From assembly GCA_948472945.1 (NCBI GenBank), contig CAOKVX010000002.1:186001-250000 (forward strand): a stretch of DNA of 64,000 nucleotides, written 5' to 3'. Source of the stretch: an uncultured Clostridia bacterium. GTDB lineage: Bacteria; Bacillota; Clostridia; Lachnospirales; Lachnospiraceae. Shown one piece after another: positions 1 through 64,000 of this stretch; within the stretch, counting starts at the first letter, position 1; each line of letters starts with the position of its first letter. The translations under genes and the position numbers were made by a program. The notes below the pieces were generated by a model that was given only the letters and a program-made list of their open reading frames with translations, did not search any database and was not told the DNA's origin.

Positions 1-1138
1 ATTTTGTAAGCTGTCTTGCAGCCTTATTAAAGTTGGAAAGATTAAGCCCCGGTACCTGAAGGTCAGGATTTTGAAGCACAACAGACTCAGCTATTACAAT
101 CTCACCTATAAGGTCCATGAGCGAATCCATCTTAGATATGCTCACGCTTATAAAGCTCTGCTGTTTATCTTTCTTCTCATTATGTTTTGCGAGAACCTTT
201 GGCTTTCCGGGCTGCTTCGGCTGTATTACGTAATCTCCCGGAACAGGTTCGTCTTTCTTCTTCTGCTGCTTTTCTTCTTTCTCTATCTCACGCTTTTTAA
301 TTGTATTAACGTCTGACTCAAGGTCAATGACAGGAGAAGATGCCGGCTCAAATCCACTCATAAATTCATCTATTGAACATTCGGAGATGTCAATAGTGTC
401 AACTTCGGACGAATTATCGACAAGATTTCTTACCTCGTCCATTGATGCCTGTGTCTGTAAAAGCATCTTAAATCCGTCGCAAAGGATAATATCCGCGCTC
501 TTTTCATTAGACGCGATATCCTCCGGAATATACTGTAAATCTTCCGCAACCTCACCGAGTGCATACACTGCAGAATACGCCCTCAGATTAGCCATCATTG
601 TATCACTCTTGTAATTAATTACAATTCTGTAAAAATGACTCTCAGATGATGACACTGGTGCAATGTAAAACTGATTAGGGGCAACATACTCATTTTCCTT
701 AGGAACTTCCTTTCCCGAATCAGTAATACCATTTTTTATCCGCTCAAGAAACTCATCAATCTGGGCAACCAGTTCAGTAGAATCCCCGTCAGGGTCATTT
801 CCCTCGCGAATCTTGTCAAACTCAGCAGATATAAAATCAGAAACCTGGAAAATATGCTCGACAAGCTCCAAATGCGGAACATTGTCGGGATGAGCTTCTC
901 TGAGATAATAAAAAACATCTTCAAGCTTATGAGCAAGTTTAGTGATGTTATCAAACATCATTATTCCTGACGAGCCTTTAATTGTATGCATAGCCCTAAA
1001 GAACTCATTTATAGCAACTTCATCAAATCCATCCGAATCTTTCTGTTCAAGGGTAATTGCCTCAAGCTGTTCGAGCAACTGCCCATTTTCAAACAGATAC
1101 ATATCAACCATACCGTCTGTGTTAAATTCTTCTGCCAA
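1..1138 (-). CDS. cheA: Chemotaxis histidine kinase CheA, N-terminal part (cut by window edge)
   Basis: Reading the minus strand from 1138 gives an open frame to the window edge, so the kinase core and C-terminus are missing. The N-terminus is an Hpt (P1) domain with the motif MHTIKGSSG, His51 being the expected phosphorylated residue. A CheY-binding P2-like region follows at about 140-250, then a Lys/Glu-rich linker, then the start of the P3 dimerisation helices (VSISKMDSLMDLIGEIVIAE). I prefer a TTG start at 1138: AGGAGG lies 7 bases upstream of it, whereas the in-frame ATG at 1156 would put that site inside the gene. CheA autophosphorylates and passes phosphate to CheY and CheB. It is last in the visible operon, 49 bases after the single-REC gene. 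CheW and receptors are not in view. Confidence 0.93.
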   Translation of the reverse strand, partial: MAEEFNTDGMVDMYLFENGQLLEQLEAITLEQKDSDGFDEVAINEFFRAMHTIKGSSGIMMFDNITKLAHKLEDVFYYLREAHPDNVPHLELVEHIFQVSDFISAEFDKIREGNDPDGDSTELVAQIDEFLERIKNGITDSGKEVPKENEYVAPNQFYIAPVSSSESHFYRIVINYKSDTMMANLRAYSAVYALGEVAEDLQYIPEDIASNEKSADIILCDGFKMLLQTQASMDEVRNLVDNSSEVDTIDISECSIDEFMSGFEPASSPVIDLESDVNTIKKREIEKEEKQQKKKDEPVPGDYVIQPKQPGKPKVLAKHNEKKDKQQSFISVSISKMDSLMDLIGEIVIAESVVLQNPDLQVPGLNLSNFNKAARQLTK

Positions 1139-1187
1139 ATCTCCCCCTCCTCTCATATCTGATACTTAAATTAATATAACGGAGTTT

Positions 1188-1580
1188 TTAATTCAACTCC
1201 AGTTTTTTTAACACTTCCTTGAGCTTATCAAGGTCAATTGGCTTTGCACAATAGACGCTGCAGCCCATCTCAAATGCTTTATCAACATTTTTTTTCTCGT
1301 TGAGAGCAGTAGTCATAATAACTTTAGCTCTCTTATTTTCCGGAACATTTCTTTCCTTTTCCATATCCCTTATCATTTTCAGCGCCTGATATCCATCGAG
1401 AGCAGGCATCATTACATCAAGGCATATAAGGTCATAATATTTTTCTTCATCCAACGCCATCATAAAAGCAAATGTTGCTTCCATTCCGTCCACAGTTACA
1501 TCGCATTCTCCAAACTGTGATAGATATTCAAGCATAAGCTTTCTACTCGGAAAATCGTCTTCAGCTATAAGTATCCTCAA
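1188..1580 (-). CDS. Stand-alone receiver (CheY-like) protein
   Basis: A 130-residue single REC domain with no output domain. The acidic pair EDD at 7-9, the phosphoacceptor Asp55 in LDVMMP, a Thr in MTTA and the conserved Lys in AKP are all present. It sits between cheB and cheA, so it is probably the soluble phosphate carrier or a phosphate sink for this CheA. The start is TTG at 1580 with AGGAGG 7 bases upstream. It is somewhat divergent from textbook CheY, with an insertion (KERNVPENKRAK) before beta-4, like receivers paired with hybrid kinases. A short hairpin (GGAGTT/AACTCC) follows the stop. CheY or a CheY-like regulator of a non-flagellar output are both possible. Confidence 0.88.
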   Translation of the reverse strand: MRILIAEDDFPSRKLMLEYLSQFGECDVTVDGMEATFAFMMALDEEKYYDLICLDVMMPALDGYQALKMIRDMEKERNVPENKRAKVIMTTALNEKKNVDKAFEMGCSVYCAKPIDLDKLKEVLKKLELN

Positions 1581-1597
1581 AACATTTCCTCCTTTCC

Positions 1598-2638
1598 CTA
1601 TCTCGATTTGTTTTTCATATTAATTATATCATAAACCCTCTGCGGAATTTTCAGCAGTGGTTGTTGATAATCGACAGCTCCAATATCAAACGCCGCTTTC
1701 GGCATACCGTACACTATGCAGGTAGCCTCGTCCTGACCGACTGTCACCGCGCCTTTGTTTTTCATGTTAAGCAGACCCTTTGCACCGTCGGCTCCCATTC
1801 CCGTAAGAATTATTCCAATAGCATTATTGCCTACAACCTTAGCGACTGAGTCAAACAGCACGTCAACCGACGGACAATGCCCGTTAACTTTCTCACCCGG
1901 AGAGCATTCAACCTTATATGTCTGTCCTACCTTTACTACTTTCATATGCGCATCCCCGGGAGCTATAAGAACCTGCCCCGGACATATTATATCTCCGGTC
2001 TGAGCCTCCTTTACCGCAACCCTGCACTGGTTGTTAAGCCTGTCGGCGTACATTTTTGTAAATCCCGGAGGCATATGCTGTACTATTACAACCCCGGGTA
2101 TATCCCTGTGAAATTGTTTTACTACATCAAATATAGCTTCTGTCCCCCCGGTTGAGGCTCCTATTGCAACCATATGTATATTGCTGCCGGTAGCAACCGA
2201 AACAGGCTGTACCTCAGGTTCACGAAGCTTTTTGAGCTTACCTACCTTGACTGTGGATGCAATCTTTATCTTTGTTGCAAGCTCGGTACTCATAAAATTA
2301 TAAAGCTGGTCTCCGGTCAATCCCGACGGCTTATTTACAAACTCTACAGCTCCAGCCTCAAGCGCATCAAATACCGCGTCACTCAAAGAACTTATCATAA
2401 CTGTAGGAAGAGGATACTGCGGCATAAGCTTTCTCAAAAATTCAATACCGCTCATCCTTGGCATCTCAACATCAAGAGTCATGACATCCGGACTATATTT
2501 TATAATTGCATCCCTCGCCTCATATGGATTGCTCGCAGTCGCAACAACCTCAAGAAGTGGGTCGGCCCTAAGACATCTAACAAGGAGTTCTCTGAAGACA
2601 AACGAGTCCTCCACAATCAAAACTTTTATTTTATTCAA
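1598..2638 (-). CDS. cheB: Protein-glutamate methylesterase CheB
   Basis: 346 residues, normal for CheB. The N-terminal REC domain (1-120) carries D11, phosphoacceptor D56 (LDVEMP) and K103. After a basic linker comes the methylesterase/deamidase domain (about 153-340), with catalytic Ser162 in GASTGG, the histidine in QHMPPGFT and the aspartate in GMGADGA. The enzyme removes methyl groups from receptor glutamates when phosphorylated by CheA. The start is TTG at 2638 behind AGAGGGA; no nearer ATG fits. CheR lies 21 bases upstream, forming the usual adaptation pair. The REC gene follows 17 bases downstream. Confidence 0.95.
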   Translation of the reverse strand: MNKIKVLIVEDSFVFRELLVRCLRADPLLEVVATASNPYEARDAIIKYSPDVMTLDVEMPRMSGIEFLRKLMPQYPLPTVMISSLSDAVFDALEAGAVEFVNKPSGLTGDQLYNFMSTELATKIKIASTVKVGKLKKLREPEVQPVSVATGSNIHMVAIGASTGGTEAIFDVVKQFHRDIPGVVIVQHMPPGFTKMYADRLNNQCRVAVKEAQTGDIICPGQVLIAPGDAHMKVVKVGQTYKVECSPGEKVNGHCPSVDVLFDSVAKVVGNNAIGIILTGMGADGAKGLLNMKNKGAVTVGQDEATCIVYGMPKAAFDIGAVDYQQPLLKIPQRVYDIINMKNKSR

Positions 2639-2659
2639 TATAATCCCTCTTCTCTTTGA

Positions 2660-3463
2660 TTATTTACGATAAACCGAAGGCTGGACATATCTGTACGGCA
2701 CCGCCGCCCTGTCGACCGATTCAGTAGTTCCGACAAACAGATAACCTCCCGGTTCAAGACATTCATATATTCTCCGCAAAATATCATTCTTAACGTCCTT
2801 TTCAAAATAAATAAGAACGTTCCTCAAAAATACAACCTGCAGCGGCTTCTTGAACGGCATCGGAGACAAAAGGTTAAACTGTCTGTACAAAACCTGGCTT
2901 TTCAATTCGTCCACAACCATAAACTTGCCCGGCTCGGTTGATTTGTGGAAATATCGCCTCTTCCATGAATCGGGAAGCGGTTCAATCTGCTCCTCCGTAT
3001 ATTCCCCTTTCATCGCATATCTCAGTACGTCCGTCGATATGTCCGTCGCAAGCAGCTTAGTATCCCAAGCGCTGCTCTCAAGCGAAAAGAAGTCTTTTAT
3101 TATCATGGCAAGCGTATATGGCTCCTCGCCTGTCGATGAAGCGCCGCACCATATTCTGAGGTCCTTTTCCTTTCCTTTCGCCTCTTTTATTTCCGGCAGT
3201 ACTATATTTTTAAATAATTCAAAATGCTCCTTTTCCCTCATAAAATATGTATGGTTGGTTGTCAGTGTATTGACAAGTTCCTCTGTCAGTTTTCCGCTTA
3301 CATCTTGTTCAACCTGGTCCATGTAATCAGTATATGACGAATATCCGTTCCTCACCAGAAAGTTATCCAGTCTCCCTGTGACTAAAGAACGTTTCTCCGC
3401 AAGATGTATTCCGGTTTTATTTTCTACATAATTAATAATCCTTATAAATTCGTCATTTGTCAT
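2660..3463 (-). CDS. cheR: Chemotaxis protein methyltransferase CheR
   Basis: 267 residues, the standard CheR size. An all-helical N-terminal domain (about 1-75) precedes a SAM-binding Rossmann domain with RIWCGASSTGEEPYTLA, the classic CheR motif I, and NVLIYFEKD near 215. It uses SAM to methylate glutamates on chemoreceptors, opposing CheB. The gene starts with ATG and a modest GAG-type ribosome binding site. It is preceded 27 bases upstream by the REC-HD gene and followed by cheB. There is no C-terminal TPR, so it is probably a general CheR rather than a receptor-tethered type. Confidence 0.95.
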   Translation of the reverse strand: MTNDEFIRIINYVENKTGIHLAEKRSLVTGRLDNFLVRNGYSSYTDYMDQVEQDVSGKLTEELVNTLTTNHTYFMREKEHFELFKNIVLPEIKEAKGKEKDLRIWCGASSTGEEPYTLAMIIKDFFSLESSAWDTKLLATDISTDVLRYAMKGEYTEEQIEPLPDSWKRRYFHKSTEPGKFMVVDELKSQVLYRQFNLLSPMPFKKPLQVVFLRNVLIYFEKDVKNDILRRIYECLEPGGYLFVGTTESVDRAAVPYRYVQPSVYRK

Positions 3464-3490
3464 AGCTTCTCATCAATCCTATCTATAATT

Positions 3491-4522
3491 TTAATGCATC
3501 TGATTAACAATTTTAAAAAACACTTCCAGTATTTCCGGGTCATACCATATCCCGGAATGTTCTCTCATGTACTCAAGAACTTCACTGCAGTCATATGAAT
3601 CCCCCTTTTCCATATTGTTTGAAAAACTGTTATAATCATCTATCACACGCATTATTCGCGCTGACAATGGTATATCTTCACCCTGACACAAATCAGGGTT
3701 GCTGTCAGTAAAATCATGATGGTGGTATCTGGCAATTATTATAGCCATATTAAGAAACCTGTTTTGTGAACACACGCTGTACACACCCTCAAGTATCTTA
3801 GCGCCCCTCTCGGCATGTTCAAACTTTTCACTTTTATTACAATTTTTTGAAGTTATTTTACCTATATCATGCAGCAGAGCCGCAACCTCTATAGTTTCAA
3901 GGTAATCCTCTGAAATATAATTCTCGTACTTTGGGAGAAATGAGAGGCTTTGTGCTAGAACCCTTGCATTATACGCAAGTTTCTCAAGACGGTTATCTTT
4001 CGCACCTATTTCCATCTCCGCAACATTGGCAAGTGCAAACAAAATATGTTTCTGTTCAAGTTCTATTCTCTTAAACTGCTGTTCTATTGTTATATTCAGC
4101 TTTTTATTATATTCCTCAAGCTCCTGCTGCATTCTTCTAAGCTTGACATTTATTCCAATACTGTTTTGAATTTCAAATCTGTCATACGGTTTTCCGAGAA
4201 AGCTTACCGCTCCCAACTCAAACGCTTTCTGTTTGTCGTCGTTTGAGTCAAGCCCTGATATCACTACAATAGGAATATCTTTCGTCCTGCTGTTGTTCTT
4301 TAACATAGACATAAATTCAAACCCGTCAATATCCGGCATCGTAATATCAGTAAGTATTATGTCAGGCAGACCCTCGCCCATTATCTCAACCGCTTCGGCA
4401 ACGCTTGTTGCACATTTTATGGCATAGTTATCAGAGCCTAGTATAAATTCAAGCAGCAGAGCGTTGTCTTCAATATCATCAACTATCAATACATACGGTT
4501 TATCAAGCATATCCATAGCCAT
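3491..4522 (-). CDS. Response regulator with C-terminal HD domain (HD-GYP-like, GYP motif absent)
   Basis: 343 residues from the ATG at 4522, chosen because AAGGA lies 8 bases before it and it starts 4 bases after the upstream gene ends; a longer frame to 4588 would overlap that gene by 62 bases. The N-terminal REC domain (about 8-125) has VDD and the phosphoacceptor in LTDITMPDIDG. A coiled-coil linker follows, then an HD domain with ALLHDIGKI and later HHHDF. True HD-GYP c-di-GMP phosphodiesterases have HHE..DG.GYP at that point; here the GYP stretch is replaced by SNPDLCQGED. It may be an inactive or altered phosphodiesterase acting as an adaptor. It probably receives phosphate from the adjacent kinase. 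Confidence 0.85.
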   Translation of the reverse strand: MAMDMLDKPYVLIVDDIEDNALLLEFILGSDNYAIKCATSVAEAVEIMGEGLPDIILTDITMPDIDGFEFMSMLKNNSRTKDIPIVVISGLDSNDDKQKAFELGAVSFLGKPYDRFEIQNSIGINVKLRRMQQELEEYNKKLNITIEQQFKRIELEQKHILFALANVAEMEIGAKDNRLEKLAYNARVLAQSLSFLPKYENYISEDYLETIEVAALLHDIGKITSKNCNKSEKFEHAERGAKILEGVYSVCSQNRFLNMAIIIARYHHHDFTDSNPDLCQGEDIPLSARIMRVIDDYNSFSNNMEKGDSYDCSEVLEYMREHSGIWYDPEILEVFFKIVNQMH

Positions 4523-4526
4523 ATTC

Positions 4527-5990
4527 TCATTCCTTATTATATATATCGAGGAATACGTTATATTCCTGCATTGATTGTTCATGGTCACTTTTTCTTAAAG
4601 CAAGCTGCAGGCGGAATATCTGTTTCATAAAATCCATTCCCCCTCCTTCACACAGCTTTTTAATCTTGTCGGAAAACATTTCGGCTTTATCAAAGTTTCC
4701 CATTTCTATGCAAAGAACAAGCTTACTCAGCGTATCTTTAATCTCGGCCCTATTCTCTTGTGTACCCCACCTGAAAACATTGCTGATATCGTCACGCTCA
4801 ACCTTGTTTATTATCATGTCAAACTTATTCTGTATGCTCTGTGTCCTGTTAATATCCTCTTCTGTTTCGTTTTCCTCATCTTTTTCTGCTTCCCCGACGT
4901 CAGGCGTCAGGCCGATTACAACTGAAAATGCAAATGTCGAGCCCTTTCCAAGCTCCGACTCAACCTTTATCGAACCGTTCATCATCTGTACAAGCTGCTT
5001 GCTAATTGCAAGCCCAAGTCCGGTTCCTCCGTAATTGCGGGTAATAGAGCCGTCAACCTGTGAAAAGCTTTTAAAAAGTTTATCAATATTTTCTTTGGCG
5101 ATGCCTATTCCGGTATCAATTACCATAAAAAACAGCTCAATATTTTTATCTGTCCTCGCCACCTCCACGGCCTCCACACGGACGGAACCCACAGATGTAA
5201 ACTTAACCGCATTTGATATGTAATTATTTAGTATCTGCCCTATCCGAAGCGCGTCTCCGTAAAGTTCATCAGGTATAGATTCGTCATAGTTGACCTGCAG
5301 CGATATGCCTTTTTGGATAGCCTGCTTTACATTGGTATCATATGCATGTTTCATCATGTCCCTGAACGAAAACTTTTCTATATCTATCGAAATTTTTCCT
5401 GCGTCAAGCTTTGCAAAATCGAGAAGATTGTTAATTATCTTCTCCATGTTGTGGCAGCACCTCATCACAATATCCAGCGTTTCATCCTGCACCTTTGTGA
5501 GACTGCCCTGCTCTTTGAGGAACTTTACGTTTCCCTTTATTCCATTGACCGGTGTCCTAAGCTCGTGCGTGACGTTTGCCACAAACTCGTTCTGTTTTGA
5601 AAAGGCCGCATTAGCGTCAATCTCAGCCCGCTCATAGCGCTGTTTCCACTTGACCTCATTAGTATTATCGTCTACCCTTACAACATATGTACTTTCATCA
5701 AATCTGCACATTGTCAGATGAACGGGAAAAATGGTTCCATTCTTCCTATATGCGTTAACCTGCTTTTCATCTTCCAGTACGGCAAAAAGCTCCTCAAAAT
5801 CTTCTATATTGCTAAGCAGCGCCGGAAACAGTTTTTTTAATTGTGTACCGATAATCTCTTCATCATACAGAAACTTTTTTTTTAATTCCTCACTTGAATA
5901 CACAATATCCCCATTCTCATTAAATGCCAGCAACATTCCAAGTATAGGGGTTAGTTCATTAAGTTTTTCTTTTTCTAAAACTATTTTCAT
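4527..5990 (-). CDS. PAS-domain sensor histidine kinase (soluble)
   Basis: 487 residues from the ATG at 5990, which has AAAGGG 8 bases upstream; a GTG/ATG extension to 6026 lacks such a site. A PAS-like domain spans about 10-120, a HisKA domain has the phospho-His in THELRTPVNG, and the HATPase_c domain shows N (NNYISNAVKF), G1 (DTGIGIA), F and G2 (GGTGLGLAISKQL) boxes. A helical tail of about 100 residues follows, with no recognisable receiver and no clear Hpt histidine. There are no transmembrane segments, so the signal is intracellular. It is the first gene of the operon and lies 4 bases before the REC-HD gene, its likely partner. It may feed a second input into the CheA pathway; that is inference. 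Confidence 0.88.
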   Translation of the reverse strand: MKIVLEKEKLNELTPILGMLLAFNENGDIVYSSEELKKKFLYDEEIIGTQLKKLFPALLSNIEDFEELFAVLEDEKQVNAYRKNGTIFPVHLTMCRFDESTYVVRVDDNTNEVKWKQRYERAEIDANAAFSKQNEFVANVTHELRTPVNGIKGNVKFLKEQGSLTKVQDETLDIVMRCCHNMEKIINNLLDFAKLDAGKISIDIEKFSFRDMMKHAYDTNVKQAIQKGISLQVNYDESIPDELYGDALRIGQILNNYISNAVKFTSVGSVRVEAVEVARTDKNIELFFMVIDTGIGIAKENIDKLFKSFSQVDGSITRNYGGTGLGLAISKQLVQMMNGSIKVESELGKGSTFAFSVVIGLTPDVGEAEKDEENETEEDINRTQSIQNKFDMIINKVERDDISNVFRWGTQENRAEIKDTLSKLVLCIEMGNFDKAEMFSDKIKKLCEGGGMDFMKQIFRLQLALRKSDHEQSMQEYNVFLDIYNKE

Positions 5991-6044
5991 GGCAGTATCC
6001 CTTTCACACGTGAAACGCATCACCATAATACCAATCTGTTTTTC

Positions 6045-6073
6045 ATTATACTTTAAAAACAGTCTATTGTAAA
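6045..6073 (-). promoter_or_regulatory. Promoter of the chemosensory operon
   Basis: On the minus strand TTTACA (6073-6068), 17 bases, then a perfect TATAAT (6050-6045). Transcription would start near 6038, giving a leader of about 48 bases to the kinase ATG at 5990. This matches a housekeeping sigma-A promoter, not the motility sigma factor. Confidence 0.7.
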
Positions 6074-6136
6074 CTAATTTTTTATAAAATCAACACTTTT
6101 TTTATAAAATCTTTATGAACACAACATTGAAACAGC

Positions 6137-6172
6137 CCTTGTCACATGCATAGCGCAGTACATGAAACAAGG
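6137..6172. repeat. Imperfect inverted repeat between purC and the chemosensory operon
   Basis: CCTTGTCACATG (6137-6148) faces CATGAAACAAGG (6161-6172) across a 12-base loop, pairing except for one mismatch and one G-T. There is no clear T-run on either side, so it is at best a weak bidirectional terminator. Confidence 0.4.
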
Positions 6173-6323
6173 TCTGTGTAAAATTGTGATTTTTATATTT
6201 TATTTATCGAAATTAATTAAATTATCACCCGCACTCAATTGCGCCGCAAAGCAGAATAATCTCTATTAATTATATAGCCTGCCCTGCAGTATAAAATGCA
6301 GCTGACATTTAACCTGCTCTGTC

Positions 6324-7193
6324 CTATAACTTTTTGCCTGTAAGAAGCTCATAACTCTGAAGGTATTTGTCAATTGTCTTATCTACGATGTCCTGCGGAA
6401 GAGTCCAATTATGGTTTTCATTGGACTTCAGCCAGTCACGAGCAAACTGCTTGTCAAACGACGGCTGCGGCCTGCCCTGCTCATATCCCTCCTTAGGCCA
6501 GAATCTTGAACTGTCAGGAGTGAGCATCTCATCCCCAATTATAATATTGCCTTCCTTATCCAGCCCAAACTCAAATTTGGTATCTGCAATTATTATTCCT
6601 TTGCCAAGCGCATATTCTGCGCACTTATTATATAGCGCGATTGTGTAATCCCTAAGCTTTGCGGCATACTCCTCTCCTCTGCCCGGATATGCCTTTTCAA
6701 GGTGTTCTATACTCTGCTCAAACGATATGTTCTCATCATGGTCACCTATCTCGGCCTTAGTCGACGGCGTATATATAGGCTCAGGCAGTTTTTCCGATTC
6801 CTTAAGCCCCTTTGGAAGCTCTATACCGCATACTGTTCCGTTTTTCTTATAACTCTCCCATCCGCTTCCCGTAATATATCCACGAACAATACACTCAACA
6901 GGCAGCATTTCAAGCTTGCGGCACATCATACTGTTACCGTCAAACCTGTCCTGTCTGAAAAATTCAGGCATATCACCAACATCCACTGACAACATATGAT
7001 TAGGCAGTATATCCTTAGTGTAATCAAACCAAAATGCCGACATCTGCGTAAGCACGGTACCTTTCTTTGTAACATTGTTATTGAGAATCACGTCAAAACA
7101 GCTTATACGGTCGGTAGCGGTGATTATAAGGCTGTCGCCGATATCATATATTTCACGTACCTTTCCCTCTGTTATAGGTGTATATTCAGTCAT
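6324..7193 (-). CDS. purC: Phosphoribosylaminoimidazole-succinocarboxamide synthase (SAICAR synthase)
   Basis: 289 residues, the size of the longer PurC form. PurC joins aspartate to CAIR with ATP in step 8 of de novo purine synthesis. The N-terminal EGKVREIYDIGD, the ATP-site region VECIVRGYITGSGW, and IADTKFEFGLD with DEMLTPDSSRFW are family hallmarks. The start ATG at 7193 has GGAGG 6 bases upstream. No other pur genes are adjacent, so it is transcribed alone, probably from the candidate promoter at 7250-7278. I see no purine riboswitch or guanine-type aptamer in the 163-base upstream gap. Confidence 0.97.
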   Translation of the reverse strand: MTEYTPITEGKVREIYDIGDSLIITATDRISCFDVILNNNVTKKGTVLTQMSAFWFDYTKDILPNHMLSVDVGDMPEFFRQDRFDGNSMMCRKLEMLPVECIVRGYITGSGWESYKKNGTVCGIELPKGLKESEKLPEPIYTPSTKAEIGDHDENISFEQSIEHLEKAYPGRGEEYAAKLRDYTIALYNKCAEYALGKGIIIADTKFEFGLDKEGNIIIGDEMLTPDSSRFWPKEGYEQGRPQPSFDKQFARDWLKSNENHNWTLPQDIVDKTIDKYLQSYELLTGKKL

Positions 7194-7249
7194 ATCCTGC
7201 CTCCTTATTTTTGGGTGATTTTGTTTGAGTCTGCAAAATTAATATCTTT

Positions 7250-7278
7250 ATACTAACTTAATAAGTGTAATTATTCAA
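7250..7278 (-). promoter_or_regulatory. Candidate promoter of purC
   Basis: Minus strand TTGAAT (7278-7273), 17 bases, TAGTAT (7255-7250). Both boxes match four of six consensus bases. The region is AT-rich, so chance matches are likely; an alternative -10 TATAAA lies 3 bases further downstream. Confidence 0.4.
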
Positions 7279-7356
7279 GTACTTTTATAATAAATATACG
7301 GTCGCCGTTTTATACGTATTGCGTTTGACCGGTACTATTTACACTAATTTTCATAA

Positions 7357-8763
7357 CTAATCTTCAGCTGTATCTTCCAAAGATATAAGGTACGCTTCAC
7401 TTTCCTCCGTCAGCTCCTCCACGCTGCGCAGAGTACGGTTAATCGCCCTTGTTCGCCTGCCGACAATTTCGGACAGTGTTTTGTCGGCTGTCTGAATCTG
7501 CTTTTGCGCTTTTTCAAGCATTCCGCCAAACTTAATAAATTCCGACTTCACCGCGCGAAGAGTATCCCACACCTCCTGCGAGCGCTGTTCTATTGCGAGC
7601 GTCTTAAATCCCATCTGCAGGGACGCTAAAAACGCAGAGAGCGTAGTGGCGCCGACTGCCGTAATCTTATACTTGTCACGGAGTTCTTCAAACAAAGCTA
7701 CATTTTGAACCACCTCCGCATATAATCCTTCGGTTGGCAGAAACATCAGCGCAAAATCTGTAGTTTTAGGCGGCGCTATATATTTATCATGTATTTCTTT
7801 CGCAAATGCACGGATTTTTATAGTAAGCGAGCGCCTTGCCTCATCAATTTCCTGTTTATCATCAGCGTCAAGTAACCTGTTATAATCTTCAATAGGAAAC
7901 TTGCTGTCAATCGGAAGAAGCAGAGGCGCATCGCCATTGCCCGGAAGCTTTATGGCAAACTCTACACGCTTACCGTCCATAATCTCAACATTCATTTCGT
8001 ATTGGCTCGGAGCCAGAATATCCGAGAGAAGCTTTTCAAGGCGAACCTCACCGTATGTACCGCGCTCTTTTACATTTATCAGGGCGTTTTTCAACGACTT
8101 TGTATCGGCGGCGAGAGCTTTCATCTCGCCTAATCCCTGACCTACGCTCTCAAGCTGCTTACTTACCAGTTCAAAGGACATTGCAAGACGTGTTTCAAGT
8201 GTTTTCTGCAATTTCTCATCCACCACGTTTTGCATCTGCTCAAGCCGCTTTTCATTACTTTCCTGCAATGCTTTCATTTTACTTTCAAGTGTCGCATTAA
8301 TTTTATCTATATTCTGAACATTGGCATTTTGGATGGATGATAAACGGCCGTCGACCTGTTCGCTAAATGTGCTAAGCTGATTGTACTGTTCCTCACGGCT
8401 TGTTTTAAGGGCAGCCGTCACGTTTAATCCAATCCGCTCATTGCTTTCCGTACCGGCATTTTGAATATCCATCAATTTTGTTTCCATCTGCCGCCGGAAC
8501 TCATAAAGCTGGCGGCTTACCTCCTCGCGGTTCGACGACAGTGTTTCCTGAATGCTGTTTTGTATAACCCCAAAACGCTCAAACTGCTCCGTGGCGCCGC
8601 CTGCAATTTGTTTCTGCACGCTGTCACGCTGTTCCTCAGCTGTATGCTTCATTATAGTAATTATTTCTCCGATATTTGACTTCCTGCGTCCGATAAGCTG
8701 CAATATAATTACAATAAAGAGAAGAATAATATTTATAATACCTATAATCTCCGGCAATCCCAT
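7357..8763 (-). CDS. rmuC: DNA recombination protein RmuC
   Basis: 468 residues. A single N-terminal membrane helix (IIGIINIILLFIVIILQLIG) is followed by a long coiled coil to about residue 230, then the RmuC nuclease-like domain with RGTYGEVRLEKLL, VEFAIKLPG and LLPIDSKFPIEDY, which supplies the acidic and Lys residues of the PD-(D/E)XK-like fold. RmuC limits recombination at inverted repeats and has been tied to cleavage of DNA-protein crosslinks in other bacteria. It is transcribed alone; the gap to the upstream sensor kinase is 130 bases. Start ATG with AGGAGGAT just before it. Confidence 0.93.
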   Translation of the reverse strand: MGLPEIIGIINIILLFIVIILQLIGRRKSNIGEIITIMKHTAEEQRDSVQKQIAGGATEQFERFGVIQNSIQETLSSNREEVSRQLYEFRRQMETKLMDIQNAGTESNERIGLNVTAALKTSREEQYNQLSTFSEQVDGRLSSIQNANVQNIDKINATLESKMKALQESNEKRLEQMQNVVDEKLQKTLETRLAMSFELVSKQLESVGQGLGEMKALAADTKSLKNALINVKERGTYGEVRLEKLLSDILAPSQYEMNVEIMDGKRVEFAIKLPGNGDAPLLLPIDSKFPIEDYNRLLDADDKQEIDEARRSLTIKIRAFAKEIHDKYIAPPKTTDFALMFLPTEGLYAEVVQNVALFEELRDKYKITAVGATTLSAFLASLQMGFKTLAIEQRSQEVWDTLRAVKSEFIKFGGMLEKAQKQIQTADKTLSEIVGRRTRAINRTLRSVEELTEESEAYLISLEDTAED

Positions 8764-8869
8764 GAATCATATCCTCCTGATACTTTTTTCTACATCATAA
8801 TACATTTAACCGTATATTTCTATATAAAAATTTATCTCAGTAAGCAGCATGGAACATCTGTCAGATACT

Positions 8870-8889
8870 TTAGCTCAACGGCGCCAATT
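8870..8889. repeat. 20-bp dispersed repeat, copy 1
   Basis: The 20 bases here (first half TTAGCTCAACGG) are an exact reverse-complement match to 37740-37759. There the sequence forms one arm of a palindrome; here the other arm is missing. It lies just after the stop of the sensor kinase gene, as the second copy lies just after the stop of the xylanase gene. Confidence 0.75.
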
Positions 8890-8893
8890 GTCT

Positions 8894-9790
8894 CTAATCG
8901 CCTTCCGGCAGGAATATGCATATACAAAGTCTTCCGCCCTCATATTCCGCCGATATACTTCCATTCATCCTCTCAACAAGTGTCCTTGCAATAGAGAGTC
9001 CCAGACCCGTAGACTGTCTCGCGTCCTCAACTGTGTAAAACCTGTCAAACAGCCTGCCGATTTGTACTTCGTCCAATGCGGAGGCTGTGTTTGAAAAATA
9101 TATTTTTCCTGTTTCCGTAAGTCGGATTTCCAAATCACCATCACTATATTTGGCGGCGTTATTTAGCAGATTTGAGAATACCCGCGCAAGAGCGGAACGC
9201 TCAATACCTCGCATAACTTTCCTTTCTGGAATACATATAACAGGCGTTATGCCTTTTTCTTTGAGAGAAGTATAAAACTCTGCTATACAGTCTTCCAGCA
9301 CGTTGTTTATAGCCAGCGGCCCACCCGACACATCCTCCTCAGACACAAGAATAACCGAATACCTGAAAAGCTCTTCCGTCAATTTGGAAAGCAGCTCCGC
9401 TCGCACCCTGATTATGTTTATATACCTGCGGGCCGACTCCGTATGTTCCTCCTGTTCAAGCAAATCAAGATATCCGCAGATTGCGGTTAACGGTGTTCTC
9501 AAATCGTGCGATATATTTGTGACTGCATTTTTTATCTCCATATCCCCCTGTTCAAAACGGCGCCGCTTTGAACGGAATTTTCTAAGCTGAATGTTGACCG
9601 CGTCTGCCAGCTCCATCATATGACTGTCTCTGCATGATATGTCTATCAACGTATTAGTATCGGTTATGAGCCTGTCGGCAAATCCATCCCTTATCTCATC
9701 CGCGGCTTTCTCCAAAAGCCTTATTTTTATTATAAGTGCGCTAAATATAACAATCATAACACCGGCCAAGGCCCACAACAATACTGTCAT
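8894..9790 (-). CDS. Membrane sensor histidine kinase of an ABC-transporter-linked two-component system
   Basis: 298 residues from the ATG at 9790, which has GGGGAG six bases upstream. One N-terminal membrane helix (residues 4-22) is followed by a short linker, HisKA with phospho-His in NISHDLRTPLTAICGYLD, and a HATPase_c domain with NLLNNAAKYSDG and STGLGLSIARTLVERM. It lacks a sizeable extracellular sensor, like kinases that sense drugs through an associated ABC transporter (BceS-like). It follows the response regulator, ATPase and permease genes in the same direction, but 129 bases after the permease, with a small hairpin at 9876-9890 in between that might lower its expression. Confidence 0.9.
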   Translation of the reverse strand: MTVLLWALAGVMIVIFSALIIKIRLLEKAADEIRDGFADRLITDTNTLIDISCRDSHMMELADAVNIQLRKFRSKRRRFEQGDMEIKNAVTNISHDLRTPLTAICGYLDLLEQEEHTESARRYINIIRVRAELLSKLTEELFRYSVILVSEEDVSGGPLAINNVLEDCIAEFYTSLKEKGITPVICIPERKVMRGIERSALARVFSNLLNNAAKYSDGDLEIRLTETGKIYFSNTASALDEVQIGRLFDRFYTVEDARQSTGLGLSIARTLVERMNGSISAEYEGGRLCICIFLPEGD

Positions 9791-9875
9791 TTCAATCTCC
9801 CCGCATATTATTTTCAAAACATAAGAACTAATAGAACTAATATTTTAAATAGAGAGCAAGTTATCTTTTTATTGG

Positions 9876-9890
9876 TTTCGCATAGCGAAA
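9876..9890. other. Small intercistronic hairpin
   Basis: TTTCGC, loop ATA, GCGAAA: a perfect six-pair stem between the permease stop and the kinase start. There is no T-run on the minus strand, so processing or mild attenuation is more likely than full termination. Confidence 0.4.
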
Positions 9891-9919
9891 GCATGTATTT
9901 CACCGAATAAAATAATTAC

Positions 9920-10750
9920 TTATTTCAAATCCTTTTTTCTAAATATTATTATACCAAATCCACACGTAATCAGAATTATAAATATATCATAGACATAAAA
10001 CCATAAAGGCGGGTCAGCAATATCGTCACCAATCATTCCCGAAAGCTGTATTGACTGTCCTCCCGGCAGAAAATCGTTAATAATCTCATATGCACTCCGC
10101 ACACTGTCATCGGAAATATACCGCGGGTTATCCTCGTATATAGTTTTGGGATTATCTCCATTCATGGTATACTCCATTATCTCTATTTTTTCAGGTTCCA
10201 AAAGTCTGTTGAGCATAATTACACTTATAATAACCATCGCAAGCGCCAAAAAGATGCTTACAACCGATGCGACAGCCCTATTATTATATATCATTATGAG
10301 CATCACGAATATCCCGGCATAGACAGCCGTTAGTAAAAATATACAAAAAACCGTCGACGCAACTTCCTCCGCCTGCGCCTCAAAAAAACCTTTGAAAGGT
10401 ATTCCCAACGCAAGTCCTGCCGCCAAATAAATCAAGCAGAACATCCAGCCCGCAACCGTACATACTATATAATTCGAGAGATAAATACTTACCCTTGTAT
10501 GCCCGGCAATCAATTTGTTGCGTATAGTATGGCTGCTATATTCGGCTCCAACATACAGAGTTACAAATGAAGCCATCATTACGCCAATAACGATTGCATA
10601 CATGAAAAATCCATCGTCCAATTTGCATGACGGGTCAGTATTAGCGCCGGCAAATCTGAATACGGCAAACAAAGCCATAAATAATGCAGAAATACAAAAC
10701 TCCCTGCTTTTAAATAACCTTGTAAAATCTGCTGATAATAGTTTACGCAT
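9920..10750 (-). CDS. ABC-2 type transporter permease
   Basis: 276 residues from the ATG at 10750; GGAGG lies 8 bases upstream, inside the end of the ATPase gene. Six hydrophobic segments are visible (about 15-33, 50-75, 95-125, 135-160, 165-190, 235-260) with an extracellular stretch of about 50 residues before the last one. This is the topology of lantibiotic-immunity or bacitracin-type permeases. The frame overlaps the ATPase stop by 8 bases, which implies translational coupling. The permease should work with that ATPase to expel or remove a membrane-active compound; the substrate is unknown. Confidence 0.88.
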   Translation of the reverse strand: MRKLLSADFTRLFKSREFCISALFMALFAVFRFAGANTDPSCKLDDGFFMYAIVIGVMMASFVTLYVGAEYSSHTIRNKLIAGHTRVSIYLSNYIVCTVAGWMFCLIYLAAGLALGIPFKGFFEAQAEEVASTVFCIFLLTAVYAGIFVMLIMIYNNRAVASVVSIFLALAMVIISVIMLNRLLEPEKIEIMEYTMNGDNPKTIYEDNPRYISDDSVRSAYEIINDFLPGGQSIQLSGMIGDDIADPPLWFYVYDIFIILITCGFGIIIFRKKDLK

Positions 10751-11657
10751 TTTTGCCACCTCCCACAATATTTACATAGTAGCTCTCTAGGCTCTCGTCA
10801 TGTTCCTGCATTGAAATTATCTCACAGTTTTTCTCTCCGAGAAGCGCGGCCAGCTTTGATACAGCCGGTTTGCCAAACACGTCGGCCTGAGTTTCCGATA
10901 CGATTTTATATTCAATGTTCATGCCGTCAAGCACACAGGCTAAAGCTCTTGTATCGCTGACTTCCATGCGCACACATTTTCTGCACGCCTCCTCAAGTTC
11001 GTAGGCGCTTATCTCTTTCACTATACGCCCATTGTCAATAAATCCATAATACGTGGCAAGTTTTGCAAGCTCGTCAAGAATATGGCTAGAAATCAAAACC
11101 GTAATCCGCTGTTCACGGTTTAACCTTAGAATCAGCTCCCTGATTTCAATTATCCCCTGAGGGTCAAGTCCGTTCACAGGCTCATCAAGAACAAGAAAAT
11201 CCGGATCTCCGGCAAGTGCCATTGCTATGCCGAGTCTCTGACGCATACCGAGCGAAAAGTTTTTGGCTTTCTTCTTTCCGGTATGCTCAAGTCCGACCAG
11301 CTTTAACGTCTCGGAAACACCGTCAAATGACGGAAGTCCAAGAATACGATACTGGTGTTTTAAATTATCGCAGGCGGTCATTTCAGGGTAAACGGACGGC
11401 GTCTCCACAACAGCCCCCATCCTCCTTCGCGACTTGGCGATATCCCTGTCAGTACTTTTTCTTCCATACAGCGTAAATTCTCCGGAAGTCGGCTCAGCCA
11501 GCCCGCATATAAGTCTCATCAGCGTTGTCTTTCCTGCGCCGTTTTTTCCTACGAATCCGTAAATTGCCCCTTTGGGAATATTCATTGATACCCCGGCCAA
11601 CGCCTTGAAGTTCCCGTAATTTTTGCTAAGAGCATTTGTTGTAAGTACATATTCCAT
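10743..11657 (-). CDS. ABC transporter ATP-binding protein (drug/lantibiotic-type)
   Basis: 304 residues. Walker A is GKNGAGKTT, the signature is FSLGMRQRLGIA, Walker B is FLVLDEPVNGLD, and the switch His lies in SSHILDEL. The C-terminal 80 residues form the extra domain usual in this family (BcrA/CcmA-like). It energises the ABC-2 permease whose start lies inside this gene's last codons. It lies 84 bases downstream of the response regulator gene, consistent with one operon regulator-ATPase-permease-kinase. Confidence 0.92.
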   Translation of the reverse strand: MEYVLTTNALSKNYGNFKALAGVSMNIPKGAIYGFVGKNGAGKTTLMRLICGLAEPTSGEFTLYGRKSTDRDIAKSRRRMGAVVETPSVYPEMTACDNLKHQYRILGLPSFDGVSETLKLVGLEHTGKKKAKNFSLGMRQRLGIAMALAGDPDFLVLDEPVNGLDPQGIIEIRELILRLNREQRITVLISSHILDELAKLATYYGFIDNGRIVKEISAYELEEACRKCVRMEVSDTRALACVLDGMNIEYKIVSETQADVFGKPAVSKLAALLGEKNCEIISMQEHDESLESYYVNIVGGGKNA

Positions 11658-11741
11658 AGTCTTATCCTCCTTTTATGCCCTTATATTAAACTGCAGGTGT
11701 AAAGAAACCGGTAAAGAAAACAGTAAAGAATCGGTATAGAT

Positions 11742-12428
11742 TTACAGGCCGACGTTTTCATTCTGCATCTTAAAACCAATTCCCCAGACGGCTTCTATAT
11801 AATTTTTACCGCTGACTTTACGAAGCTTTCCTCTCAGATTGCTTATATGCATTTTAAGCGAATTATCAGTACAGTCGGGCGTTTCACCGCTTATTCGCTC
11901 AAGCAGCAGTGACTTTGTTATAACCTGCGCCGGATTCTGCATAAGAAGCTTAAGAATTGCATACTCCGTTCTTGTCAGCTTTACGTTTATCCCGCCGACA
12001 GACACCTCACGGCTTTCCGCGTCTAGCGTTATATCATCATATTTTAATATAGATGTATTTGAATTATACGCGGCGCTGCGAAGATGCGCAGAAATTCTAG
12101 CCAACAGCTCTTTAGTGTCGAACGGTTTAGTCACGTAATCTACAGCGCCGCCGAGCAGCAGATCAACTTTATTGTCAATATCAGCTTTCGCACTCACGAC
12201 AATCACCGGAATTCCCTTTATATGCATGAGCACATCCTCGCCTTTTAGTCCCGGAAGCATAAGATCCAGCAGTACCAGGTCAGGCTTTGACTCTCCCAGC
12301 ACATACAGCGCTTCTGTTCCCGAGTATGCGCGCAGGACGCCGTACCCTTCCTTTGAAAGCGACTCCTCGAGCATGTCTCCGATATATATGTCGTCGTCAA
12401 TAATAAGAATATTTTTCAAGTATGTCAT
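11742..12428 (-). CDS. OmpR/PhoB-family response regulator
   Basis: About 228 residues. A receiver domain with IIDDD, phosphoacceptor in LVLLDLMLPG and Lys in TKPFD is followed by a winged-helix DNA-binding domain (LTRTEYAILKLLMQNP, then HISNLRGKL and VWGIGFKM). The start is uncertain: GTG 12434, ATG 12428 or TTG 12419. The TTG gives the usual MKNILIIDDD-type N-terminus and has GGAG 9 bases upstream, so it may be the true one. It probably activates the ABC genes downstream on a signal from the kinase at 8894-9790. Confidence 0.92.
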   Translation of the reverse strand: MTYLKNILIIDDDIYIGDMLEESLSKEGYGVLRAYSGTEALYVLGESKPDLVLLDLMLPGLKGEDVLMHIKGIPVIVVSAKADIDNKVDLLLGGAVDYVTKPFDTKELLARISAHLRSAAYNSNTSILKYDDITLDAESREVSVGGINVKLTRTEYAILKLLMQNPAQVITKSLLLERISGETPDCTDNSLKMHISNLRGKLRKVSGKNYIEAVWGIGFKMQNENVGL

Positions 12429-12497
12429 CTCCACTATTATTTACTTTTATTTTTACCTTTTTGTATTTTGTATTATAGGACTTATTTTCATTTAATG

Positions 12498-12538
12498 CAA
12501 AAAACATGGCACAATATAAAAATATGCCATGTTTTTTA
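12498..12538. terminator. Bidirectional rho-independent terminator after ackA
   Basis: AACATGGCA (12503-12511) pairs with TGCCATGTT (12525-12533) across a 13-base AT-rich loop. A run of six A before and six T after give a U-tract on either strand. It lies 42 bases past the ackA stop. Confidence 0.85.
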
Positions 12539-12579
12539 ATATACATTCTGAGCTCTACCTCAATTTTGGACCGATGTAT

Positions 12580-13773
12580 TTATTTTATAAGCGCCGCCGT
12601 CTCCCTTGCGATTGCAAGCTCCTCGTTGGTAGGTATAACGCAGACCTTTATTTTTGACTCCAGTGCGGAAACTACGATATCCTCTCCCCTGACGGAATTT
12701 TTCTCATCGTCAAGCGCTATTCCAAGAAAACCGAGATAATCGCATATTTCCTTACGGATATCTTTGTTATTCTCACCAAGTCCGGCGGTAAATGTTATCG
12801 CGTCAACTCCGTTCATTGCGGCAGCGTACGCCCCTATGTACTTTACAACCCTGTAGCAGAATATGTGCTCCGCCTCGGCTGCAAGCTCATTTCCCTCCGA
12901 AGCAGCTTTCTCAAGGTCACGGAAATCACTTGAAAGACTGCCTGAAAGACCGTACACGCCTGACTCTTTGTTAAGGATTGTCATTACTTCCTCAACTGAT
13001 TTATTTTCCTTATGCGCAATAAACTCGACAATTGCAGGGTCTATGTCCCCGCTTCTCGTACCCATGACAAGACCCTCCAAAGGGGTAAGTCCCATCGAGG
13101 TATCTACTGATTTGCCGTTCATCACCGCCGATATGCTTGCTCCGCTTCCGAGATGGCATACAATAACTTTGCTGTTGTCGGCATCCAAGCCCGCAACCTC
13201 ATATGTTCTCTTCGACACATAGCTGTGACTTGTACCGTGAAATCCATATCTTCTTATCTTGTATTTATCATAATATGAAACAGGAAGTCCGTACATGTAA
13301 GCTTTTTTAGGCATTGTCTGATGAAATGCAGTGTCAAACACAGCTACGTTAGGCTTTCCCGGCATAATTGCCTGACAAGCTCTTATGCCTATGATTCCGG
13401 CAGGGTTATGTAAAGGTGCAAGCTCGCTGACAGCCTCAACGTCCGCTATAACTCCGTCGTCGACTACTACGGAAGTGGAGAACTTTTCCCCTCCGTGCAC
13501 GACCCTGTGTCCTATCGCTTCTATCTCGTCAAGGGTTTTAACGACGCCGTCCTTTTCATCAACAAGCGCGTCAAGCACAATGCTTACAGCCACTTTATGG
13601 TCAGGCATGTCTTTGTCAAACTCAATCTTCACTCCGTCGGAAGATGTATATTTGAAATGTCCCGACTGACCGATACGCTCACATATACCAGTTGCAAGAG
13701 CTTTTTCAGTACCTGAATCAATCAGCTGATACTTTAACGATGAGCTGCCGCAGTTAATAACCAATATCTTCAT
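12580..13773 (-). CDS. ackA: Acetate kinase
   Basis: 397 residues, the normal length. AckA interconverts acetyl phosphate plus ADP and acetate plus ATP, the last step of acetate fermentation. Family motifs are all there: NCGSSSLKYQ at the N-terminus, GFHGTSH, VCHLGSGASISAV, GLTPLEGLVMGTRSGDIDP and FTAGLGENN. The start ATG at 13773 has AGGAGG 7 bases upstream. Phosphotransacetylase, often next door, is not in the window. A strong terminator follows, so ackA is probably its own unit. Confidence 0.98.
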   Translation of the reverse strand: MKILVINCGSSSLKYQLIDSGTEKALATGICERIGQSGHFKYTSSDGVKIEFDKDMPDHKVAVSIVLDALVDEKDGVVKTLDEIEAIGHRVVHGGEKFSTSVVVDDGVIADVEAVSELAPLHNPAGIIGIRACQAIMPGKPNVAVFDTAFHQTMPKKAYMYGLPVSYYDKYKIRRYGFHGTSHSYVSKRTYEVAGLDADNSKVIVCHLGSGASISAVMNGKSVDTSMGLTPLEGLVMGTRSGDIDPAIVEFIAHKENKSVEEVMTILNKESGVYGLSGSLSSDFRDLEKAASEGNELAAEAEHIFCYRVVKYIGAYAAAMNGVDAITFTAGLGENNKDIRKEICDYLGFLGIALDDEKNSVRGEDIVVSALESKIKVCVIPTNEELAIARETAALIK

Positions 13774-14035
13774 GTGTAATTCCTCCTAAAATATATAAAA
13801 TAATATAAACTAAACTATACGTTTACTTATCTGAAAAACAAAAAATAAACAAATATAAGGTATTTTAAAATTGCGTAAACACAAAGTGCGCAGCAATTCT
13901 TAAGCATCATTAGTATACAACTAAGCGTTTGATTTGTAAAGTGATATGTTGTATTGTATTATATACTTTAAATGTACAATATAGGAACCGAATAAATTAA
14001 TTACACTGAATATATATGTAAAAAGGAGTACAGCA
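13774..14035. other. Divergent promoter region between ackA and tmcAL
   Basis: This 262-base AT-rich gap separates divergent genes. On the minus strand TTTACG with TATATT about 18 bases on is a possible ackA promoter. For tmcAL I see only weak boxes (TTGTAT and TACAAT around 13950-13982). No hairpin, riboswitch or short gene stands out. Confidence 0.4.
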
Positions 14036-15283
14036 ATGAGAGTTACAGGTATCATTTGCGAATACAATCCGTTTCACAACGGCCATAAATATCACATTGA
14101 GGAAACACGCCGAATATGTGACGCCGATTTCATTATAGGTATTATGAGCGGGCCTTTTACACAGCGCGGAACGCCCGCGATAACAGACAAGTACTCTCGC
14201 GCCAAAATGGCGCTCTTATCAGGATGCGACATTATACTTGAACTGCCTGTAAGATTTGCGACGTCAAGCGCGGAAGGTTTTGCATACGGAGCCGTTAACA
14301 TTCTAGATGCCACGGGAATTACCGACGGAATATGCTTTGGCACCGAAACCGGGGAACTCGGTAATTTTAAGGCAATTGCTGAAATAATTGATACCGAGCC
14401 GCGTTTGTATAAGGATATTCTTTTGTCTTCCCTTAAAAGCGGTCTCTCATTTCCCGTCGCAAGAAGCCGGGCAATTTCCGCTTTTCTTGAGGCAGCGCAA
14501 ACTCCGCTGCAGACAGATATATCACTTCCAAACAATATTCTTGCCATTGAATATATTCGCGCCTGTAACCAAACCGGTCTTAACGCGCATACTATAAAAC
14601 GCTCCGGCAGCGGATATCACGATTTATCACTGTCAGATACGGAAAAAGGAATGTGCAGTGCGTCAGCGCTGAGAAATGCTATTTTTAAAAATGCCGTTCT
14701 CTGGAACGGCATAACGCCCGAAACAGCCGTAAGAACTTTTACGCCGTACAATTTGTATGATTATTTATCACAACCGGTCTCGGAAAAACATTTTTCAATG
14801 CAGTTATACTCATCTATTGCGGCACACATAGCTTCGCTGTCAGACTATGTTGATATTTCAAATGACCTTGCCGCCAGAATACGCGGCAGCATAACTGATT
14901 TTGTGGATTGGGCACAGTTTGTATCACTGCTGAAGACAAAACAGTACACATATACACGAATACAGAGAGCTCTTTCGCACTGTATGCTCAACATAAAAAA
15001 ATGTGAATATGGAAATGATAAATATAAAGCTCCTTATATCAGGGTTCTCGGTTTTCGCAGGTCATCTTCACCGCTAATGAAACTGCTCTCACAAAAAGCT
15101 TCAGTCCCTGTCGTCACCAAACCCGCTATTGTCAATTCATTTAACAAAGCCTCCGATTCGTATGCAAAAACACTGCTCACCGAAGATATTTATGCGTCGG
15201 AGCTATACGAAAAAACGCGTTCTTTCGTATATGGATGCAATAATGGGTACAACGAATATACACACGGAATGGTAATTGAATAA
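14036..15283 (+). CDS. tmcAL: tRNA(Met) cytidine acetate ligase TmcAL (YlbM family)
   Basis: 415 residues. The N-terminus ICEYNPFHNGHKYHIEE holds the nucleotidyltransferase HxGH motif; FIIGIMSGPFTQRGTPA and SGCDIILELP are typical of the family. In Bacillus this enzyme acetylates the wobble cytidine of elongator tRNA(Met) using acetate and ATP, through acetyl-AMP. AAAAGGAG lies just upstream of the ATG at 14036. Placement across from ackA is suggestive, since both use acetate, but the two are divergent. ylbJ follows 24 bases later, as ylbJ and ylbM are close in Bacillus. Confidence 0.93.
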   Translation: MRVTGIICEYNPFHNGHKYHIEETRRICDADFIIGIMSGPFTQRGTPAITDKYSRAKMALLSGCDIILELPVRFATSSAEGFAYGAVNILDATGITDGICFGTETGELGNFKAIAEIIDTEPRLYKDILLSSLKSGLSFPVARSRAISAFLEAAQTPLQTDISLPNNILAIEYIRACNQTGLNAHTIKRSGSGYHDLSLSDTEKGMCSASALRNAIFKNAVLWNGITPETAVRTFTPYNLYDYLSQPVSEKHFSMQLYSSIAAHIASLSDYVDISNDLAARIRGSITDFVDWAQFVSLLKTKQYTYTRIQRALSHCMLNIKKCEYGNDKYKAPYIRVLGFRRSSSPLMKLLSQKASVPVVTKPAIVNSFNKASDSYAKTLLTEDIYASELYEKTRSFVYGCNNGYNEYTHGMVIE

Positions 15284-15307
15284 TTCACACCACAGTTTCA
15301 TATATAT

Positions 15308-16309
15308 GTGTTAATGACAATTGTGAGGCAGTCAGTATTGTTCCGCCATACCTCCATTAAATATACATTTTTATTTCTCATTCTGATACTTCTGGTCCTC
15401 TGTCCAAAGATATGCATAAACGGGGCTACCAGAGGATTATTGTTGTGGTTCAATACCGTACTGCCCACATTGTTTCCTTTTTTTCTTGTGACTAGGCTTA
15501 TACTTTCGCTAAATATGATTCCGCGAAGCCTATCAGGTTTTTACCCGGTCATGACAGGCCTAATAGCAGGCTACCCTACGGGCGCCGCAACAATCTCAGA
15601 ACTGATAAAATCAGGTCAGATAAAATTAAACCAAGGTCAGCTCCTGATGATAATAAGCAACAACGCAAGCCCCGGATTTCTAATAGGAATAGCGGGCTGT
15701 ATATGCAGCGACGTTCCCTCTGGACAATACTATATATGGTTCAGCACAATAATGTCATCCGCCGTCATAACATTACTTTACTGCAAAAAATATCTCAAAA
15801 AAACTACATCAATGTCTGATACAGAAAATATAGTAAATGATAAAATAAATAGAAGGAATATAGAGAAAAAAAATAAATTATCTGAATATTATGTTGATAT
15901 ACATGAAAATGGAATAAATAATACCGCCTTCCTTGGCACGCTTGAAGACACGATGTTTGAGTGTTTCAGGCTGCTTGTACTGATAGGCGGTTATATAATA
16001 ATATTTTCTATTCTTGCGGATTTTTCAAGTCTTATTGTGAGCGGCTTTCTTCCCCACAGCATAATCGCCGGAATATTTGAAATAACGACCGGAGTTACGC
16101 TCATTTTGTCTGACACAGGTGAACTGCCGGTTATAGTAAAAGGTACGGCCGCAGCCGCGCTATGCGGCTTCGGCGGAATATCCGCACTGCTACAGACATC
16201 AGGCGTAATAAGGGATTCCGGTATATCATTGATTAAGTACGCTTTCCACAAAATATTGTGCGGAGCCGCCGGCGGAGCTATATTTTATGTTTTGTATAGT
16301 TTCCGCTGA
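15308..16309 (+). CDS. ylbJ: YlbJ-like integral membrane protein (sporulation-associated family)
   Basis: Up to 333 residues with about eight hydrophobic segments and the family motif GLIAGYPTGAATISELI followed by NNASPGFLIG. YlbJ is needed for spore cortex formation in Bacillus; related proteins carry a nucleoside-transporter 'gate' fold, so it may move a small solute. A hydrophilic, Lys/Asn-rich loop (about 163-200) splits the protein and is AT-rich. The start is uncertain: GTG 15308 and ATG 15314 lack a ribosome site, while TTG 15338 has GAGG 9 bases upstream. Probably co-transcribed with tmcAL. A nucleoside-recognition-domain protein not linked to sporulation is also possible. Confidence 0.8.
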   Translation: MLMTIVRQSVLFRHTSIKYTFLFLILILLVLCPKICINGATRGLLLWFNTVLPTLFPFFLVTRLILSLNMIPRSLSGFYPVMTGLIAGYPTGAATISELIKSGQIKLNQGQLLMIISNNASPGFLIGIAGCICSDVPSGQYYIWFSTIMSSAVITLLYCKKYLKKTTSMSDTENIVNDKINRRNIEKKNKLSEYYVDIHENGINNTAFLGTLEDTMFECFRLLVLIGGYIIIFSILADFSSLIVSGFLPHSIIAGIFEITTGVTLILSDTGELPVIVKGTAAAALCGFGGISALLQTSGVIRDSGISLIKYAFHKILCGAAGGAIFYVLYSFR

Positions 16310-16351
16310 CAGTAAAAAATTTGAATCAGATAGTAAGCAGCTTTAGACCCA

Positions 16352-16981
16352 CTACTCATCTACTTCTTCAAGCAGTGAAGCAATCTCCTCCCCGGCCAAA
16401 TCTTCCGCTTCCTGATTTTCTTTCTGTACTTCATATGGAAGCGACATTTCCAGCTCCCTTTTATTTTCACGAATTGTTTCCAAATTCATCTTCATAGTAT
16501 TAAACAATTCGTCATATCTTACAGCGGACTCCTTATAAGCTGCCTGGATGGCGCTCTCAGCATTAGTAAGCAGACTGTTGGTATATGTTATTGCGTTTAT
16601 CCTGTACTGCGCCGCTTCCTCGTTGGCATTAGTTATAATTCTGTTAGCCTCCTGGGTTGCAGCCGTTATTATCTCCTGCGCACGCTGGTTTGCCTGCCTT
16701 ACCATCTCGCTCTCGTCTATAAGGGCCGCGGCTCTGGAATTAGCCTGTTCTACCACTAGCGCTGCGCTCTTGTTTGCGTCGTCAATTATCCTGTCGCGGT
16801 TTGCAATAACTTTCTGGTATCTCTTAATTTCCTCGGGAGTTCTCAATCTGAGTGCATCGAGCATATCGTAAAGTTCGCCCCTGTGTAATATTACCTTATT
16901 GGGATTGCCCATAGGTGATCTGGCATTATCGACAAACTCAAATATGTCCTCAATCATTTTCTCTATATTATTCGCACCCAT
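16352..16981 (-). CDS. Coiled-coil protein of unknown function (ATP synthase b-subunit/DivIVA-like composition)
   Basis: 209 residues, strongly helical. A predicted coiled coil from about 50 to 185 is rich in Ala, Glu, Gln and Asn with repeats such as ANRAQEIITAATQEANRIITNANEEAA. The N-terminal 45 residues (NIEKMIEDIFEFVDNARSPMG) look like a small folded part. There is no signal peptide or membrane span. Such proteins in clostridia are often labelled 'ATPase' from similarity to V/F-type stalk subunits, or resemble cell-division scaffold proteins. It starts 53 bases after rsmD, where coaD is frequently found. Function not assigned. Confidence 0.75.
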   Translation of the reverse strand: MGANNIEKMIEDIFEFVDNARSPMGNPNKVILHRGELYDMLDALRLRTPEEIKRYQKVIANRDRIIDDANKSAALVVEQANSRAAALIDESEMVRQANQRAQEIITAATQEANRIITNANEEAAQYRINAITYTNSLLTNAESAIQAAYKESAVRYDELFNTMKMNLETIRENKRELEMSLPYEVQKENQEAEDLAGEEIASLLEEVDE

Positions 16982-17034
16982 ACTTCCACACCTCTCTTAA
17001 ATAAACTCGTACTGCTCACTTTATAATATATAGT

Positions 17035-17592
17035 TTAGCATATATATTTTAAAAACACATGGCAGTTAGTCTTATACCTCTTGATTCTGACAATTTCATA
17101 TCTGCCGTCATTCCAACTTTCCAAGTCCGTCCTAAGCGACGTCTCAGCAACTATGATAGTATTGCCATCTATTATTTCCGCCGAGGACAGCGCATTCAAT
17201 ACATCTGTCTCCATGCCGCACCCATACGGTGGGTCCATAAATACAATATCGAAAAGCTTATTCCGCTTGGACAGGTTACGGATTGCCTGCAGTGCATCCA
17301 TTGGAAGCACCTCCGCGTCATCCCTAAGACCCGTATGCGAAAGATTCTGTTCTATACATCTTACAGAGTCCTTATTCTTATCAACAAACACGGCCTTTTT
17401 CGCCCCTCTGCTAAGCGCCTCAATGCCAATACCGCCGCTCCCGCTGAACAAATCGAGAAACGTACTGTCCGCCAAATCATTTTGCAGAATATTAAATAAT
17501 GTTTCCTTTATTCTGTCAGTAGTAGGCCTTACATCCCTGCCCGGAGGTGTCACAAGCGTCATTCTTCTTGCTTTTCCGGATATAACACGCAT
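17035..17592 (-). CDS. rsmD: 16S rRNA (guanine(966)-N(2))-methyltransferase RsmD
   Basis: 185 residues, full length. It starts with RVISGKARRMTLVTPPG, has RPTTDRIKETLFNIL, the SAM-binding FLDLFSGSGGIGIEALSRGA and the N6/N2-type catalytic motif MDPPYG. It methylates a guanine in the 30S P-site region. Start ATG with GGGAGAGG just upstream. It leads a two-gene unit with the coiled-coil protein downstream. Confidence 0.95.
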   Translation of the reverse strand: MRVISGKARRMTLVTPPGRDVRPTTDRIKETLFNILQNDLADSTFLDLFSGSGGIGIEALSRGAKKAVFVDKNKDSVRCIEQNLSHTGLRDDAEVLPMDALQAIRNLSKRNKLFDIVFMDPPYGCGMETDVLNALSSAEIIDGNTIIVAETSLRTDLESWNDGRYEIVRIKRYKTNCHVFLKYIC

Positions 17593-17734
17593 ATAATACT
17601 AACCTCTCCCTGCAATATTATGTAGGACAAACCTCCCACACATAATAGACCTAGTATATCTGTTTTGAATAAAAATTTCAAGACCTATTGAATTTTTAAG
17701 TATTTAAGCAGCTGCACATCGGCGAAAAACATAA

Positions 17735-17758
17735 ACCGCCGGGAAAAATCCCGGCGGT
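17735..17758 (-). terminator. Rho-independent terminator of the polysaccharide deacetylase gene
   Basis: ACCGCCGGGA and TCCCGGCGGT form a perfect ten-pair GC-rich stem with an AAAA loop (TTTT on the transcript strand). On the minus strand the stem is followed by TTTATGTTTTT. It lies 27 bases past the gene's stop. Confidence 0.85.
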
Positions 17759-17784
17759 AAAACAAACATATATGATTAGTATTT

Positions 17785-19050
17785 TTAATTCTGCACACCG
17801 TGATGCACGGCCGTAGTACTGTCTGATATCACCTTAAATACATAACCATGTGACTTTCCGTATTTTATAATAGAATCAAGCGCATCTATCGTCTTATTAT
17901 TGTTCGAGAAGTCATGCATAAGCACTACATTATTTCGGTTCTTCCTAAGCCCTTTTGTCACACTTTTGTATACCTGCGCGCTGTTTTTGCTGCCGCCGGC
18001 GTCACCCGAGCTTACATTCCAGTCAAAATATGAAAATCCGAGATTGTCAACATCTTTCACAAGCCGGCTCATAATTCCCTTGTTATAACGCCTGCTGACT
18101 AGATTCGAGCTTCCTCCGGGGAATCTGGTCGTCCATACCCTGTATCCCAGAGTTTTATTTAGTTTATCCTGCAATTTCGTCACATTAGAGATATAGCTTT
18201 TATCAGAGCGGTAAATAGCTGCATAATCATGTGAATATCCGTGTATCGCAATCGCATTTCCCTCCGATGCCGCCCTTTTTATTTGCTTTTCACCCTTTTT
18301 ATCATAGTTTATTACAAAAAAGGTTGCATTTACATTATTTTTTTTCAGAATATCAAGTATTTTTGGCGTTGACGTGAGTGACGGGCCGTCGTCAAACGTA
18401 AGATATATGACGCTTTTCTCCTTTTTTACCACCTTAACTATACATGCATAGGTTTTCTTTCCTTTCTTTGCCAGAATCGTTGCAGTACCGTTTTTGATTC
18501 CCTTAACACATACATGACTGTTTTGTTTTTTCACAATTTTTGCAATTTTATTATTTCGGGAAGACCATTTTACTTTTCCTTCAATTCCGCTAACATGGAG
18601 CCTAAGCGTCTCTCCCTTTTGCAGCTCATACTGCACATATTCAAGCCCTTCATCAGTAACCTTTACCTTGCAGGAATATTTTTTTCCATTAAAAACTGCA
18701 CTTATTACAGCCTTTCCTTTGCTAATTCCATGAACATCTCCGTCATTGCTCACAGTCACAGCTTCTTTATTGCTGCTTGTCCATTTTACTTTTGCATCGT
18801 CACCGGCATTTTTAAGATTAAGCCTGAATGTTTCCCCTTTTCCTATAGTTTTCGAAGAACAGCTTATACTTACATTTTCATCAACCGCAACCGCCGGGCC
18901 TGATACTTCTGAAGCCTGAACGACCCCTGTGTCTGCCGGAAACGGTGTTGCGGCAGGAATCTCTGACGCTGTTACGTCGGATGATTTCAACAAAAAACAC
19001 GCCGCTGCAACAGCTGCCAGCCCATATATTTTTTTTATATTCAGTTTCAT
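17785..19050 (-). CDS. Secreted polysaccharide deacetylase with bacterial Ig-like (Big2) domains
   Basis: 421 residues. A Lys-rich N-terminus and hydrophobic stretch (9-27, ending near TASEIPA) form a signal peptide. Two Ig-like Big2 repeats follow: KWTSSNKEAVTVSNDGDVHGI (about 85-130) and KWSSRNNKIAKIVKKQNSHV (about 155-205). The C-terminal NodB domain has TFDDGPS (metal-binding aspartates), HGYSHDY, RFPGGSSN, YFDWNVSSGD and VVLMHD. It should deacetylate a cell-surface glycan such as peptidoglycan or an exopolysaccharide, with the Ig domains binding the wall. It stands alone between a terminator and a palindromic promoter region at 19092-19118. Confidence 0.9.
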   Translation of the reverse strand: MKLNIKKIYGLAAVAAACFLLKSSDVTASEIPAATPFPADTGVVQASEVSGPAVAVDENVSISCSSKTIGKGETFRLNLKNAGDDAKVKWTSSNKEAVTVSNDGDVHGISKGKAVISAVFNGKKYSCKVKVTDEGLEYVQYELQKGETLRLHVSGIEGKVKWSSRNNKIAKIVKKQNSHVCVKGIKNGTATILAKKGKKTYACIVKVVKKEKSVIYLTFDDGPSLTSTPKILDILKKNNVNATFFVINYDKKGEKQIKRAASEGNAIAIHGYSHDYAAIYRSDKSYISNVTKLQDKLNKTLGYRVWTTRFPGGSSNLVSRRYNKGIMSRLVKDVDNLGFSYFDWNVSSGDAGGSKNSAQVYKSVTKGLRKNRNNVVLMHDFSNNNKTIDALDSIIKYGKSHGYVFKVISDSTTAVHHGVQN

Positions 19051-19091
19051 TTTATCACTCCCAATTAATTTCCCGGTTATACTTTACTTTC

Positions 19092-19118
19092 AAAATTAGA
19101 ATATACCATTCTAATTTT
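19092..19118. promoter_or_regulatory. Inverted repeat over a possible promoter of the deacetylase gene
   Basis: AAAATTAGAAT and ATTCTAATTTT are perfect 11-base arms separated by ATACC. On the minus strand the repeat covers a possible -10 TATATT (19105-19100) preceded by TG, with TTTATA 16 bases upstream. A repressor could bind here. It could instead be a weak AT-rich terminator for the upstream acyl-CoA ligase. Confidence 0.5.
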
Positions 19119-19235
19119 AATTATAAATATTTTTTTAAAATAGGCTATGGTATCTGCTTCATTAAATATAATAATTTTCTTTTACTGCAAATTTAAGCCA
19201 AACTTTTTTAAAATTTTTAAATATCTCCGTTATTA

Positions 19236-20870
19236 TCATCCCTTATTTTGGTCATATATCAAATTACTGCTGTGATAAATCTCACGAAGCTTAGGCTTTT
19301 CAATCTTACCTGTAGGATTACGCGGAATATCTGCAAAAATAATCTTTCTCGGTCTTTTGTATCTGGGCATCTCCTTACAGAATTCGTTAATCTCCTCCTC
19401 GGTACATGAAACCCCCTTAACAGTTTCAATAATAGCCGTGGCAATCTCACCGAGGCGCTTGTCAGGAAGACCTATAACCGCAACATCCTTTACCTTTGTA
19501 TATTTTCTTATATAATCTTCAATCTGCACAGGATAAAGATTCTCGCCGCCGCTTATTATTACGTCTTTCTTCCGGTCAACAAGATATATAAAACCATCCT
19601 CGTCCATCTGGGCCATATCGCCGCTGTAAAGCCAGCCGTCCTTTAATACCTCGGCGGTAGCCTCCTCATTGTTGTAATAACATGTCATTACGCCGGGACC
19701 TTTAATTACCAGCTCTCCGACGCCGCCCTGTGCAACCTCTTTTCCATCCTCGTCCACAATCTTTACTTCCCATCCGTAACCTGCTTTGCCTATTGCACCG
19801 ACTTTATGTACATTCTCAACTCCAAGATGCACGCAGCCCGGGCCTATTGATTCAGACAGTCCATAGTTTGTATCATAATCATGACCCGGAAAGTATTCTT
19901 TCCATCTCTTTATGAGACTCTGCGGAACCGGCTGTGCTCCGATATGCATCAGCCTCCACTGTTCCAGCGTATAGTCGTCCTTATTCAGCTCACCAATATC
20001 AAGCGCCTCAAGTATATCCTGCGCCCACGGTACAAGAAGCCACACAATCGTACATTTTTCAGATGAAACCGTCTCAAGTATTGTTTTTGGGTTGACGCCT
20101 TTTAAAAGTATGGCCCTGCTGCCGGACACAAGACTGCCAAACCAGTGCATCTTCGCTCCGGTGTGGTAAAGCGGCGGTATGCATAGAAATATATCGTCTC
20201 CCGTCTGTCCGTGGTGCTTCTGCTCACACACGGCGGAATGCATAAGACTTGTATGCTTATGCAGTATTGCCTTTGGAAATCCCGTTGTTCCGGACGAGAA
20301 ATATATAGCTGCATCATCCTCGTCGGCAACGACAACATCAGGCGCGACACTTGAGTAGTTGGCCGCAAGTTTGTCATAGTCCTCGGCGAACGACGGACAG
20401 TTACCCCCTACATAAAACAGAAGCCTGTTAGTAATTATTTCGTCCGCTATCCCCTCAATACGGCCAATAAACTCCGGTCCGAATACCAACACGTCAGCCT
20501 CCGCAAGGTCAAGGCAATATTTTATCTCATCAGAGTCATATCTGAAATTTAGGGGAACCGCAAGCGCCCCCGTTTTTAAAATTCCAAAATATATCGGCAG
20601 CCATTCAAGACAATTCATCAGAAGAATTGCAACCTTATCCCCTTTCCTTATCCCTCTCGACATCAGAAGGTTGGCAAACCTGTTAGCTTTCTCATCAAAC
20701 ACGCTCCATGTAATCTCTCTTCTGTAATGACATGTCGCCGCCGGCTCAATGAGCTCATAATCGCGCCACGTAACTCTTCTTTTTTCCTGTATATCGGGGT
20801 TGACCTCAACAAGGCATACATCGTTTCCATGCTGTCTTGCATTATTTACTAAAAAATCTGTAATAGGCAT
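19236..20870 (-). CDS. AMP-forming acyl/aryl-CoA ligase
   Basis: 544 residues of the ANL superfamily. Motifs in order: IYFSSGTTGFPKAI (phosphate loop), NYGLSESIGPG, GWLYSGDMAQMDEDGFIYLVDRKKD (hinge), SGGENLYPVQIED and the catalytic Lys in PTGKIEKPKL. It makes an acyl-adenylate, then the CoA thioester. It lies 44 bases after iorB and in the same direction as iorAB, so arylacetates such as indoleacetate or phenylacetate are the likely substrates; that is inference from context. The first 45 residues contain an extra stretch before the usual core. Confidence 0.9.
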   Translation of the reverse strand: MPITDFLVNNARQHGNDVCLVEVNPDIQEKRRVTWRDYELIEPAATCHYRREITWSVFDEKANRFANLLMSRGIRKGDKVAILLMNCLEWLPIYFGILKTGALAVPLNFRYDSDEIKYCLDLAEADVLVFGPEFIGRIEGIADEIITNRLLFYVGGNCPSFAEDYDKLAANYSSVAPDVVVADEDDAAIYFSSGTTGFPKAILHKHTSLMHSAVCEQKHHGQTGDDIFLCIPPLYHTGAKMHWFGSLVSGSRAILLKGVNPKTILETVSSEKCTIVWLLVPWAQDILEALDIGELNKDDYTLEQWRLMHIGAQPVPQSLIKRWKEYFPGHDYDTNYGLSESIGPGCVHLGVENVHKVGAIGKAGYGWEVKIVDEDGKEVAQGGVGELVIKGPGVMTCYYNNEEATAEVLKDGWLYSGDMAQMDEDGFIYLVDRKKDVIISGGENLYPVQIEDYIRKYTKVKDVAVIGLPDKRLGEIATAIIETVKGVSCTEEEINEFCKEMPRYKRPRKIIFADIPRNPTGKIEKPKLREIYHSSNLIYDQNKG

Positions 20871-20914
20871 TATCTTTGACCTTTCTTTTTTATTTGGTGA
20901 GTTTATTATCTTTT

Positions 20915-21484
20915 TTATCCCTCAAAACCAATTGCAAACGCTTTCTGGTTTAACTCCACCGTCTTTGGCGGCACGGTCTCGGCTATCACGTCAAGCCACT
21001 GCTGCTCTGTAAAATCCATGCTCTTGGCTGCAACACCGAGTATAATTACATTAAAGCATTTTGTGTTGCCAAGCTTTTTAGCCTCCTCCATCGCATTAAT
21101 TGAGACAACCTTATGCTTCTGTTTCAGGGTCTCTATTATATTTTCCGGATATTCCGCGTTGCCTGTGACAACCGTCATAGGCGCTATCTCGTAATCATTT
21201 ACAATTATTACGCCGTCCTCCTTAAGAAAATGCGCGTAACGCATCGCCTCAAGCTTTTCAAACGCAATAAGGACGTCGGCCTGTCCCTCCTCGACTATAG
21301 GCTCATTTACCTTGTCGCCGTAACGGACAAATGTGACAACGCTTCCGCCGCGCTGTGCCATTCCGTGAACCTCAGAAAGCTTTACGTCGTATCCGGCCTT
21401 AGTAGTTATTGAGCCGAGTACACGGCTTGTCAGAAGCGTACCCTGTCCTCCGACTCCCACTATCATTATATTCTTTGTCTCCAT
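20915..21484 (-). CDS. iorB: Indolepyruvate ferredoxin oxidoreductase, beta subunit
   Basis: 189 residues. The gamma-type oxidoreductase domain begins NIMIVGVGGQGTLLTSRVLG and has HGMAQRGGSV, both hallmarks of the IorB/PorG fold. With IorA it oxidises aromatic 2-oxo acids with CoA and ferredoxin to aryl-CoA, in amino-acid fermentation or, in reverse, aromatic amino-acid synthesis. It lies 109 bases downstream of iorA. Confidence 0.94.
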   Translation of the reverse strand: METKNIMIVGVGGQGTLLTSRVLGSITTKAGYDVKLSEVHGMAQRGGSVVTFVRYGDKVNEPIVEEGQADVLIAFEKLEAMRYAHFLKEDGVIIVNDYEIAPMTVVTGNAEYPENIIETLKQKHKVVSINAMEEAKKLGNTKCFNVIILGVAAKSMDFTEQQWLDVIAETVPPKTVELNQKAFAIGFEG

Positions 21485-21593
21485 AATTAAATTTCCAATC
21501 CTTTCTAATGGTATATTTGTATCAATTATCCAATCTTAGCACTGATAATTAATTGTAATTGATTATTTGATTCAAAAGAAACACTGTCCGATA

Positions 21594-23345
21594 TTACTCA
21601 TCCGCCGCGCGCGGTGTAAAACCAATTGCGTCAAACTTACAGCGTTTCATACATAATCCGCATCCGTTACACATTGTCTCATCAATTATGACCGTTCCGT
21701 CGTCATTTTTTGTGATTGCCGGACAGCCCGGAACAAGGCAGACTCCGCATTTTTTACAATTCTCGGGTATCGCGTAGCATTTTCCTTTAGGAACGAATGT
21801 TTTGAGAAGTGCACACGGTGATTTTGTTATAATAACCGAAACCGCCTCCCTTGCACACTCCCTTTTTATGACTTTCTCAAGCTCGTCAATCTCAAAAGCG
21901 TCAATCTCATATACGTGCTCGACTCCGATTGATTTGCATAGACTGTATATGTCAATCATGTAGGTAGTCTCGCCTTTAAGCGTTTTTCCGGTAGCGGCAT
22001 GCTCCTGATGTCCGGTCATTCCCGTAGTTGAGTTGTCAAGGATAATAACCGTTCCGGTAGCCTTGTTGTATACCATGTTCATGAGCGAGTTGACTCCGGT
22101 GTGAAGGAATGTGGAATCTCCTATAGCGGCAACCCAGTCCCTAACATAGCCCGGGCCTTTCGCCATCTCCATTCCGTGGAGAGTTGATATACTGGCTCCC
22201 ATGCACACGTTGGTCTCAACAACATTAAGCGGGGCGACGGCGCCCAGCGTATAACATCCTATATCTCCGGCCGCATGTATTTTAAGCTTCTTTAAAACTG
22301 AGTATACGCTCCTGTGCGGACATCCCGGACACAGTATCGGGGGACGCGCCGGTACGTCAAATGATGTGGAAAGTAATGTTTTCTCTCCAAGCACAGCCTC
22401 CCTTAACATGTTGGCGCTGTACTCTCCCTGTACAGTAAATATTTCTTTTCCAATGGCATTGATTCCCCATGATTTTATCTGTTCCTCAATGACAGGCTCA
22501 AGTTCCTCAACTATGTAAAGTTTCTCAACCTTTGAGGCAAATTCCTCTATAAGTTTCTTCGGCAGCGGATTCACAAGCCCAAGCTTTAATACCGAGGCGT
22601 TAGGCAGCGCCTCTTTTACATACTGGTACGGAATTCCGCTAGTTATTATTCCTATCGAAGTATCGTCGTATGAAACTGTATTTAAAGGCATTTCACAGGC
22701 ATCCTCCGCCATCTGCCTTAGTCTTTTTTCAACGAACCTATGCCTTAGCTTTGCATTGCCGGGCATCATTACGTTTTTCTGAAAATTATGTTCATACACT
22801 TTATCCACAGGACAAACCCTGTCCTCAAGAGTGACAACCCCCTGTGAATGTGACAGTCTGGTAGTCGTACGAAGTATTACCGGCGTGTCGTATTTCTCGC
22901 TGTATTCAAACGCAAGCTTCATAAATACCCTTGCTTCCTCGCTGTCAGACGGCTCTATGACAGGAACCATAGCAGCCCTGGCAACCATTCTCGTATCCTG
23001 TTCATTCTGAGAACTGTAAATACCCGGGTCGTCGGCAACCACTACGACAAGTCCCCCGTTTACGCCGCTATATGAACAGGTGTAAAGAGGGTCCGCTGCA
23101 ACATTAAGACCTACATGCTTCATTGCAGCCATCGCACGCACCCCCGCGCAAGACGCTCCTATGGCAACCTCCATCGCAACTTTTTCGTTAGGAGACCACT
23201 CCGCATATATTTCGTCATATTTTGCAATATTTTCACTAACTTCAGTGCTCGGCGTTCCGGGATACGCAGCCGACACTTTTACCCCGGCCTCGTACGCCCC
23301 CCTTGCAATCGCTTCATTTCCAAGCATTATTTTAGTATCTTTCAT
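21594..23345 (-). CDS. iorA: Indolepyruvate ferredoxin oxidoreductase, alpha subunit
   Basis: 583 residues from the ATG at 23345, which has AAGGAG 9 bases upstream; a longer frame to 23378 lacks a site. N-terminal pyrimidine-binding domain with AAYPGTPSTEV, then the thiamine-diphosphate domain with CPGCPHRS, GDIGCYTLG and GDSTFLHTG..N. The C-terminus carries two ferredoxin-type [4Fe-4S] motifs, CKKCGVCLVPGCP and CNGCGLCMKRC. IorA binds thiamine diphosphate and iron-sulphur clusters and pairs with IorB. First gene of the three-gene unit. Confidence 0.96.
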   Translation of the reverse strand: MKDTKIMLGNEAIARGAYEAGVKVSAAYPGTPSTEVSENIAKYDEIYAEWSPNEKVAMEVAIGASCAGVRAMAAMKHVGLNVAADPLYTCSYSGVNGGLVVVVADDPGIYSSQNEQDTRMVARAAMVPVIEPSDSEEARVFMKLAFEYSEKYDTPVILRTTTRLSHSQGVVTLEDRVCPVDKVYEHNFQKNVMMPGNAKLRHRFVEKRLRQMAEDACEMPLNTVSYDDTSIGIITSGIPYQYVKEALPNASVLKLGLVNPLPKKLIEEFASKVEKLYIVEELEPVIEEQIKSWGINAIGKEIFTVQGEYSANMLREAVLGEKTLLSTSFDVPARPPILCPGCPHRSVYSVLKKLKIHAAGDIGCYTLGAVAPLNVVETNVCMGASISTLHGMEMAKGPGYVRDWVAAIGDSTFLHTGVNSLMNMVYNKATGTVIILDNSTTGMTGHQEHAATGKTLKGETTYMIDIYSLCKSIGVEHVYEIDAFEIDELEKVIKRECAREAVSVIITKSPCALLKTFVPKGKCYAIPENCKKCGVCLVPGCPAITKNDDGTVIIDETMCNGCGLCMKRCKFDAIGFTPRAADE

Positions 23346-23478
23346 AAAGCTTTTCTCCTTATCTGCTGTTTCAGTCATTTATGTATATAATACCTTTTCC
23401 GGCATCAAAAATCAACCGTATTCCCGTAATTCACTATTTGCCAATTAACACCGACTTAATTATTTAGCAACAAAGACC

Positions 23479-23507
23479 TTGACATTATTTACTTATATAT
23501 ATAGGAT
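23479..23507 (+). promoter_or_regulatory. Promoter of the lipoprotein gene
   Basis: Perfect TTGACA (23479-23484), 17 bases, TAGGAT (23502-23507). The leader to the ATG at 23597 is about 80 bases. Confidence 0.6.
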
Positions 23508-23596
23508 ATATATTAAAAGATAAATTTCTGCATTTAGTTTACTTTTTAAGTGAATTAAGCTAAAACTAAAATACCAACCTGAAAGGATTCTGAAAA

Positions 23597-24214
23597 ATGT
23601 TCAACAAATCATTGATAAAGTCGAATTATAAAAAAACAATCATAAAAAAAACTCTGTGCCTTGCCCTTGTGCTTTCAATGCCGCTTGGCATAACAGGCTG
23701 CGGTTCCACAGATTCAGATAATAATAAAGCTACCGAAGCGCCTGAAAGCGCCGACGCAAACTCTGAAAATAACCTTGAGGACTTCTATCCGTCAAAAACA
23801 CCGAAAGAGTTTTCAAATGATTACCTTACAATAACTCTGACCGACGATTATGAGCAAAAGGAAACTGTAGATTATCTATTTAATTATTCAAGCGAATATT
23901 CACTTTGCTTTGGTATGTCGGAGACAAAAGAGGCAATAACCGCCGCAGGATATACGGTGTCCGGTATAGACGATTATGCGGCCGTGGCCATGCAGGCGGC
24001 CGGAATAACATCTGAAGTTACGTCATACAACGACGCGACCCGCACATTTACATGGGAGAAAGAGATTAACAATATACAATATTGTTATAAGGCATATGTT
24101 ACCGAAACAGATACCTCATACTGGATGTTCCAGTTTGCCGCACAAAAAGACGTTTATGACATACTCAGCACCGAATATGACTCATATTACAATTCTATTG
24201 TATTCAAAAATTAA
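23597..24214 (+). CDS. Putative lipoprotein of unknown function
   Basis: 205 residues. A basic N-terminus and hydrophobic stretch end in a lipobox (GITGC, Cys at about 35), followed by an acidic low-complexity linker (TDSDNNKATEAPESADANSE). The remaining 140 residues form one small domain with alternating charged and aromatic residues (TFTWEKEINNIQYCYKAYVTE), resembling small secreted lipoproteins with a beta-sheet fold. AAAGGA lies upstream of the ATG. No transporter neighbours give a hint. Function not assigned. Confidence 0.85.
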   Translation: MFNKSLIKSNYKKTIIKKTLCLALVLSMPLGITGCGSTDSDNNKATEAPESADANSENNLEDFYPSKTPKEFSNDYLTITLTDDYEQKETVDYLFNYSSEYSLCFGMSETKEAITAAGYTVSGIDDYAAVAMQAAGITSEVTSYNDATRTFTWEKEINNIQYCYKAYVTETDTSYWMFQFAAQKDVYDILSTEYDSYYNSIVFKN

Positions 24215-24276
24215 TAACTAAATGATTATCTACGGACCATGCATTCTGGTTATATAGAATTGTTACAAAATGGTCA

Positions 24277-24304
24277 TTGTATTAATATCAGATGTGATTA
24301 TACT
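24277..24304 (+). promoter_or_regulatory. Candidate promoter of the ECF S-component gene
   Basis: TTGTAT (24277-24282), 16 bases, TATACT (24299-24304). Transcription would begin at about 24311, inside the palindrome at 24307-24326. Confidence 0.5.
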
Positions 24305-24306
24305 TT

Positions 24307-24326
24307 ATGTTGTCAGCTGACAACAT
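24307..24326. promoter_or_regulatory. Perfect 20-bp palindromic operator
   Basis: ATGTTGTCAG followed directly by CTGACAACAT, with no mismatch and no spacer. It overlaps the predicted transcription start, the classic place for a dimeric repressor. No T-run follows, so it is not a terminator. I do not recognise the regulator; a vitamin-responsive repressor would fit the gene it controls. Confidence 0.7.
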
Positions 24327-24376
24327 TAGAAAAATCAGAAAACTAAGATTACATATCTGAACTTGGAGGTAATACA

Positions 24377-24922
24377 ATGACACATACAACCAAAAATACT
24401 GCTGCAGACCGAAACACTTATTCAATTACAGTTACAGCGCTGTTTACCGCGCTTACATGCATATCTACTATGCTTATACAGATTCCATCCCCGGCTAACG
24501 GTTATGTCAATCTTGGAGACTGTTTTGTTTTGTTGTCTGCATTTCTTCTCGGGCCGGTACTAGGCGCTGCGGCGGCGGGCACAGGTTCTATGCTGGCCGA
24601 TATATTTTTGGGATATACATATTATGCTCCGGGTACATTTATTATAAAAGCCCTAATGGCAGTCTGCGCATACTTTCTATACAGACTCGTATGGCGATTT
24701 GTTAAAAAGCATAAAGTTATCGCCGCTTTTACAGCGGCCGCTTTCGCCGAGATAATAATGATTTCAGGTTATTTTGTATTTGCGGCATTCTTTCTCGGCT
24801 TGGGGCTCGGCGCCGCGGCAGATATACCCGGTAATGTTGTACAGGCTGTGTTCGCGTTAATAGTGACGCCCTTGCTTTTTACTCTTATCAGCCGTAACCG
24901 CAGCATAAAATTTTACCGCTGA
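24377..24922 (+). CDS. ECF transporter S component (vitamin or precursor uptake)
   Basis: 181 residues with five to six membrane segments. The stretch VNLGDCFVLLSAFLLGPVLG, followed by AAAGTGSMLADIFLG and PGTFIIKALMA, is typical of the ECF-type riboflavin/thiamine/pyridoxine-related S-component family. Such a protein binds a vitamin and uses a shared EcfA/A'/T energising module encoded elsewhere. GGAGG lies 7 bases before the ATG. Substrate unknown; the DUF436 gene downstream and the palindromic operator upstream are the only clues. Confidence 0.85.
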   Translation: MTHTTKNTAADRNTYSITVTALFTALTCISTMLIQIPSPANGYVNLGDCFVLLSAFLLGPVLGAAAAGTGSMLADIFLGYTYYAPGTFIIKALMAVCAYFLYRLVWRFVKKHKVIAAFTAAAFAEIIMISGYFVFAAFFLGLGLGAAADIPGNVVQAVFALIVTPLLFTLISRNRSIKFYR

Positions 24923-24965
24923 GGAGGCCGACAATCAAAAATAATCAGGGGAGTGAACATGTATA

Positions 24966-25571
24966 ATGTCAAATATAATCTCAGGGAATGTAATAAATGA
25001 AAATCATCTTGCCAATATAAAATTCAGCGGGGAATTGCTTGAAAAAATAAAAAAACAGTCTGCCGACGCTGTAAGCGAATTATGTGACAACGCCCGTCTT
25101 CGCGAGGGTGCAATATTCATCGTAGGTTGTTCTTCAAGCGAGGTTGCCGGAGAATTAATCGGAACTTTTTCAAGTCCGGATATTGCATCTGCGATTTATG
25201 ATGGAGTCCAGTCAATACTTGTCCCACGAAAAATAAGACTCGCCGCTCAGTGCTGCGAACATTTAAACCGCGCGGTAATCATAGACGGCTGTTATCCTGA
25301 CGCCGTAAATGTAGTTCCGCAGCCAAAGGCAGGCGGCTCATTTGCAACCGCCGCCTACAACAGTTTTTCACATCCGACAGCGCTTGAGACGATAAAGGCG
25401 GACGCAGGAATTGATATAGGCGGAACGCTGATTGGAATGCACCTTAAGCACGTGGCGGTTCCTGTCCGTCTCGCAACAAAGCATATTGGAAACGCTGTCG
25501 TAATCGCAGCAAGGACAAGGCCCAAGTTTATCGGCGGAGTCCGCGCAGCTTACGATGAATCATTATTATAA
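24966..25571 (+). CDS. DUF436/TIGR01440 (YwlG-like) family protein
   Basis: 201 residues. The motif VGCSSSEVAGELIG and the later GIDIGGTLIGMHLKHVAVPV are family hallmarks. The fold is a small alpha/beta protein of unknown activity, widespread in Firmicutes. It starts 43 bases after the ECF S component, with GGGGAG about 12 bases upstream, so the two may be co-transcribed. Its last 44 bases overlap the end of the convergent VanZ gene. Confidence 0.85.
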   Translation: MSNIISGNVINENHLANIKFSGELLEKIKKQSADAVSELCDNARLREGAIFIVGCSSSEVAGELIGTFSSPDIASAIYDGVQSILVPRKIRLAAQCCEHLNRAVIIDGCYPDAVNVVPQPKAGGSFATAAYNSFSHPTALETIKADAGIDIGGTLIGMHLKHVAVPVRLATKHIGNAVVIAARTRPKFIGGVRAAYDESLL

Positions 25572-26025
25572 CGCACGCAATAAATATGCCGGCCAGCACT
25601 CCCGCGCTGTCTATAAAAACATCAGATAAACGACAGCTCCGACCCGGCACAAAATACTGGTGAATCTCGTCAGTTACCGCATATATTGTTCCTGTTACAT
25701 ACGGAACAATTATATTTTGAGTTATTTTTTTTCGCCAATCATATACGGTTCCGGCAATAAGCAGTCCTAAAACTGCATACTCCGCTGCATGCGCTATTTT
25801 TCTGACCGGATAATCAATTTTACCCGCCATCTCGTACTGTCTTTCCTCGGACATATCGTTAAATCCAGGTACAAATATACTGCATATAAATTTTCCCGCT
25901 CTTCTGCTTTCATTTGTCGAAGCGCCGCCGTTCTTTGCGGAAAATGAAAATATTACCGCCGCCCAGAGCACGGCTAGAACAAGAAATATAATTTTTCTAC
26001 CGCTATATTTTGAAAGTAATTTCAT
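25528..26025 (-). CDS. VanZ-like family membrane protein
   Basis: 165 residues. An N-terminal helix (about 10-28, VLWAAVIFSFSAKNG) is followed by the VanZ core: RKIAHAAEYAVLGLLIAG, then TDEIHQYFVPGRSCRLSDVFIDSAGVLAGI. VanZ confers low-level teicoplanin resistance in enterococci; most homologues are of unknown role in the envelope. It lies 24 bases after the sirtuin gene in the same direction. Convergent 44-base overlap with the DUF436 gene. Confidence 0.9.
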   Translation of the reverse strand: MKLLSKYSGRKIIFLVLAVLWAAVIFSFSAKNGGASTNESRRAGKFICSIFVPGFNDMSEERQYEMAGKIDYPVRKIAHAAEYAVLGLLIAGTVYDWRKKITQNIIVPYVTGTIYAVTDEIHQYFVPGRSCRLSDVFIDSAGVLAGIFIACVIIMIHRKLRGLRR

Positions 26026-26049
26026 TTTGTCTGTCCACCCGTCTAAAAT

Positions 26050-26781
26050 TTACAACACAGCCTCCCTCATAACTTTAGCTATATCGTCATTTATTATTAA
26101 ATCAGCCCTTGAATCGGCCTTAGTCTCACTCTTGTTTATTAGCACAAGCTTTCTTCCCGAAAAATAATCTATAAATCCGGCGGCAGGATATACAACAAGA
26201 GAGGTCCCTCCGATTATAAGGACGTCTGCCGAAGCGATTGCATTTACCGCACCGGATATTATGTTACTGTCAAGACCCTCCTCATATAATACCACGTCCG
26301 GCTTAACTATATCCCCGCATTCAGTACAGCGCGGCACGCCGCCCGATGAAATTATATGTTGCACATTGTATGGTTTATGACACTTCATACAGTAATTTCT
26401 AAGCACGGAACCGTGAAGCTCATATACATTCACTGAACCTGCGTCCTGATGGAGTCCGTCGATGTTCTGTGTTATTACAGCTTTTAGTTTCCCTATTTTT
26501 TCAAGCTTTGCGAGTGCAATATGACAGTCATTCGGTTTCGCATCGGGATATATTAAGTTTTTTTTGTAAAAGTCGTAAAATTCATCCGTGTACCTCATAA
26601 AAAAGGAATGTGACACAGCCTGCTCCGGCGTGAAATTCCTGTCAAGTTTTTTGCTGTAAAGACCGTCAGAACTTCTAAAGTCAGGCACACCGCTAGCCGT
26701 GCTGACTCCGGCTCCGCCAAAAAATACTATGTTATCGCTATCATTTATTATGTCTGCAAGTTCTTTTATTTTGTCAACCAT
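26050..26781 (-). CDS. cobB: NAD-dependent protein deacylase, Sir2 family
   Basis: 243 residues, full length. NAD-binding GGAGVSTASGVPDFRS, TQNIDGLHQDAG, catalytic His in LHGS, and a zinc site of two CxxC pairs (CMKCH and CTECG) are intact. GGTSLVVYPA lines the NAD pocket. The enzyme removes acetyl or other acyl groups from lysines, consuming NAD; acetyl phosphate from ackA metabolism is a common source of such marks. AGGTGA lies upstream of the ATG. Confidence 0.95.
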   Translation of the reverse strand: MVDKIKELADIINDSDNIVFFGGAGVSTASGVPDFRSSDGLYSKKLDRNFTPEQAVSHSFFMRYTDEFYDFYKKNLIYPDAKPNDCHIALAKLEKIGKLKAVITQNIDGLHQDAGSVNVYELHGSVLRNYCMKCHKPYNVQHIISSGGVPRCTECGDIVKPDVVLYEEGLDSNIISGAVNAIASADVLIIGGTSLVVYPAAGFIDYFSGRKLVLINKSETKADSRADLIINDDIAKVMREAVL

Positions 26782-26812
26782 AAAATCACCTATCCTTCAT
26801 TATTAAAACGAT

Positions 26813-26850
26813 AAAAGACAGGGAGATTTTACGCTATCTTCCTGTCTTTT
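26813..26850 (-). terminator. Terminator of the vbhA-fic operon
   Basis: AAAAGACAGGGAGAT (26813-26827) pairs with ATCTTCCTGTCTTTT (26836-26850) with one G-T pair and an 8-base loop. The transcript ends in U residues. It lies 7 bases past the fic stop on the minus strand. Confidence 0.85.
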
Positions 26851-26856
26851 ACTCAT

Positions 26857-27498
26857 TTATTTCTTGTCTAATGTTATGGAGCGCTCCAAAGAATCTCTGA
26901 TTATCCTCTCCAGATATTCTTTCTTGGATAAATCTCCTATATCGTGGAATACTGCCGAGTAAGCGACAAGCGCAGTCCTGACATACGTGCTATGTTTCTC
27001 AAAAATTGTTCGGTCAATTGGGATTCCTTGTGCTTCAATAAACTGGCAGCAAAAGGTCACAGCAAGTCTTGTATTGCCCTCACGAAAACCATGTACTTTC
27101 CATACTGCCGCTAAATCTTCTGAAAAACATTTTATCCTGTCATCCAAAGATAAGCCGTCCCAAAAACGTGATACCATATTATTTAATATTCCAGACAAAT
27201 CAGTTCCAATTTTTGTTTTGTCTGAATATTCTATAGATAAACCACCTAGTGCAGGTTCCTCTTTTTCTATGTTGATTGTACAGATTTTGCCAGCCCATTC
27301 ATAAATGTCCTGAAAGATATATTTATGCATTTTGGTCAAATGTTCAACATCATAATCTCCCTCTAATGGATTCTCTGCAAGTTCCCTTAGACGAAGAGAA
27401 ACATAATCTGCCTCCGCATCATCCAGCATCTGCCGATCTTGAATACCCAAGACATTTTTGAGAATATTGGTTCCGGGATATACATATGGATCAAGCAT
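26857..27498 (-). CDS. Fic-domain toxin (AMPylase-type)
   Basis: 213 residues. The Fic motif HGFREGNTR (His136) matches HxFx(D/E)GNxR; Gly replaces the usual Pro and Thr the usual Gly. The helical Fic core spans about 50-190; an IYEWAGKICT stretch near 65-75 is typical of doc/VbhT-like Fic proteins. Active members transfer AMP to target proteins, often DNA gyrase in VbhT. The start overlaps the antitoxin gene by 8 bases, which suggests coupled translation. No secretion signal, so it is an intracellular class I Fic toxin-antitoxin system. Confidence 0.88.
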   Translation of the reverse strand: MLDPYVYPGTNILKNVLGIQDRQMLDDAEADYVSLRLRELAENPLEGDYDVEHLTKMHKYIFQDIYEWAGKICTINIEKEEPALGGLSIEYSDKTKIGTDLSGILNNMVSRFWDGLSLDDRIKCFSEDLAAVWKVHGFREGNTRLAVTFCCQFIEAQGIPIDRTIFEKHSTYVRTALVAYSAVFHDIGDLSKKEYLERIIRDSLERSITLDKK

Positions 27499-27661
27499 CC
27501 TGCTTCACCTTATATTTTTTGTCCAGATATTTCTTTAAATCTTCTGTAGTAGCTTGCCCGTTTTTTTCCAGCTCAATATATTTCTTAAAATCTTCAGTTG
27601 GTTCAAGTCCATCTACTTTAATCATACCAATAGCATAATCCCAAGCTGCTTTCGCTGTCAT
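27491..27661 (-). CDS. VbhA-like antitoxin of the Fic toxin
   Basis: 56 residues from the ATG at 27661, which has GGAGG 7 bases upstream. It resembles the VbhA antitoxin family: an N-terminal helix (AAWDYAIGMIKVDGLEP), then a helix-turn-helix-like tail ending KKYLDKKY. In known VbhA proteins the first helix has the inhibitory motif (S/T)xxxE(G/N), whose Glu pairs with the second Fic-motif Arg. Here the same place reads M-IKV-D-G, so both the Ser and the Glu are replaced. It still precedes and overlaps fic, as expected for an antitoxin. Confidence 0.8.
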   Translation of the reverse strand: MTAKAAWDYAIGMIKVDGLEPTEDFKKYIELEKNGQATTEDLKKYLDKKYKVKQDA

Positions 27662-28012
27662 AATAATTCCTCCAATCAATTCAATTATTTTAAGTATACC
27701 ACATTCTATGCATTAATACCATAATGTATCTGCCATTTTAACAGAGAAACAAATCAAGCAAATCATGGGCAAGGCGGGATATGCATATAATTATGCACCA
27801 ATGAAAAGCTTTTATAGGACATTAAAGGCAGAATTTATAAAGTGAAAACTTCATTACTTTGCAAAATAAGCAATAAAGGGGTCATCCCAGTAATAGACGT
27901 AAATATCCGTCAGCTTTACACCATTTCATTTACATGATACGATAAAAACAAATATAACACATTTTTCACCATACAAAAATAATTAATGTATTTACGCAAA
28001 GGGAGATAAATT
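27662..28012. other. Intergenic region between the toxin-antitoxin pair and the MerR gene
   Basis: This 351-base gap holds the IS3-type relic at 27732-27845. After it there is a possible promoter for the MerR gene: TTTACA at about 27924-27929 followed 17 bases on by TACGAT. Nothing else is recognisable. Confidence 0.5.
27732..27845 (+). pseudogene. Remnant of an IS3-family transposase (C-terminal integrase core)
   Basis: One frame reads ILTEKQIKQIMGKAGYAY, then NYAPMKSFYRTLKAEFIK and a stop. This lines up with the IS3-family end motif xxGxxYDNAPMESFxxTLKxE. The conserved Asp before Asn is changed to Asn and the DDE-type Glu of the ESF motif is Lys, so it is dead as well as truncated. No full-length IS or terminal repeats are visible nearby. 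Confidence 0.6.
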
Positions 28013-29194
28013 ATGGGTATTGAGGGATACTACTCTTCAGGAGAGTTTGCAAAGATGGCCGGAATCACCAAAAAGACAATACGATATTACGATGAACACA
28101 ATATTCTCAAGCCTTCATATATCAACCCCAAAGGGGCACGGTACTATACCGACAAAGATTTTGCAAGACTGCAGCAAATACTTCTTTTTAAATACCTCGG
28201 TTTTTCCCTGGACGATATAAAAGAAATGACTATAAATGACTCCGACCACATCTTTTTACATGATTCGCTTGAGCTTCAAAAAAAATTAATTGAAGACCGT
28301 ATTGAACAGCTTGAACTTGTAAAAAACGCAATCGGCGACATGTCGCGCGTTGTCGGTTCTGGAAAAGCTCCGGACTGGAGCCGCATGTTAAATCTTATAC
28401 ATCTGACCGACATAGAAAAGAGCATGAAAAACCAATACCGCAACGCCTCAAACATATCTGCCAGAATTAACCTGCACAGCAAGTACTCAACTAACAAAAC
28501 CGGATGGTTTCCGTGGATATATGACCTGTGTTGTCTTGATAACGGAATGAAAGTCCTTGAGCTTGGCTGCGGAGACGCCTCACTTTGGATTACAAATATG
28601 GATAAGCTTCCGGAAAACATAAACATTACGCTGTCAGATATTTCCGAGGGTATGCTTAGGGATGTAAAACGCTCGAACTGTGGAAACGACCCCCGCTTTT
28701 CGTTCAGCGTAAAAGACTGCCATGATATAGGTGAAAAGAAAGACAGCTACGATATCGTGATAGCCAACCACGTTCTTTTTTACTGCAGTGATATTTCTTC
28801 TGCATGCAGAGAAATTGCCAGAGTATTAAAACCAGGCGGCCGCCTTATATGCAGTACATACGGTAATAAACATATGGCAGAGGTCGGCAGCCTCGTATCG
28901 GAATTTGATTCACGTATCGCACTCGCTGCTGATAACCTTTATAATAAATTTGGTAAGGAAAACGGAGCTGATATTCTAGCCCCGTATTATAAGTCCATAA
29001 ACTGGATACAATATGAAGATAACCTTGTTGTAACAGAACCTGAAGCTTTAATATCTTACATTTTATCATGCCACGGCAACCAAAATCGTTACATCATAGA
29101 CAAATACAAGGATTTCAAGTCATATGTAAAAAAGAAAACAGCGGGAGGTTTTCATATCACAAAGGATTCCGGTTTATTTATCGCCGAAATATAA
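28013..29194 (+). CDS. MerR-family regulator fused to a SAM-dependent methyltransferase
   Basis: 393 residues. The N-terminal MerR winged helix (about 8-80, SGEFAKMAGITKKTIRYYDEHN) is followed by a dimerisation coiled coil (about 85-125), then a class I methyltransferase domain (about 160-300) with VLELGCGDASLW, DISEGML and ARVLKPGGRLICS. The C-terminal part replaces the usual ligand-binding domain, so SAM or a methylation substrate may be the effector, or the protein may be an enzyme that regulates its own locus. GGGAGA precedes the ATG. A MerR-type promoter with dyad lies just downstream at 29272-29302. Confidence 0.9.
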   Translation: MGIEGYYSSGEFAKMAGITKKTIRYYDEHNILKPSYINPKGARYYTDKDFARLQQILLFKYLGFSLDDIKEMTINDSDHIFLHDSLELQKKLIEDRIEQLELVKNAIGDMSRVVGSGKAPDWSRMLNLIHLTDIEKSMKNQYRNASNISARINLHSKYSTNKTGWFPWIYDLCCLDNGMKVLELGCGDASLWITNMDKLPENINITLSDISEGMLRDVKRSNCGNDPRFSFSVKDCHDIGEKKDSYDIVIANHVLFYCSDISSACREIARVLKPGGRLICSTYGNKHMAEVGSLVSEFDSRIALAADNLYNKFGKENGADILAPYYKSINWIQYEDNLVVTEPEALISYILSCHGNQNRYIIDKYKDFKSYVKKKTAGGFHITKDSGLFIAEI

Positions 29195-29271
29195 CATACA
29201 AACTGTTTTATATAAATTTATTGTAAAAAATATGTTAATTTAATTAATTTGATTATTTTTCAAAAAAAGTC

Positions 29272-29302
29272 TTGACTGTGCCCCAAGGGCATCTTTTATA
29301 AT
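29272..29302 (+). promoter_or_regulatory. MerR-type promoter with 19-bp spacer upstream of rfbA
   Basis: TTGACT (29272-29277), a 19-base spacer, TATAAT (29297-29302). The spacer contains the dyad TGCCC-CAA-GGGCA (29279-29291). An over-long 19-20 bp spacer with a central dyad is the known signature of promoters that MerR-family proteins activate by untwisting DNA. The neighbouring MerR-methyltransferase is the natural candidate. The leader to the rfbA ATG is about 65 bases. Confidence 0.75.
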
Positions 29303-29375
29303 ATCATGTAGAATTAACAAATAATTAGTAATGTCATCTAAACTTTTATACAAAAACAGGAAAGGAGAAATGTGA

Positions 29376-30272
29376 ATGAAGGGAATAATATTAGCCGGAG
29401 GTTCCGGTACGCGTCTTTATCCTCTCACAATGGTAACTTCAAAACAGCTGCTGCCAATCTACGACAAACCTATGATTTACTATCCGATGTCGGTACTTAT
29501 GAATGCCGGAATACGCGATATACTCATAATATCTACACCTCAGGATACTCCAAGGTTTCAGGAGCTTTTGCAGGACGGACATCAGTTTGGCGTAAATCTC
29601 TCGTATGCGGTACAGCCAAGTCCGGACGGACTTGCACAGGCATTTATTATCGGAGAGCAATTTGTAGGGGATGATTCCGTTGCAATGGTGCTCGGCGATA
29701 ACATATTTGCGGGACACGGACTTAAAAAGCGCCTTAAAGCGGCAGTACAAAATGCCAATACCGGAAAGGGCGCCACAGTGTTCGGTTACTATGTCGACGA
29801 CCCTGAGCGTTTTGGTATTGTTGAGTTTGACCACAATGGCAAGGCGGTTTCAATTGAGGAAAAACCAAAGCGTCCTAAGAGCAATTACTGTGTAACCGGA
29901 CTGTATTTCTATGATAACCGCGTTGTAGAATACGCAAAAAATCTCAAGCCAAGCAAACGCGGCGAACTTGAAATCACTGACCTTAACAGGATATATCTTG
30001 AACACAATGAGTTAAACGTAGAACTTCTCGGACAGGGCTTCACATGGCTTGACACTGGAACACACGAAAGCCTTGTCGACGCAACCAACTTTGTAATGAC
30101 TGTCGAGACACACCAGCACCGTAAAATTGCCTGCCTTGAGGAAATAGCCTATCTTAACGGATGGATTACAAAAGATGATGTTCTTAAAACCTACGATATA
30201 GTCAAGAAAAACCAATATGGACATTATCTAAAGGACGTTCTCGACGGCAAGTATAAGGAACAGTTATATTAA
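29376..30272 (+). CDS. rfbA: Glucose-1-phosphate thymidylyltransferase
   Basis: 298 residues, the RmlA length. The nucleotide-binding [11 protein letters not shown], then [15 protein letters not shown] and [12 protein letters not shown], are diagnostic. It makes dTDP-glucose from dTTP and glucose-1-phosphate. AAGGAG lies 8 bases before the ATG. rfbB follows 24 bases later; rfbC and rfbD are not in the window, so the product may be dTDP-4-keto-6-deoxyglucose for rhamnose or another deoxysugar. Confidence 0.97.
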
Positions 30273-30296
30273 AAAATATAAAGGAGAATTTAATTT

Positions 30297-31316
30297 ATGA
30301 ATATTATAGTTACCGGAGGAGCCGGTTTCATCGGAAGTAATTTTATTTTTCACATGCTTGACAAATACCCGGATTACAGAATAATCTGTCTTGACTGTCT
30401 GACATACGCAGGCAACCTATCAACTCTTGAACCTGTGATGGATAATCCCAACTTCAGATTTGTCAAGGAAAGTATAACTGACCGCGACGCGGTTTACCAT
30501 CTGTTCGAGGAGGAGAAACCTGACATTATAGTCAACTTTGCGGCCGAGAGCCACGTTGACCGTTCGATTGAGGAGCCTGAAATATTCCTTGACACAAACA
30601 TTAAAGGTACGGCGGTTCTTATGGATGCCTGCAGAAAATACGGAATAACACGATATCATCAGGTATCTACCGACGAAGTTTACGGTGACCTGCCTCTCGA
30701 CAGACCCGACCTTTTCTTTACGGAGGAAACACCGATTCATACAAGCAGCCCATACAGCTCGTCAAAGGCGGCCGCAGATCTGCTCGTGCTCGCATATTAC
30801 AGGACATACGGACTGCCTGTCACAATAAGCCGCTGTTCAAACAACTACGGACCGTATCATTTTCCTGAGAAGCTTATACCTCTCATGATTGCCAACGCCC
30901 TGAATGACAAACCGCTTCCTGTGTACGGCGAGGGTCTCAACGTGCGCGACTGGCTCTATGTAGAAGACCACTGCAAGGCTATTGATTTAATTATTCACAA
31001 GGGACGAGTGGGCGAGGTATACAACATTGGCGGACACAACGAAATGAAAAATATCGATATAGTTAAAATCATTTGCAAAGAGCTCAACAAACCTGAGAGT
31101 CTCATAACTTACGTTACTGACAGAAAAGGGCACGATATGCGTTATGCGATTGACCCTACAAAGATTCACAGCGAGCTTGGATGGCTTCCCGAAACAAAAT
31201 TTGCTGACGGTATCAAAAAAACTATTAAATGGTATCTTGACAACAAAGAATGGTGGGAGACAATTATTTCCGGCGAATATAAGAACTATTATGAAAAAAT
31301 GTACGGTGACAGATAA
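30297..31316 (+). CDS. rfbB: dTDP-glucose 4,6-dehydratase
   Basis: 339 residues, extended SDR family. NAD-binding GGAGFIGSNF, the STDEVYGDL loop with the catalytic Asp-Glu, and YSSSKAAADLL with Tyr/Lys are intact. It converts dTDP-glucose to dTDP-4-keto-6-deoxyglucose. AAAGGAG precedes the ATG. Last gene of the unit; the hairpin at 31339-31378 follows. Confidence 0.97.
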   Translation: MNIIVTGGAGFIGSNFIFHMLDKYPDYRIICLDCLTYAGNLSTLEPVMDNPNFRFVKESITDRDAVYHLFEEEKPDIIVNFAAESHVDRSIEEPEIFLDTNIKGTAVLMDACRKYGITRYHQVSTDEVYGDLPLDRPDLFFTEETPIHTSSPYSSSKAAADLLVLAYYRTYGLPVTISRCSNNYGPYHFPEKLIPLMIANALNDKPLPVYGEGLNVRDWLYVEDHCKAIDLIIHKGRVGEVYNIGGHNEMKNIDIVKIICKELNKPESLITYVTDRKGHDMRYAIDPTKIHSELGWLPETKFADGIKKTIKWYLDNKEWWETIISGEYKNYYEKMYGDR

Positions 31317-31338
31317 TTAGTTTATCGTTAATTACTGC

Positions 31339-31378
31339 GAGGGTGTTCCGATTAACTTATTCATATCGGAGCACCCTC
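31339..31378 (+). terminator. Terminator of the rfbAB unit
   Basis: GAGGGTGTTCCGAT (31339-31352) pairs with ATCGGAGCACCCTC (31365-31378) with one G-T pair. A short TT then AT-rich sequence follows on the plus strand. It can also stop convergent glmS transcripts. Confidence 0.75.
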
Positions 31379-31472
31379 TTATAAAATATATTCTTATATA
31401 AAATTCATTCAAATGCTTCTGAAGTCATCACAATCGCAATACAATATTATTCCGGAATTACCCGACAATTAA

Positions 31473-33311
31473 TTACTCAACAGTAACGCTCTTGGCAAGA
31501 TTCCTAGGTTTGTCAACGTCAAGTCCCTTCGCCACAGACACATAGTAGCTCAATATCTGGAGCGGAACAACGGCGAGACTAGCCATAAAATGTTTATCGG
31601 TCTTCGGGATATACGTAACAAAATCCGACGAACTCTCGACACTGTAATTTCCAAACACCGTAAGCGTCATTAATTTTGCACCGCGGCTTCGACACTCTAC
31701 CATGTTACTTACCGTTTTTTCATAAAGCTCCTCCTGAGTGAGAACTCCTATTACAAGCATTCCCTCCTCAAGCAAGCTTATCGTTCCATGCTTTAATTCA
31801 CCTGCCGCATAAGCTTCGGAGTGGATGTAACTGATCTCTTTTAGCTTAAGGCTTCCCTCAAGGCAAACCGCATAGTCTATTCCACGCCCAACAAAAAATA
31901 CGTCCCTCTCTCCCGCCTGCGATGCGGCAAACTTCTGAATATACTCCTGATTATAAACTATCTCCTTTATCTTTTCCGGAATAGTGAGCAGTTCATCTAT
32001 CATCTGTCTGTAGTACGCGTCATCAATCGTACCCCTTCTCTTTGCAAAGCTTACCGCAAGAGCGTAAACTGCGATAAGCTGCGCGCTGTAGGCTTTCGTA
32101 GTTGCAACCGATATCTCGGGTCCCGCCATAGTATAAAATACGTTGTCTGCCTCACGCGCAATCGACGAGCCCACTACATTTACGATTGCCATTGTTTTTA
32201 TTCCACGTTCCTTTGCCTCTCTCAACGCCGCAAGGGTATCGGCTGTTTCTCCCGATTGGCTTATAAGTATGACAAGGTCATCCTTATGAAGAATCGGACT
32301 TCTATACCTAAATTCAGAAGCAAGGTCAACATTTACCGGTATCTTTGCAAGGTCCTCAATGACATAACGCGCAACCATTCCCACATGCCAAGCCGAGCCG
32401 CATGCTATTATATGAATATTATTTATATTGTCAATATCTTCATCCGTTATTCCTACAGACGACAAATCAATAGAGCCGTCGGACATCACCGTATTTAACG
32501 TATCCGCAACGGCCTTTGGCTGCTCGTGGATCTCTTTCATCATAAAATGTTCAAAGCCGTCTTTCTCTGCCGCAGCAGCATCCCAGTTAATCTCAACAAG
32601 CTCTTTTGTAATCGTATCACCGTCAAGATTATAAAATGTAACGCTGCCGTCCTTTAGGCGTCCAATCTCCATATTTCCTATATAATATACCTGTCTGGTA
32701 TACTTTAGGATTGCAGGAACGTCGGATGCCAAAAAAGCATCCCCATCCTTAATACCAAGTATCATAGGGCTTTCTTTCCTTGCAACATATATCTCGTCAG
32801 GGTATTCCTTAAACATAATTGCAAGCGCATACGAACCACGTATACGAACCATCGCATGGTTTATGGCATCAACGGGAGTTCCAAGGTATTTTTTATAATA
32901 ATAATCAATAAGTTTAACCGCTATCTCCGTGTCCGTTGACGAATAAAATTCATACCCATTTTTTGAAAGCTTTTCACGCAGCTCCTGATAATTTTCTATA
33001 ATACCGTTGTGTACTGCTATAACATTCCCATCATCGCTGGAATGCGGATGTGCATTGTTCTCCGACGGCTCACCGTGCGTCGCCCATCTGGTATGTCCGA
33101 TGCCGCACCGTCCAAACACGGAATGTCCCCCGTCCGTTTTATCTGACAGGCCTTTCAGCCTTCCTTTTGACCTTACTATCTCAATATCTTTATCTCCGTC
33201 CCTAACTGCAATCCCGGCCGAATCATAACCTCTGTATTCAAGCTTCTCAAGACCATCCAGCACTATCGGCGCCGCCTGGCTTAATCCGACATATCCAACT
33301 ATTCCACACAT
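31473..33311 (-). CDS. glmS: Glutamine-fructose-6-phosphate aminotransferase (isomerising)
   Basis: 612 residues, full length. N-terminal glutaminase with catalytic Cys2 (MCGIVGYVG) and the isomerase half with two SIS domains (AWHVGMVARY, LISQSGETADTL) and the C-terminal DKPRNLAKSVTVE. It makes glucosamine-6-phosphate, precursor of UDP-GlcNAc. The ATG at 33311 has AGGAG 7 bases upstream and lies only 26 bases after pseG, so glmS is the last gene of the pse operon. The glmS ribozyme that commonly precedes this gene in Gram-positives cannot fit and is absent. Confidence 0.98.
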   Translation of the reverse strand: MCGIVGYVGLSQAAPIVLDGLEKLEYRGYDSAGIAVRDGDKDIEIVRSKGRLKGLSDKTDGGHSVFGRCGIGHTRWATHGEPSENNAHPHSSDDGNVIAVHNGIIENYQELREKLSKNGYEFYSSTDTEIAVKLIDYYYKKYLGTPVDAINHAMVRIRGSYALAIMFKEYPDEIYVARKESPMILGIKDGDAFLASDVPAILKYTRQVYYIGNMEIGRLKDGSVTFYNLDGDTITKELVEINWDAAAAEKDGFEHFMMKEIHEQPKAVADTLNTVMSDGSIDLSSVGITDEDIDNINNIHIIACGSAWHVGMVARYVIEDLAKIPVNVDLASEFRYRSPILHKDDLVILISQSGETADTLAALREAKERGIKTMAIVNVVGSSIAREADNVFYTMAGPEISVATTKAYSAQLIAVYALAVSFAKRRGTIDDAYYRQMIDELLTIPEKIKEIVYNQEYIQKFAASQAGERDVFFVGRGIDYAVCLEGSLKLKEISYIHSEAYAAGELKHGTISLLEEGMLVIGVLTQEELYEKTVSNMVECRSRGAKLMTLTVFGNYSVESSSDFVTYIPKTDKHFMASLAVVPLQILSYYVSVAKGLDVDKPRNLAKSVTVE

Positions 33312-33337
33312 ACGTATACTCCTCTTTTTAGATAAAC

Positions 33338-34348
33338 TTAACCAATTATTTTCCGGGCAATCCGCTTTGCCCCCCTGCCGTCAATCAGCTGCTGCATATT
33401 TAACGAAATATTTTTCCTCGACTCATATTGCATATACTGCGATTCCAGCAGCGTCAACACATTAGAAACAACATCGTCCCGCCTCAAGTCACCTGCATAC
33501 GGAATTAATTCTTCCTCACAGAAATGTTCTACATTCAAAAGCTGATTATCCGCCATAGAATAGCTTATCGCCGGCGTCCCGCAGGCACACAGCTCATAAA
33601 GCGTAGTCCCCCCGGCAGAGATAACTACATCCGCCTCAGTCATATATTTTTTTATTTGGCTGGTATGTTCTATTATTATTATATTATCATGCATTGCGCT
33701 AAATGACTCCAACGCTTTCATATCCTTATAATATCTGCCGCATACTACTTTAACATTTATATACTTTGATAAATCTATACTTTTTACAAGTTCCAATATA
33801 AACCCGTAAGGGTCTGTACCACCTGACAATATTAAAAGATTTTTAATATTTTGATTTACTTCCTTTTTTTCATTGTCCCAAAATTCCCTGCGCAGCGGCG
33901 TATACTGCGGTCCGAGAATAAGTTTTGACTCATCATATTTTGAACTGAGGCCAAGCTCTCGATAATATCCCGCATAACATATTATACCGTCAACAGCATA
34001 CACTTCATCTGCGATATCTTCAATATACAGCAATTCTGTGTAATCTTTAAGCACATCAAAATAATACTTTGTTACCATATAGCTGTCAATAAGGAGTGTG
34101 GTGATTTTCTCTTTTCTAATATATTTGATTAGGGATTTTGTCTCACTTTCCATATCATCCCACTTTGTATTAAGACATATATGCCTGTATCCGTAAGATG
34201 AAACCATCTCTGCAGCCTGACTGTCAGCTCCAATAAATACGGCCTCTCCTCCAAAATGCGACACCGCTCCGGCTATTGACATGCACCTTACTATATGTCC
34301 CGTAGCAACAATATTATTCATATCAGCTCGTATATATATTTTTTTCAT
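33338..34348 (-). CDS. pseG: PseG-like UDP-sugar hydrolase of nonulosonate synthesis
   Basis: 336 residues, matching PseG. YIRADMNNIVATGHIVRC carries the conserved His of the family; YIEDIADEVYAVDGIICYAGYY corresponds to the D.D(x)..H..D.(I/V).(N) region and LILSGGTDPYG to the nucleotide-binding GT28-like half. PseG removes UDP from the diacetamido-trideoxy sugar before condensation by PseI. It starts 15 bases after pseI. Spore-coat polysaccharide proteins of the SpsG type look alike, so the exact substrate is uncertain. Confidence 0.85.
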   Translation of the reverse strand: MKKIYIRADMNNIVATGHIVRCMSIAGAVSHFGGEAVFIGADSQAAEMVSSYGYRHICLNTKWDDMESETKSLIKYIRKEKITTLLIDSYMVTKYYFDVLKDYTELLYIEDIADEVYAVDGIICYAGYYRELGLSSKYDESKLILGPQYTPLRREFWDNEKKEVNQNIKNLLILSGGTDPYGFILELVKSIDLSKYINVKVVCGRYYKDMKALESFSAMHDNIIIIEHTSQIKKYMTEADVVISAGGTTLYELCACGTPAISYSMADNQLLNVEHFCEEELIPYAGDLRRDDVVSNVLTLLESQYMQYESRKNISLNMQQLIDGRGAKRIARKIIG

Positions 34349-34363
34349 TTAATTAACAAATCC

Positions 34364-35434
34364 TCAAAAGTCCTGTATCGGTTCAGGGCAATCTATCATA
34401 TCCCACGATAGAGGGTCGCCCATACTTATATCTCTCCTGAATGCGCTACCCATCACAACGTCATAGAATCTAGGCTCAAGTCCGCCTCCCGGTCTGACAG
34501 ATTTTATATTTTCAGCAGTCACCGGCTCACCCTTTTTTACATCTCGTGAAACGAACAGTGAGCGGCAGTATTTTCTTCCTTCTTTCTGCGAGTCAGTTAA
34601 TTTATATGACACGTTTCCAAGGGCAGCCTCAACATTTCTTATACCCGAAACCATTTTTTTAAACTCCTCCGGCTCCATTGAAAAAGCTGAGTCAACCCCG
34701 CCGTCTTCCCTGGCAAGCGTAAGGTGCTTTTCAACCACTTTGGCGCCAAGTGCAACCGAGGCAACCGCAACCTCACTTCCAAGGGTGTGATCTGAAAGGC
34801 CCGAAATACAGCCAAACCTCTCAGACAAGTCAGGTATCATCCTTATATTCATATCTGCAAACGGCGCGGGATAGGCCGACGTACATTTTAAAAGCATAAT
34901 GTCGTTATTGTTCTGATGCCTGCATGTATCAACCGCCAGCTTTATATCTGATTCAGACGCAAGTCCTGTAGATATAATCACAGGCTTCTTTGTCTGGGCC
35001 GCTTTTCTTATAAGCGGTATATCCGTTATCTCATAGGACGCAATCTTATATATTGGACAGTCTAGTTCCTCAAGAAAATCAACCGCGCTGAAATCAAAAG
35101 GAGACGAAAAACAAATCAGGCCCTGCCTTTCTGCCTCCTCAAATATATCTTTATGCCACTCCCAAGGGGTGTAGGCTTCGCGGTACAGATTGTAAAGTGT
35201 TGTCCCCTCCCAAGGCGAGCCTTTCTGCGCACGAAAATTTTCACCGTCACAGTCAAGCGTAATTGTATCTGCCCTGTATGTCTGAATCTTTAATGCGTCC
35301 GCGCCCACATATTTTGCAGCTCTCACTATTTCAATCGCCCTGTTTTTATCCTGATTGTGGTTGCCCGACATTTCAGCTATTACAAATGTCCTGTCTCCAC
35401 CTATTATACTGTCTTTAACGCATATATTATTCAT
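34364..35434 (-). CDS. pseI: Nonulosonic acid synthase (PseI/NeuB family)
   Basis: 356 residues from the ATG at 35434; a TTG at 35443 is the alternative. N-terminal NeuB TIM barrel (FVIAEMSGNHNQDKNRA, ADALKIQTYRADTI, YKIASYEITDIPLI, LSDHTLGSEVAVASVALGA) and a C-terminal SAF/antifreeze-like domain (about 290-349, SLFVSRDVKKGEPVTAENI). It condenses PEP with a six-carbon amino sugar to give a nine-carbon acid such as pseudaminic acid. It is preceded by a 102-base gap with an inverted repeat at 35463-35498. Confidence 0.92.
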   Translation of the reverse strand: MNNICVKDSIIGGDRTFVIAEMSGNHNQDKNRAIEIVRAAKYVGADALKIQTYRADTITLDCDGENFRAQKGSPWEGTTLYNLYREAYTPWEWHKDIFEEAERQGLICFSSPFDFSAVDFLEELDCPIYKIASYEITDIPLIRKAAQTKKPVIISTGLASESDIKLAVDTCRHQNNNDIMLLKCTSAYPAPFADMNIRMIPDLSERFGCISGLSDHTLGSEVAVASVALGAKVVEKHLTLAREDGGVDSAFSMEPEEFKKMVSGIRNVEAALGNVSYKLTDSQKEGRKYCRSLFVSRDVKKGEPVTAENIKSVRPGGGLEPRFYDVVMGSAFRRDISMGDPLSWDMIDCPEPIQDF

Positions 35435-35462
35435 AATCTCCAACGTCCTTTCCGAATTCAGT

Positions 35463-35498
35463 GTAATACGTAGGCTGCCTGCGCCCGCTGCGTATTAC
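35463..35498. repeat. Inverted repeat between pseF and pseI
   Basis: GTAATACGTAG (35463-35473) and CTGCGTATTAC (35488-35498) pair over eleven positions with one G-T. The loop is GC-rich. It lies in the 102-base gap inside an otherwise tight operon, so it may be a processing hairpin or a small repeat insertion. Confidence 0.55.
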
Positions 35499-35536
35499 CC
35501 CAAGAGCATCGTCGTAACCCGCATTATATATGCATG

Positions 35537-36241
35537 TCATTTTCTCTCTGTCTTTCCGGATTGTATTATGTTGAACTTCATTTCAGCTATTATCCAATCC
35601 TCCTCATTGTCTATGTCCTGAACATGAGTCTGAGGCAAAACATACGGCATCACCCGTTCCGACATAAGCTGTCCCCTGTTCAGATAAGATTCGGCACTGA
35701 ACATATAAAACTGTCCGGCGTCATGATAGCGCGAAACAAGATCCTGCGAGCGCGCAGTCATATATTCGGGATATTCATAAGACAAAAATCCATCATTAAT
35801 GACAAATGCCCTCTGTACAGGGTATGAAAAGGCTACTACAGGTATAAGCGTATCACTGCCTGAATCCTGTAATTTATTATATGCATCCCTTAATATATCC
35901 GCGGTGACAAAAGGCGCCGTAGGGTACAGACAGCAGCCTGTCCCAAACCTCTTTCCACGCTTACCATACTCCTCCAAAACTTCAATTAATACGTCGTTGG
36001 TCGTAGCGTAATCATCGGATGTCTTTTCACTCCTCAAAAACGGCACTTTCGCGCCGTATTGTTCTGATATTTCAGCAATGTCACCGTCATCCGTTGACAC
36101 CATAACCTCATCAAATATGCCGCTGCCTATGGCAGCCTCTATAGAGTAGGCGATGATTGGTTTGCCACAGAACATCTTTATATTTTTACCCGGAATCCGT
36201 TTACTTCCCCCACGCGCCGTTATTATAGCTATATTTCCCAT
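35537..36241 (-). CDS. pseF: CMP-nonulosonate cytidylyltransferase (PseF-like)
   Basis: 234 residues from the ATG at 36241, which has AGGAG 5 bases upstream; a longer frame to 36313 would run into pseB. The nucleotide-binding N-terminus IAIITARGGSKRIPGKN and FCGKPIIAYSIEAA are standard for acylneuraminate cytidylyltransferases. It activates the nine-carbon acid with CTP. It starts 37 bases after pseB. Confidence 0.93.
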   Translation of the reverse strand: MGNIAIITARGGSKRIPGKNIKMFCGKPIIAYSIEAAIGSGIFDEVMVSTDDGDIAEISEQYGAKVPFLRSEKTSDDYATTNDVLIEVLEEYGKRGKRFGTGCCLYPTAPFVTADILRDAYNKLQDSGSDTLIPVVAFSYPVQRAFVINDGFLSYEYPEYMTARSQDLVSRYHDAGQFYMFSAESYLNRGQLMSERVMPYVLPQTHVQDIDNEEDWIIAEMKFNIIQSGKTERK

Positions 36242-36278
36242 ATTTTCTCCTGCACCGCCGACTACTTTTGGCTGCCGG

Positions 36279-37289
36279 CTAATCGTTTTGCTTAGAGTAA
36301 TACTGTTCCTCAAGAAGTTTTTTGAGGTCTTCTACACCGTACCACTCGCTGTTGTTGCCTGACGAATAAGAAAATCCATACTCAAGCTTTCGCCCGCCTT
36401 TGATAACTTTCGACTCATTCCAGAAATTCATGTGCGGGTATACTATATAGTGTTTGTCGTATTCATATGTATGCATTGAGTCCTCTGTTGTAACCATTAT
36501 CTCGTGCAGCTTCTCTCCTTCGCGTATGCCGACCTCAGGCATCTCACATCCCGGAAGCATCGCCTGCGCAAGATCCGTAATCTTAAATGACGGAATCTTA
36601 GATATAAATGTCTCTCCGCCTCGAGATTCCTCAAGCGCCTTTACGACGAGCTTCACACCGTCCTCAAGGCTTATCCAGAACCTTGTCATCCTGTAATCGG
36701 TAATAGGCAGCTCCGTACCGCCATTTTTTATTATATTATCAAAAAAAGGAATAACCGAGCCGCGGCTTCCCGCTACATTTCCATATCTGACTATTGAAAA
36801 ACTGATGTCCTTTCTGCCCGCATATGAATTAGCGGCAATGAACAGCTTATCCGAGACAAGCTTAGTTCCTCCATACAGATTAATCGGATTGACAGCCTTG
36901 TCAGTGGACAGCGCCACAACTTTTTTCACATCGGTATCAAGCGACGCATTAATCACGTTCGACGCCCCATTTATATTAGTCTTTATGGCCTCTAACGGAT
37001 TATATTCACATGCCGGAACCTGTTTCAGCGCTGCGGCATGAATCACATAATCCACTCCCGTCATTGCCCTTCTAAGCCTTGCCTCGTCCCTCACATCCCC
37101 GATAAAAAATCTGAGACGGCTGAACTTAGGATGATTTTTGTACTCGTTCTGCATAATAAACTGCTTGTATTCATCCCTTGAATATATAATTACCCTCTCA
37201 GGATTATAGTTATCCAAAACATAAGATGTAAAAGCATGTCCAAATGAACCTGTTCCACCTGTAATCAATAATGATTTATCGTTAAGCAT
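36279..37289 (-). CDS. pseB: UDP-N-acetylglucosamine 4,6-dehydratase (inverting), PseB-like
   Basis: 336 residues from the ATG at 37289 (AGGAG 8 bases upstream). SDR Rossmann motif ITGGTGSFGHAFTSYVL, YSRDEYKQF, HAAALKQVPACEYNP (in place of the usual Tyr catalytic region) and ALSTDKAVNPINLYGGTK are hallmarks of PseB/FlaA1-type enzymes. It converts UDP-GlcNAc into the 4-keto-6-deoxy-L-altro sugar. It is the first gene of the operon and sits directly behind the structured leader. PseC and PseH, which act next, are not seen in the window. Confidence 0.92.
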   Translation of the reverse strand: MLNDKSLLITGGTGSFGHAFTSYVLDNYNPERVIIYSRDEYKQFIMQNEYKNHPKFSRLRFFIGDVRDEARLRRAMTGVDYVIHAAALKQVPACEYNPLEAIKTNINGASNVINASLDTDVKKVVALSTDKAVNPINLYGGTKLVSDKLFIAANSYAGRKDISFSIVRYGNVAGSRGSVIPFFDNIIKNGGTELPITDYRMTRFWISLEDGVKLVVKALEESRGGETFISKIPSFKITDLAQAMLPGCEMPEVGIREGEKLHEIMVTTEDSMHTYEYDKHYIVYPHMNFWNESKVIKGGRKLEYGFSYSSGNNSEWYGVEDLKKLLEEQYYSKQND

Positions 37290-37521
37290 AATCTGAGCTC
37301 CTCTCACACTTTATTATTATAAATGACGTGCCGATGCGGCGCGTTATAAACCAGCTTAAATTCTGCACTGGCAGAGTTACTATACTATAAAAGCAGTGCA
37401 TACTCGTAAGCCTGCGGCTTACTCGTTCACGGGCTTTCGCCCTATCAGTACCTATACAAGCGGCTTAGACTATGAACAGTCTATCCGTCTTGTATAGGTA
37501 CTGGCACTGCTCAATGCTTTC
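37290..37521 (-). ncRNA. Structured leader RNA of the pse operon (cloverleaf plus two hairpins)
   Basis: Transcribed leftward from the promoter at 37528-37556, the leader of about 230 nt folds strongly. P1: GAGCAGTGC (37512-37504) with GCACTGCTT (37399-37391), nine pairs. It encloses three stems. P2: CAGTACCTATACAAG with CTTGTATAGGTACTG, 15 perfect pairs (37503-37489 and 37460-37446), topped by a further CGG/CCG and six-pair stem. P3: GGGC-GAAA-GCCC (37442-37431), a GNRA tetraloop. P4: GTAAGCC-GCA-GGCTTAC (37422-37406). Two hairpins follow at 37375-37362 and 37344-37326, then the pseB ribosome site. P1 and P2 abut and would stack coaxially. I do not recognise the family. No U-tract follows P1-P4, so it is not a simple terminator. 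Confidence 0.75.
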
Positions 37522-37527
37522 GTGGAC

Positions 37528-37556
37528 ATTATACCATAACAATATAATTATGTACA
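37528..37556 (-). promoter_or_regulatory. Extended -10 promoter of the pse operon
   Basis: Minus strand TGTACA (37556-37551), 17 bases, perfect TATAAT (37533-37528) preceded by TGG, giving a TGnTATAAT extended -10. Start expected near 37521, nine bases before the 5' arm of the leader's P1 stem. Confidence 0.8.
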
Positions 37557-37656
37557 GTAAATCCACTTTTGCCAATCACAAATCATCTCATATCCTTATG
37601 TATCGTTGAATCCCGCCATCTGTGATTGTTATATAATCCGTCACTATATAAAGATA

Positions 37657-37711
37657 TCACCGCGTGTATTGTATATTAATTATATGATACATAATACATT
37701 ACACGCGGTGA
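37657..37711. repeat. Long inverted repeat upstream of the pse promoter
   Basis: TCACCGCGTGTA (37657-37668) and TACACGCGGTGA (37700-37711) are perfect 12-base arms; the inner AT-rich part pairs further (GTATATTA... with ...TGATACATAATAC). It may end xylanase transcription or insulate the pse promoter. Confidence 0.6.
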
Positions 37712-37722
37712 AATTGTTTAAG

Positions 37723-37759
37723 TTAGCTCAACGGGTTCAAATTGGCGCCGTTGAGCTAA
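37723..37759 (-). terminator. Terminator-like palindrome after the xylanase gene; 20-bp dispersed repeat, copy 2
   Basis: TTAGCTCAACGG (37723-37734) and CCGTTGAGCTAA (37748-37759) are perfect 12-base arms with a 13-base loop. The right 20 bases are repeated exactly (reverse complement) at 8870-8889. It lies 17 bases past the xylanase stop; the tail on the minus strand is CTTAAACAATTT, only weakly U-rich. Confidence 0.6.
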
Positions 37760-37776
37760 GATATTTAATTGTTTAA

Positions 37777-40700
37777 TTAGTTCTTGTTAAATGCATTTAT
37801 AAAGCTGTAGTATGCCGGCTTTACGTCGTACATCGTCTTGTCAAACAGGAGCGGATGGCTGTTGCCCTCACTGCTGTAACCGCCTCTCCACGAGACTTCA
37901 TCACAAAGACCCCACCATGTGATTCCGGTAATGCCATGCTTTCTGTTCTGGATGTCAATTAATCCTTCCGTCAGAGTCTTAACATACTCCGCCTGCACCT
38001 CATACGTCTGTTCCGGTTTATTCGGGTCAATTCCCAAATCAAGCTCTGTAATCTGTACCTCAAATCCTGCATCTATAAAATTCTCTACAGTATTAAGATA
38101 ATGCTCTGCCGTCGGGAATGTAACTCCAAGATGGCTCTGCATTCCAACTCCGTCACATATCTTTTTCTCAGCATTAAAATAATTTATCATCTCGATTATA
38201 TTATCCTGACAGTCAAAATACGTATTGAAGTCATTGTAAACAAGCGTTACCTTGCCGGCAAGGCCATATTGCTCTAGGCAGTCATATGCGGTCTCAAATG
38301 CAAATTTTATATATCCCGGCCTGTTTTTAAGAACAGAACGGTTGCCGTACACTGCCGACCAGTTGCCTTCCGTCTTTCCGTTATCAGGATCATACTCATT
38401 ATTGTGCATATACTCGTTTGCAACGTCCCACGTATATACAATATCTTTATATGCCCCGTCGTCAAGCGTATATACATGATGCATGACGCTTCTTATATAC
38501 ATTTCAAGCCTTGCATTCATCGTCGCCTCGTCAACATACGCCGCATTCTTATCATATCCTTCCCTGAAAAAGAATTCAGGAGTCTGTGCATGCCATACAA
38601 GCGTATGGGCTCGTAGCTTTAAGCCCCTCTCTTTCGCAATTCTAAGAACATTGTCAAGTGTGTCAAACTGAAGCTCCGGAACCTTATCTTCGGCATAGCT
38701 GTCAGGAATAACGTAATCTTCCGTATTCTTTCTTGCCTCATCAACGCCGATTAATGTTGGAGCACCGAGTATTGCGTCAGGCTTCATCTCATTTTCAAGA
38801 GAAATACTCGAATAATGCTCGGCAACATATTCCACGGTCCTAATCTGTTTTAACTGCGAATAGTTGATACATGTTCCTATAACTCCAAACACAGGGTCTA
38901 CGATACTCCTAAGGCTCGTAAGCTCCGGCAAAGGTTCAGACGGAATAAATTTTATCGAATGAATCTTAATGTTATAGGAGTTATTGCTCTCCCGTCCCCT
39001 GATTCTTATTCCTATACCATACAGGGCGCCTTCTCTGTCCATGCCTTCAATTTTGTTAAGGTCATACTCAACGACAGTTTTCCCGCCTGCAGTCTCGGAA
39101 GTTCTGAACCCTGAATCTGCCAAAGTCATCGTATCAACCCAAACATTAGCAGGGTTTGCCTTATACATGCTCAACGACATCGGAACCGAGGCATTCTCCG
39201 CCGTAAGCTCAACTACAAGTTTACCATAATCAGAAAGATTAAACGGTTTCCCTGTACCTGCAGGCCAGAACACCATTCCTCCGCCTCCATAGCCCGGTTT
39301 AGCAGTAAAACTTACTCCGTCCTCCGAATAAGTTACATTGTCGACCTCAACAGCGCTATACTCATTGGATTTACTTATTTCCACGTCATAATGATTACTA
39401 TCAGCATCACCGTTATTGTCATCATCAGTTTTCACAAGTTTAAAAGCGTTTAATATAAAATTATAGAATCCCGGTTCCCATACACCCTCGGAATGTGCTG
39501 CCGGATATTCCGAATATATATGAGGTACTCCTCCTGTTGTAAGCGCATTGTGGTACCTTGTAGGTTCACTTTTGACAACACTATCATATATTCCGTGGCA
39601 TATCATGACAAATGTATTGTCTATATATTTGTCTGACAAAGTTATAGTATCTTCATCAGCGCCTTCAACCGCCAAAAGTCCGTCCTCACCCTGTCCAACG
39701 TCAGGATTAGTGTATGGAAGCAATCCAAATGTCGGACAATATCCCGCAACATATCCGAACAGGTCAGGTCTTGAAAGGCCTATATAGAGAGCTTCCCTTC
39801 CTCCCATCGACCATCCGCATACTCCGGTATTTTCCCTTCCTGTCTTGACAGAGAAATTATCCTCCATATATGGCATCAGGTTATTGATTAAATCCTCCCT
39901 GAAATCATCATAATGCTTATAGTTTTCAAGAGAGTGAACAGGATCTTCAGGCTCGTCAGATACACGTATTCCAGGGAATACGATTATCATATCCTCACAC
40001 TTGCCCTCTGCCCTCATATTACCAAACATTCTGGCAATTGAGCTCTCTTCAATATTTGTTCCAAACATCTCCTTAGTACATGCTATCCCGTGAAGCATAT
40101 ATACTACAGGATATTTTTTAGACTCATCATATCCCGGCGGAAGCACAACATTAGCGCTTCTGTTGGATTTCGTTATATCGGAATAATAGCTTATGTTTCT
40201 AAACTCTCCGTATTCAACGCCCTCCTTTAGTTCTTTAAAATCAGAAGGCACATCCTTAACTATCTCGGCCTTATCGGCAATACTTGGCTCCGGAAGCTCG
40301 GTAAGGAATTTTATTGATTTAATCTTTACGACTCTGCTGTTGCCGCCAAAGTCAATGTTGACAAGTTTAACAGCCGTAATTCCCCCTCCGGAGAAGCTAT
40401 CGTCAGCGCTATACGTAACAGTATTATAAACCGAGGATGAAACAAGTCCGTCTTTCATCTCATGCTGGCCTGCCGCCGTCTGTCCCATACCGTCAGTAAA
40501 TTGGTCGTCAAACAGATATGCGTTAACTGTATTATCACACGAATATGTTATCTGCACATGCTTATATTTTCCAATTTCAGATGAAGGATTCTTTATTATT
40601 ATCCCCGCAAACGCAGGTATAGTAACCGTGCTGTAGCCATCAGCGCTGCTGTCAACCGTAACCTCTTCGTCGGAAGTGCCATTGTCGCTAGACACATAGT

Positions 40701-42144
40701 CGCTGTTCGTTAAATCTGACGGTCCGATGATAATTTCCTCTGAAGGCTTTGGTGTTTCAGTTGGTTTTGCAGTCTGTTCAGGCACTGCGGTCTTCTGTGG
40801 CTCATCTGTTCCCGGTTTTGTTGTCTCTCCCGGCTCATTATATTTTGAATGCGAGAACACCACCGAAGTTATAGTTACAGTAGCAGGCGTTGCTGAAAGT
40901 ATATCGTTATTAGTATTGTTAAAAAACAGACATTTATTGACATACCATGCTTTTGTCGTACTGTTTCCGCTTATAGAAGCCTTATACTCACCGGACGATG
41001 CTCCCTTAAATACTCCGCCCCATGCTACTATATCCTCTGTATCTTTATCCTCATTCCTCCAAAGGCTACAGCCAAATCCGTCTCCGACATCCTTTGCATC
41101 TTTGTAGGTAACTGTAACCGTGTCAAAATTATTTTCTTCAAGTCCTTCAGGAAGAACAAATGAAACTCCGCTGTACTGTCCGCTGACTTTTATATTTACA
41201 GTCCCGTCATCATTAAGCGTAAATGATGCATTGTTCTGAGGCTTTACCGTGTCGTTTCCAAATACAAGAGTATATGGCGCCGAATAGTGGTCAATCATCT
41301 CCGCAGGAGGCGTTGGCCCCGGAGTCGGTGTTGGTTTTTGTGTAGGAGGCTGTGTCGGCCTGCTTGTAGGACCGGCAGTTGGTTCTGTTGTCGGTTTGTC
41401 TGTTGGTTTTTCCGTCGGTTTATCCGTCGGTTTGTCTGTTGCCGGCTTATCCGTCGGTTTTTCCGTCGGTTTATCTGTTGCCGGCTTATCTGTCGGTTTT
41501 TCCGTCGGTTTATCTGTCGGTTTTTCCGTCGGTTTGTCCGTCGGTTTATCTGTTGCCGGCTTATCTGTCGGTTTGTCCGTCGGCTTATCTGTTGCCGGCT
41601 TATCCGTCGGTTTATCTGTTGACGGCTTATCTGTCGGTTTGTCCGTTGGTTTATCTGTTGACGGCTTATCCGTTGGGACATCCGTAGGTTTATCCGTCGG
41701 CGACTGTGTCGGCCTGTCCGTTGAAGACTGTATTGGCTTATCTGTCGCAGACTGAGTACTCTGAGGTCCGTCCGATAAGTGAGGACCCGATGGCGGATTC
41801 GTAACATTCGTCACCGGTGTAGGCGTACTCTTTTTTGCAGGACTTACCTTAACATTACATTTTAACTTTTTGGTACGTACGATTGCCCAAACCTTTGCCT
41901 TACCTTTCTTTACTGCTTTAACTTTACCCTTTTTAGATACCTTGGCAACTTTCTTATTGCTGGTTTTCCACTTAATTTTTCCCGAAGCATTCTTAACTTT
42001 AAGTTTGTAAGACTTGCCTACGGTTAAATTAAGCTTTTTCTTATTCAGCTTCATTTTGGCTGCCGCATCCGCTCCGTTTGGAGCATATACAGAGCCTGCT
42101 ACAATTGAAAAACTAATAAGAACTGCTAATAATCGTTTTTTCAT
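37777..42144 (-). CDS. Secreted bifunctional feruloyl esterase (CE1) - GH10 xylanase with Ig-like and carbohydrate-binding modules
   Basis: 1455 residues. Signal peptide 1-27 (cleavage near GADAAA). Big2-like basic Ig domain about 30-105. A long Thr-Asp-Lys-Pro linker follows (about 115-285). Two beta-sandwich modules (about 290-440 and 485-625), probably carbohydrate-binding, precede a CE1 esterase (about 640-925) with nucleophile Ser779 in GWSMGGREA and HSEGVWEPGFYNF near its end. A third beta module (about 940-1090) leads to a GH10 xylanase (about 1095-1455) with acid/base Glu1244 in WDVANEY and nucleophile Glu1367 in QITELDLG. It cuts xylan and releases ferulate side groups outside the cell. 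No LPXTG or SLH anchor; the Lys-rich Ig domain and linker may hold it to the wall. AAGGAG precedes the ATG. Confidence 0.95.
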   Translation of the reverse strand: MKKRLLAVLISFSIVAGSVYAPNGADAAAKMKLNKKKLNLTVGKSYKLKVKNASGKIKWKTSNKKVAKVSKKGKVKAVKKGKAKVWAIVRTKKLKCNVKVSPAKKSTPTPVTNVTNPPSGPHLSDGPQSTQSATDKPIQSSTDRPTQSPTDKPTDVPTDKPSTDKPTDKPTDKPSTDKPTDKPATDKPTDKPTDKPATDKPTDKPTEKPTDKPTEKPTDKPATDKPTEKPTDKPATDKPTDKPTEKPTDKPTTEPTAGPTSRPTQPPTQKPTPTPGPTPPAEMIDHYSAPYTLVFGNDTVKPQNNASFTLNDDGTVNIKVSGQYSGVSFVLPEGLEENNFDTVTVTYKDAKDVGDGFGCSLWRNEDKDTEDIVAWGGVFKGASSGEYKASISGNSTTKAWYVNKCLFFNNTNNDILSATPATVTITSVVFSHSKYNEPGETTKPGTDEPQKTAVPEQTAKPTETPKPSEEIIIGPSDLTNSDYVSSDNGTSDEEVTVDSSADGYSTVTIPAFAGIIIKNPSSEIGKYKHVQITYSCDNTVNAYLFDDQFTDGMGQTAAGQHEMKDGLVSSSVYNTVTYSADDSFSGGGITAVKLVNIDFGGNSRVVKIKSIKFLTELPEPSIADKAEIVKDVPSDFKELKEGVEYGEFRNISYYSDITKSNRSANVVLPPGYDESKKYPVVYMLHGIACTKEMFGTNIEESSIARMFGNMRAEGKCEDMIIVFPGIRVSDEPEDPVHSLENYKHYDDFREDLINNLMPYMEDNFSVKTGRENTGVCGWSMGGREALYIGLSRPDLFGYVAGYCPTFGLLPYTNPDVGQGEDGLLAVEGADEDTITLSDKYIDNTFVMICHGIYDSVVKSEPTRYHNALTTGGVPHIYSEYPAAHSEGVWEPGFYNFILNAFKLVKTDDDNNGDADSNHYDVEISKSNEYSAVEVDNVTYSEDGVSFTAKPGYGGGGMVFWPAGTGKPFNLSDYGKLVVELTAENASVPMSLSMYKANPANVWVDTMTLADSGFRTSETAGGKTVVEYDLNKIEGMDREGALYGIGIRIRGRESNNSYNIKIHSIKFIPSEPLPELTSLRSIVDPVFGVIGTCINYSQLKQIRTVEYVAEHYSSISLENEMKPDAILGAPTLIGVDEARKNTEDYVIPDSYAEDKVPELQFDTLDNVLRIAKERGLKLRAHTLVWHAQTPEFFFREGYDKNAAYVDEATMNARLEMYIRSVMHHVYTLDDGAYKDIVYTWDVANEYMHNNEYDPDNGKTEGNWSAVYGNRSVLKNRPGYIKFAFETAYDCLEQYGLAGKVTLVYNDFNTYFDCQDNIIEMINYFNAEKKICDGVGMQSHLGVTFPTAEHYLNTVENFIDAGFEVQITELDLGIDPNKPEQTYEVQAEYVKTLTEGLIDIQNRKHGITGITWWGLCDEVSWRGGYSSEGNSHPLLFDKTMYDVKPAYYSFINAFNKN
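41380..41760 (-). repeat. Tandem coding repeat (Thr-Asp/Glu-Lys-Pro units, 12 bases each)
   Basis: The linker of the xylanase is built from about thirty 12-base units (T-D-K-P, T-E-K-P and A-T-D-K-P variants), read on the minus strand. Long open frames in other frames here come from the repeat and are not genes. The array is a likely site of copy-number change. Confidence 0.85.
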
Positions 42145-42196
42145 AAGCTTCAGTCTCCTTTAATTCCGTGTCGTGATCAATAACAAAATATATTTT

Positions 42197-42225
42197 ATTT
42201 TATTACAGTTTTTATATTTTGTAAA
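42197..42225 (-). promoter_or_regulatory. Candidate promoter of the xylanase gene
   Basis: Minus strand TTTACA (42225-42220), 17 bases, TAAAAT (42202-42197). Leader about 47 bases to the ATG at 42144. Just upstream (42237-42265) the sequence repeats ATTAATATTAG-like units, a possible regulator site. Confidence 0.55.
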
Positions 42226-42393
42226 TATATTTTTCAGCATTAATATTAGATTAATATTAATATTAGAACAAATATCACTTAAGAATATCCGCTTCACCAT
42301 TACCGCTATACAATATAAAAATTGAAAAAGAAAACTAATAATAACATAAATCAATGCACATAATAACATAAAAAGCGAAGGCGGTATGTTATT

Positions 42394-43707
42394 ATGCAGT
42401 CACTATGGCAGTCGACGGAAACACTTCCTAATTTTCCAAAATTATCGGAAAACAAAAAAACAAGCGTACTTATAATAGGCGGCGGGATTACCGGCGTGCT
42501 TACCGCGTATTTCTTACATCAGCACAGGGTACCGTATATTCTCGTGGAAAAAGACGAAATCTGTGGGAAGACGACTGGGCACACAACTGCAAAAATAACG
42601 CTGCAGCACGGACTTATATATCACAAACTCATAGAACAGTATGGTATCGAAAAAGCCCGGATGTACTATCAGACTAACTTAAGGGCGTTAAACCAGTATA
42701 AGCAGCTTTGTCAAAATATAGAATGTGACTTTGAAAAAAAAGATAACTATGTATACGTGACGGAAAGTACTCAGAACGGAATGGAAAAAATAGAAAATGA
42801 GGTTCGCGCTCTTGAACATCTCGGACAAAAAAGCTTTCTAAAGAATCATTTAAATATTCCTGTCAAGATTACCGGCGCAATATGCTGTCCGGAACAGGCA
42901 CAGTTCCACCCGCTCAAATTTCTGCGGGTAATTTCGGAAAACCTAAATATATATGAGCATACATTTGCAAAGGAAATGATTGGGACGAAATGTATAACGG
43001 ACGGCGGCTGCATTGAAGCTGAAAAGGTGATAGTGGCGACACACTTTCCGTTTATAAACAAACACGGCAGCTATTTTATAAAAATGTACCAACACAGGTC
43101 TTACGTGCTTGCGCTCTCGGACGCTCACGACATTGACGGTATGTATGTAGATGGGGACAAAAAGGGGATGTCATTCAGAAACTATAGAAATATGCTGCTG
43201 CTCGGAGGCGGAGGACACCGAACCGGTAAAGCAGGCGGAAATTGGTCCGAGCTTAGACAGTTTGCAAAAAATTACTATCCGGATTTGCGTGAAGAATATG
43301 CATGGGCGGCTCAGGACTGTATAACTCTCGACGATATTCCTTATATAGGTAATTACTCCGCCAAAACGCCGAACCTTTACGTCGCAGCTGGATTTAACAA
43401 ATGGGGCATGACAGGAGCAATGTCCGCCGCAATGCTTCTCACCGATAAAATACTCGGAAAAAATAATCTTGTCCTTAATGTTTTCTCACCGTCAAGAAGT
43501 ATTTTAAAGCCGAGGCTTATTTCTAATGCCCTTGAAGAGGCAGCAAACCTAATCACACCCGCCACTAAGCGTTGCCCGCATCTTGGCTGCGCCCTGAAAT
43601 GGAATGCTGCCGAACACTCTTGGGACTGCCCATGCCACGGCTCACGTTTTACAAAGGACGGAAAAGTGCTGGATAATCCTGCGAACGGGGATTTGAGGAA
43701 ACCGTAA
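42394..43707 (+). CDS. FAD-dependent oxidoreductase with C-terminal Rieske [2Fe-2S] domain
   Basis: 437 residues. An N-terminal DAO-type FAD domain (VLIIGGGITGVLTAYFL, then LVEKDEICGKTTGHTTAK) runs to about 385 with NLYVAAGFNKWGMTGAM near the end. The C-terminal 50 residues are a Rieske domain with CPHLGC and CPCHGSRF, the CxH and CxxH ligands. Such fusions oxidise amines or small acids and pass electrons to the Rieske cluster; the substrate is unknown. Single gene, divergent from the xylanase. The start has AAGGCGG about 10 bases upstream. Confidence 0.9.
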   Translation: MQSLWQSTETLPNFPKLSENKKTSVLIIGGGITGVLTAYFLHQHRVPYILVEKDEICGKTTGHTTAKITLQHGLIYHKLIEQYGIEKARMYYQTNLRALNQYKQLCQNIECDFEKKDNYVYVTESTQNGMEKIENEVRALEHLGQKSFLKNHLNIPVKITGAICCPEQAQFHPLKFLRVISENLNIYEHTFAKEMIGTKCITDGGCIEAEKVIVATHFPFINKHGSYFIKMYQHRSYVLALSDAHDIDGMYVDGDKKGMSFRNYRNMLLLGGGGHRTGKAGGNWSELRQFAKNYYPDLREEYAWAAQDCITLDDIPYIGNYSAKTPNLYVAAGFNKWGMTGAMSAAMLLTDKILGKNNLVLNVFSPSRSILKPRLISNALEEAANLITPATKRCPHLGCALKWNAAEHSWDCPCHGSRFTKDGKVLDNPANGDLRKP

Positions 43708-43745
43708 TTTCTGTATTAATATAGATACGGTTTTAACTTCTATAA

Positions 43746-44705
43746 TTAAATATTAAAATAACTATATACGGATGATAATTTGGGAAGTTCTGATTTCAAT
43801 GTCGTCTTATGATTGTCATTTGCACCACTAGATAAATTCCTACTTAACATTTCTTTCATCGAACAAGCAACCCCAGACACTGACTCTATGCCCCAATAAT
43901 TACCACCGCTTAAATTACTTACACGCAATACAGATACCGAAGTTCTTTTGAAATTTTCAACCTTTACAGTTGGTACAGTTGCGAATGCATATGTAAATAA
44001 TCTTGCATCACTAATCGAATATCCTTCTCTTCCTACAGTAATATTAGTTTTAAAATTATCCGCAGAATAAATCATATCCCATAGCATAGGAATTTGTGCA
44101 TTATCATTCCAATTTGTTTTGCATTGAATAACATGTATCTCTATTTCCGAAAAGTCTCTGGCAACTAAAGCACTTAATACTTCTTTTAAATTGTATCTCA
44201 TCTTACCTGAATGTCTTATTTTTACAATTTTCCCATCCTCATCTTTAATTATGATATTCTCTTTATCCATACTATATTCTGGCTTATCTGGAAATGTTAA
44301 TGCTATCAGGTCTGATTCCGTATTAGATATAAATGTACCATAATTAACTGTTATAGCGTTACTAATTGGGTCTGGCACCAATCTTTTGTTGTGTTTAATA
44401 ACAACACTTCTTCTTCCAATACAACATATATTTAAATACCAACATACAAGAGCTTCCCAATTTGCCCCGCCCCCTGACACTTCACTTTGGCTTCGAGTGC
44501 CATCCGTTCTCACCCTCGAATTATTAGTTGTATAAAAAATATCTTTTAAGTGATCACCTAAATCAAAAAACTGGCTTGCACTTCTGTTCGGAACTAATGT
44601 ACTAATTTTATTTTTCCATATTGGCCATGCATTTATAAAACCTTTTGTGTCAAATAAACTTTTTATTGATTCTTCTCTCAACATTTCAAGTATACTCTGA
44701 CCCAT
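43746..44705 (-). CDS. Putative type II restriction endonuclease (PD-(D/E)XK-like)
   Basis: 319 residues, AT-rich. NTESDLIALTF and, about 70 residues later, IEIHVIQCKTNWND give a D-(x)n-QxK arrangement like the catalytic core of PD-(D/E)XK nucleases. No other recognisable domain. It lies 44 bases after a cytosine-5 DNA methyltransferase in the same direction, the usual pairing of a type II restriction-modification system, and this context is the main reason for the call. Recognition sequence unknown. Confidence 0.75.
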   Translation of the reverse strand: MGQSILEMLREESIKSLFDTKGFINAWPIWKNKISTLVPNRSASQFFDLGDHLKDIFYTTNNSRVRTDGTRSQSEVSGGGANWEALVCWYLNICCIGRRSVVIKHNKRLVPDPISNAITVNYGTFISNTESDLIALTFPDKPEYSMDKENIIIKDEDGKIVKIRHSGKMRYNLKEVLSALVARDFSEIEIHVIQCKTNWNDNAQIPMLWDMIYSADNFKTNITVGREGYSISDARLFTYAFATVPTVKVENFKRTSVSVLRVSNLSGGNYWGIESVSGVACSMKEMLSRNLSSGANDNHKTTLKSELPKLSSVYSYFNI

Positions 44706-44749
44706 AAAAACACCCCTTCGTATATTACAAATATTACAAATAAGAACTA

Positions 44750-46069
44750 TTACAACATTTTTATTATTTCAGTTGCGACTGCTTCAGCTAACAACGGTGG
44801 TACAGCATTACCAACTTGTGAATACTGAGGAACTTCTACACGTCTTCGCAATCCACCAGTTGTCCTTTTCCCCAAAAACTCAAAACTATCATCAAACGAT
44901 TGTATCCGTGCTAACTCTCTAACCGTAAATGTTCTTGGCTCAAATGGTGAAATATAGTCGTCAGCAATAGTCATGACAGTTGCTGACGGTTTGGTCCTGT
45001 CTAGTCTCGTACGAATATTTTTTTTTGTAAGTAAAATTTCAGCATTTTCCCTACTTACATTTCCATCTTTAAATAATGCAATAACCTCATTCACCCCAAT
45101 TCCCATATTTTCTATACAATGTGCTATTAACGCAGGCGATTCGGAAATATCAATTCCTTCTGACATTATACGATTTTTCAGTTCAGCGCCGTCTTCACCT
45201 TCCCTAAACAAAGAAAACCTTTCAGAAATAATCTGCTGATGTGTAGATATCTCATTATTATGTATAACACCGTTACTACTAATAGTATTTCCATTTATAT
45301 CTGGAGTACGACCTTCTTTTGACATTATTTGAAATTCAGTATTTGATACATGAACCTGATTACGAACATTTTCATTGCGAATCAAATCACTTATTGCATC
45401 TGTAATAGTTAAAGCAGTTTCATCATTATGTGTTGCTTCTGGATATGACGGAGCAGCCATATCATTTCTATATGCCATAACAATTATCCTATTTCTTCTT
45501 TGAGGCACACCATAATGTGCTGCATTTAGAATTTTTGGTTCAAGAGTCTGATAACCAATTAATCTAAATTCATTACGCAATATTTCTGGTACAAATTCAC
45601 CATCTTCATATTTATGTCCTGTTACACCAACAAATCCATAAAGTCTAGTGTCTATAAAACCTGTTACATTCTCTAAAACCACATATTTAGGGGATATTTC
45701 ACTAATAACTCTCAAATATTCTCTAAATAACATGTTTCTCGGATCATTTGGATTTCTTCTTCCTGCTCTACTGAACCCTTGGCAAGGCGGTCCGCCAAAT
45801 ATTGCGTCTATTTCGGGAATAGCCTGACTTCTAAATATTTCCAGATTCTTAATAGCTTCGCGAATCATATCTCCATTCAGTTCTCTAATATCTCCTCTAT
45901 GAAAATGTGTGTTTAATCCTTGATGTAACCCTAATTGTTCATGTCTATTCATATATGTTTGCTGAACATCAGAATTAATATCACTAGAGAAAAGAATATG
46001 AAAACCTGCTTGAATAAGCCCTTCGCTCATTCCACCAGCACCACAAAATAAATCTATTGCAAAAGCCAT
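44750..46069 (-). CDS. DNA (cytosine-5-)-methyltransferase of a type II restriction-modification system
   Basis: 439 residues with all m5C motifs: I (AIDLFCGAGGMSEGL), IV (GGPPCQGFS, catalytic Cys), VI (ENVTGF), VIII (GVPQRRNRIIV), IX (VRELARIQSF) and X (YSQVGNAVPPLLAEAVA). The target-recognition region lies between VIII and IX, about 200-370. It methylates cytosine in the recognition site and protects from the endonuclease downstream. Codon use and low GC differ from neighbours, consistent with acquisition as a unit with the endonuclease. No C protein or Vsr gene is visible. Confidence 0.95.
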   Translation of the reverse strand: MAFAIDLFCGAGGMSEGLIQAGFHILFSSDINSDVQQTYMNRHEQLGLHQGLNTHFHRGDIRELNGDMIREAIKNLEIFRSQAIPEIDAIFGGPPCQGFSRAGRRNPNDPRNMLFREYLRVISEISPKYVVLENVTGFIDTRLYGFVGVTGHKYEDGEFVPEILRNEFRLIGYQTLEPKILNAAHYGVPQRRNRIIVMAYRNDMAAPSYPEATHNDETALTITDAISDLIRNENVRNQVHVSNTEFQIMSKEGRTPDINGNTISSNGVIHNNEISTHQQIISERFSLFREGEDGAELKNRIMSEGIDISESPALIAHCIENMGIGVNEVIALFKDGNVSRENAEILLTKKNIRTRLDRTKPSATVMTIADDYISPFEPRTFTVRELARIQSFDDSFEFLGKRTTGGLRRRVEVPQYSQVGNAVPPLLAEAVATEIIKML

Positions 46070-46240
46070 TACGATTTCCTCACTTTCCTAAACTCCATAT
46101 TATGCAGCGCAAAATATTAGTAATGCATGTTTTTATATTAGAACATCTGTTCAGCATAGTCAATATACTTTTATATTTAATATAGCATACATTATACTTA
46201 TTTTCCAGCAAAAGAAAGCACATGCTTTAAAATAAGATTT

Positions 46241-46756
46241 CTAAACCCCAATCCCGTAAACTTCATCAACCGCCTCCTCCCATTCACCGCTTTTCCTTAA
46301 AATAAACTCAACGATATCCCTGACGGCTCCCTCCCCGCCTTTAAGCGGACTGACATAATCAGCTTTCTCACGAACTTCAGCACAACTGTCAGCCGGACAT
46401 CCTACAAACCCCGTCAGTGTCATAGGCGGCAAATCATTTAGGTCGTCCCCGATATACCCGATTTCTTCCTTAGCTATATTGCGACTGCCGATAAAATCTT
46501 TTAGGAACTCCATTTTATTTTTAATATTCTGGTGAAGGAAATCTACTTTTAGCTCTTTCATTCTTCTTTCCGTGGCCTTGCATTCACGTCCTGTCAAAAC
46601 TAATATTTCAATGCCGGCTTTATGTGCAGCAAAAAAACCGGCGGCGTCCTTAGTGTTAAATTTCTTTAGTTCATTTCCATTTTCATCATAATAGACGCCT
46701 CCGTCAGTCATTGTTCCGTCAACGTCAATCACCAGATATTTTAACATCCTGTCCAT
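46241..46756 (-). CDS. KdsC-like HAD phosphatase
   Basis: 171 residues, the KdsC size, with no cap domain. LVIDVDGTMTDGGVYYDENG holds the two catalytic aspartates; VLTGRECKAT and YIGDDLNDLPPM complete the HAD motifs. KdsC removes the phosphate from Kdo-8-phosphate; relatives act on nonulosonate 9-phosphates. Last gene of the polysaccharide locus, 116 bases after the aldolase. AAAGGG lies 8 bases before the ATG at 46756. Confidence 0.9.
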   Translation of the reverse strand: MDRMLKYLVIDVDGTMTDGGVYYDENGNELKKFNTKDAAGFFAAHKAGIEILVLTGRECKATERRMKELKVDFLHQNIKNKMEFLKDFIGSRNIAKEEIGYIGDDLNDLPPMTLTGFVGCPADSCAEVREKADYVSPLKGGEGAVRDIVEFILRKSGEWEEAVDEVYGIGV

Positions 46757-46872
46757 TACAAAAACCCTTTCATATTTTCATATCTCACGCAAACTTAGTA
46801 CTCCCGCAATTATAAAACACCTTAAAGCCGCTCACTTTCTATAAAAAATAAATTTTCCAGCAACATAAACTA

Positions 46873-48462
46873 TTATAACTTATTATATTCAGAAGGTGTA
46901 ATAAAACTTATATTCATATCCAGTTTATTAATCGACTCTGCAACTGCGATGTTAAACCTGTTGCCGTGCTCGGTATAATTTCTTATATTTGAACTGTAAT
47001 AATTCTGCTTTTCTGTCGAATATCCGTCTGCTCCTGCAAGCTCAACATTTCCGGCCTTGACGCTTTTAAGAAGCTTCAGGAGCATTATCAAACTGTTGCA
47101 GCCGTGTTCAAACGCACCCGACAGGCTGTTGTAATTAATATAAAAGTCCGCGCCGTCTTTTTCCATATTTGAAGTGACAATCGTCATGTATAGCGAATTT
47201 CCATTATTTCCACCGTCGTCACTGCTTTCATTGCTGCTTCGTCGTTTACTGTTGCTGAAAAATACAAAATCAGGTGAAAAAGCCTCCGGCACAAAATTAA
47301 CTCCGATTACAACAACGTCGTTGCTTCTTATATAATTAAGTATGTCTTCCCGATATTCTTTTATCGTAGCTCCGGGAGCTATTAACAGAATATTTTTTCC
47401 GTTTAACTCGCGCATAAGTTTTCTTCTGTCGACTGCGTCGTCAATCTGGTTATTTTTATAATCATCATATAACATATCCGCATATCCGGCGTCAAACACC
47501 GTCGTTTTGTCAGCATCGAACCTCGCTAATATGTGATTAATATCTCGGTTCGTCAGGTCCCCCTTTCCCAGATAATGTTCCGCATAGTTTCTGTGAAGGT
47601 TAAACTTAGCAGACAAAAAATATGCGGGCGTATATCCCCATTCCGACTCCCCTTTAAGCGGCGCTATATAGTCCTGAATTGCATCCATAAGGTAGTCGAT
47701 ATCATAATTTTTATCCGTATAGTCGTTGAGATAGTCCGCTATAAGCTCAACGGGCAGATTTCCCGGTATTCTTCCCATGCCCATAAGGCTCCCGTCGACA
47801 GCCACGGGCCTGTTCAGATGCTTATCAATAAAATTTTGGGCCAGACTGCAGCTCAGCGACATATTTTCATGCAAATGAAGCGAAACGCGGATATCCTTGT
47901 CAAGATTATTGTCAATCAGACTGGCAATACGGTCCAAATCCCGCCGCTTCATGCTGCCGAACGTATCTACGATAGAAAATTGATACGGATGTATATCATT
48001 GACCTGATTCAGTATCCAAAGTATTCTCTCATCGGAATACCCCATAATATTAATCGGATTGACGCTGAGCTTATATCCTTTTTCTTTTACCGTGCGCGCA
48101 AAATCCATTCCATCCTCAATGTCATAGTCGTGCGCGGTAACGCGAATCATCTCAATACCCTCCCCGTTATATGGAGAAAGCTTTTTTATATCGTAATTGC
48201 TCCTCATCGCCATAGCTGAAAAAATAGTCTCCCTCCTGTTTGCAGGAAGGAGCTTATTTAAATCCTCGATACGGCTGCATACGGTAACGTCCGGATTATA
48301 CCCGTCTACATTTCTCAAAAATCCTACTTCCACGACGTCAACTCCGGCCCTGACTAAAGCATGTACGACATCCTTAGCGCGTCTGAATCCCCATTGCCAG
48401 TCGTTTACATATCCTCCGTCGCGCAGCGTACAATCTAACAATTGCAAATCATATTTCGCCAT
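46873..48462 (-). CDS. HMGL-like pyruvate aldolase fused to a DUF115-like C-terminal domain
   Basis: 529 residues. The N-terminal TIM barrel (about 1-320) starts LLDCTLRDGGYVNDW, with VDTFGSMKRRD, HLHENMSLS and AVDGSLMGMGRIPGN: the motifs of the HMGL/4-hydroxy-2-oxovalerate aldolase family, which uses a divalent metal and pyruvate enolate. A linker leads to a second domain (about 350-520) with NILLIAPGATIKEY, VVIGVNFVPEAFSPDFVFFS and VELAGADGYS, resembling DUF115/GT42-type folds. It lies between KdsB-like and KdsC-like genes and overlaps the former by 14 bases. It probably builds, and perhaps helps transfer, a 3-deoxy-2-ulosonic acid. GGAG lies 10 bases before the ATG. Confidence 0.85.
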   Translation of the reverse strand: MAKYDLQLLDCTLRDGGYVNDWQWGFRRAKDVVHALVRAGVDVVEVGFLRNVDGYNPDVTVCSRIEDLNKLLPANRRETIFSAMAMRSNYDIKKLSPYNGEGIEMIRVTAHDYDIEDGMDFARTVKEKGYKLSVNPINIMGYSDERILWILNQVNDIHPYQFSIVDTFGSMKRRDLDRIASLIDNNLDKDIRVSLHLHENMSLSCSLAQNFIDKHLNRPVAVDGSLMGMGRIPGNLPVELIADYLNDYTDKNYDIDYLMDAIQDYIAPLKGESEWGYTPAYFLSAKFNLHRNYAEHYLGKGDLTNRDINHILARFDADKTTVFDAGYADMLYDDYKNNQIDDAVDRRKLMRELNGKNILLIAPGATIKEYREDILNYIRSNDVVVIGVNFVPEAFSPDFVFFSNSKRRSSNESSDDGGNNGNSLYMTIVTSNMEKDGADFYINYNSLSGAFEHGCNSLIMLLKLLKSVKAGNVELAGADGYSTEKQNYYSSNIRNYTEHGNRFNIAVAESINKLDMNISFITPSEYNKL

Positions 48463-49195
48463 TTTTACTCTGCTCCTTTATCATTTCAATTACAAGCTTT
48501 AAATCTGACTCTGTATCTACAGAAAGGCTGCGGCATTCGGACACCAGAGAAAGCTTTAACTGTTTCCCATAGTCGATAAACCGCAGCGTATCTATCCCCT
48601 CAATCGTCTCAAATCGTCCCGGAAGAGAATTTTTATAAAAATCAAGCATCTTTTTGTTGTAGCCTATGATTCCAATATGCTTATAGTATTTAAAATCCAG
48701 TTTCTTAAACGGAAAAGGAATCGGCGCCCTGCTCATATATAAAGCATTCATATCATTGTCAAAAACCATTTTAATATTGGACGGGTCCATCACCTGCGCC
48801 GGTTCTGCCATCTCTGTTATGACATTCGTTCCAAACTCCCTGTCAAAGGGCGCCTCATCCGGAATCGCCGCCCTCACCGCATCAATATTAATCATAGGCT
48901 CATCCCCGTTTAACTGGAGATAAAAATCGGCTTCTATAGTCTCGGATACTTCCTGAAGACGATGCGCCGCGGCTCTGTGCGTAGCAGCCGTCATAATTAC
49001 CGGAATTTTATTCTCATCACACACTTTTTTTATACGCTCGTCGTCAGTGGCAACATATATTTCATCCAGCTCGCCCACCTCACAAACCCGTTTGTAAACC
49101 CACCAAATCATCGGATGTCCCAAAATGTCTTTCAATGGTTTTCCTGAAAGCCTGGTCGAGCCGTAACGTGCAGGTATAATTCCTACTATTTTCAT
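48449..49195 (-). CDS. KdsB-like CMP-Kdo synthetase (3-deoxy-2-ulosonate cytidylyltransferase)
   Basis: 248 residues, the KdsB length. IIPARYGSTRLSGKPL at the N-terminus, HPMIWWVYKRV, FYLQLNGDEPMI and the C-terminal IEGIDTLRFIDYG are KdsB signatures. The enzyme activates Kdo or a similar 3-deoxy-ulosonate with CTP. In a Gram-positive setting it implies a Kdo-like residue in a capsule or wall polymer. The aldolase start overlaps its last codons. Confidence 0.93.
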   Translation of the reverse strand: MKIVGIIPARYGSTRLSGKPLKDILGHPMIWWVYKRVCEVGELDEIYVATDDERIKKVCDENKIPVIMTAATHRAAAHRLQEVSETIEADFYLQLNGDEPMINIDAVRAAIPDEAPFDREFGTNVITEMAEPAQVMDPSNIKMVFDNDMNALYMSRAPIPFPFKKLDFKYYKHIGIIGYNKKMLDFYKNSLPGRFETIEGIDTLRFIDYGKQLKLSLVSECRSLSVDTESDLKLVIEMIKEQSKNGEI

Positions 49196-49227
49196 TTTGT
49201 TACACCTTCTTTCATAACATTTTGTTA

Positions 49228-50280
49228 TTAGGTTCTAGTTGTTAAGCTAAAAAGTTTATTATAATGCGTCTTTTCACACAAATATTTAACGGCAATTGAA
49301 CACGACAAAGTCACGGCAATCAATGTTAAATAACTTATAATCGGATTCCCTGTAAAATAAATTACCTGCGGGAACTCAACATAAAAGAAAACATTCGTCA
49401 TAAAAATAACTGCGGAATGTTTTCCAAAAAACCGCAGAATACCGTGTATATGTCTAAAATATTTGGCAAACAGAATACATATCATAAAAACAATAACCAA
49501 AACCGGCAGGCCGCCAAAATTATTTATATCCGTCATTTCAGTTCTCAGTAAACTTAAAACAACAATCCCGCAAAACAACATTGCACACGCAAGCGTATTT
49601 TTCCATACCTTATCCTTTCTCTGCAGCAGTTTATCCAGATAACCTTTCTGAGCCGCAACCACACCGCCTATAACTGTAGGAATGTACTGCCAATAGGCTC
49701 CTCCGCCCGTCGATACAATTCCATCTTCCATAAATAAGCTCATGACATAAACTATTGCTATAGAAAACAAACCATATTTACGACAGAACTTACTAAACAT
49801 TGGAATAAATAAAATAATTAACTGGGCAAGGCACAAATACCAGCTGCCCAAAATACGCGGCTGCCCAAACAAATCATGCCACTCAAAGACGTCGAGAATC
49901 CACAGCTGCAGGCTATACCCATAATATTCAAATATATTTCCGACAAAAAGCTGGTACATAACGCTCATTACTATAAGTACAATCCACCATTGTCTCATAA
50001 GATTCAGCCAGCATCCGGCTATGAACTGCCCGACACTCTTACAGCCCGACTCATATTTTACAGTCAGCCCATATGCCGAGATAAATACAAATATCCATAC
50101 GCATATTCTTGCCGCCACTACAACTGGGTGAATTTTGTCGTATAAATCGTCCCACAGAACAACTCCATTTGCAATTAACCGTTCTTTCTCAAGAAATATA
50201 TGATGAAAAAGAAGCAATAAAATCGCTGCGCCTTTCAGTACATTGGATTTTTCCTTATCGAATCGTTCAGCATTCACCAT
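49228..50280 (-). CDS. Acyltransferase family 3 membrane protein
   Basis: 350 residues, about ten membrane helices. The N-terminus AERFDKEKSNVLKGAAILLLLFHH carries the conserved early His of acyltransferase-3 (OafA-like) proteins; RILGSWYLCLAQLIILFIP is the mid-protein motif. Such proteins O-acetylate or O-succinylate surface glycans. AGGA lies 5 bases before the ATG. It lies between the phosphonate and Kdo-like genes and probably modifies the repeat unit. Confidence 0.88.
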   Translation of the reverse strand: MVNAERFDKEKSNVLKGAAILLLLFHHIFLEKERLIANGVVLWDDLYDKIHPVVVAARICVWIFVFISAYGLTVKYESGCKSVGQFIAGCWLNLMRQWWIVLIVMSVMYQLFVGNIFEYYGYSLQLWILDVFEWHDLFGQPRILGSWYLCLAQLIILFIPMFSKFCRKYGLFSIAIVYVMSLFMEDGIVSTGGGAYWQYIPTVIGGVVAAQKGYLDKLLQRKDKVWKNTLACAMLFCGIVVLSLLRTEMTDINNFGGLPVLVIVFMICILFAKYFRHIHGILRFFGKHSAVIFMTNVFFYVEFPQVIYFTGNPIISYLTLIAVTLSCSIAVKYLCEKTHYNKLFSLTTRT

Positions 50281-50370
50281 AACTTTCCTCTTTCTCTTCC
50301 AAAAACCTCTTTCAATTTGATGCGTAATATTTTAAATTAACGGACGAACTTTATAATGTTTCTATTCTCC

Positions 50371-51510
50371 TTAATATCTTTCATTTTCCGTAGATTTCAA
50401 TAAATATTCCATAAAGTTTCGTTTATTTTCCAAAGCCGTAGTCGTCGGCCTTCCAAGATTGTCTCTTGCTCCGATTGCACATTTCACTACTATAAAACTC
50501 ATTTCTCCTCTGACTTTTGCAGCCTCCAACTCTTTGTCCAAGTCTTCAAAATTGTCCACAGACACTGCATACGGATAACCGCAAGCTCCGGCAATTGCAG
50601 TAAAATCAATCTGTCCGGCCACAGTCGGCATACCTCCGACCGTTTCATGCGCGCCGTTATTAATTACTATATGAATAAGATTTTTCGGTTTATTTGCCCC
50701 CAAAACAGCCATGCTTCCCATATGCATCAGAACGGCTCCGTCACCATCAATACACCAGATTCTCATATCCGGTTTATTAATTGCAATGCCAAGGGCAATA
50801 GAGGAACTATGACCCATCGAGCCCACCGTCAGAAAATCATATTGATGTGATTGACTATTATGTTCACGTATTTCAAATAATTCTCTTGATGTCTTTCCCG
50901 TCGTGGACACAATTGGGTCATCCCCCGAAACTTTAACAATATGACGTATGATTTCTTCACGAATCATAGCGTTGTCATTCTTATACTCTATCTTTTCATT
51001 ATAGATTAACGCATCTTTCCTAATAACAAACGCTACGTCCTTACCCATAGCCAAAACAGAACGGAACTCATCCATTGCAACGGATAATTCATCATCTGTT
51101 GTATTCCTGTCAATAACAAATGTTTGAATATCCATATCTTCTAAAAGTCTTACAGTAACCTCTCCCTGATAAATATGTTGCGGCTCGTCATAAATTCCGG
51201 GTTCTCCGCGCCAACCTATAATAAAAATCACCGGAATAGCATAAACCTTATCATTAAGAAGACTTGCAACTGGATTAATAATATTCCCCTCACCGCTATT
51301 TTGCATATAAACTACCGGAATCTTACCGGTAGCCAAATGATAACCGGCAGCTAACGCTGTACAGTTTCCCTCGTTAGATGCAATTATATGATGTTTAGAA
51401 TCAATACCGTATATATTCATCAGATAATTACACAGTGCTTTAAGCTGTGAATCCGGAACACCGGTATAAAAATCAGAGCCTATTATTTTTACAAAGTTTT
51501 CAACTTTCAT
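50371..51510 (-). CDS. ppd: Phosphonopyruvate decarboxylase
   Basis: 379 residues of the thiamine-diphosphate family. The N-terminal GSDFYTGVPDSQLKALCNYL, ASNEGNCTALAAGYHLATG (catalytic Glu) and YMQNSGEGNIINP are typical of Ppd, and the ThDP motif is WCIDGDGAVLMHMGS...NN. It decarboxylates phosphonopyruvate to phosphonoacetaldehyde, pulling the unfavourable PEP mutase reaction forward. Starts 7 bases after the dehydrogenase; its ribosome site GAGGTGA overlaps that gene's stop. A close relative, sulphopyruvate decarboxylase, is ruled out by the adjacent PEP mutase. Confidence 0.94.
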   Translation of the reverse strand: MKVENFVKIIGSDFYTGVPDSQLKALCNYLMNIYGIDSKHHIIASNEGNCTALAAGYHLATGKIPVVYMQNSGEGNIINPVASLLNDKVYAIPVIFIIGWRGEPGIYDEPQHIYQGEVTVRLLEDMDIQTFVIDRNTTDDELSVAMDEFRSVLAMGKDVAFVIRKDALIYNEKIEYKNDNAMIREEIIRHIVKVSGDDPIVSTTGKTSRELFEIREHNSQSHQYDFLTVGSMGHSSSIALGIAINKPDMRIWCIDGDGAVLMHMGSMAVLGANKPKNLIHIVINNGAHETVGGMPTVAGQIDFTAIAGACGYPYAVSVDNFEDLDKELEAAKVRGEMSFIVVKCAIGARDNLGRPTTTALENKRNFMEYLLKSTENERY

Positions 51511-51517
51511 AAATTTA

Positions 51518-52639
51518 TCACCTCAGTATTTGATGATATAGTCTATCTATTGTCTCAGAAGTTATTTCTATCGGATGATTCTTCAGGCGTACAGAATTAA
51601 CAGAATTGTTAAGAATTGCATAATCTTCCGGGCTTGCCTTCGGTATCATAAGCTCCAGCCCGTCAAATACATCCTGTAACTTTTGTACCGCTTTCTCACA
51701 ATTATCACATCCCATTGCCCCTGCAATCTCCTGAAATATGTTTTTTAAATAATTTTCCCCTCTGGAATCAACACACTTATCAATATTATTAATCATCCAG
51801 CGAAACAGAATCCTATCACATAATGCCACAGCATGTCCATGAGCAATTTTATAAAGACTTGTTAGCTTATAACTCATTGCATGTCCTGCTGTCGTCTGCG
51901 TAATATTTATCGCCTTGCCAGCTATATAAGCGGCGCTTAACATCCCTGTATTGTCATCTTCCGTATTTTTAAGATAACCTTCCATACTTTCCATCACTTT
52001 TATGATAGCTGACTTTGAATAGCCTCTGCTTTCCTCTGTGCTGTTTACAGACCAAAAGGATTCAACAGCATGACATAAAGCATCCATCATAGTAGCTTTC
52101 TTATGATATAGAGGCAATGTCTTCAAAACACTCGGCTCCATCAAAACTGTGTCCGGTAAAATATAATCACTTGTAATGCTTTGCTTTACATCATTAAAAT
52201 ATATAACTGCAAAACGTGTAGCTTCGCTTCCCGTTCCCGCAGTCGTAGGTATTACCAAAAAAGGTACGCTGTTAGGAATAATAATCTGATTTAGATAGCT
52301 ACCGTCAGAACCATCACCTTCCATATTAATGTATGCCTTAATACACTTAGCTACATCGATTGCAGACCCGCCACCTACAGCTATTATGGCATCGCAGCGT
52401 TCATTCCTGAATTTTTTTACTCCATTGGCGACAGATTCGTATAGCGGATTAGGCTGAAAATCCCTGAAAGATACTATTTTAATCCCATTGTCCGCCAATG
52501 TTTTTAGCTTGTCGTTAAATTCCTTTATATAACGAATAGAGCCGCCGCAAACCAGAAACAACTTATTGACAGAATTAACACTTATCCATTCATCAAGCTG
52601 CTTATAATTATCTTTTGATGTTATTAATTTTTGAACCAT
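51518..52639 (-). CDS. Iron-containing alcohol dehydrogenase, likely phosphonoacetaldehyde reductase
   Basis: 373 residues, type III ADH fold. NAD-binding AVGGGSAIDVAKCIKAY, TAGTGSEATRFAV, ALCHAVESFWS (metal His), AGKAINITQTTAGHAMSY and HGHAVALC are intact. Its place between PEP mutase (3 bases upstream) and Ppd (7 bases downstream) points to reduction of phosphonoacetaldehyde to 2-hydroxyethylphosphonate. The ATG has GGAGGAAT directly before it, within the end of the PEP mutase gene. Confidence 0.9.
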   Translation of the reverse strand: MVQKLITSKDNYKQLDEWISVNSVNKLFLVCGGSIRYIKEFNDKLKTLADNGIKIVSFRDFQPNPLYESVANGVKKFRNERCDAIIAVGGGSAIDVAKCIKAYINMEGDGSDGSYLNQIIIPNSVPFLVIPTTAGTGSEATRFAVIYFNDVKQSITSDYILPDTVLMEPSVLKTLPLYHKKATMMDALCHAVESFWSVNSTEESRGYSKSAIIKVMESMEGYLKNTEDDNTGMLSAAYIAGKAINITQTTAGHAMSYKLTSLYKIAHGHAVALCDRILFRWMINNIDKCVDSRGENYLKNIFQEIAGAMGCDNCEKAVQKLQDVFDGLELMIPKASPEDYAILNNSVNSVRLKNHPIEITSETIDRLYHQILR

Positions 52640-52642
52640 TTT

Positions 52643-54652
52643 TTATTCCTCCGCCGGGATGAGCCGGATAATATCATGAAACGGCATCAGCATCTTATCA
52701 CATTCTTCCGCCCTATGATTCTCAAGAATCATTCTGGCGGCCTCCTGAACTGCCGGAACCTGTGCCCTCATCAACTGATTTGCATAGATTATAATGTTAG
52801 CTCCGTATTCTTTCCATTTTTCCTCTTTTATAGAATTAAACGAGGTCGGAACAAGTACTATCGGTGTGATAGAATCTTTCATTCTAAACCTTTCAATAAA
52901 TTCACATATCTCATCAGGTTCTTTTTTACGGCTATGAATCATAATTGCATCCGCGCCGGCCTCAACATAAGAAAACGCACGATTCAACGCGTCTTCCATG
53001 CCTTGTTCAAGAATGAGGCTCTCAATTCTCGCACAAATCATAAACTCCGCTGTCTTTTGCGCTTTTTTACCTGCTGCAATTTTTTCGGCGAAATTCTCAA
53101 TAGAATCCTGCGTCTGCACAACCTCGGTGCCAAACAGACTATTTCTTTTCAAACCAGTCTTATCCTCAATAATAATCATAGATACGCCGAGACGTTCAAG
53201 AGACCTTACGGTATACACAAAGTGCTCGGTCCTTCCGCCGGTATCCCCGTCAAATATAATAGGTTTTGTAGTAACCTCCATTATATCCTCAATAGTGCGA
53301 AAACGCGAAGTCATATCTACCAGTTCAATATCCGGCTTTCCTTTAGCTGTGGAATCGCATAGGGAAGAAATCCACATCGCATCAAATTGCCTTGCACCGC
53401 CGTTCTGATAAACCACAGTATTTTCTACAACAAGTCCGGTAAGTCCATCATGTGCTTCCATAACCGTTACAAGACCTTTTGCATCAATCATTTTTTTCAA
53501 CCTGCCGCGGCGAATATCCGGCATGGCAAGATCAGAGCGCTGGCGAGTATCAATATCCTTATACTTGTTATCTTTTGAGTAGGGATATTCTATAAGTTTT
53601 CCTCCATAAGAGGCAAGTATTGAAACAACTTCATCCCTTATTGGTTTCTGAAAACCTGTACGCCAGTCGTCACCATGAACTACAATAGACGGCCTGTACT
53701 TTTCAAGATTTTCTCTGTAGGACAATGTACTCTGATTTACAACTCTGTACACTCCTGAAATATTTTCAAACATCACTTTACGCTCGGTTGCGGGAACCAG
53801 CGGCAACCGTTTATATGAAGCTACCGCCTCGTCGGAAAGTACTCCTATTATTAATCTGCCCAGCTTCTGCGCCTTTTTTATAAGAGAAATATGTCCTCCG
53901 TGAATAATATCTGTCGAAAAACACATATAAACTGTGCGAGACTCAATTTCTTTTAACTTTGCAGATACAACAGCCAAATCTTCCGGATTGTCAATTTCAG
54001 CGCAAAGAAGATTTTCAATGTCAAGAGCTGATATGTTAGCTGCCCCGTCAAGTTCATTCAGCGCATTTTCTGCATAAACACCTGTTTTCCCCATCTCACA
54101 AAATTCTATAATTTTGTCCATCCAAATTTGCCAGTCGTCCATTAACACCTTATATAATGCCTGTGCTTCTACAGCTTCATTGAAAATATCCACTCCGACT
54201 TTCATGACAATACCATTTTTAATCTGAGCCTTAAAATCTTTCTTGGGAAGCGGCAACGTAGACGATATGGTCATACATGATGAGGAGGAGGACAATACCT
54301 TATCAAACACTTCATTTTCAAAAACAATATCACCGTGCATAAGAATGATATCATCGTCCAAATATTCTCTTGCACAATATATTGAATATATATAATTTGT
54401 CTCCGCATAAATTGGATTTTTTACAAAGGTTATATGGATAGAAAGTTCCAGACTATTACAGTAATTTACCAGTATATCATCAAACCTGCCTGTAGTTATA
54501 ACCACTTCTTTTATACCCGCGTCGGCAATCTGCCTAAGCTGCCGTGATAATATTGTTTCTCCCGGGCCAATTTCCGTCATACATTTTGGATGTTCAGACG
54601 TCAGTACTCCCATACGGGAGCCAATGCCTGAATTAAGGATTATCGCTTTCAT
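52643..54652 (-). CDS. pepM: Three-domain protein: MobA-like nucleotidyltransferase - cytidylyltransferase - phosphoenolpyruvate mutase
   Basis: 669 residues. Domain 1 (about 1-225) is a MobA-like NTP transferase (ILNSGIGSRMG, then PKCMTEIG), like PntC proteins that attach CMP to phosphonates. Domain 2 (about 235-370) is an HxGH cytidylyltransferase (CFSTDIIHGGHISLIKKA, then VPATERKVMFEN). Domain 3 (about 380-669) is PEP mutase: VMEAHDGLTGLV, DAMWISSL, IIFDGDTGG and the diagnostic EDKTGLKRNSLFG. PEP mutase makes phosphonopyruvate from PEP; the N-terminal part probably activates the final phosphonate with CTP. AAAGGA precedes the ATG. Confidence 0.93.
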   Translation of the reverse strand: MKAIILNSGIGSRMGVLTSEHPKCMTEIGPGETILSRQLRQIADAGIKEVVITTGRFDDILVNYCNSLELSIHITFVKNPIYAETNYIYSIYCAREYLDDDIILMHGDIVFENEVFDKVLSSSSSCMTISSTLPLPKKDFKAQIKNGIVMKVGVDIFNEAVEAQALYKVLMDDWQIWMDKIIEFCEMGKTGVYAENALNELDGAANISALDIENLLCAEIDNPEDLAVVSAKLKEIESRTVYMCFSTDIIHGGHISLIKKAQKLGRLIIGVLSDEAVASYKRLPLVPATERKVMFENISGVYRVVNQSTLSYRENLEKYRPSIVVHGDDWRTGFQKPIRDEVVSILASYGGKLIEYPYSKDNKYKDIDTRQRSDLAMPDIRRGRLKKMIDAKGLVTVMEAHDGLTGLVVENTVVYQNGGARQFDAMWISSLCDSTAKGKPDIELVDMTSRFRTIEDIMEVTTKPIIFDGDTGGRTEHFVYTVRSLERLGVSMIIIEDKTGLKRNSLFGTEVVQTQDSIENFAEKIAAGKKAQKTAEFMICARIESLILEQGMEDALNRAFSYVEAGADAIMIHSRKKEPDEICEFIERFRMKDSITPIVLVPTSFNSIKEEKWKEYGANIIIYANQLMRAQVPAVQEAARMILENHRAEECDKMLMPFHDIIRLIPAEE

Positions 54653-54721
54653 TTAATACTTCCTTTCAATTGTATATTGACTTACTACCGTCTATAAAAT
54701 TCAACAGTTTAATTTGTTATT

Positions 54722-55855
54722 CTACCTGCCCCGAATTATACGGTCAATAATTGATACTATAACCTTTGTTCCTGTACCCGTTTCTTCTAACTTCCATTCT
54801 TTCATAAATGAATGAATACCATTTAGATATATATCTTCATCAAAGTTTAATATGTTGTTTTCCAACATATCATTATCCTCCGCCAACGAAAACGGCAAAT
54901 CTTCTAATGGAATAATAAAATCTCTACGTCCTTTATACGTTACATAATCATGAGCAAATAAAAAAGCCGGTCTCCCTGTTACCATGTAATCAGTTACAAT
55001 CGACGAATAATCTGTAATTACAATATCCACAACACATAAAATATCTTGAACTTTTTGAATATGAGTTACATCTAAAACGTCACTATTCCTCAGTGACTCC
55101 TTTTTTGATGCGTCTGCGATAGGATGACCTCTATACAAAACTTTCCAAATCCCTCCAAACCTCTTGGAAAGATTTTTAACTAAGCGGTCATAATCCAGCT
55201 CGTTAACTTTGTCCTCGGCGTCTGACTGTCGGCATGTCGGCGCATACAAAACATAATTTATGTCATCGCTTAAACCAATATTTTGTTTAAGTTTGCTAAT
55301 TACTGACTCATCATTTTTTACAAGACAGTCATTAACAGGCATTCCTTTTTGAATTACCGGACCATCGTACCACATACCTTCTCTGAGAAGTTTTGTAGCA
55401 ATATCACTATTTGATATTTGATAATCCGTCATCTTTGAACATTTATAAACCTGTCTAATATGGCTCGGACTAAAATACTGAGGACAATGTCCCTCTATTT
55501 TTTTCAGTGGGATTGCCGCATGCCAGGTTTGAATAAGAAACTGATTTTCGCGTTTCCAACGATTACAAAAATGATGACTGTCTATCCAGATTCGGGCGGT
55601 AGCATAGTAGTAAATCTTTTTAACTGAATGAGACGAGACACGTTTATATTTACCGCTCATTTCACCCGTATCTACACTTTTGTCAAGAATCCATATCACT
55701 TCGTAATCCTTTCTATTATTTAATATATAATCAGAAATAGTTCTAGGATTACCTCCGCACAATGCATTGTCAAAGCTTGAAAAAACAATTCTATTATTCT
55801 TTAATGGAAAAAGGCCAAATAATTTATACAATAAATGAATCAATGATTTTTTCAT
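54722..55855 (-). CDS. CDP-glycerol glycerophosphotransferase-family protein (TagB/TagF-like)
   Basis: 377 residues, catalytic part of the family without the extra N-terminal domain of long TagF. LIQTWHAAIPLKKI, VLYAPTCRQS, KVLYRGHP and VITDYSSIVTDYMV are the diagnostic motifs; His in QTWHA and RGHP are catalytic candidates. The family moves glycerol- or ribitol-phosphate from CDP donors in teichoic acid. No tagD or CDP-glycerol gene is here, but a CMP-phosphonate would be a chemically similar donor, so it may attach hydroxyethylphosphonate. GGGAGG precedes the ATG. Confidence 0.9.
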   Translation of the reverse strand: MKKSLIHLLYKLFGLFPLKNNRIVFSSFDNALCGGNPRTISDYILNNRKDYEVIWILDKSVDTGEMSGKYKRVSSHSVKKIYYYATARIWIDSHHFCNRWKRENQFLIQTWHAAIPLKKIEGHCPQYFSPSHIRQVYKCSKMTDYQISNSDIATKLLREGMWYDGPVIQKGMPVNDCLVKNDESVISKLKQNIGLSDDINYVLYAPTCRQSDAEDKVNELDYDRLVKNLSKRFGGIWKVLYRGHPIADASKKESLRNSDVLDVTHIQKVQDILCVVDIVITDYSSIVTDYMVTGRPAFLFAHDYVTYKGRRDFIIPLEDLPFSLAEDNDMLENNILNFDEDIYLNGIHSFMKEWKLEETGTGTKVIVSIIDRIIRGR

Positions 55856-55870
55856 ATATATTCCTCCCGG

Positions 55871-57319
55871 TCACCTCTTCAAAGTCAAAAATATCCCTAA
55901 TATCCGTTTTCTAAATATTACAGCATATAATACGAGCAGCAAAAGTACCGAATACCTGAGTATAAAACTCTTATACAACAGATTAACGCCGACCATAACC
56001 GTTACCATAATCAGAGATAAGATAATCAGCAGTTTCCACGGAAAAATTTCTGCATATATACCTTTTTCCTTGGATATTCTGACTGAAAGAATAAAATGCC
56101 CTACACTCATAAACAGATAACTGATCAATGTCGTATACCCGGCGGCAACATAACCCCACGCAGGGATTGCAAAGTAGTTTAAAACAATATCAATTACAGC
56201 GGCCATCACGGTAATCACGGCTATAGACTTTGTCTTCTCATAATAAAATTCAACCTTTGACACCAAACCGTACATCATTATAAAGAAATAGCTTACAACA
56301 ACAGGCGGTATAATATAAACGGCATCCTTATACTGTTCCGCCGCAAAAATTGTAATTAATTCCGGTGCAAACAGCATAAACACCGTCGACATTCCCAAAA
56401 ACATAACCATTATGGACGCCGATATTTTCTTTGCATTATCAAATTTATTTTCTTTAATCTTCTGGTATATCCACGGTGTGAAAGTTGCGTCCAGAGACGA
56501 AGTTACAAGAACCATCAATCTGCCTATATTGTACGATACGCTGTATAACGCAACTTCAGAATTGCCACAAAAGTTACCAATCATTATACGGTCGGCCTTA
56601 TCAAGTATTAAAGTCGATAAAAAATACGGTATTAACGGCATATTAAATGTAAGCGCGTATTTCCATATCTCTCTGTCATAAAAACATCTTCCTTTTGAGA
56701 AAATGAAAATATAAAAGATAACGTATACCGCACACCAGACAACCTGATATGACAAAACTTTTACTTCCCCGCTGTCATACGGTATTTTCAAGACAGCAAA
56801 CAAATTGAGCAAAGTACAGCATACCGAAGTGCTAAGAGTTACGGCAGTAAATTTTTGATAACGGTATTCATATCTGTTTCTTGCGGTCCAAAATAATAAT
56901 GCCGGCGCAAAACTCTGAACTATGAAAAGCGATAAACAAAGCACAAATGACATTCCCAAAGCTTTTTCAATGATAGAATGAAAAATGAGAAACAGCGCAG
57001 TCATACTTACCGAAATAGCCGTTGTAAGACCTAACAGCGCAGATGCAAATTTATCGCGTCCTTTCTCATATTTCACCATGCCTTTATCAAACACGCCATA
57101 TGACAGCCTAATGGTACATATTACAACGATTAAGTCATTCCATGCAAAATACGAACTTGAAAATCCATATTGCTCAGTTGTCAATATCCTAGTAAAAATC
57201 GGAAGTGTTATAATATTCAAACCATTCTGCAAAATACTGCATAACAAGAACCAAAAACTTGCCCTGGCCTGAATTGGTATATTTTTGTACCTCACGACAA
57301 ACTTTTTTAACGCATTCAT
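55871..57319 (-). CDS. Wzx-like polysaccharide flippase
   Basis: 482 residues, 12-14 membrane helices, MATE/MVF superfamily. SFWFLLCSILQNGLNIITLPIFTRILTTEQYG at the N-terminus (split here by family convention after NIITLP) is the standard polysaccharide-export start. It would flip lipid-linked repeat units across the membrane. AAAGGA lies before the ATG; the gene starts 2 bases after the PP-loop gene stops and is followed after 15 bases by the TagF-like gene. Confidence 0.92.
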   Translation of the reverse strand: MNALKKFVVRYKNIPIQARASFWFLLCSILQNGLNIITLPIFTRILTTEQYGFSSSYFAWNDLIVVICTIRLSYGVFDKGMVKYEKGRDKFASALLGLTTAISVSMTALFLIFHSIIEKALGMSFVLCLSLFIVQSFAPALLFWTARNRYEYRYQKFTAVTLSTSVCCTLLNLFAVLKIPYDSGEVKVLSYQVVWCAVYVIFYIFIFSKGRCFYDREIWKYALTFNMPLIPYFLSTLILDKADRIMIGNFCGNSEVALYSVSYNIGRLMVLVTSSLDATFTPWIYQKIKENKFDNAKKISASIMVMFLGMSTVFMLFAPELITIFAAEQYKDAVYIIPPVVVSYFFIMMYGLVSKVEFYYEKTKSIAVITVMAAVIDIVLNYFAIPAWGYVAAGYTTLISYLFMSVGHFILSVRISKEKGIYAEIFPWKLLIILSLIMVTVMVGVNLLYKSFILRYSVLLLLVLYAVIFRKRILGIFLTLKR

Positions 57320-57321
57320 TT

Positions 57322-58587
57322 TTAGTTTCCTTTATTGTCAAAATCATTACGTCCAAATCTGTACAATTCTGCCTTTTGTTTTCCGAAACGTAAATAATCA
57401 ATTTTAAATTTAAAATAAAACCTCTTTATCAATCTATTTTTTTTAATCATATTTTTTATTTTAAGCAATGGTTTTATAAATATAATTCCTTTAAACTTAC
57501 AGCGAAGCGGAATTTTATAACGGTACTCTTTAGCCGAATCAACTATATCTTTGTACAGATGCCAGCAATCGGAATATATTTTTGATAACATTTTATTTCT
57601 GTTTTTCCTATACAATCCCAAATCAAAGCAGCGTTCAAACTGCTCCAGCTTTCCCACAATATCCAGCGAAAGCATCGTCCTCATACATTTATCACATTTT
57701 GAACAATTATGGCTCTCCGAAAAATTACACACATGTAAATGATTTTTTGCGGCCTCATCCTTAGATATAAATCTTACTTTATCAGTCCTAAGCGCCTCTC
57801 CTCCCGAGGAATAAAATTTCAATGTATCCGTTGACGCCATACTAAGATTAAATATGTCATAATCATCGCTATCGACATTATAAAAATTTGTATCCTTAAT
57901 CGCCGCCCCCGAGCTTATATAATATATTCCGAAAAGCTTTTGCAGCGCATAAATGTACGAGCACAGCCTAAAAGAATACAGCGATACAAAATGGTTGTAC
58001 ATAAACTCATGATGATTAGTATAAATAGAAATCATCTCTAAGCCCGTCTCGTCAGCAATTTTTACAACCTTTTCTTTTAATCTCTCAAATTGTCCTCTTG
58101 TTTCGCCCTCGTCCACATACCTGTTAAATAAATTTGCAACCACAAGGTGGGTTAATTTAAAATTATCTCTCTTGTCATCTTTATGCTTTACAATAGTATA
58201 GAACGAGTCTACTCCTCCGCTGACAGCCGTTCCAACTGCTTTCGCATCATATAAGATATCTGCTGTCGGAACATCGAACTCTATAAGCTTATACTCTGAC
58301 GGGTCAATCTGATTTAATACAGGCAGTAGATATGTTTCCATTTGAAATAATAACTGCCCGTTCATCGGAGAAGAACTTTTAATGCCATACCCGTTACATA
58401 CTGCATAATACAACAGTCCTGTCACAAAGGCGTCTATTGTTTCCGTACATAGATATTCAGACCATTTTTCATCAACTTCAAAATACATAACGCGCGTAAC
58501 ATTACCAACTTTTATGTCTGAACACAGTCTTGCCTTACTTTCTAACTTTTCTATATACGGACCGCCGATTTCAATCATATTTTTCAT
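57322..58587 (-). CDS. PP-loop ATPase-like protein with a Cys cluster, unknown role in glycan synthesis
   Basis: 421 residues. AVGTAVSGGVDSFYTIVKH is a PP-loop (SGGxDS) typical of N-type ATP pyrophosphatases that adenylate a substrate before amidation or thiolation. Near 290-310 a cluster CNFSESHNCSKCDKCMRT supplies four cysteines and a histidine, probably a zinc site. The N-terminal 100 residues match nothing I know. Basic C-terminus. Start ATG overlaps the preceding gene by four bases (ATGA). WbpG/PseA sugar amidotransferases also use a PP-loop and cysteines, but this protein differs in layout, so I do not assign it. Confidence 0.75.
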   Translation of the reverse strand: MKNMIEIGGPYIEKLESKARLCSDIKVGNVTRVMYFEVDEKWSEYLCTETIDAFVTGLLYYAVCNGYGIKSSSPMNGQLLFQMETYLLPVLNQIDPSEYKLIEFDVPTADILYDAKAVGTAVSGGVDSFYTIVKHKDDKRDNFKLTHLVVANLFNRYVDEGETRGQFERLKEKVVKIADETGLEMISIYTNHHEFMYNHFVSLYSFRLCSYIYALQKLFGIYYISSGAAIKDTNFYNVDSDDYDIFNLSMASTDTLKFYSSGGEALRTDKVRFISKDEAAKNHLHVCNFSESHNCSKCDKCMRTMLSLDIVGKLEQFERCFDLGLYRKNRNKMLSKIYSDCWHLYKDIVDSAKEYRYKIPLRCKFKGIIFIKPLLKIKNMIKKNRLIKRFYFKFKIDYLRFGKQKAELYRFGRNDFDNKGN

Positions 58588-59399
58588 GTACTCACCAATT
58601 CATCAAACGATGCCCTTTCAAACACTTCCAGCTTCCCTCCACGCGTCGCATTTCTAATAATTATTCCATTCTGTTCAAAGTATCTTTTAGCCTCACGGAA
58701 AGATATCTCACACAGCAGAAGCTCCGGCGGAAACTGCGTAGTCATGTCAATAGGCTTTATTCCATCGGCATAACTTTGACGTGCGTCGACAACTCCATTT
58801 TTCATTGGATAATTGTGGTCTATGCCTATCAGATATATTTCGTTATATCCCATATATGCGGCTATCTGCATCATCCCGTAGGTGATGGATAACCCGTCGT
58901 ATATCTGGCGGCTGATATCATCCGAAAAGGGCATCAGCCCTTCAGGATAATTTCCATCTCTGCTGTATACTGATATATAAGGGTGGTAAAACAAATTCAA
59001 ATTTGTTTTATTAAGCAATTCCTTTGAATAAAATTCCATATAATTGTATGGCAGGAATACCTGTTCACAATTATCAGCCGCAAATTCCAAGTCCTCCCTA
59101 ATCTGTTCCAGCACCTTTTTATCCTGAGAACAATAATATTTTGGACGCCATTCTGTTTTGTCATATAACCCGTATATTCTGTTGCAGGCAAAACAATCTT
59201 CACCGGCAAGCCTGTCCATGTCTGAAAGTTTAAGACTCGGTCCGTTGCCGATAATAAAGCACCGTTTTCCTGCATTTATATCTTTATAACTTCTTATTTT
59301 CGACGAATAATCCGTCTCAATATATTTTGTTTTTCTCTTCTCGTCTTTTCTGCTCCTATGCCAAACTACAAAAGGATGCAAAATAGATTTAATATTCAT
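58584..59399 (-). CDS. DUF115/GT42-like glycosyltransferase candidate
   Basis: 271 residues. CFIIGNGPSLKLSDMDRLAG, FACNRIYGLYDKTEWRPKYY and, later, ISYGMMQIAAYMGYNEIYLIGIDHNY (motif core TYGMMQIAAYMGY, then IYLIGIDHNY) match the layout of DUF115 (MptE-like) proteins and of GT42 sialyltransferases such as CstII. A CMP-sugar-dependent transferase would fit a locus that makes a CMP-Kdo-like donor. GGAGG precedes the ATG. Starts 31 bases after the radical SAM gene. Confidence 0.75.
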   Translation of the reverse strand: MNIKSILHPFVVWHRSRKDEKRKTKYIETDYSSKIRSYKDINAGKRCFIIGNGPSLKLSDMDRLAGEDCFACNRIYGLYDKTEWRPKYYCSQDKKVLEQIREDLEFAADNCEQVFLPYNYMEFYSKELLNKTNLNLFYHPYISVYSRDGNYPEGLMPFSDDISRQIYDGLSITYGMMQIAAYMGYNEIYLIGIDHNYPMKNGVVDARQSYADGIKPIDMTTQFPPELLLCEISFREAKRYFEQNGIIIRNATRGGKLEVFERASFDELVST

Positions 59400-59430
59400 A
59401 TAAGCCTCCTCCCGTATAGCCTTCCACTCA

Positions 59431-60606
59431 TTATTTTTTCATCTGTTCGACGATATCTGCGTCTACAATTTCTTCACCTGTTCTTCCCAGCAGCTGCGCC
59501 TTACTGTCCTCGCTCAATCCGTCGTTTGCCTCCGCGCACATATCGCACGTGCTGCACTTATCCAGCTCTTCCTTTGTAACTTTCCCATCCCTGTAATCAC
59601 GTACAATTTTATTTTCATACATGCTGTACGGCCGCTTGGTAAACAACGACTTTAACTTATGCCGCATTACCCAGATTGCCGGTTTCCAGATATATTTATG
59701 CATTGCAGGCGACACCGAGCCAATCATCCAACAGTTTCTGTCACAGCCCCGCACTTTTTTTCTTACGTTCTGCGCTTCCGTACTATTCCACAATTCATCC
59801 CAGCACTGTCTGTTTAAGTTTCCCATAACCTCCTTGTCTTTTGTTCCATTGCACGGCATAACGTCGCCGTACGGGTCTATAAAAAATGTATCAAAGCTCA
59901 TATCGCAAGGTAACAGACGTTTTTGCCCGTAAATATAATTTATCAGCCCATGATTAAAATAAGCCCGAAACCATTTTTTCGGACTCTTGCTGCAAAGCAG
60001 TTCATTTACCAGCTTTTCAAAATTTTCTGCAACCATCGGGCGGTCATGAATTATATTTTTCGCCTCAACAAAGTAAAAACTATTGTGCAGGGACGCGGTT
60101 GCAAACTCCATCCCCATCTCATTTGAAATCTGATATAGCTGCACTAAATCCGGTGCGTTCCTGTCCTGCACCGTCATTCCAAAACCTACGTCTTTCATTC
60201 CCATCTCAACAAGTTTTTTTAAGGTTCCATACCCCCGCTGATATCCGTTTTCCAAACCTCTGATTTCGTTATTAGTTTTTTCAAGCCCTTCAATTGAGAT
60301 TCGGATACCAACCTCCGGAAATTCTTTACACAGGTCAACAATTCTGTCAGTGAAAAAACCATTCGTGGATATTACAATTCGGTCGCTCTTTTTGTACAAT
60401 TCCCTTACAATTTCTTTCAAATCAGTCCTAATAAACGGTTCTCCGCCCGTTATATTAGTAAAATACATTTTGGGAAGTTTTTTTATTGTATCAACGCTAA
60501 TCTCCTCCTCCGGTTTAGAGGGCGCCTTATATCTGTTGCACATCGAACACCGCGCATTACATCTGTATGTCACAATCACTGTTCCATTTAACTTTTTCTC
60601 AGCCAA
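59431..60606 (-). CDS. Radical SAM protein with SPASM-type C-terminal Cys region
   Basis: 391 residues from a TTG at 60606 (GGAG 7 bases upstream); ATG extension to 60657 would lie deep in the preceding gene. The [4Fe-4S]/SAM motif is YRCNARCSMCNRY, followed by NITGGEPFIRTD and RISIEGLEKT. Near 245-265 FIDPYGDVMPCNGTKDKEVMGNL and the final CSTCDMC form the SPASM auxiliary cluster region. Radical SAM/SPASM proteins in capsule loci modify sugars or carriers; the reaction here is unknown. TTG overlaps the polymerase stop by 8 bases. Confidence 0.85.
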   Translation of the reverse strand: MAEKKLNGTVIVTYRCNARCSMCNRYKAPSKPEEEISVDTIKKLPKMYFTNITGGEPFIRTDLKEIVRELYKKSDRIVISTNGFFTDRIVDLCKEFPEVGIRISIEGLEKTNNEIRGLENGYQRGYGTLKKLVEMGMKDVGFGMTVQDRNAPDLVQLYQISNEMGMEFATASLHNSFYFVEAKNIIHDRPMVAENFEKLVNELLCSKSPKKWFRAYFNHGLINYIYGQKRLLPCDMSFDTFFIDPYGDVMPCNGTKDKEVMGNLNRQCWDELWNSTEAQNVRKKVRGCDRNCWMIGSVSPAMHKYIWKPAIWVMRHKLKSLFTKRPYSMYENKIVRDYRDGKVTKEELDKCSTCDMCAEANDGLSEDSKAQLLGRTGEEIVDADIVEQMKK

Positions 60607-61816
60607 TTTCCTGCTCCTTCCCCGTCCTATCACTTGCAGACACAATATCATATACAATGTCTTTTCTTGATTTTTTTATGCTTGAAGTCAGATAATGCAC
60701 TCCGAGAATTAAATATGGAAAAAAACCGTATGATATCAAACCGTTGTCAATGAAATTCAAAACGGCAATAACTGCAAATGAAACTATGGCAGCATAATTT
60801 TCCTGTTTTTTTAAATATATTGCAACGATAATTGTAATAAATAAAAATATATATAAAAATAAATAACCATAACGGGCAATCATATAGTAATAACCGTTAT
60901 CATATGCATACCGTAAAGATTCATTAAACTCCGCATTATTTGCCCAATTTATAAAACGAAAAGGCGTTTTCCACATATTTTCCAAAGCCCATTGAAACCT
61001 TCCGGAAATCAAAATGTTAATATAATTGGCAAAAACATTACCATGCCTGTAAGCCTGCAGCAGCATCCAACTGATTGCACAAACCAGAACATACGATATT
61101 GTACCCGTATAATAGATAATATTTTTTTTCCTCTTACTTATTCCTCTAATCTGACATAAAAACTGTAAAATTAGCAGCAGCTCGATTGCGACCATACCAT
61201 TTCTGGAGTCGCATAATATATATACCGAAATTGCCAATACCTGAAAAATAATAAAATTTCTTTTATTTATTTTTTTGCCTCTTATGGAATAATAAAAAGC
61301 CGTAATATATACAAGTATATTAGGTAAAAATAATCCGCCCTGAAAACCAAGTGAATTTCTGACCTGCCCATAGTGAATACTTGTATTCCTCACGGACTTA
61401 ATATTTGGAAAAATGTTTAAAGCACAAAATATTATAACTATAATTGTTATAACGGAAATTGAATAAAATGCCAGCTTTGCCAAATCGTTAAATTCAATAT
61501 TTTTCATATTGAGACTGAACAACAATACTAAAATTAAAAAGTAATTGGTCGTCTTAACTGACAATAATGTTATAAACATAAAAATTAAGACTCCAATAAA
61601 AAAACGAAGTGTTATAATTCTGTATAAATGCATTTTTCCTCTGTAATTTGATAATAAATTAAAAAATAAAATTCCAACAGTACAAATTACAAATACATTT
61701 TTTATTGAAGATGCCCGGCTTGCGTCCATATTAACAATCTCAGTAAACATAGCCAGCATATACAATATATAGGCGGCGCTAAACAATCTCTGATTCTTTT
61801 TAATATAAAGCTTCAT
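60599..61816 (-). CDS. Wzy-like polysaccharide polymerase (O-antigen ligase/polymerase family)
   Basis: 405 residues from the ATG at 61816 (AAGGGA 7 bases before it). About ten membrane helices and a long loop (about 265-300, RFQWALENMWKTPFRFI) with the GRF...W pattern near the polymerase-type loop. Very AT-rich and Ile/Phe-rich, as usual for Wzy. It would join flipped repeat units on the outer face of the membrane. It overlaps the glycosyltransferase gene by 17 bases. Confidence 0.82.
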   Translation of the reverse strand: MKLYIKKNQRLFSAAYILYMLAMFTEIVNMDASRASSIKNVFVICTVGILFFNLLSNYRGKMHLYRIITLRFFIGVLIFMFITLLSVKTTNYFLILVLLFSLNMKNIEFNDLAKLAFYSISVITIIVIIFCALNIFPNIKSVRNTSIHYGQVRNSLGFQGGLFLPNILVYITAFYYSIRGKKINKRNFIIFQVLAISVYILCDSRNGMVAIELLLILQFLCQIRGISKRKKNIIYYTGTISYVLVCAISWMLLQAYRHGNVFANYINILISGRFQWALENMWKTPFRFINWANNAEFNESLRYAYDNGYYYMIARYGYLFLYIFLFITIIVAIYLKKQENYAAIVSFAVIAVLNFIDNGLISYGFFPYLILGVHYLTSSIKKSRKDIVYDIVSASDRTGKEQEIG

Positions 61817-63023
61817 TAGTTTTCCCTTCATATATATCCATCAAAATATTTGTATATTTCCCAATGTCATAAAAGTCGTTTTTTTCAAGACAGTTTTGGC
61901 TGTACTTATCAGTCAGTTTACTGTCAGACCACATTTCCTGAATTTTTTCTTTAAGTTGTCCGACATTCCCGCTCTCAAAAAGTTCACCTGTCACTTTGTT
62001 TTTGATTAGTTCCGGTATTCCACCGATATCCGCACCCAACACAGGAGTTCCGTGCATCTGGCTTTCCATCACTGAAAATGGGCAGTTCTCATACCACTCT
62101 GACGGATAAACGGAAAATCTGGCTTCGCGGATAATTCCGCTCAGTTCGTCCCCTGTCCGGAAACCTAAATTTTTGATATTTGATATAGCGTTAATCTCCC
62201 CATCTAACGGCCCCATACCGGCAAACACAAAATTAACTTCGGGCAGAAGCTTTGCCGCTTCTATAAGAGTAAGCACCCCTTTTTCCCGTGAATATCTTCC
62301 AAAATACAATACGTAATCCTTTTTTTCTACATCGGCTTTCGAAACATTTTCTACGAAATTGTGCAAAGCAATCGTTTTCCCCGAAAACATCGGGTTGCAG
62401 GCCATCTTCTTTTTTAAAAAATCAGAACAGCATATTATTGTATCTATATATTTATACACCCCTTTTATCTTCCAAAAATACGCTTCCATAGATCCTATAA
62501 AACTCTTTACCGTGCTCCCATGTATACACTTTCCCTTTGTACAATTGATAAAACTTCCTCCCAGACATTTCTCACAATTCTTATGCGTACCAGGGTTATT
62601 GCACATATGGTTAGGACATATAAGCTGATAGTCGTGCGCGGTATACACAATCCTGCATTTATGCCCCTGCTTTCTCCATCTGGCAATCTCCAGTATTATA
62701 CTTGGTGTAAGCTGATAGTTAAAATTGTTAAGATGACATACGTCGGGCTTGAAATCTTCCAATACAAGCCGTAATTTCTTTCTTGCCTCCACGGAATATA
62801 TTGTTCTCAATGGATAGGTAAGTTTTGATAGTTTTGAGCCGCCGTGGAAATCCATGTCCGACGTATAAGCGTCCACTCGATTCCCAACACATCGCCCTTC
62901 ATGCTCCATCCCAAAATATTGGACTTCATGACCGAAGCTTTCCATATATTTACCTAATTTGAATATATATGTTTCTGACCCTCCATTAGGATAAAGAAAT
63001 TTATTTACAAGTAAAAGTTTCAT
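61800..63023 (-). CDS. Family 4 glycosyltransferase (GT-B)
   Basis: 407 residues from the ATG at 63023 (GGAG 6 bases upstream); the longer frame to 63131 runs into the acyltransferase. LLVNKFLYPNGGSETYIFKLG is the acceptor-side GT4 start; YFGRYSREKGVLTLIEAA and PSEWYENCPFSVMESQMHGTPVLG are the donor-side motifs with the EX7E pair. A middle Cys-rich stretch (CPNHMCNNPGTHKNCEKCLGG) is shared by many clostridial GT4 proteins. It adds a sugar to the repeat unit. ATGA overlap with the acyltransferase stop. Confidence 0.93.
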   Translation of the reverse strand: MKLLLVNKFLYPNGGSETYIFKLGKYMESFGHEVQYFGMEHEGRCVGNRVDAYTSDMDFHGGSKLSKLTYPLRTIYSVEARKKLRLVLEDFKPDVCHLNNFNYQLTPSIILEIARWRKQGHKCRIVYTAHDYQLICPNHMCNNPGTHKNCEKCLGGSFINCTKGKCIHGSTVKSFIGSMEAYFWKIKGVYKYIDTIICCSDFLKKKMACNPMFSGKTIALHNFVENVSKADVEKKDYVLYFGRYSREKGVLTLIEAAKLLPEVNFVFAGMGPLDGEINAISNIKNLGFRTGDELSGIIREARFSVYPSEWYENCPFSVMESQMHGTPVLGADIGGIPELIKNKVTGELFESGNVGQLKEKIQEMWSDSKLTDKYSQNCLEKNDFYDIGKYTNILMDIYEGKTNEALY

Positions 63024-64000
63024 CTTATACTCCATTTTTTTATAAATATGTTTATAACCTTCTGTACTATAACTGCAAATATGCCCGTGCCGATAAAAAC
63101 AACAGCTACTGTAAACGCATACTGAAACCATCCGCTGCCTATTATGCTGTTCATCTTTACTTTTTCAGCCACTCTAAATATAATCATATGTGAAAGGTAT
63201 ATCTCCATGCTTATTCCACTAATAAAATTTGTTATTCTATTCTGCAATACCTTTCCACTTGAAATCATGGCATAGATATGTAAAACTGAAGAAACCAAGA
63301 GCTGCGTTCCCGTATTTGCGTCAATAATATAATAAAGAACCACCGCGGCTGCCGCGAAACCTAAAACAATCCATCTATTCCATTTACTAATTTCCACGCG
63401 ATAAAGATAAATCAATCCGCCGGCAAGAAAGAAACAGGCGCAATATAAAATATTTTTGCGGCCGACTTGAAAATATACACTGCAAGCCACGTTATACAAA
63501 ACACTGACACAAAATGCCAGCCACGCTCTACGCCTATTTTCAATTAGAAAGCAAAAAAATGGAAAACAAACATAAAATACAAAAATCAGGCCTAGAAACC
63601 ATCCAACCCCTATAACCGAAATATTTCCCGCATCAGGAAGGAAACCAAACATAAGAGTTAAATCCGCAAACATTTCATATAAAGAATTAACGGACGGCGC
63701 AAGCAAAAAATCCAATATTACCAGCACGCCGAAAAACGGCAGTATCTTTTGAAACCGCCTTAAATAAAAATCGGTTAATGATATCTTATTTTGTAATATC
63801 TTTTCATAATATCCAATACACATTCCAAACGCTGATATTACCATAAAAAGAAATACAAAATTCGTTAAAGATGGGATGATAGTATTATATACAAAGCCGG
63901 GGATATCATATGAATTATTCGCCTGAACATGCATCATTACTATACCAACAGATGCAATCGTCCTTAGTCCGTCTATTGCTCCGTAATGTTTTTCTTTCAT
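63020..64000 (-). CDS. Acyltransferase family 3 membrane protein (at window edge)
   Basis: 326 residues, about ten membrane helices. KEKHYGAIDGLRTIASVGIVMMHV is the typical acyltransferase-3 N-terminus with the conserved His; FLGLIFVFYVCFPFFCFL and the late EIYLSHMIIFRV follow the family pattern. The ATG lies on the last three bases of the window, so the ribosome site cannot be checked, but the N-terminus looks complete. It probably O-acylates the surface polysaccharide. Confidence 0.88.
   Translation of the reverse strand: MKEKHYGAIDGLRTIASVGIVMMHVQANNSYDIPGFVYNTIIPSLTNFVFLFMVISAFGMCIGYYEKILQNKISLTDFYLRRFQKILPFFGVLVILDFLLAPSVNSLYEMFADLTLMFGFLPDAGNISVIGVGWFLGLIFVFYVCFPFFCFLIENRRRAWLAFCVSVLYNVACSVYFQVGRKNILYCACFFLAGGLIYLYRVEISKWNRWIVLGFAAAAVVLYYIIDANTGTQLLVSSVLHIYAMISSGKVLQNRITNFISGISMEIYLSHMIIFRVAEKVKMNSIIGSGWFQYAFTVAVVFIGTGIFAVIVQKVINIFIKKWSIR

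Follow-up and report, generated by a model that had tools for sequence, protein, structure and literature searches.

A dispersed, structured repeat of Clostridia joined to an extended −10 motif at the 5′ ends of unrelated genes in Lachnospiraceae

Introduction

Structured RNAs placed early in a transcript include the put RNA of phage HK022, the EAR element of Bacillus eps and the LoaP leaders, and small repeats, namely promoter-bearing MITEs such as the Correia elements of Neisseria, carry promoter parts to neighbouring genes. Dispersed structured repeats have also been described. BOX of Streptococcus pneumoniae occurs more often than expected between convergent genes and is almost restricted to the pneumococcus and its close kin (PMC3049150), and a 50-genome survey describes MRSC-65-2, a motif that contains a conserved UYCCGG repeat and whose orientation is inconsistent (PMC11109978). 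A large set of unnamed candidate structured RNAs comes from human microbiomes, and none of those named in the portion consulted fits the element studied here (PMC8040213).

We analyzed a stretch of 64,000 nucleotides, hereafter the window, from an uncultured bacterium of the Lachnospiraceae, in which a preliminary description had noted a structured leader in front of a pseudaminic-type (pse) operon. This leader structure is one copy of a dispersed element of about 150 nt and is not specific to the operon. Like the Correia elements and MITEs, it brings promoter parts, but unlike these it has neither target-site duplications nor outer terminal inverted repeats. With put, EAR and LoaP leaders it shares an early structured RNA that could act on the polymerase in cis; it differs from them in having no Rfam match and no association with LoaP, and in also preceding unrelated single genes. 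By description, it resembles BOX in being dispersed, structured and without an ORF of its own, in its variable number of tandem internal modules, in neighbours that have no functional theme, and in a probable effect on co-transcribed genes (PMC3049150). The differences are placement as a 5′ leader in 48 of 50 family copies, a −10 at a fixed distance, and occurrence of the RNA in eight families, no leader bias being described for BOX (PMC3049150). As with MRSC-65-2, it is a multicopy, structured, covarying motif that possibly acts as DNA, but, compared with the description in that survey, its consensus lacks a UYCCGG-type repeat and its orientation is consistent in its own family (PMC11109978). 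The kind of element thus lies between structured dispersed repeats such as BOX and leader RNAs, and what is new is the fixed coupling to a −10 together with the leader placement.

Results

The Copy in Front of the pse Operon

The covariance model R2 had one match within the window, at 37388-37538 (140.2 bits, E 5.3e-36). The parts of this copy and its surroundings, all on the minus strand, are the following:

37388..37538, minus strand: whole element, matched by covariance models R1 and R2
37551..37556, minus strand: −35-like hexamer TGTACA, 17 nt 5′ of the −10; native flank that differs between copies
37528..37536, minus strand: extended −10 TGGTATAAT, with the hexamer at 37528-37533
37511..37527, minus strand: discriminator GTCCACG and 5′ tail AAAGCATTGA, from per-position conservation
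37504..37510, minus strand: P1 closing stem, 5′ strand GCAGTGC, from alignment, covariation and model match
37446..37503, minus strand: P2 long arm, variable in sequence, nearly perfectly paired and with a conserved inner hairpin, from alignment and covariation
37431..37442, minus strand: P3 hairpin GGGC-GAAA-GCCC, within the most conserved block AUAGGGCGAANGCCCGUGANCGAG, from loop counts, covariation and identity
37403..37425, minus strand: P4 hairpin, whose base has tandem G.A pairs (CGAG...CGAG), from alignment and covariation
37393..37399, minus strand: P1 closing stem, 3′ strand GCACTGC, from alignment, covariation and model match
37290..37387, minus strand: rest of the leader, particular to this window; it contains the ribosome site and two further predicted hairpins and lies outside the element family
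36279..37289, minus strand: pseB-like gene behind the leader (Polysacc_synt_2, 336 aa, ATG at 37289)

The extended −10 TGnTATAAT runs from 37536 to 37528 and is separated by 17 nt from TGTACA (37556-37551), an arrangement that matched 10 of 12 consensus positions in a promoter scan; over 37200-37760, the scan gave seven sites, six of them besides that of the element, against 2.4 in shuffles. From the spacing, the transcript is predicted to start near 37521. The leader folded with an MFE of −97.9 kcal/mol (z −6.9), and none of 200 shuffles was as good. The plus strand folds comparably (z −8.3), as palindromes do, and since folding alone does not tell the strands apart, the sense strand was taken from the promoter and the gene orientation. 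The copy is no terminator according to a terminator scan, and the long pse operon lies downstream of it.

These data uphold the preliminary description in its core, a structured leader RNA with its own extended −10 that is absent from Rfam 15, and the four-way junction, the 15-pair perfect arm, the GGGC-GAAA-GCCC hairpin and the seven-pair hairpin were all present on the minus strand. The nine-pair closing stem folds as described, but the family supports seven closing pairs and not nine; likewise, the ordered leader that included two hairpins before pseB was predicted again, but only the 151 nt at 37388-37538 are the conserved element.

Some neighbouring features were also observed. A second short palindrome, TTAGCTCAACGG...CCGTTGAGCTAAG-like, lies at 37723-37759, 8870-8893 and 47742-47765 of the window, with a related copy upstream of lepA (L017:3338-3359); it had four matches in the window at ≤3 mismatches, two of them being the arms of one copy, versus 0.01 expected, and it is probably a repeated terminator-type hairpin. 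An AT-rich perfect palindrome, CACCGCGTG...CACGCGGTG, occupies 37645-37725, just beyond the 3′ end of a 1455-aa ORF (37777-42144), and loose microRNA matches to it were dismissed as chance. The minus strand about 1.8 kb to the right of the window encodes a LoaP homologue that scores above the curated cut-off (G000:C2:251844-252341), and the minus-strand genes at that end of the window may be its operon.

Fold and Covariation

In the MAFFT alignment of 14 own-genome copies, 97.8% of 545 cells were standard pairs and 14/39 pairs had changed on both sides, against 7.2 in shuffles; the covariation score was 0.292, compared with ≤0.097 for slid versions, which were ≤42.9% paired. When a gap was moved by script, 614/632 cells paired and 19/47 pairs covaried. 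For 69 diverse copies, which were the matches at E ≤1e-11 fitted to model R1, a choice that favours structure, 94.0% of 2592 cells were paired, 34/39 pairs had changed on both sides, and the score reached 0.620 against 0.042-0.091 when slid. Compensatory pairs were found in each of P1 (closing stem), P2 (long arm), P3 (GGGC hairpin) and P4 (seven-pair hairpin), and such changes were what the preliminary description had named as support for the structure. The family repeat is, as read from these alignments, an extended −10 joined at a fixed distance to a predicted four-way-junction RNA of about 140 nt.

Details of the hairpins varied between copies. The P3 loop was GAAA in six of the 14 aligned own-genome copies, GAAU in six, GACU in one and GAAC in one, so the GNRA loop described earlier holds for the window copy but is not the rule (8/14 differ). 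At the base of P4, 48/69 copies had tandem G.A (CGAG/CGAG in 34, UGAG/CGAA in nine, CGAA/UGAG in three, others in two), and all four positions were Watson-Crick in 10/69. Identity between genomes was highest in the junction-P3-junction block (0.85), followed by the part between the −10 and P1 (0.78), and was only 0.41 in the arm; copies were more alike within genomes (0.736) than between them (0.604). A pairing of the 5′ CGAAAGC with the 3′ strand of P4, present in the own genome, was rejected, as it is lost by eye when P4 changes in other genera. Arm pairs in the family copies were A-U 633 times and U-A 275 times, with 60/69 copies leaning this way; this excess hints at a terminator-like arm, which would be able to lower rather than raise expression. 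The pairing does not settle whether the element works as RNA or as single-stranded DNA, because G.U (45) exceeds A.C (27) only mildly.

Copies in the Own Genome, the Genus, the Family and the Class

Searched as DNA against its own genome, 37290-37556 gave 27 matches, and nearly all the full ones span 37393-37538 of the window (query 104-249). With R2, 22 matches were obtained, namely 14 full copies, one partial (shortened) copy, and seven that were module-only or on the reverse strand. Sixteen stretches around own-genome matches were compared: in the pse direction, full copies show a unique upstream part followed by TATGGTATAATGTCCACGAAAGCAATGAGCAGTGCC, a variable hairpin, GATAGGGCGAANGCCCGTGAACGAG, a second hairpin and a closing GCACTGC, and they share the extended −10 TATAAT, a conserved GCAWUGAGC tail and the four-way junction. 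Several have extra tandem P3-P4-P1′ modules, with periods of about 64, 65 and 86 nt. More than one P3-like module within 600 nt was found in 15/54 copies by a loose pattern search that misses arrays built of other units; dispersed copies with variable tandem modules are a form of modularity known from BOX. Some own-genome copies sit at contig ends, as is expected because tandem arrays break assemblies. The same tandem modules were seen at the contig ends L014:1-403 and the end of L023, and at the start of L021 and the end of L024, so that element arrays probably connect the contig pairs C3/C27 and C7/C15.

Seven of the 10 genus genomes have the element: the own genome gave 31 matches, G005 gave 12, and each of the others gave one to three. 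Across the family, the covariance model detected it in 151/397 genomes and 138/334 sampled genera, a lower bound since only seven candidates were scored per genome under strict filters; closer counts gave 15 matches in G304, six in G389, 18 in G193, 12 in G205 and 12 in G022. Over the class, R2 had matches in 28/391 genomes, some with weak E-values, and half of these genomes (14/28) belong to seven other families, with 41 matches in G767 and 13 in G697. The RNA is therefore present in eight families of the class Clostridia.

Coupling to the −10 and the Genes Behind the Copies

Among 89 distinct family copies, TATAAT was exact in 66 and had the TG extension in 59, and 79 had a good −10, which in 70 of the 79 ended exactly 10 nt before the GCAATGAGC tail. 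The first base of the −35 was T in 61/89 at 17-nt spacing, and the spacer was unconserved. TGG preceded TATAAT at 24/37 element promoters but at only 13/74 of the TGnTATAAT sites found elsewhere in these loci (p 1e-6), an excess that was clear in the own genome (8/11 vs 2/22) and not by itself in the other fetched family genomes (16/26 vs 8/18). This enrichment of G between TG and TATAAT points to the −10 being part of the element. The −10 score was low in 10/89 copies, including L098 solely through its shortened tail, and the low-scoring copies that were inspected lie behind a SAM riboswitch, behind tRNA genes or at the end of a gene.

To see what the copies precede, 54 were fetched with long flanks; four were at contig ends and 50 could be assessed, the downstream genes being chosen by a ribosome-site rule and Pfam. 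A same-strand gene followed 48/50 copies at a distance of 21 to 432 nt (p 2e-12), and the upstream gene was on either strand. The two exceptions were L126, with the next larger gene on the opposite strand, and L142, within an ORF. All downstream proteins but those of L020 and L109 were scanned (46/48), and 44/46 had a Pfam match. In the own genome, the genes led include pseB-like, lepA, polA, ABC-F-type ATPase, radical SAM and RNase H-like genes; over the whole scanned set, the products include DNA polymerase A, LepA, gyrase B, GreA, phosphofructokinase, SHMT, GTP cyclohydrolase, V-type ATP synthase D, response regulators and starch synthase, among others. The genes led have no common functional theme. 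ORF inspection indicated that many are single or short transcription units. In the shortest leaders, 21-45 nt separate the element from the start codon, without a constant expression platform. The preliminary description had linked the RNA to the pseudaminic-type operon and to long polysaccharide operons and had named multicopy occurrence at unrelated positions as evidence against its reading; such occurrence is what we found, and the link is not supported.

Promoterless Copies and Other Families

In G767, a genome of another family, 20 of the 41 copies were inspected. An exact TATAAT stood at the 5′ end in 1/20, the next gene was on the same strand in 8/20, and the upstream ORF was still open at the element start in 7/20. 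These copies occur in either orientation, behind terminators and where genes end, and their arm is a long A-tract/U-tract hairpin resembling a bidirectional terminator. The contrast with the family was significant (Fisher p 8e-7), and with TATAAT in 1/20 and a same-strand gene in 8/20, promoter coupling is not general to the whole RNA family. Consistent position and strand together with covarying structure, which mark a cis-regulatory leader, were thus found in the family (48/50) and not in G767 (8/20).

Promoterless copies start at the ends of other RNAs, 5S rRNA in L275 and L281 and tRNA in L055 and L058; near L261, ARAGORN placed a tRNA on the opposite strand. In L107, a SAM riboswitch (1364-1464) is directly followed by the element (1501-1653) and then by a gene that we take to be metK-like, giving two successive leader RNAs. 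Similarly, in a genome of another family, a T-box leader (L294:1879-2085) has the element directly after it, at about 2093, followed by a presumably valS-like gene; both gene names are judged from the N-terminal sequence. A weak match to the cspA thermoregulator was also seen at L287:1687-2134 (56.7 bits against a cut-off of 78), perhaps reflecting AT-rich composition only.

Changing Positions of the Element

The element at lepA was found in one of 10 genus genomes, being absent in nine congeners, and in 0/80 other lepA loci, a few of which end early upstream at contig ends. At polA it occurred in 1/9, being absent in the eight congeners with a polA match, while G005 had no polA match at the cut-off. 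At both of the loci tested, the position of the element is thus lineage-specific. By contrast, the loci L014 (own genome) and L066 (G005) have a common upstream flank and the element, with a different arm, so that some positions persist while arms change, perhaps by gene conversion. The copy L142 splits a TIGR02452-type ORF, after a −10-like TACAAT; 14 homologues aligned on both sides show a gap of about 50 residues there, and the boundary is approximate because they are only 24-29% identical. Different sites in related genomes and gene interruption, as expected of a mobile element, were accordingly found at lepA, polA and L142, without a nucleotide-level empty site: the sequence of the nearest congener could not be aligned around the lepA site; for L142, 40 relatives of G205 yielded no close ortholog (15 matched, the best besides itself at 39% identity), and plasmid homologues cover at most about half of the query.

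No target-site duplication was detected, as shared flank words had a mean of 5.15 versus 5.02 in shuffled pairs (87 copies). No terminal inverted repeats were found at the outer ends either, the only one near an end being P1, 28 nt inside the conserved 5′ end. A MITE or Correia-type element was rejected on these two grounds, and a fixed short target as in IS200/IS605 was rejected because the bases before promoterless copies differ by eye. BLAST with the window copy as sole query gave no match in phages or plasmids. In viral contigs, two exact patterns were unmatched; the gapped pattern allows ≤60 nt, and many arms are longer.

Comparison with Rfam and the Literature

Rfam 15 gave no match over the window at the gathering cut-off. 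At E ≤5, 17 weak matches fell in 37200-37780, none of them inside 37388-37538, and on 20 further loci the only match was the SAM riboswitch, beside the element and not over it. The comparison with Rfam called for by the preliminary description therefore agrees with its view that no known family covers the element. A literature search, with the supplementary tables of three surveys (PMC8040213, PMC11109978, PMC8632094) lying outside it, found no description of such an element, and an unnamed fragment may sit in the candidate-RNA sets of these surveys.

Discussion

We consider it probable that the element is a dispersed, structured, mobile repeat of Clostridia that here carries a promoter and becomes a cis-acting 5′ leader. 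A new copy would bring its own −10 to a site and would use a TTGnnn-like −35 about 17 nt upstream, either pre-existing or selected later. Transcription would start a few bases before the conserved GCAAUGAGC tail, and the element would thereby supply the downstream gene with a folded 5′ end as well as its start site. The RNA would act only in cis, the likeliest effects being protection of the 5′ end of the mRNA or an influence on the polymerase that has just transcribed it. From the sequence comparisons we infer that the −10 may be active, that the element may move or be copied, and that its cis action may bear on stability or on the polymerase. Neither a terminator nor a masked ribosome site is a fixed part of the element, which speaks against a ligand switch; together with the lack of a gene theme and the shortness of the smallest leaders, this is why cis action without a ligand is preferred.

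The main rival is a genuine regulon, in which one trans factor, be it a protein, a small molecule or a state of the ribosome or RNA polymerase, binds the RNA and selection adds genes. The junction block AUAGGGCGAANGCCCGUGANCGAG and the tail are 78-85% identical between genomes versus 41% for the arm, which exceeds the needs of folding, the tandem extra modules resemble added sites, and nearly all assessable family copies are leaders. Nevertheless, we regard this regulon as unlikely, because the downstream genes have no theme, the only candidate partner tested, LoaP, shows no association, and the G767 copies are not leaders. Those same G767 copies, with their mixed orientation and their sites behind terminators and where genes end, speak for a purely selfish palindrome of the REP/BOX kind with no host role, whose place beside promoters would come from its choice of landing sites, proposed to be −10 bubbles, terminator T-runs and the ends of stable RNA genes. 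The promoterless copies that abut 5S rRNA, tRNA, a T-box leader and a SAM riboswitch, the L142 copy after TACAAT, and the higher identity within than between genomes all agree with it. We still hold a role-free repeat to be unlikely, since the −35 signal at 17 nt and the near-total same-strand placement exceed what chance landing needs, and the junction block is kept better than neutral copies would be.

An improbable reading, in our view, is that of a leader for processive antitermination, either like put and EAR or as a target of LoaP, that helps the polymerase through long operons. The position at the very start of the transcript, a structure independent of gene function and the long pse operon downstream would fit it, but many of the genes led are single or short units and there is no Rfam match to EAR. 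The LoaP-dependent antitermination proposed in the preliminary description was not borne out: LoaP is over the cut-off in 46/397 family genomes, 19 of these 46 have the element versus 151/397 overall (Fisher p 0.63), and G205 (12 matches) and G389 (six matches) have no LoaP over the cut-off. The other early proposal, a riboswitch for nucleotide sugars, draws on a complex junction before one nucleotide-sugar gene in the window, and we judge it very unlikely, because the same RNA leads unrelated genes, among them those for DNA polymerase, LepA, gyrase, GreA and phosphofructokinase and the ABC-F-type ATPase, radical SAM and RNase H-like genes, and its shortest leaders leave 21-45 nt to the start codon without a constant expression platform.

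Returning to the mobile repeat that becomes a cis-acting leader, we tentatively put forward a further possibility: the leader may be self-spreading, an RNA that copies itself and its promoter to start after start of housekeeping genes, so that a regulon would be built by a mobile RNA and not by point mutation, and the promoterless form in other clostridial families, situated behind terminators, tRNAs and 5S rRNA, would be the older, parasitic ancestor. If this were true, unrelated genes would share one folded mRNA 5′ end and respond jointly to whatever recognises it. In the genomes examined closely, this covarying RNA family has about 5 to 40 copies per genome, and if the copies are active, many core genes, including those for polymerase, gyrase, elongation factors and sugar metabolism, would be expressed from a movable promoter-leader cassette. 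The element makes testable how a mobile sequence turns into a shared regulatory part.
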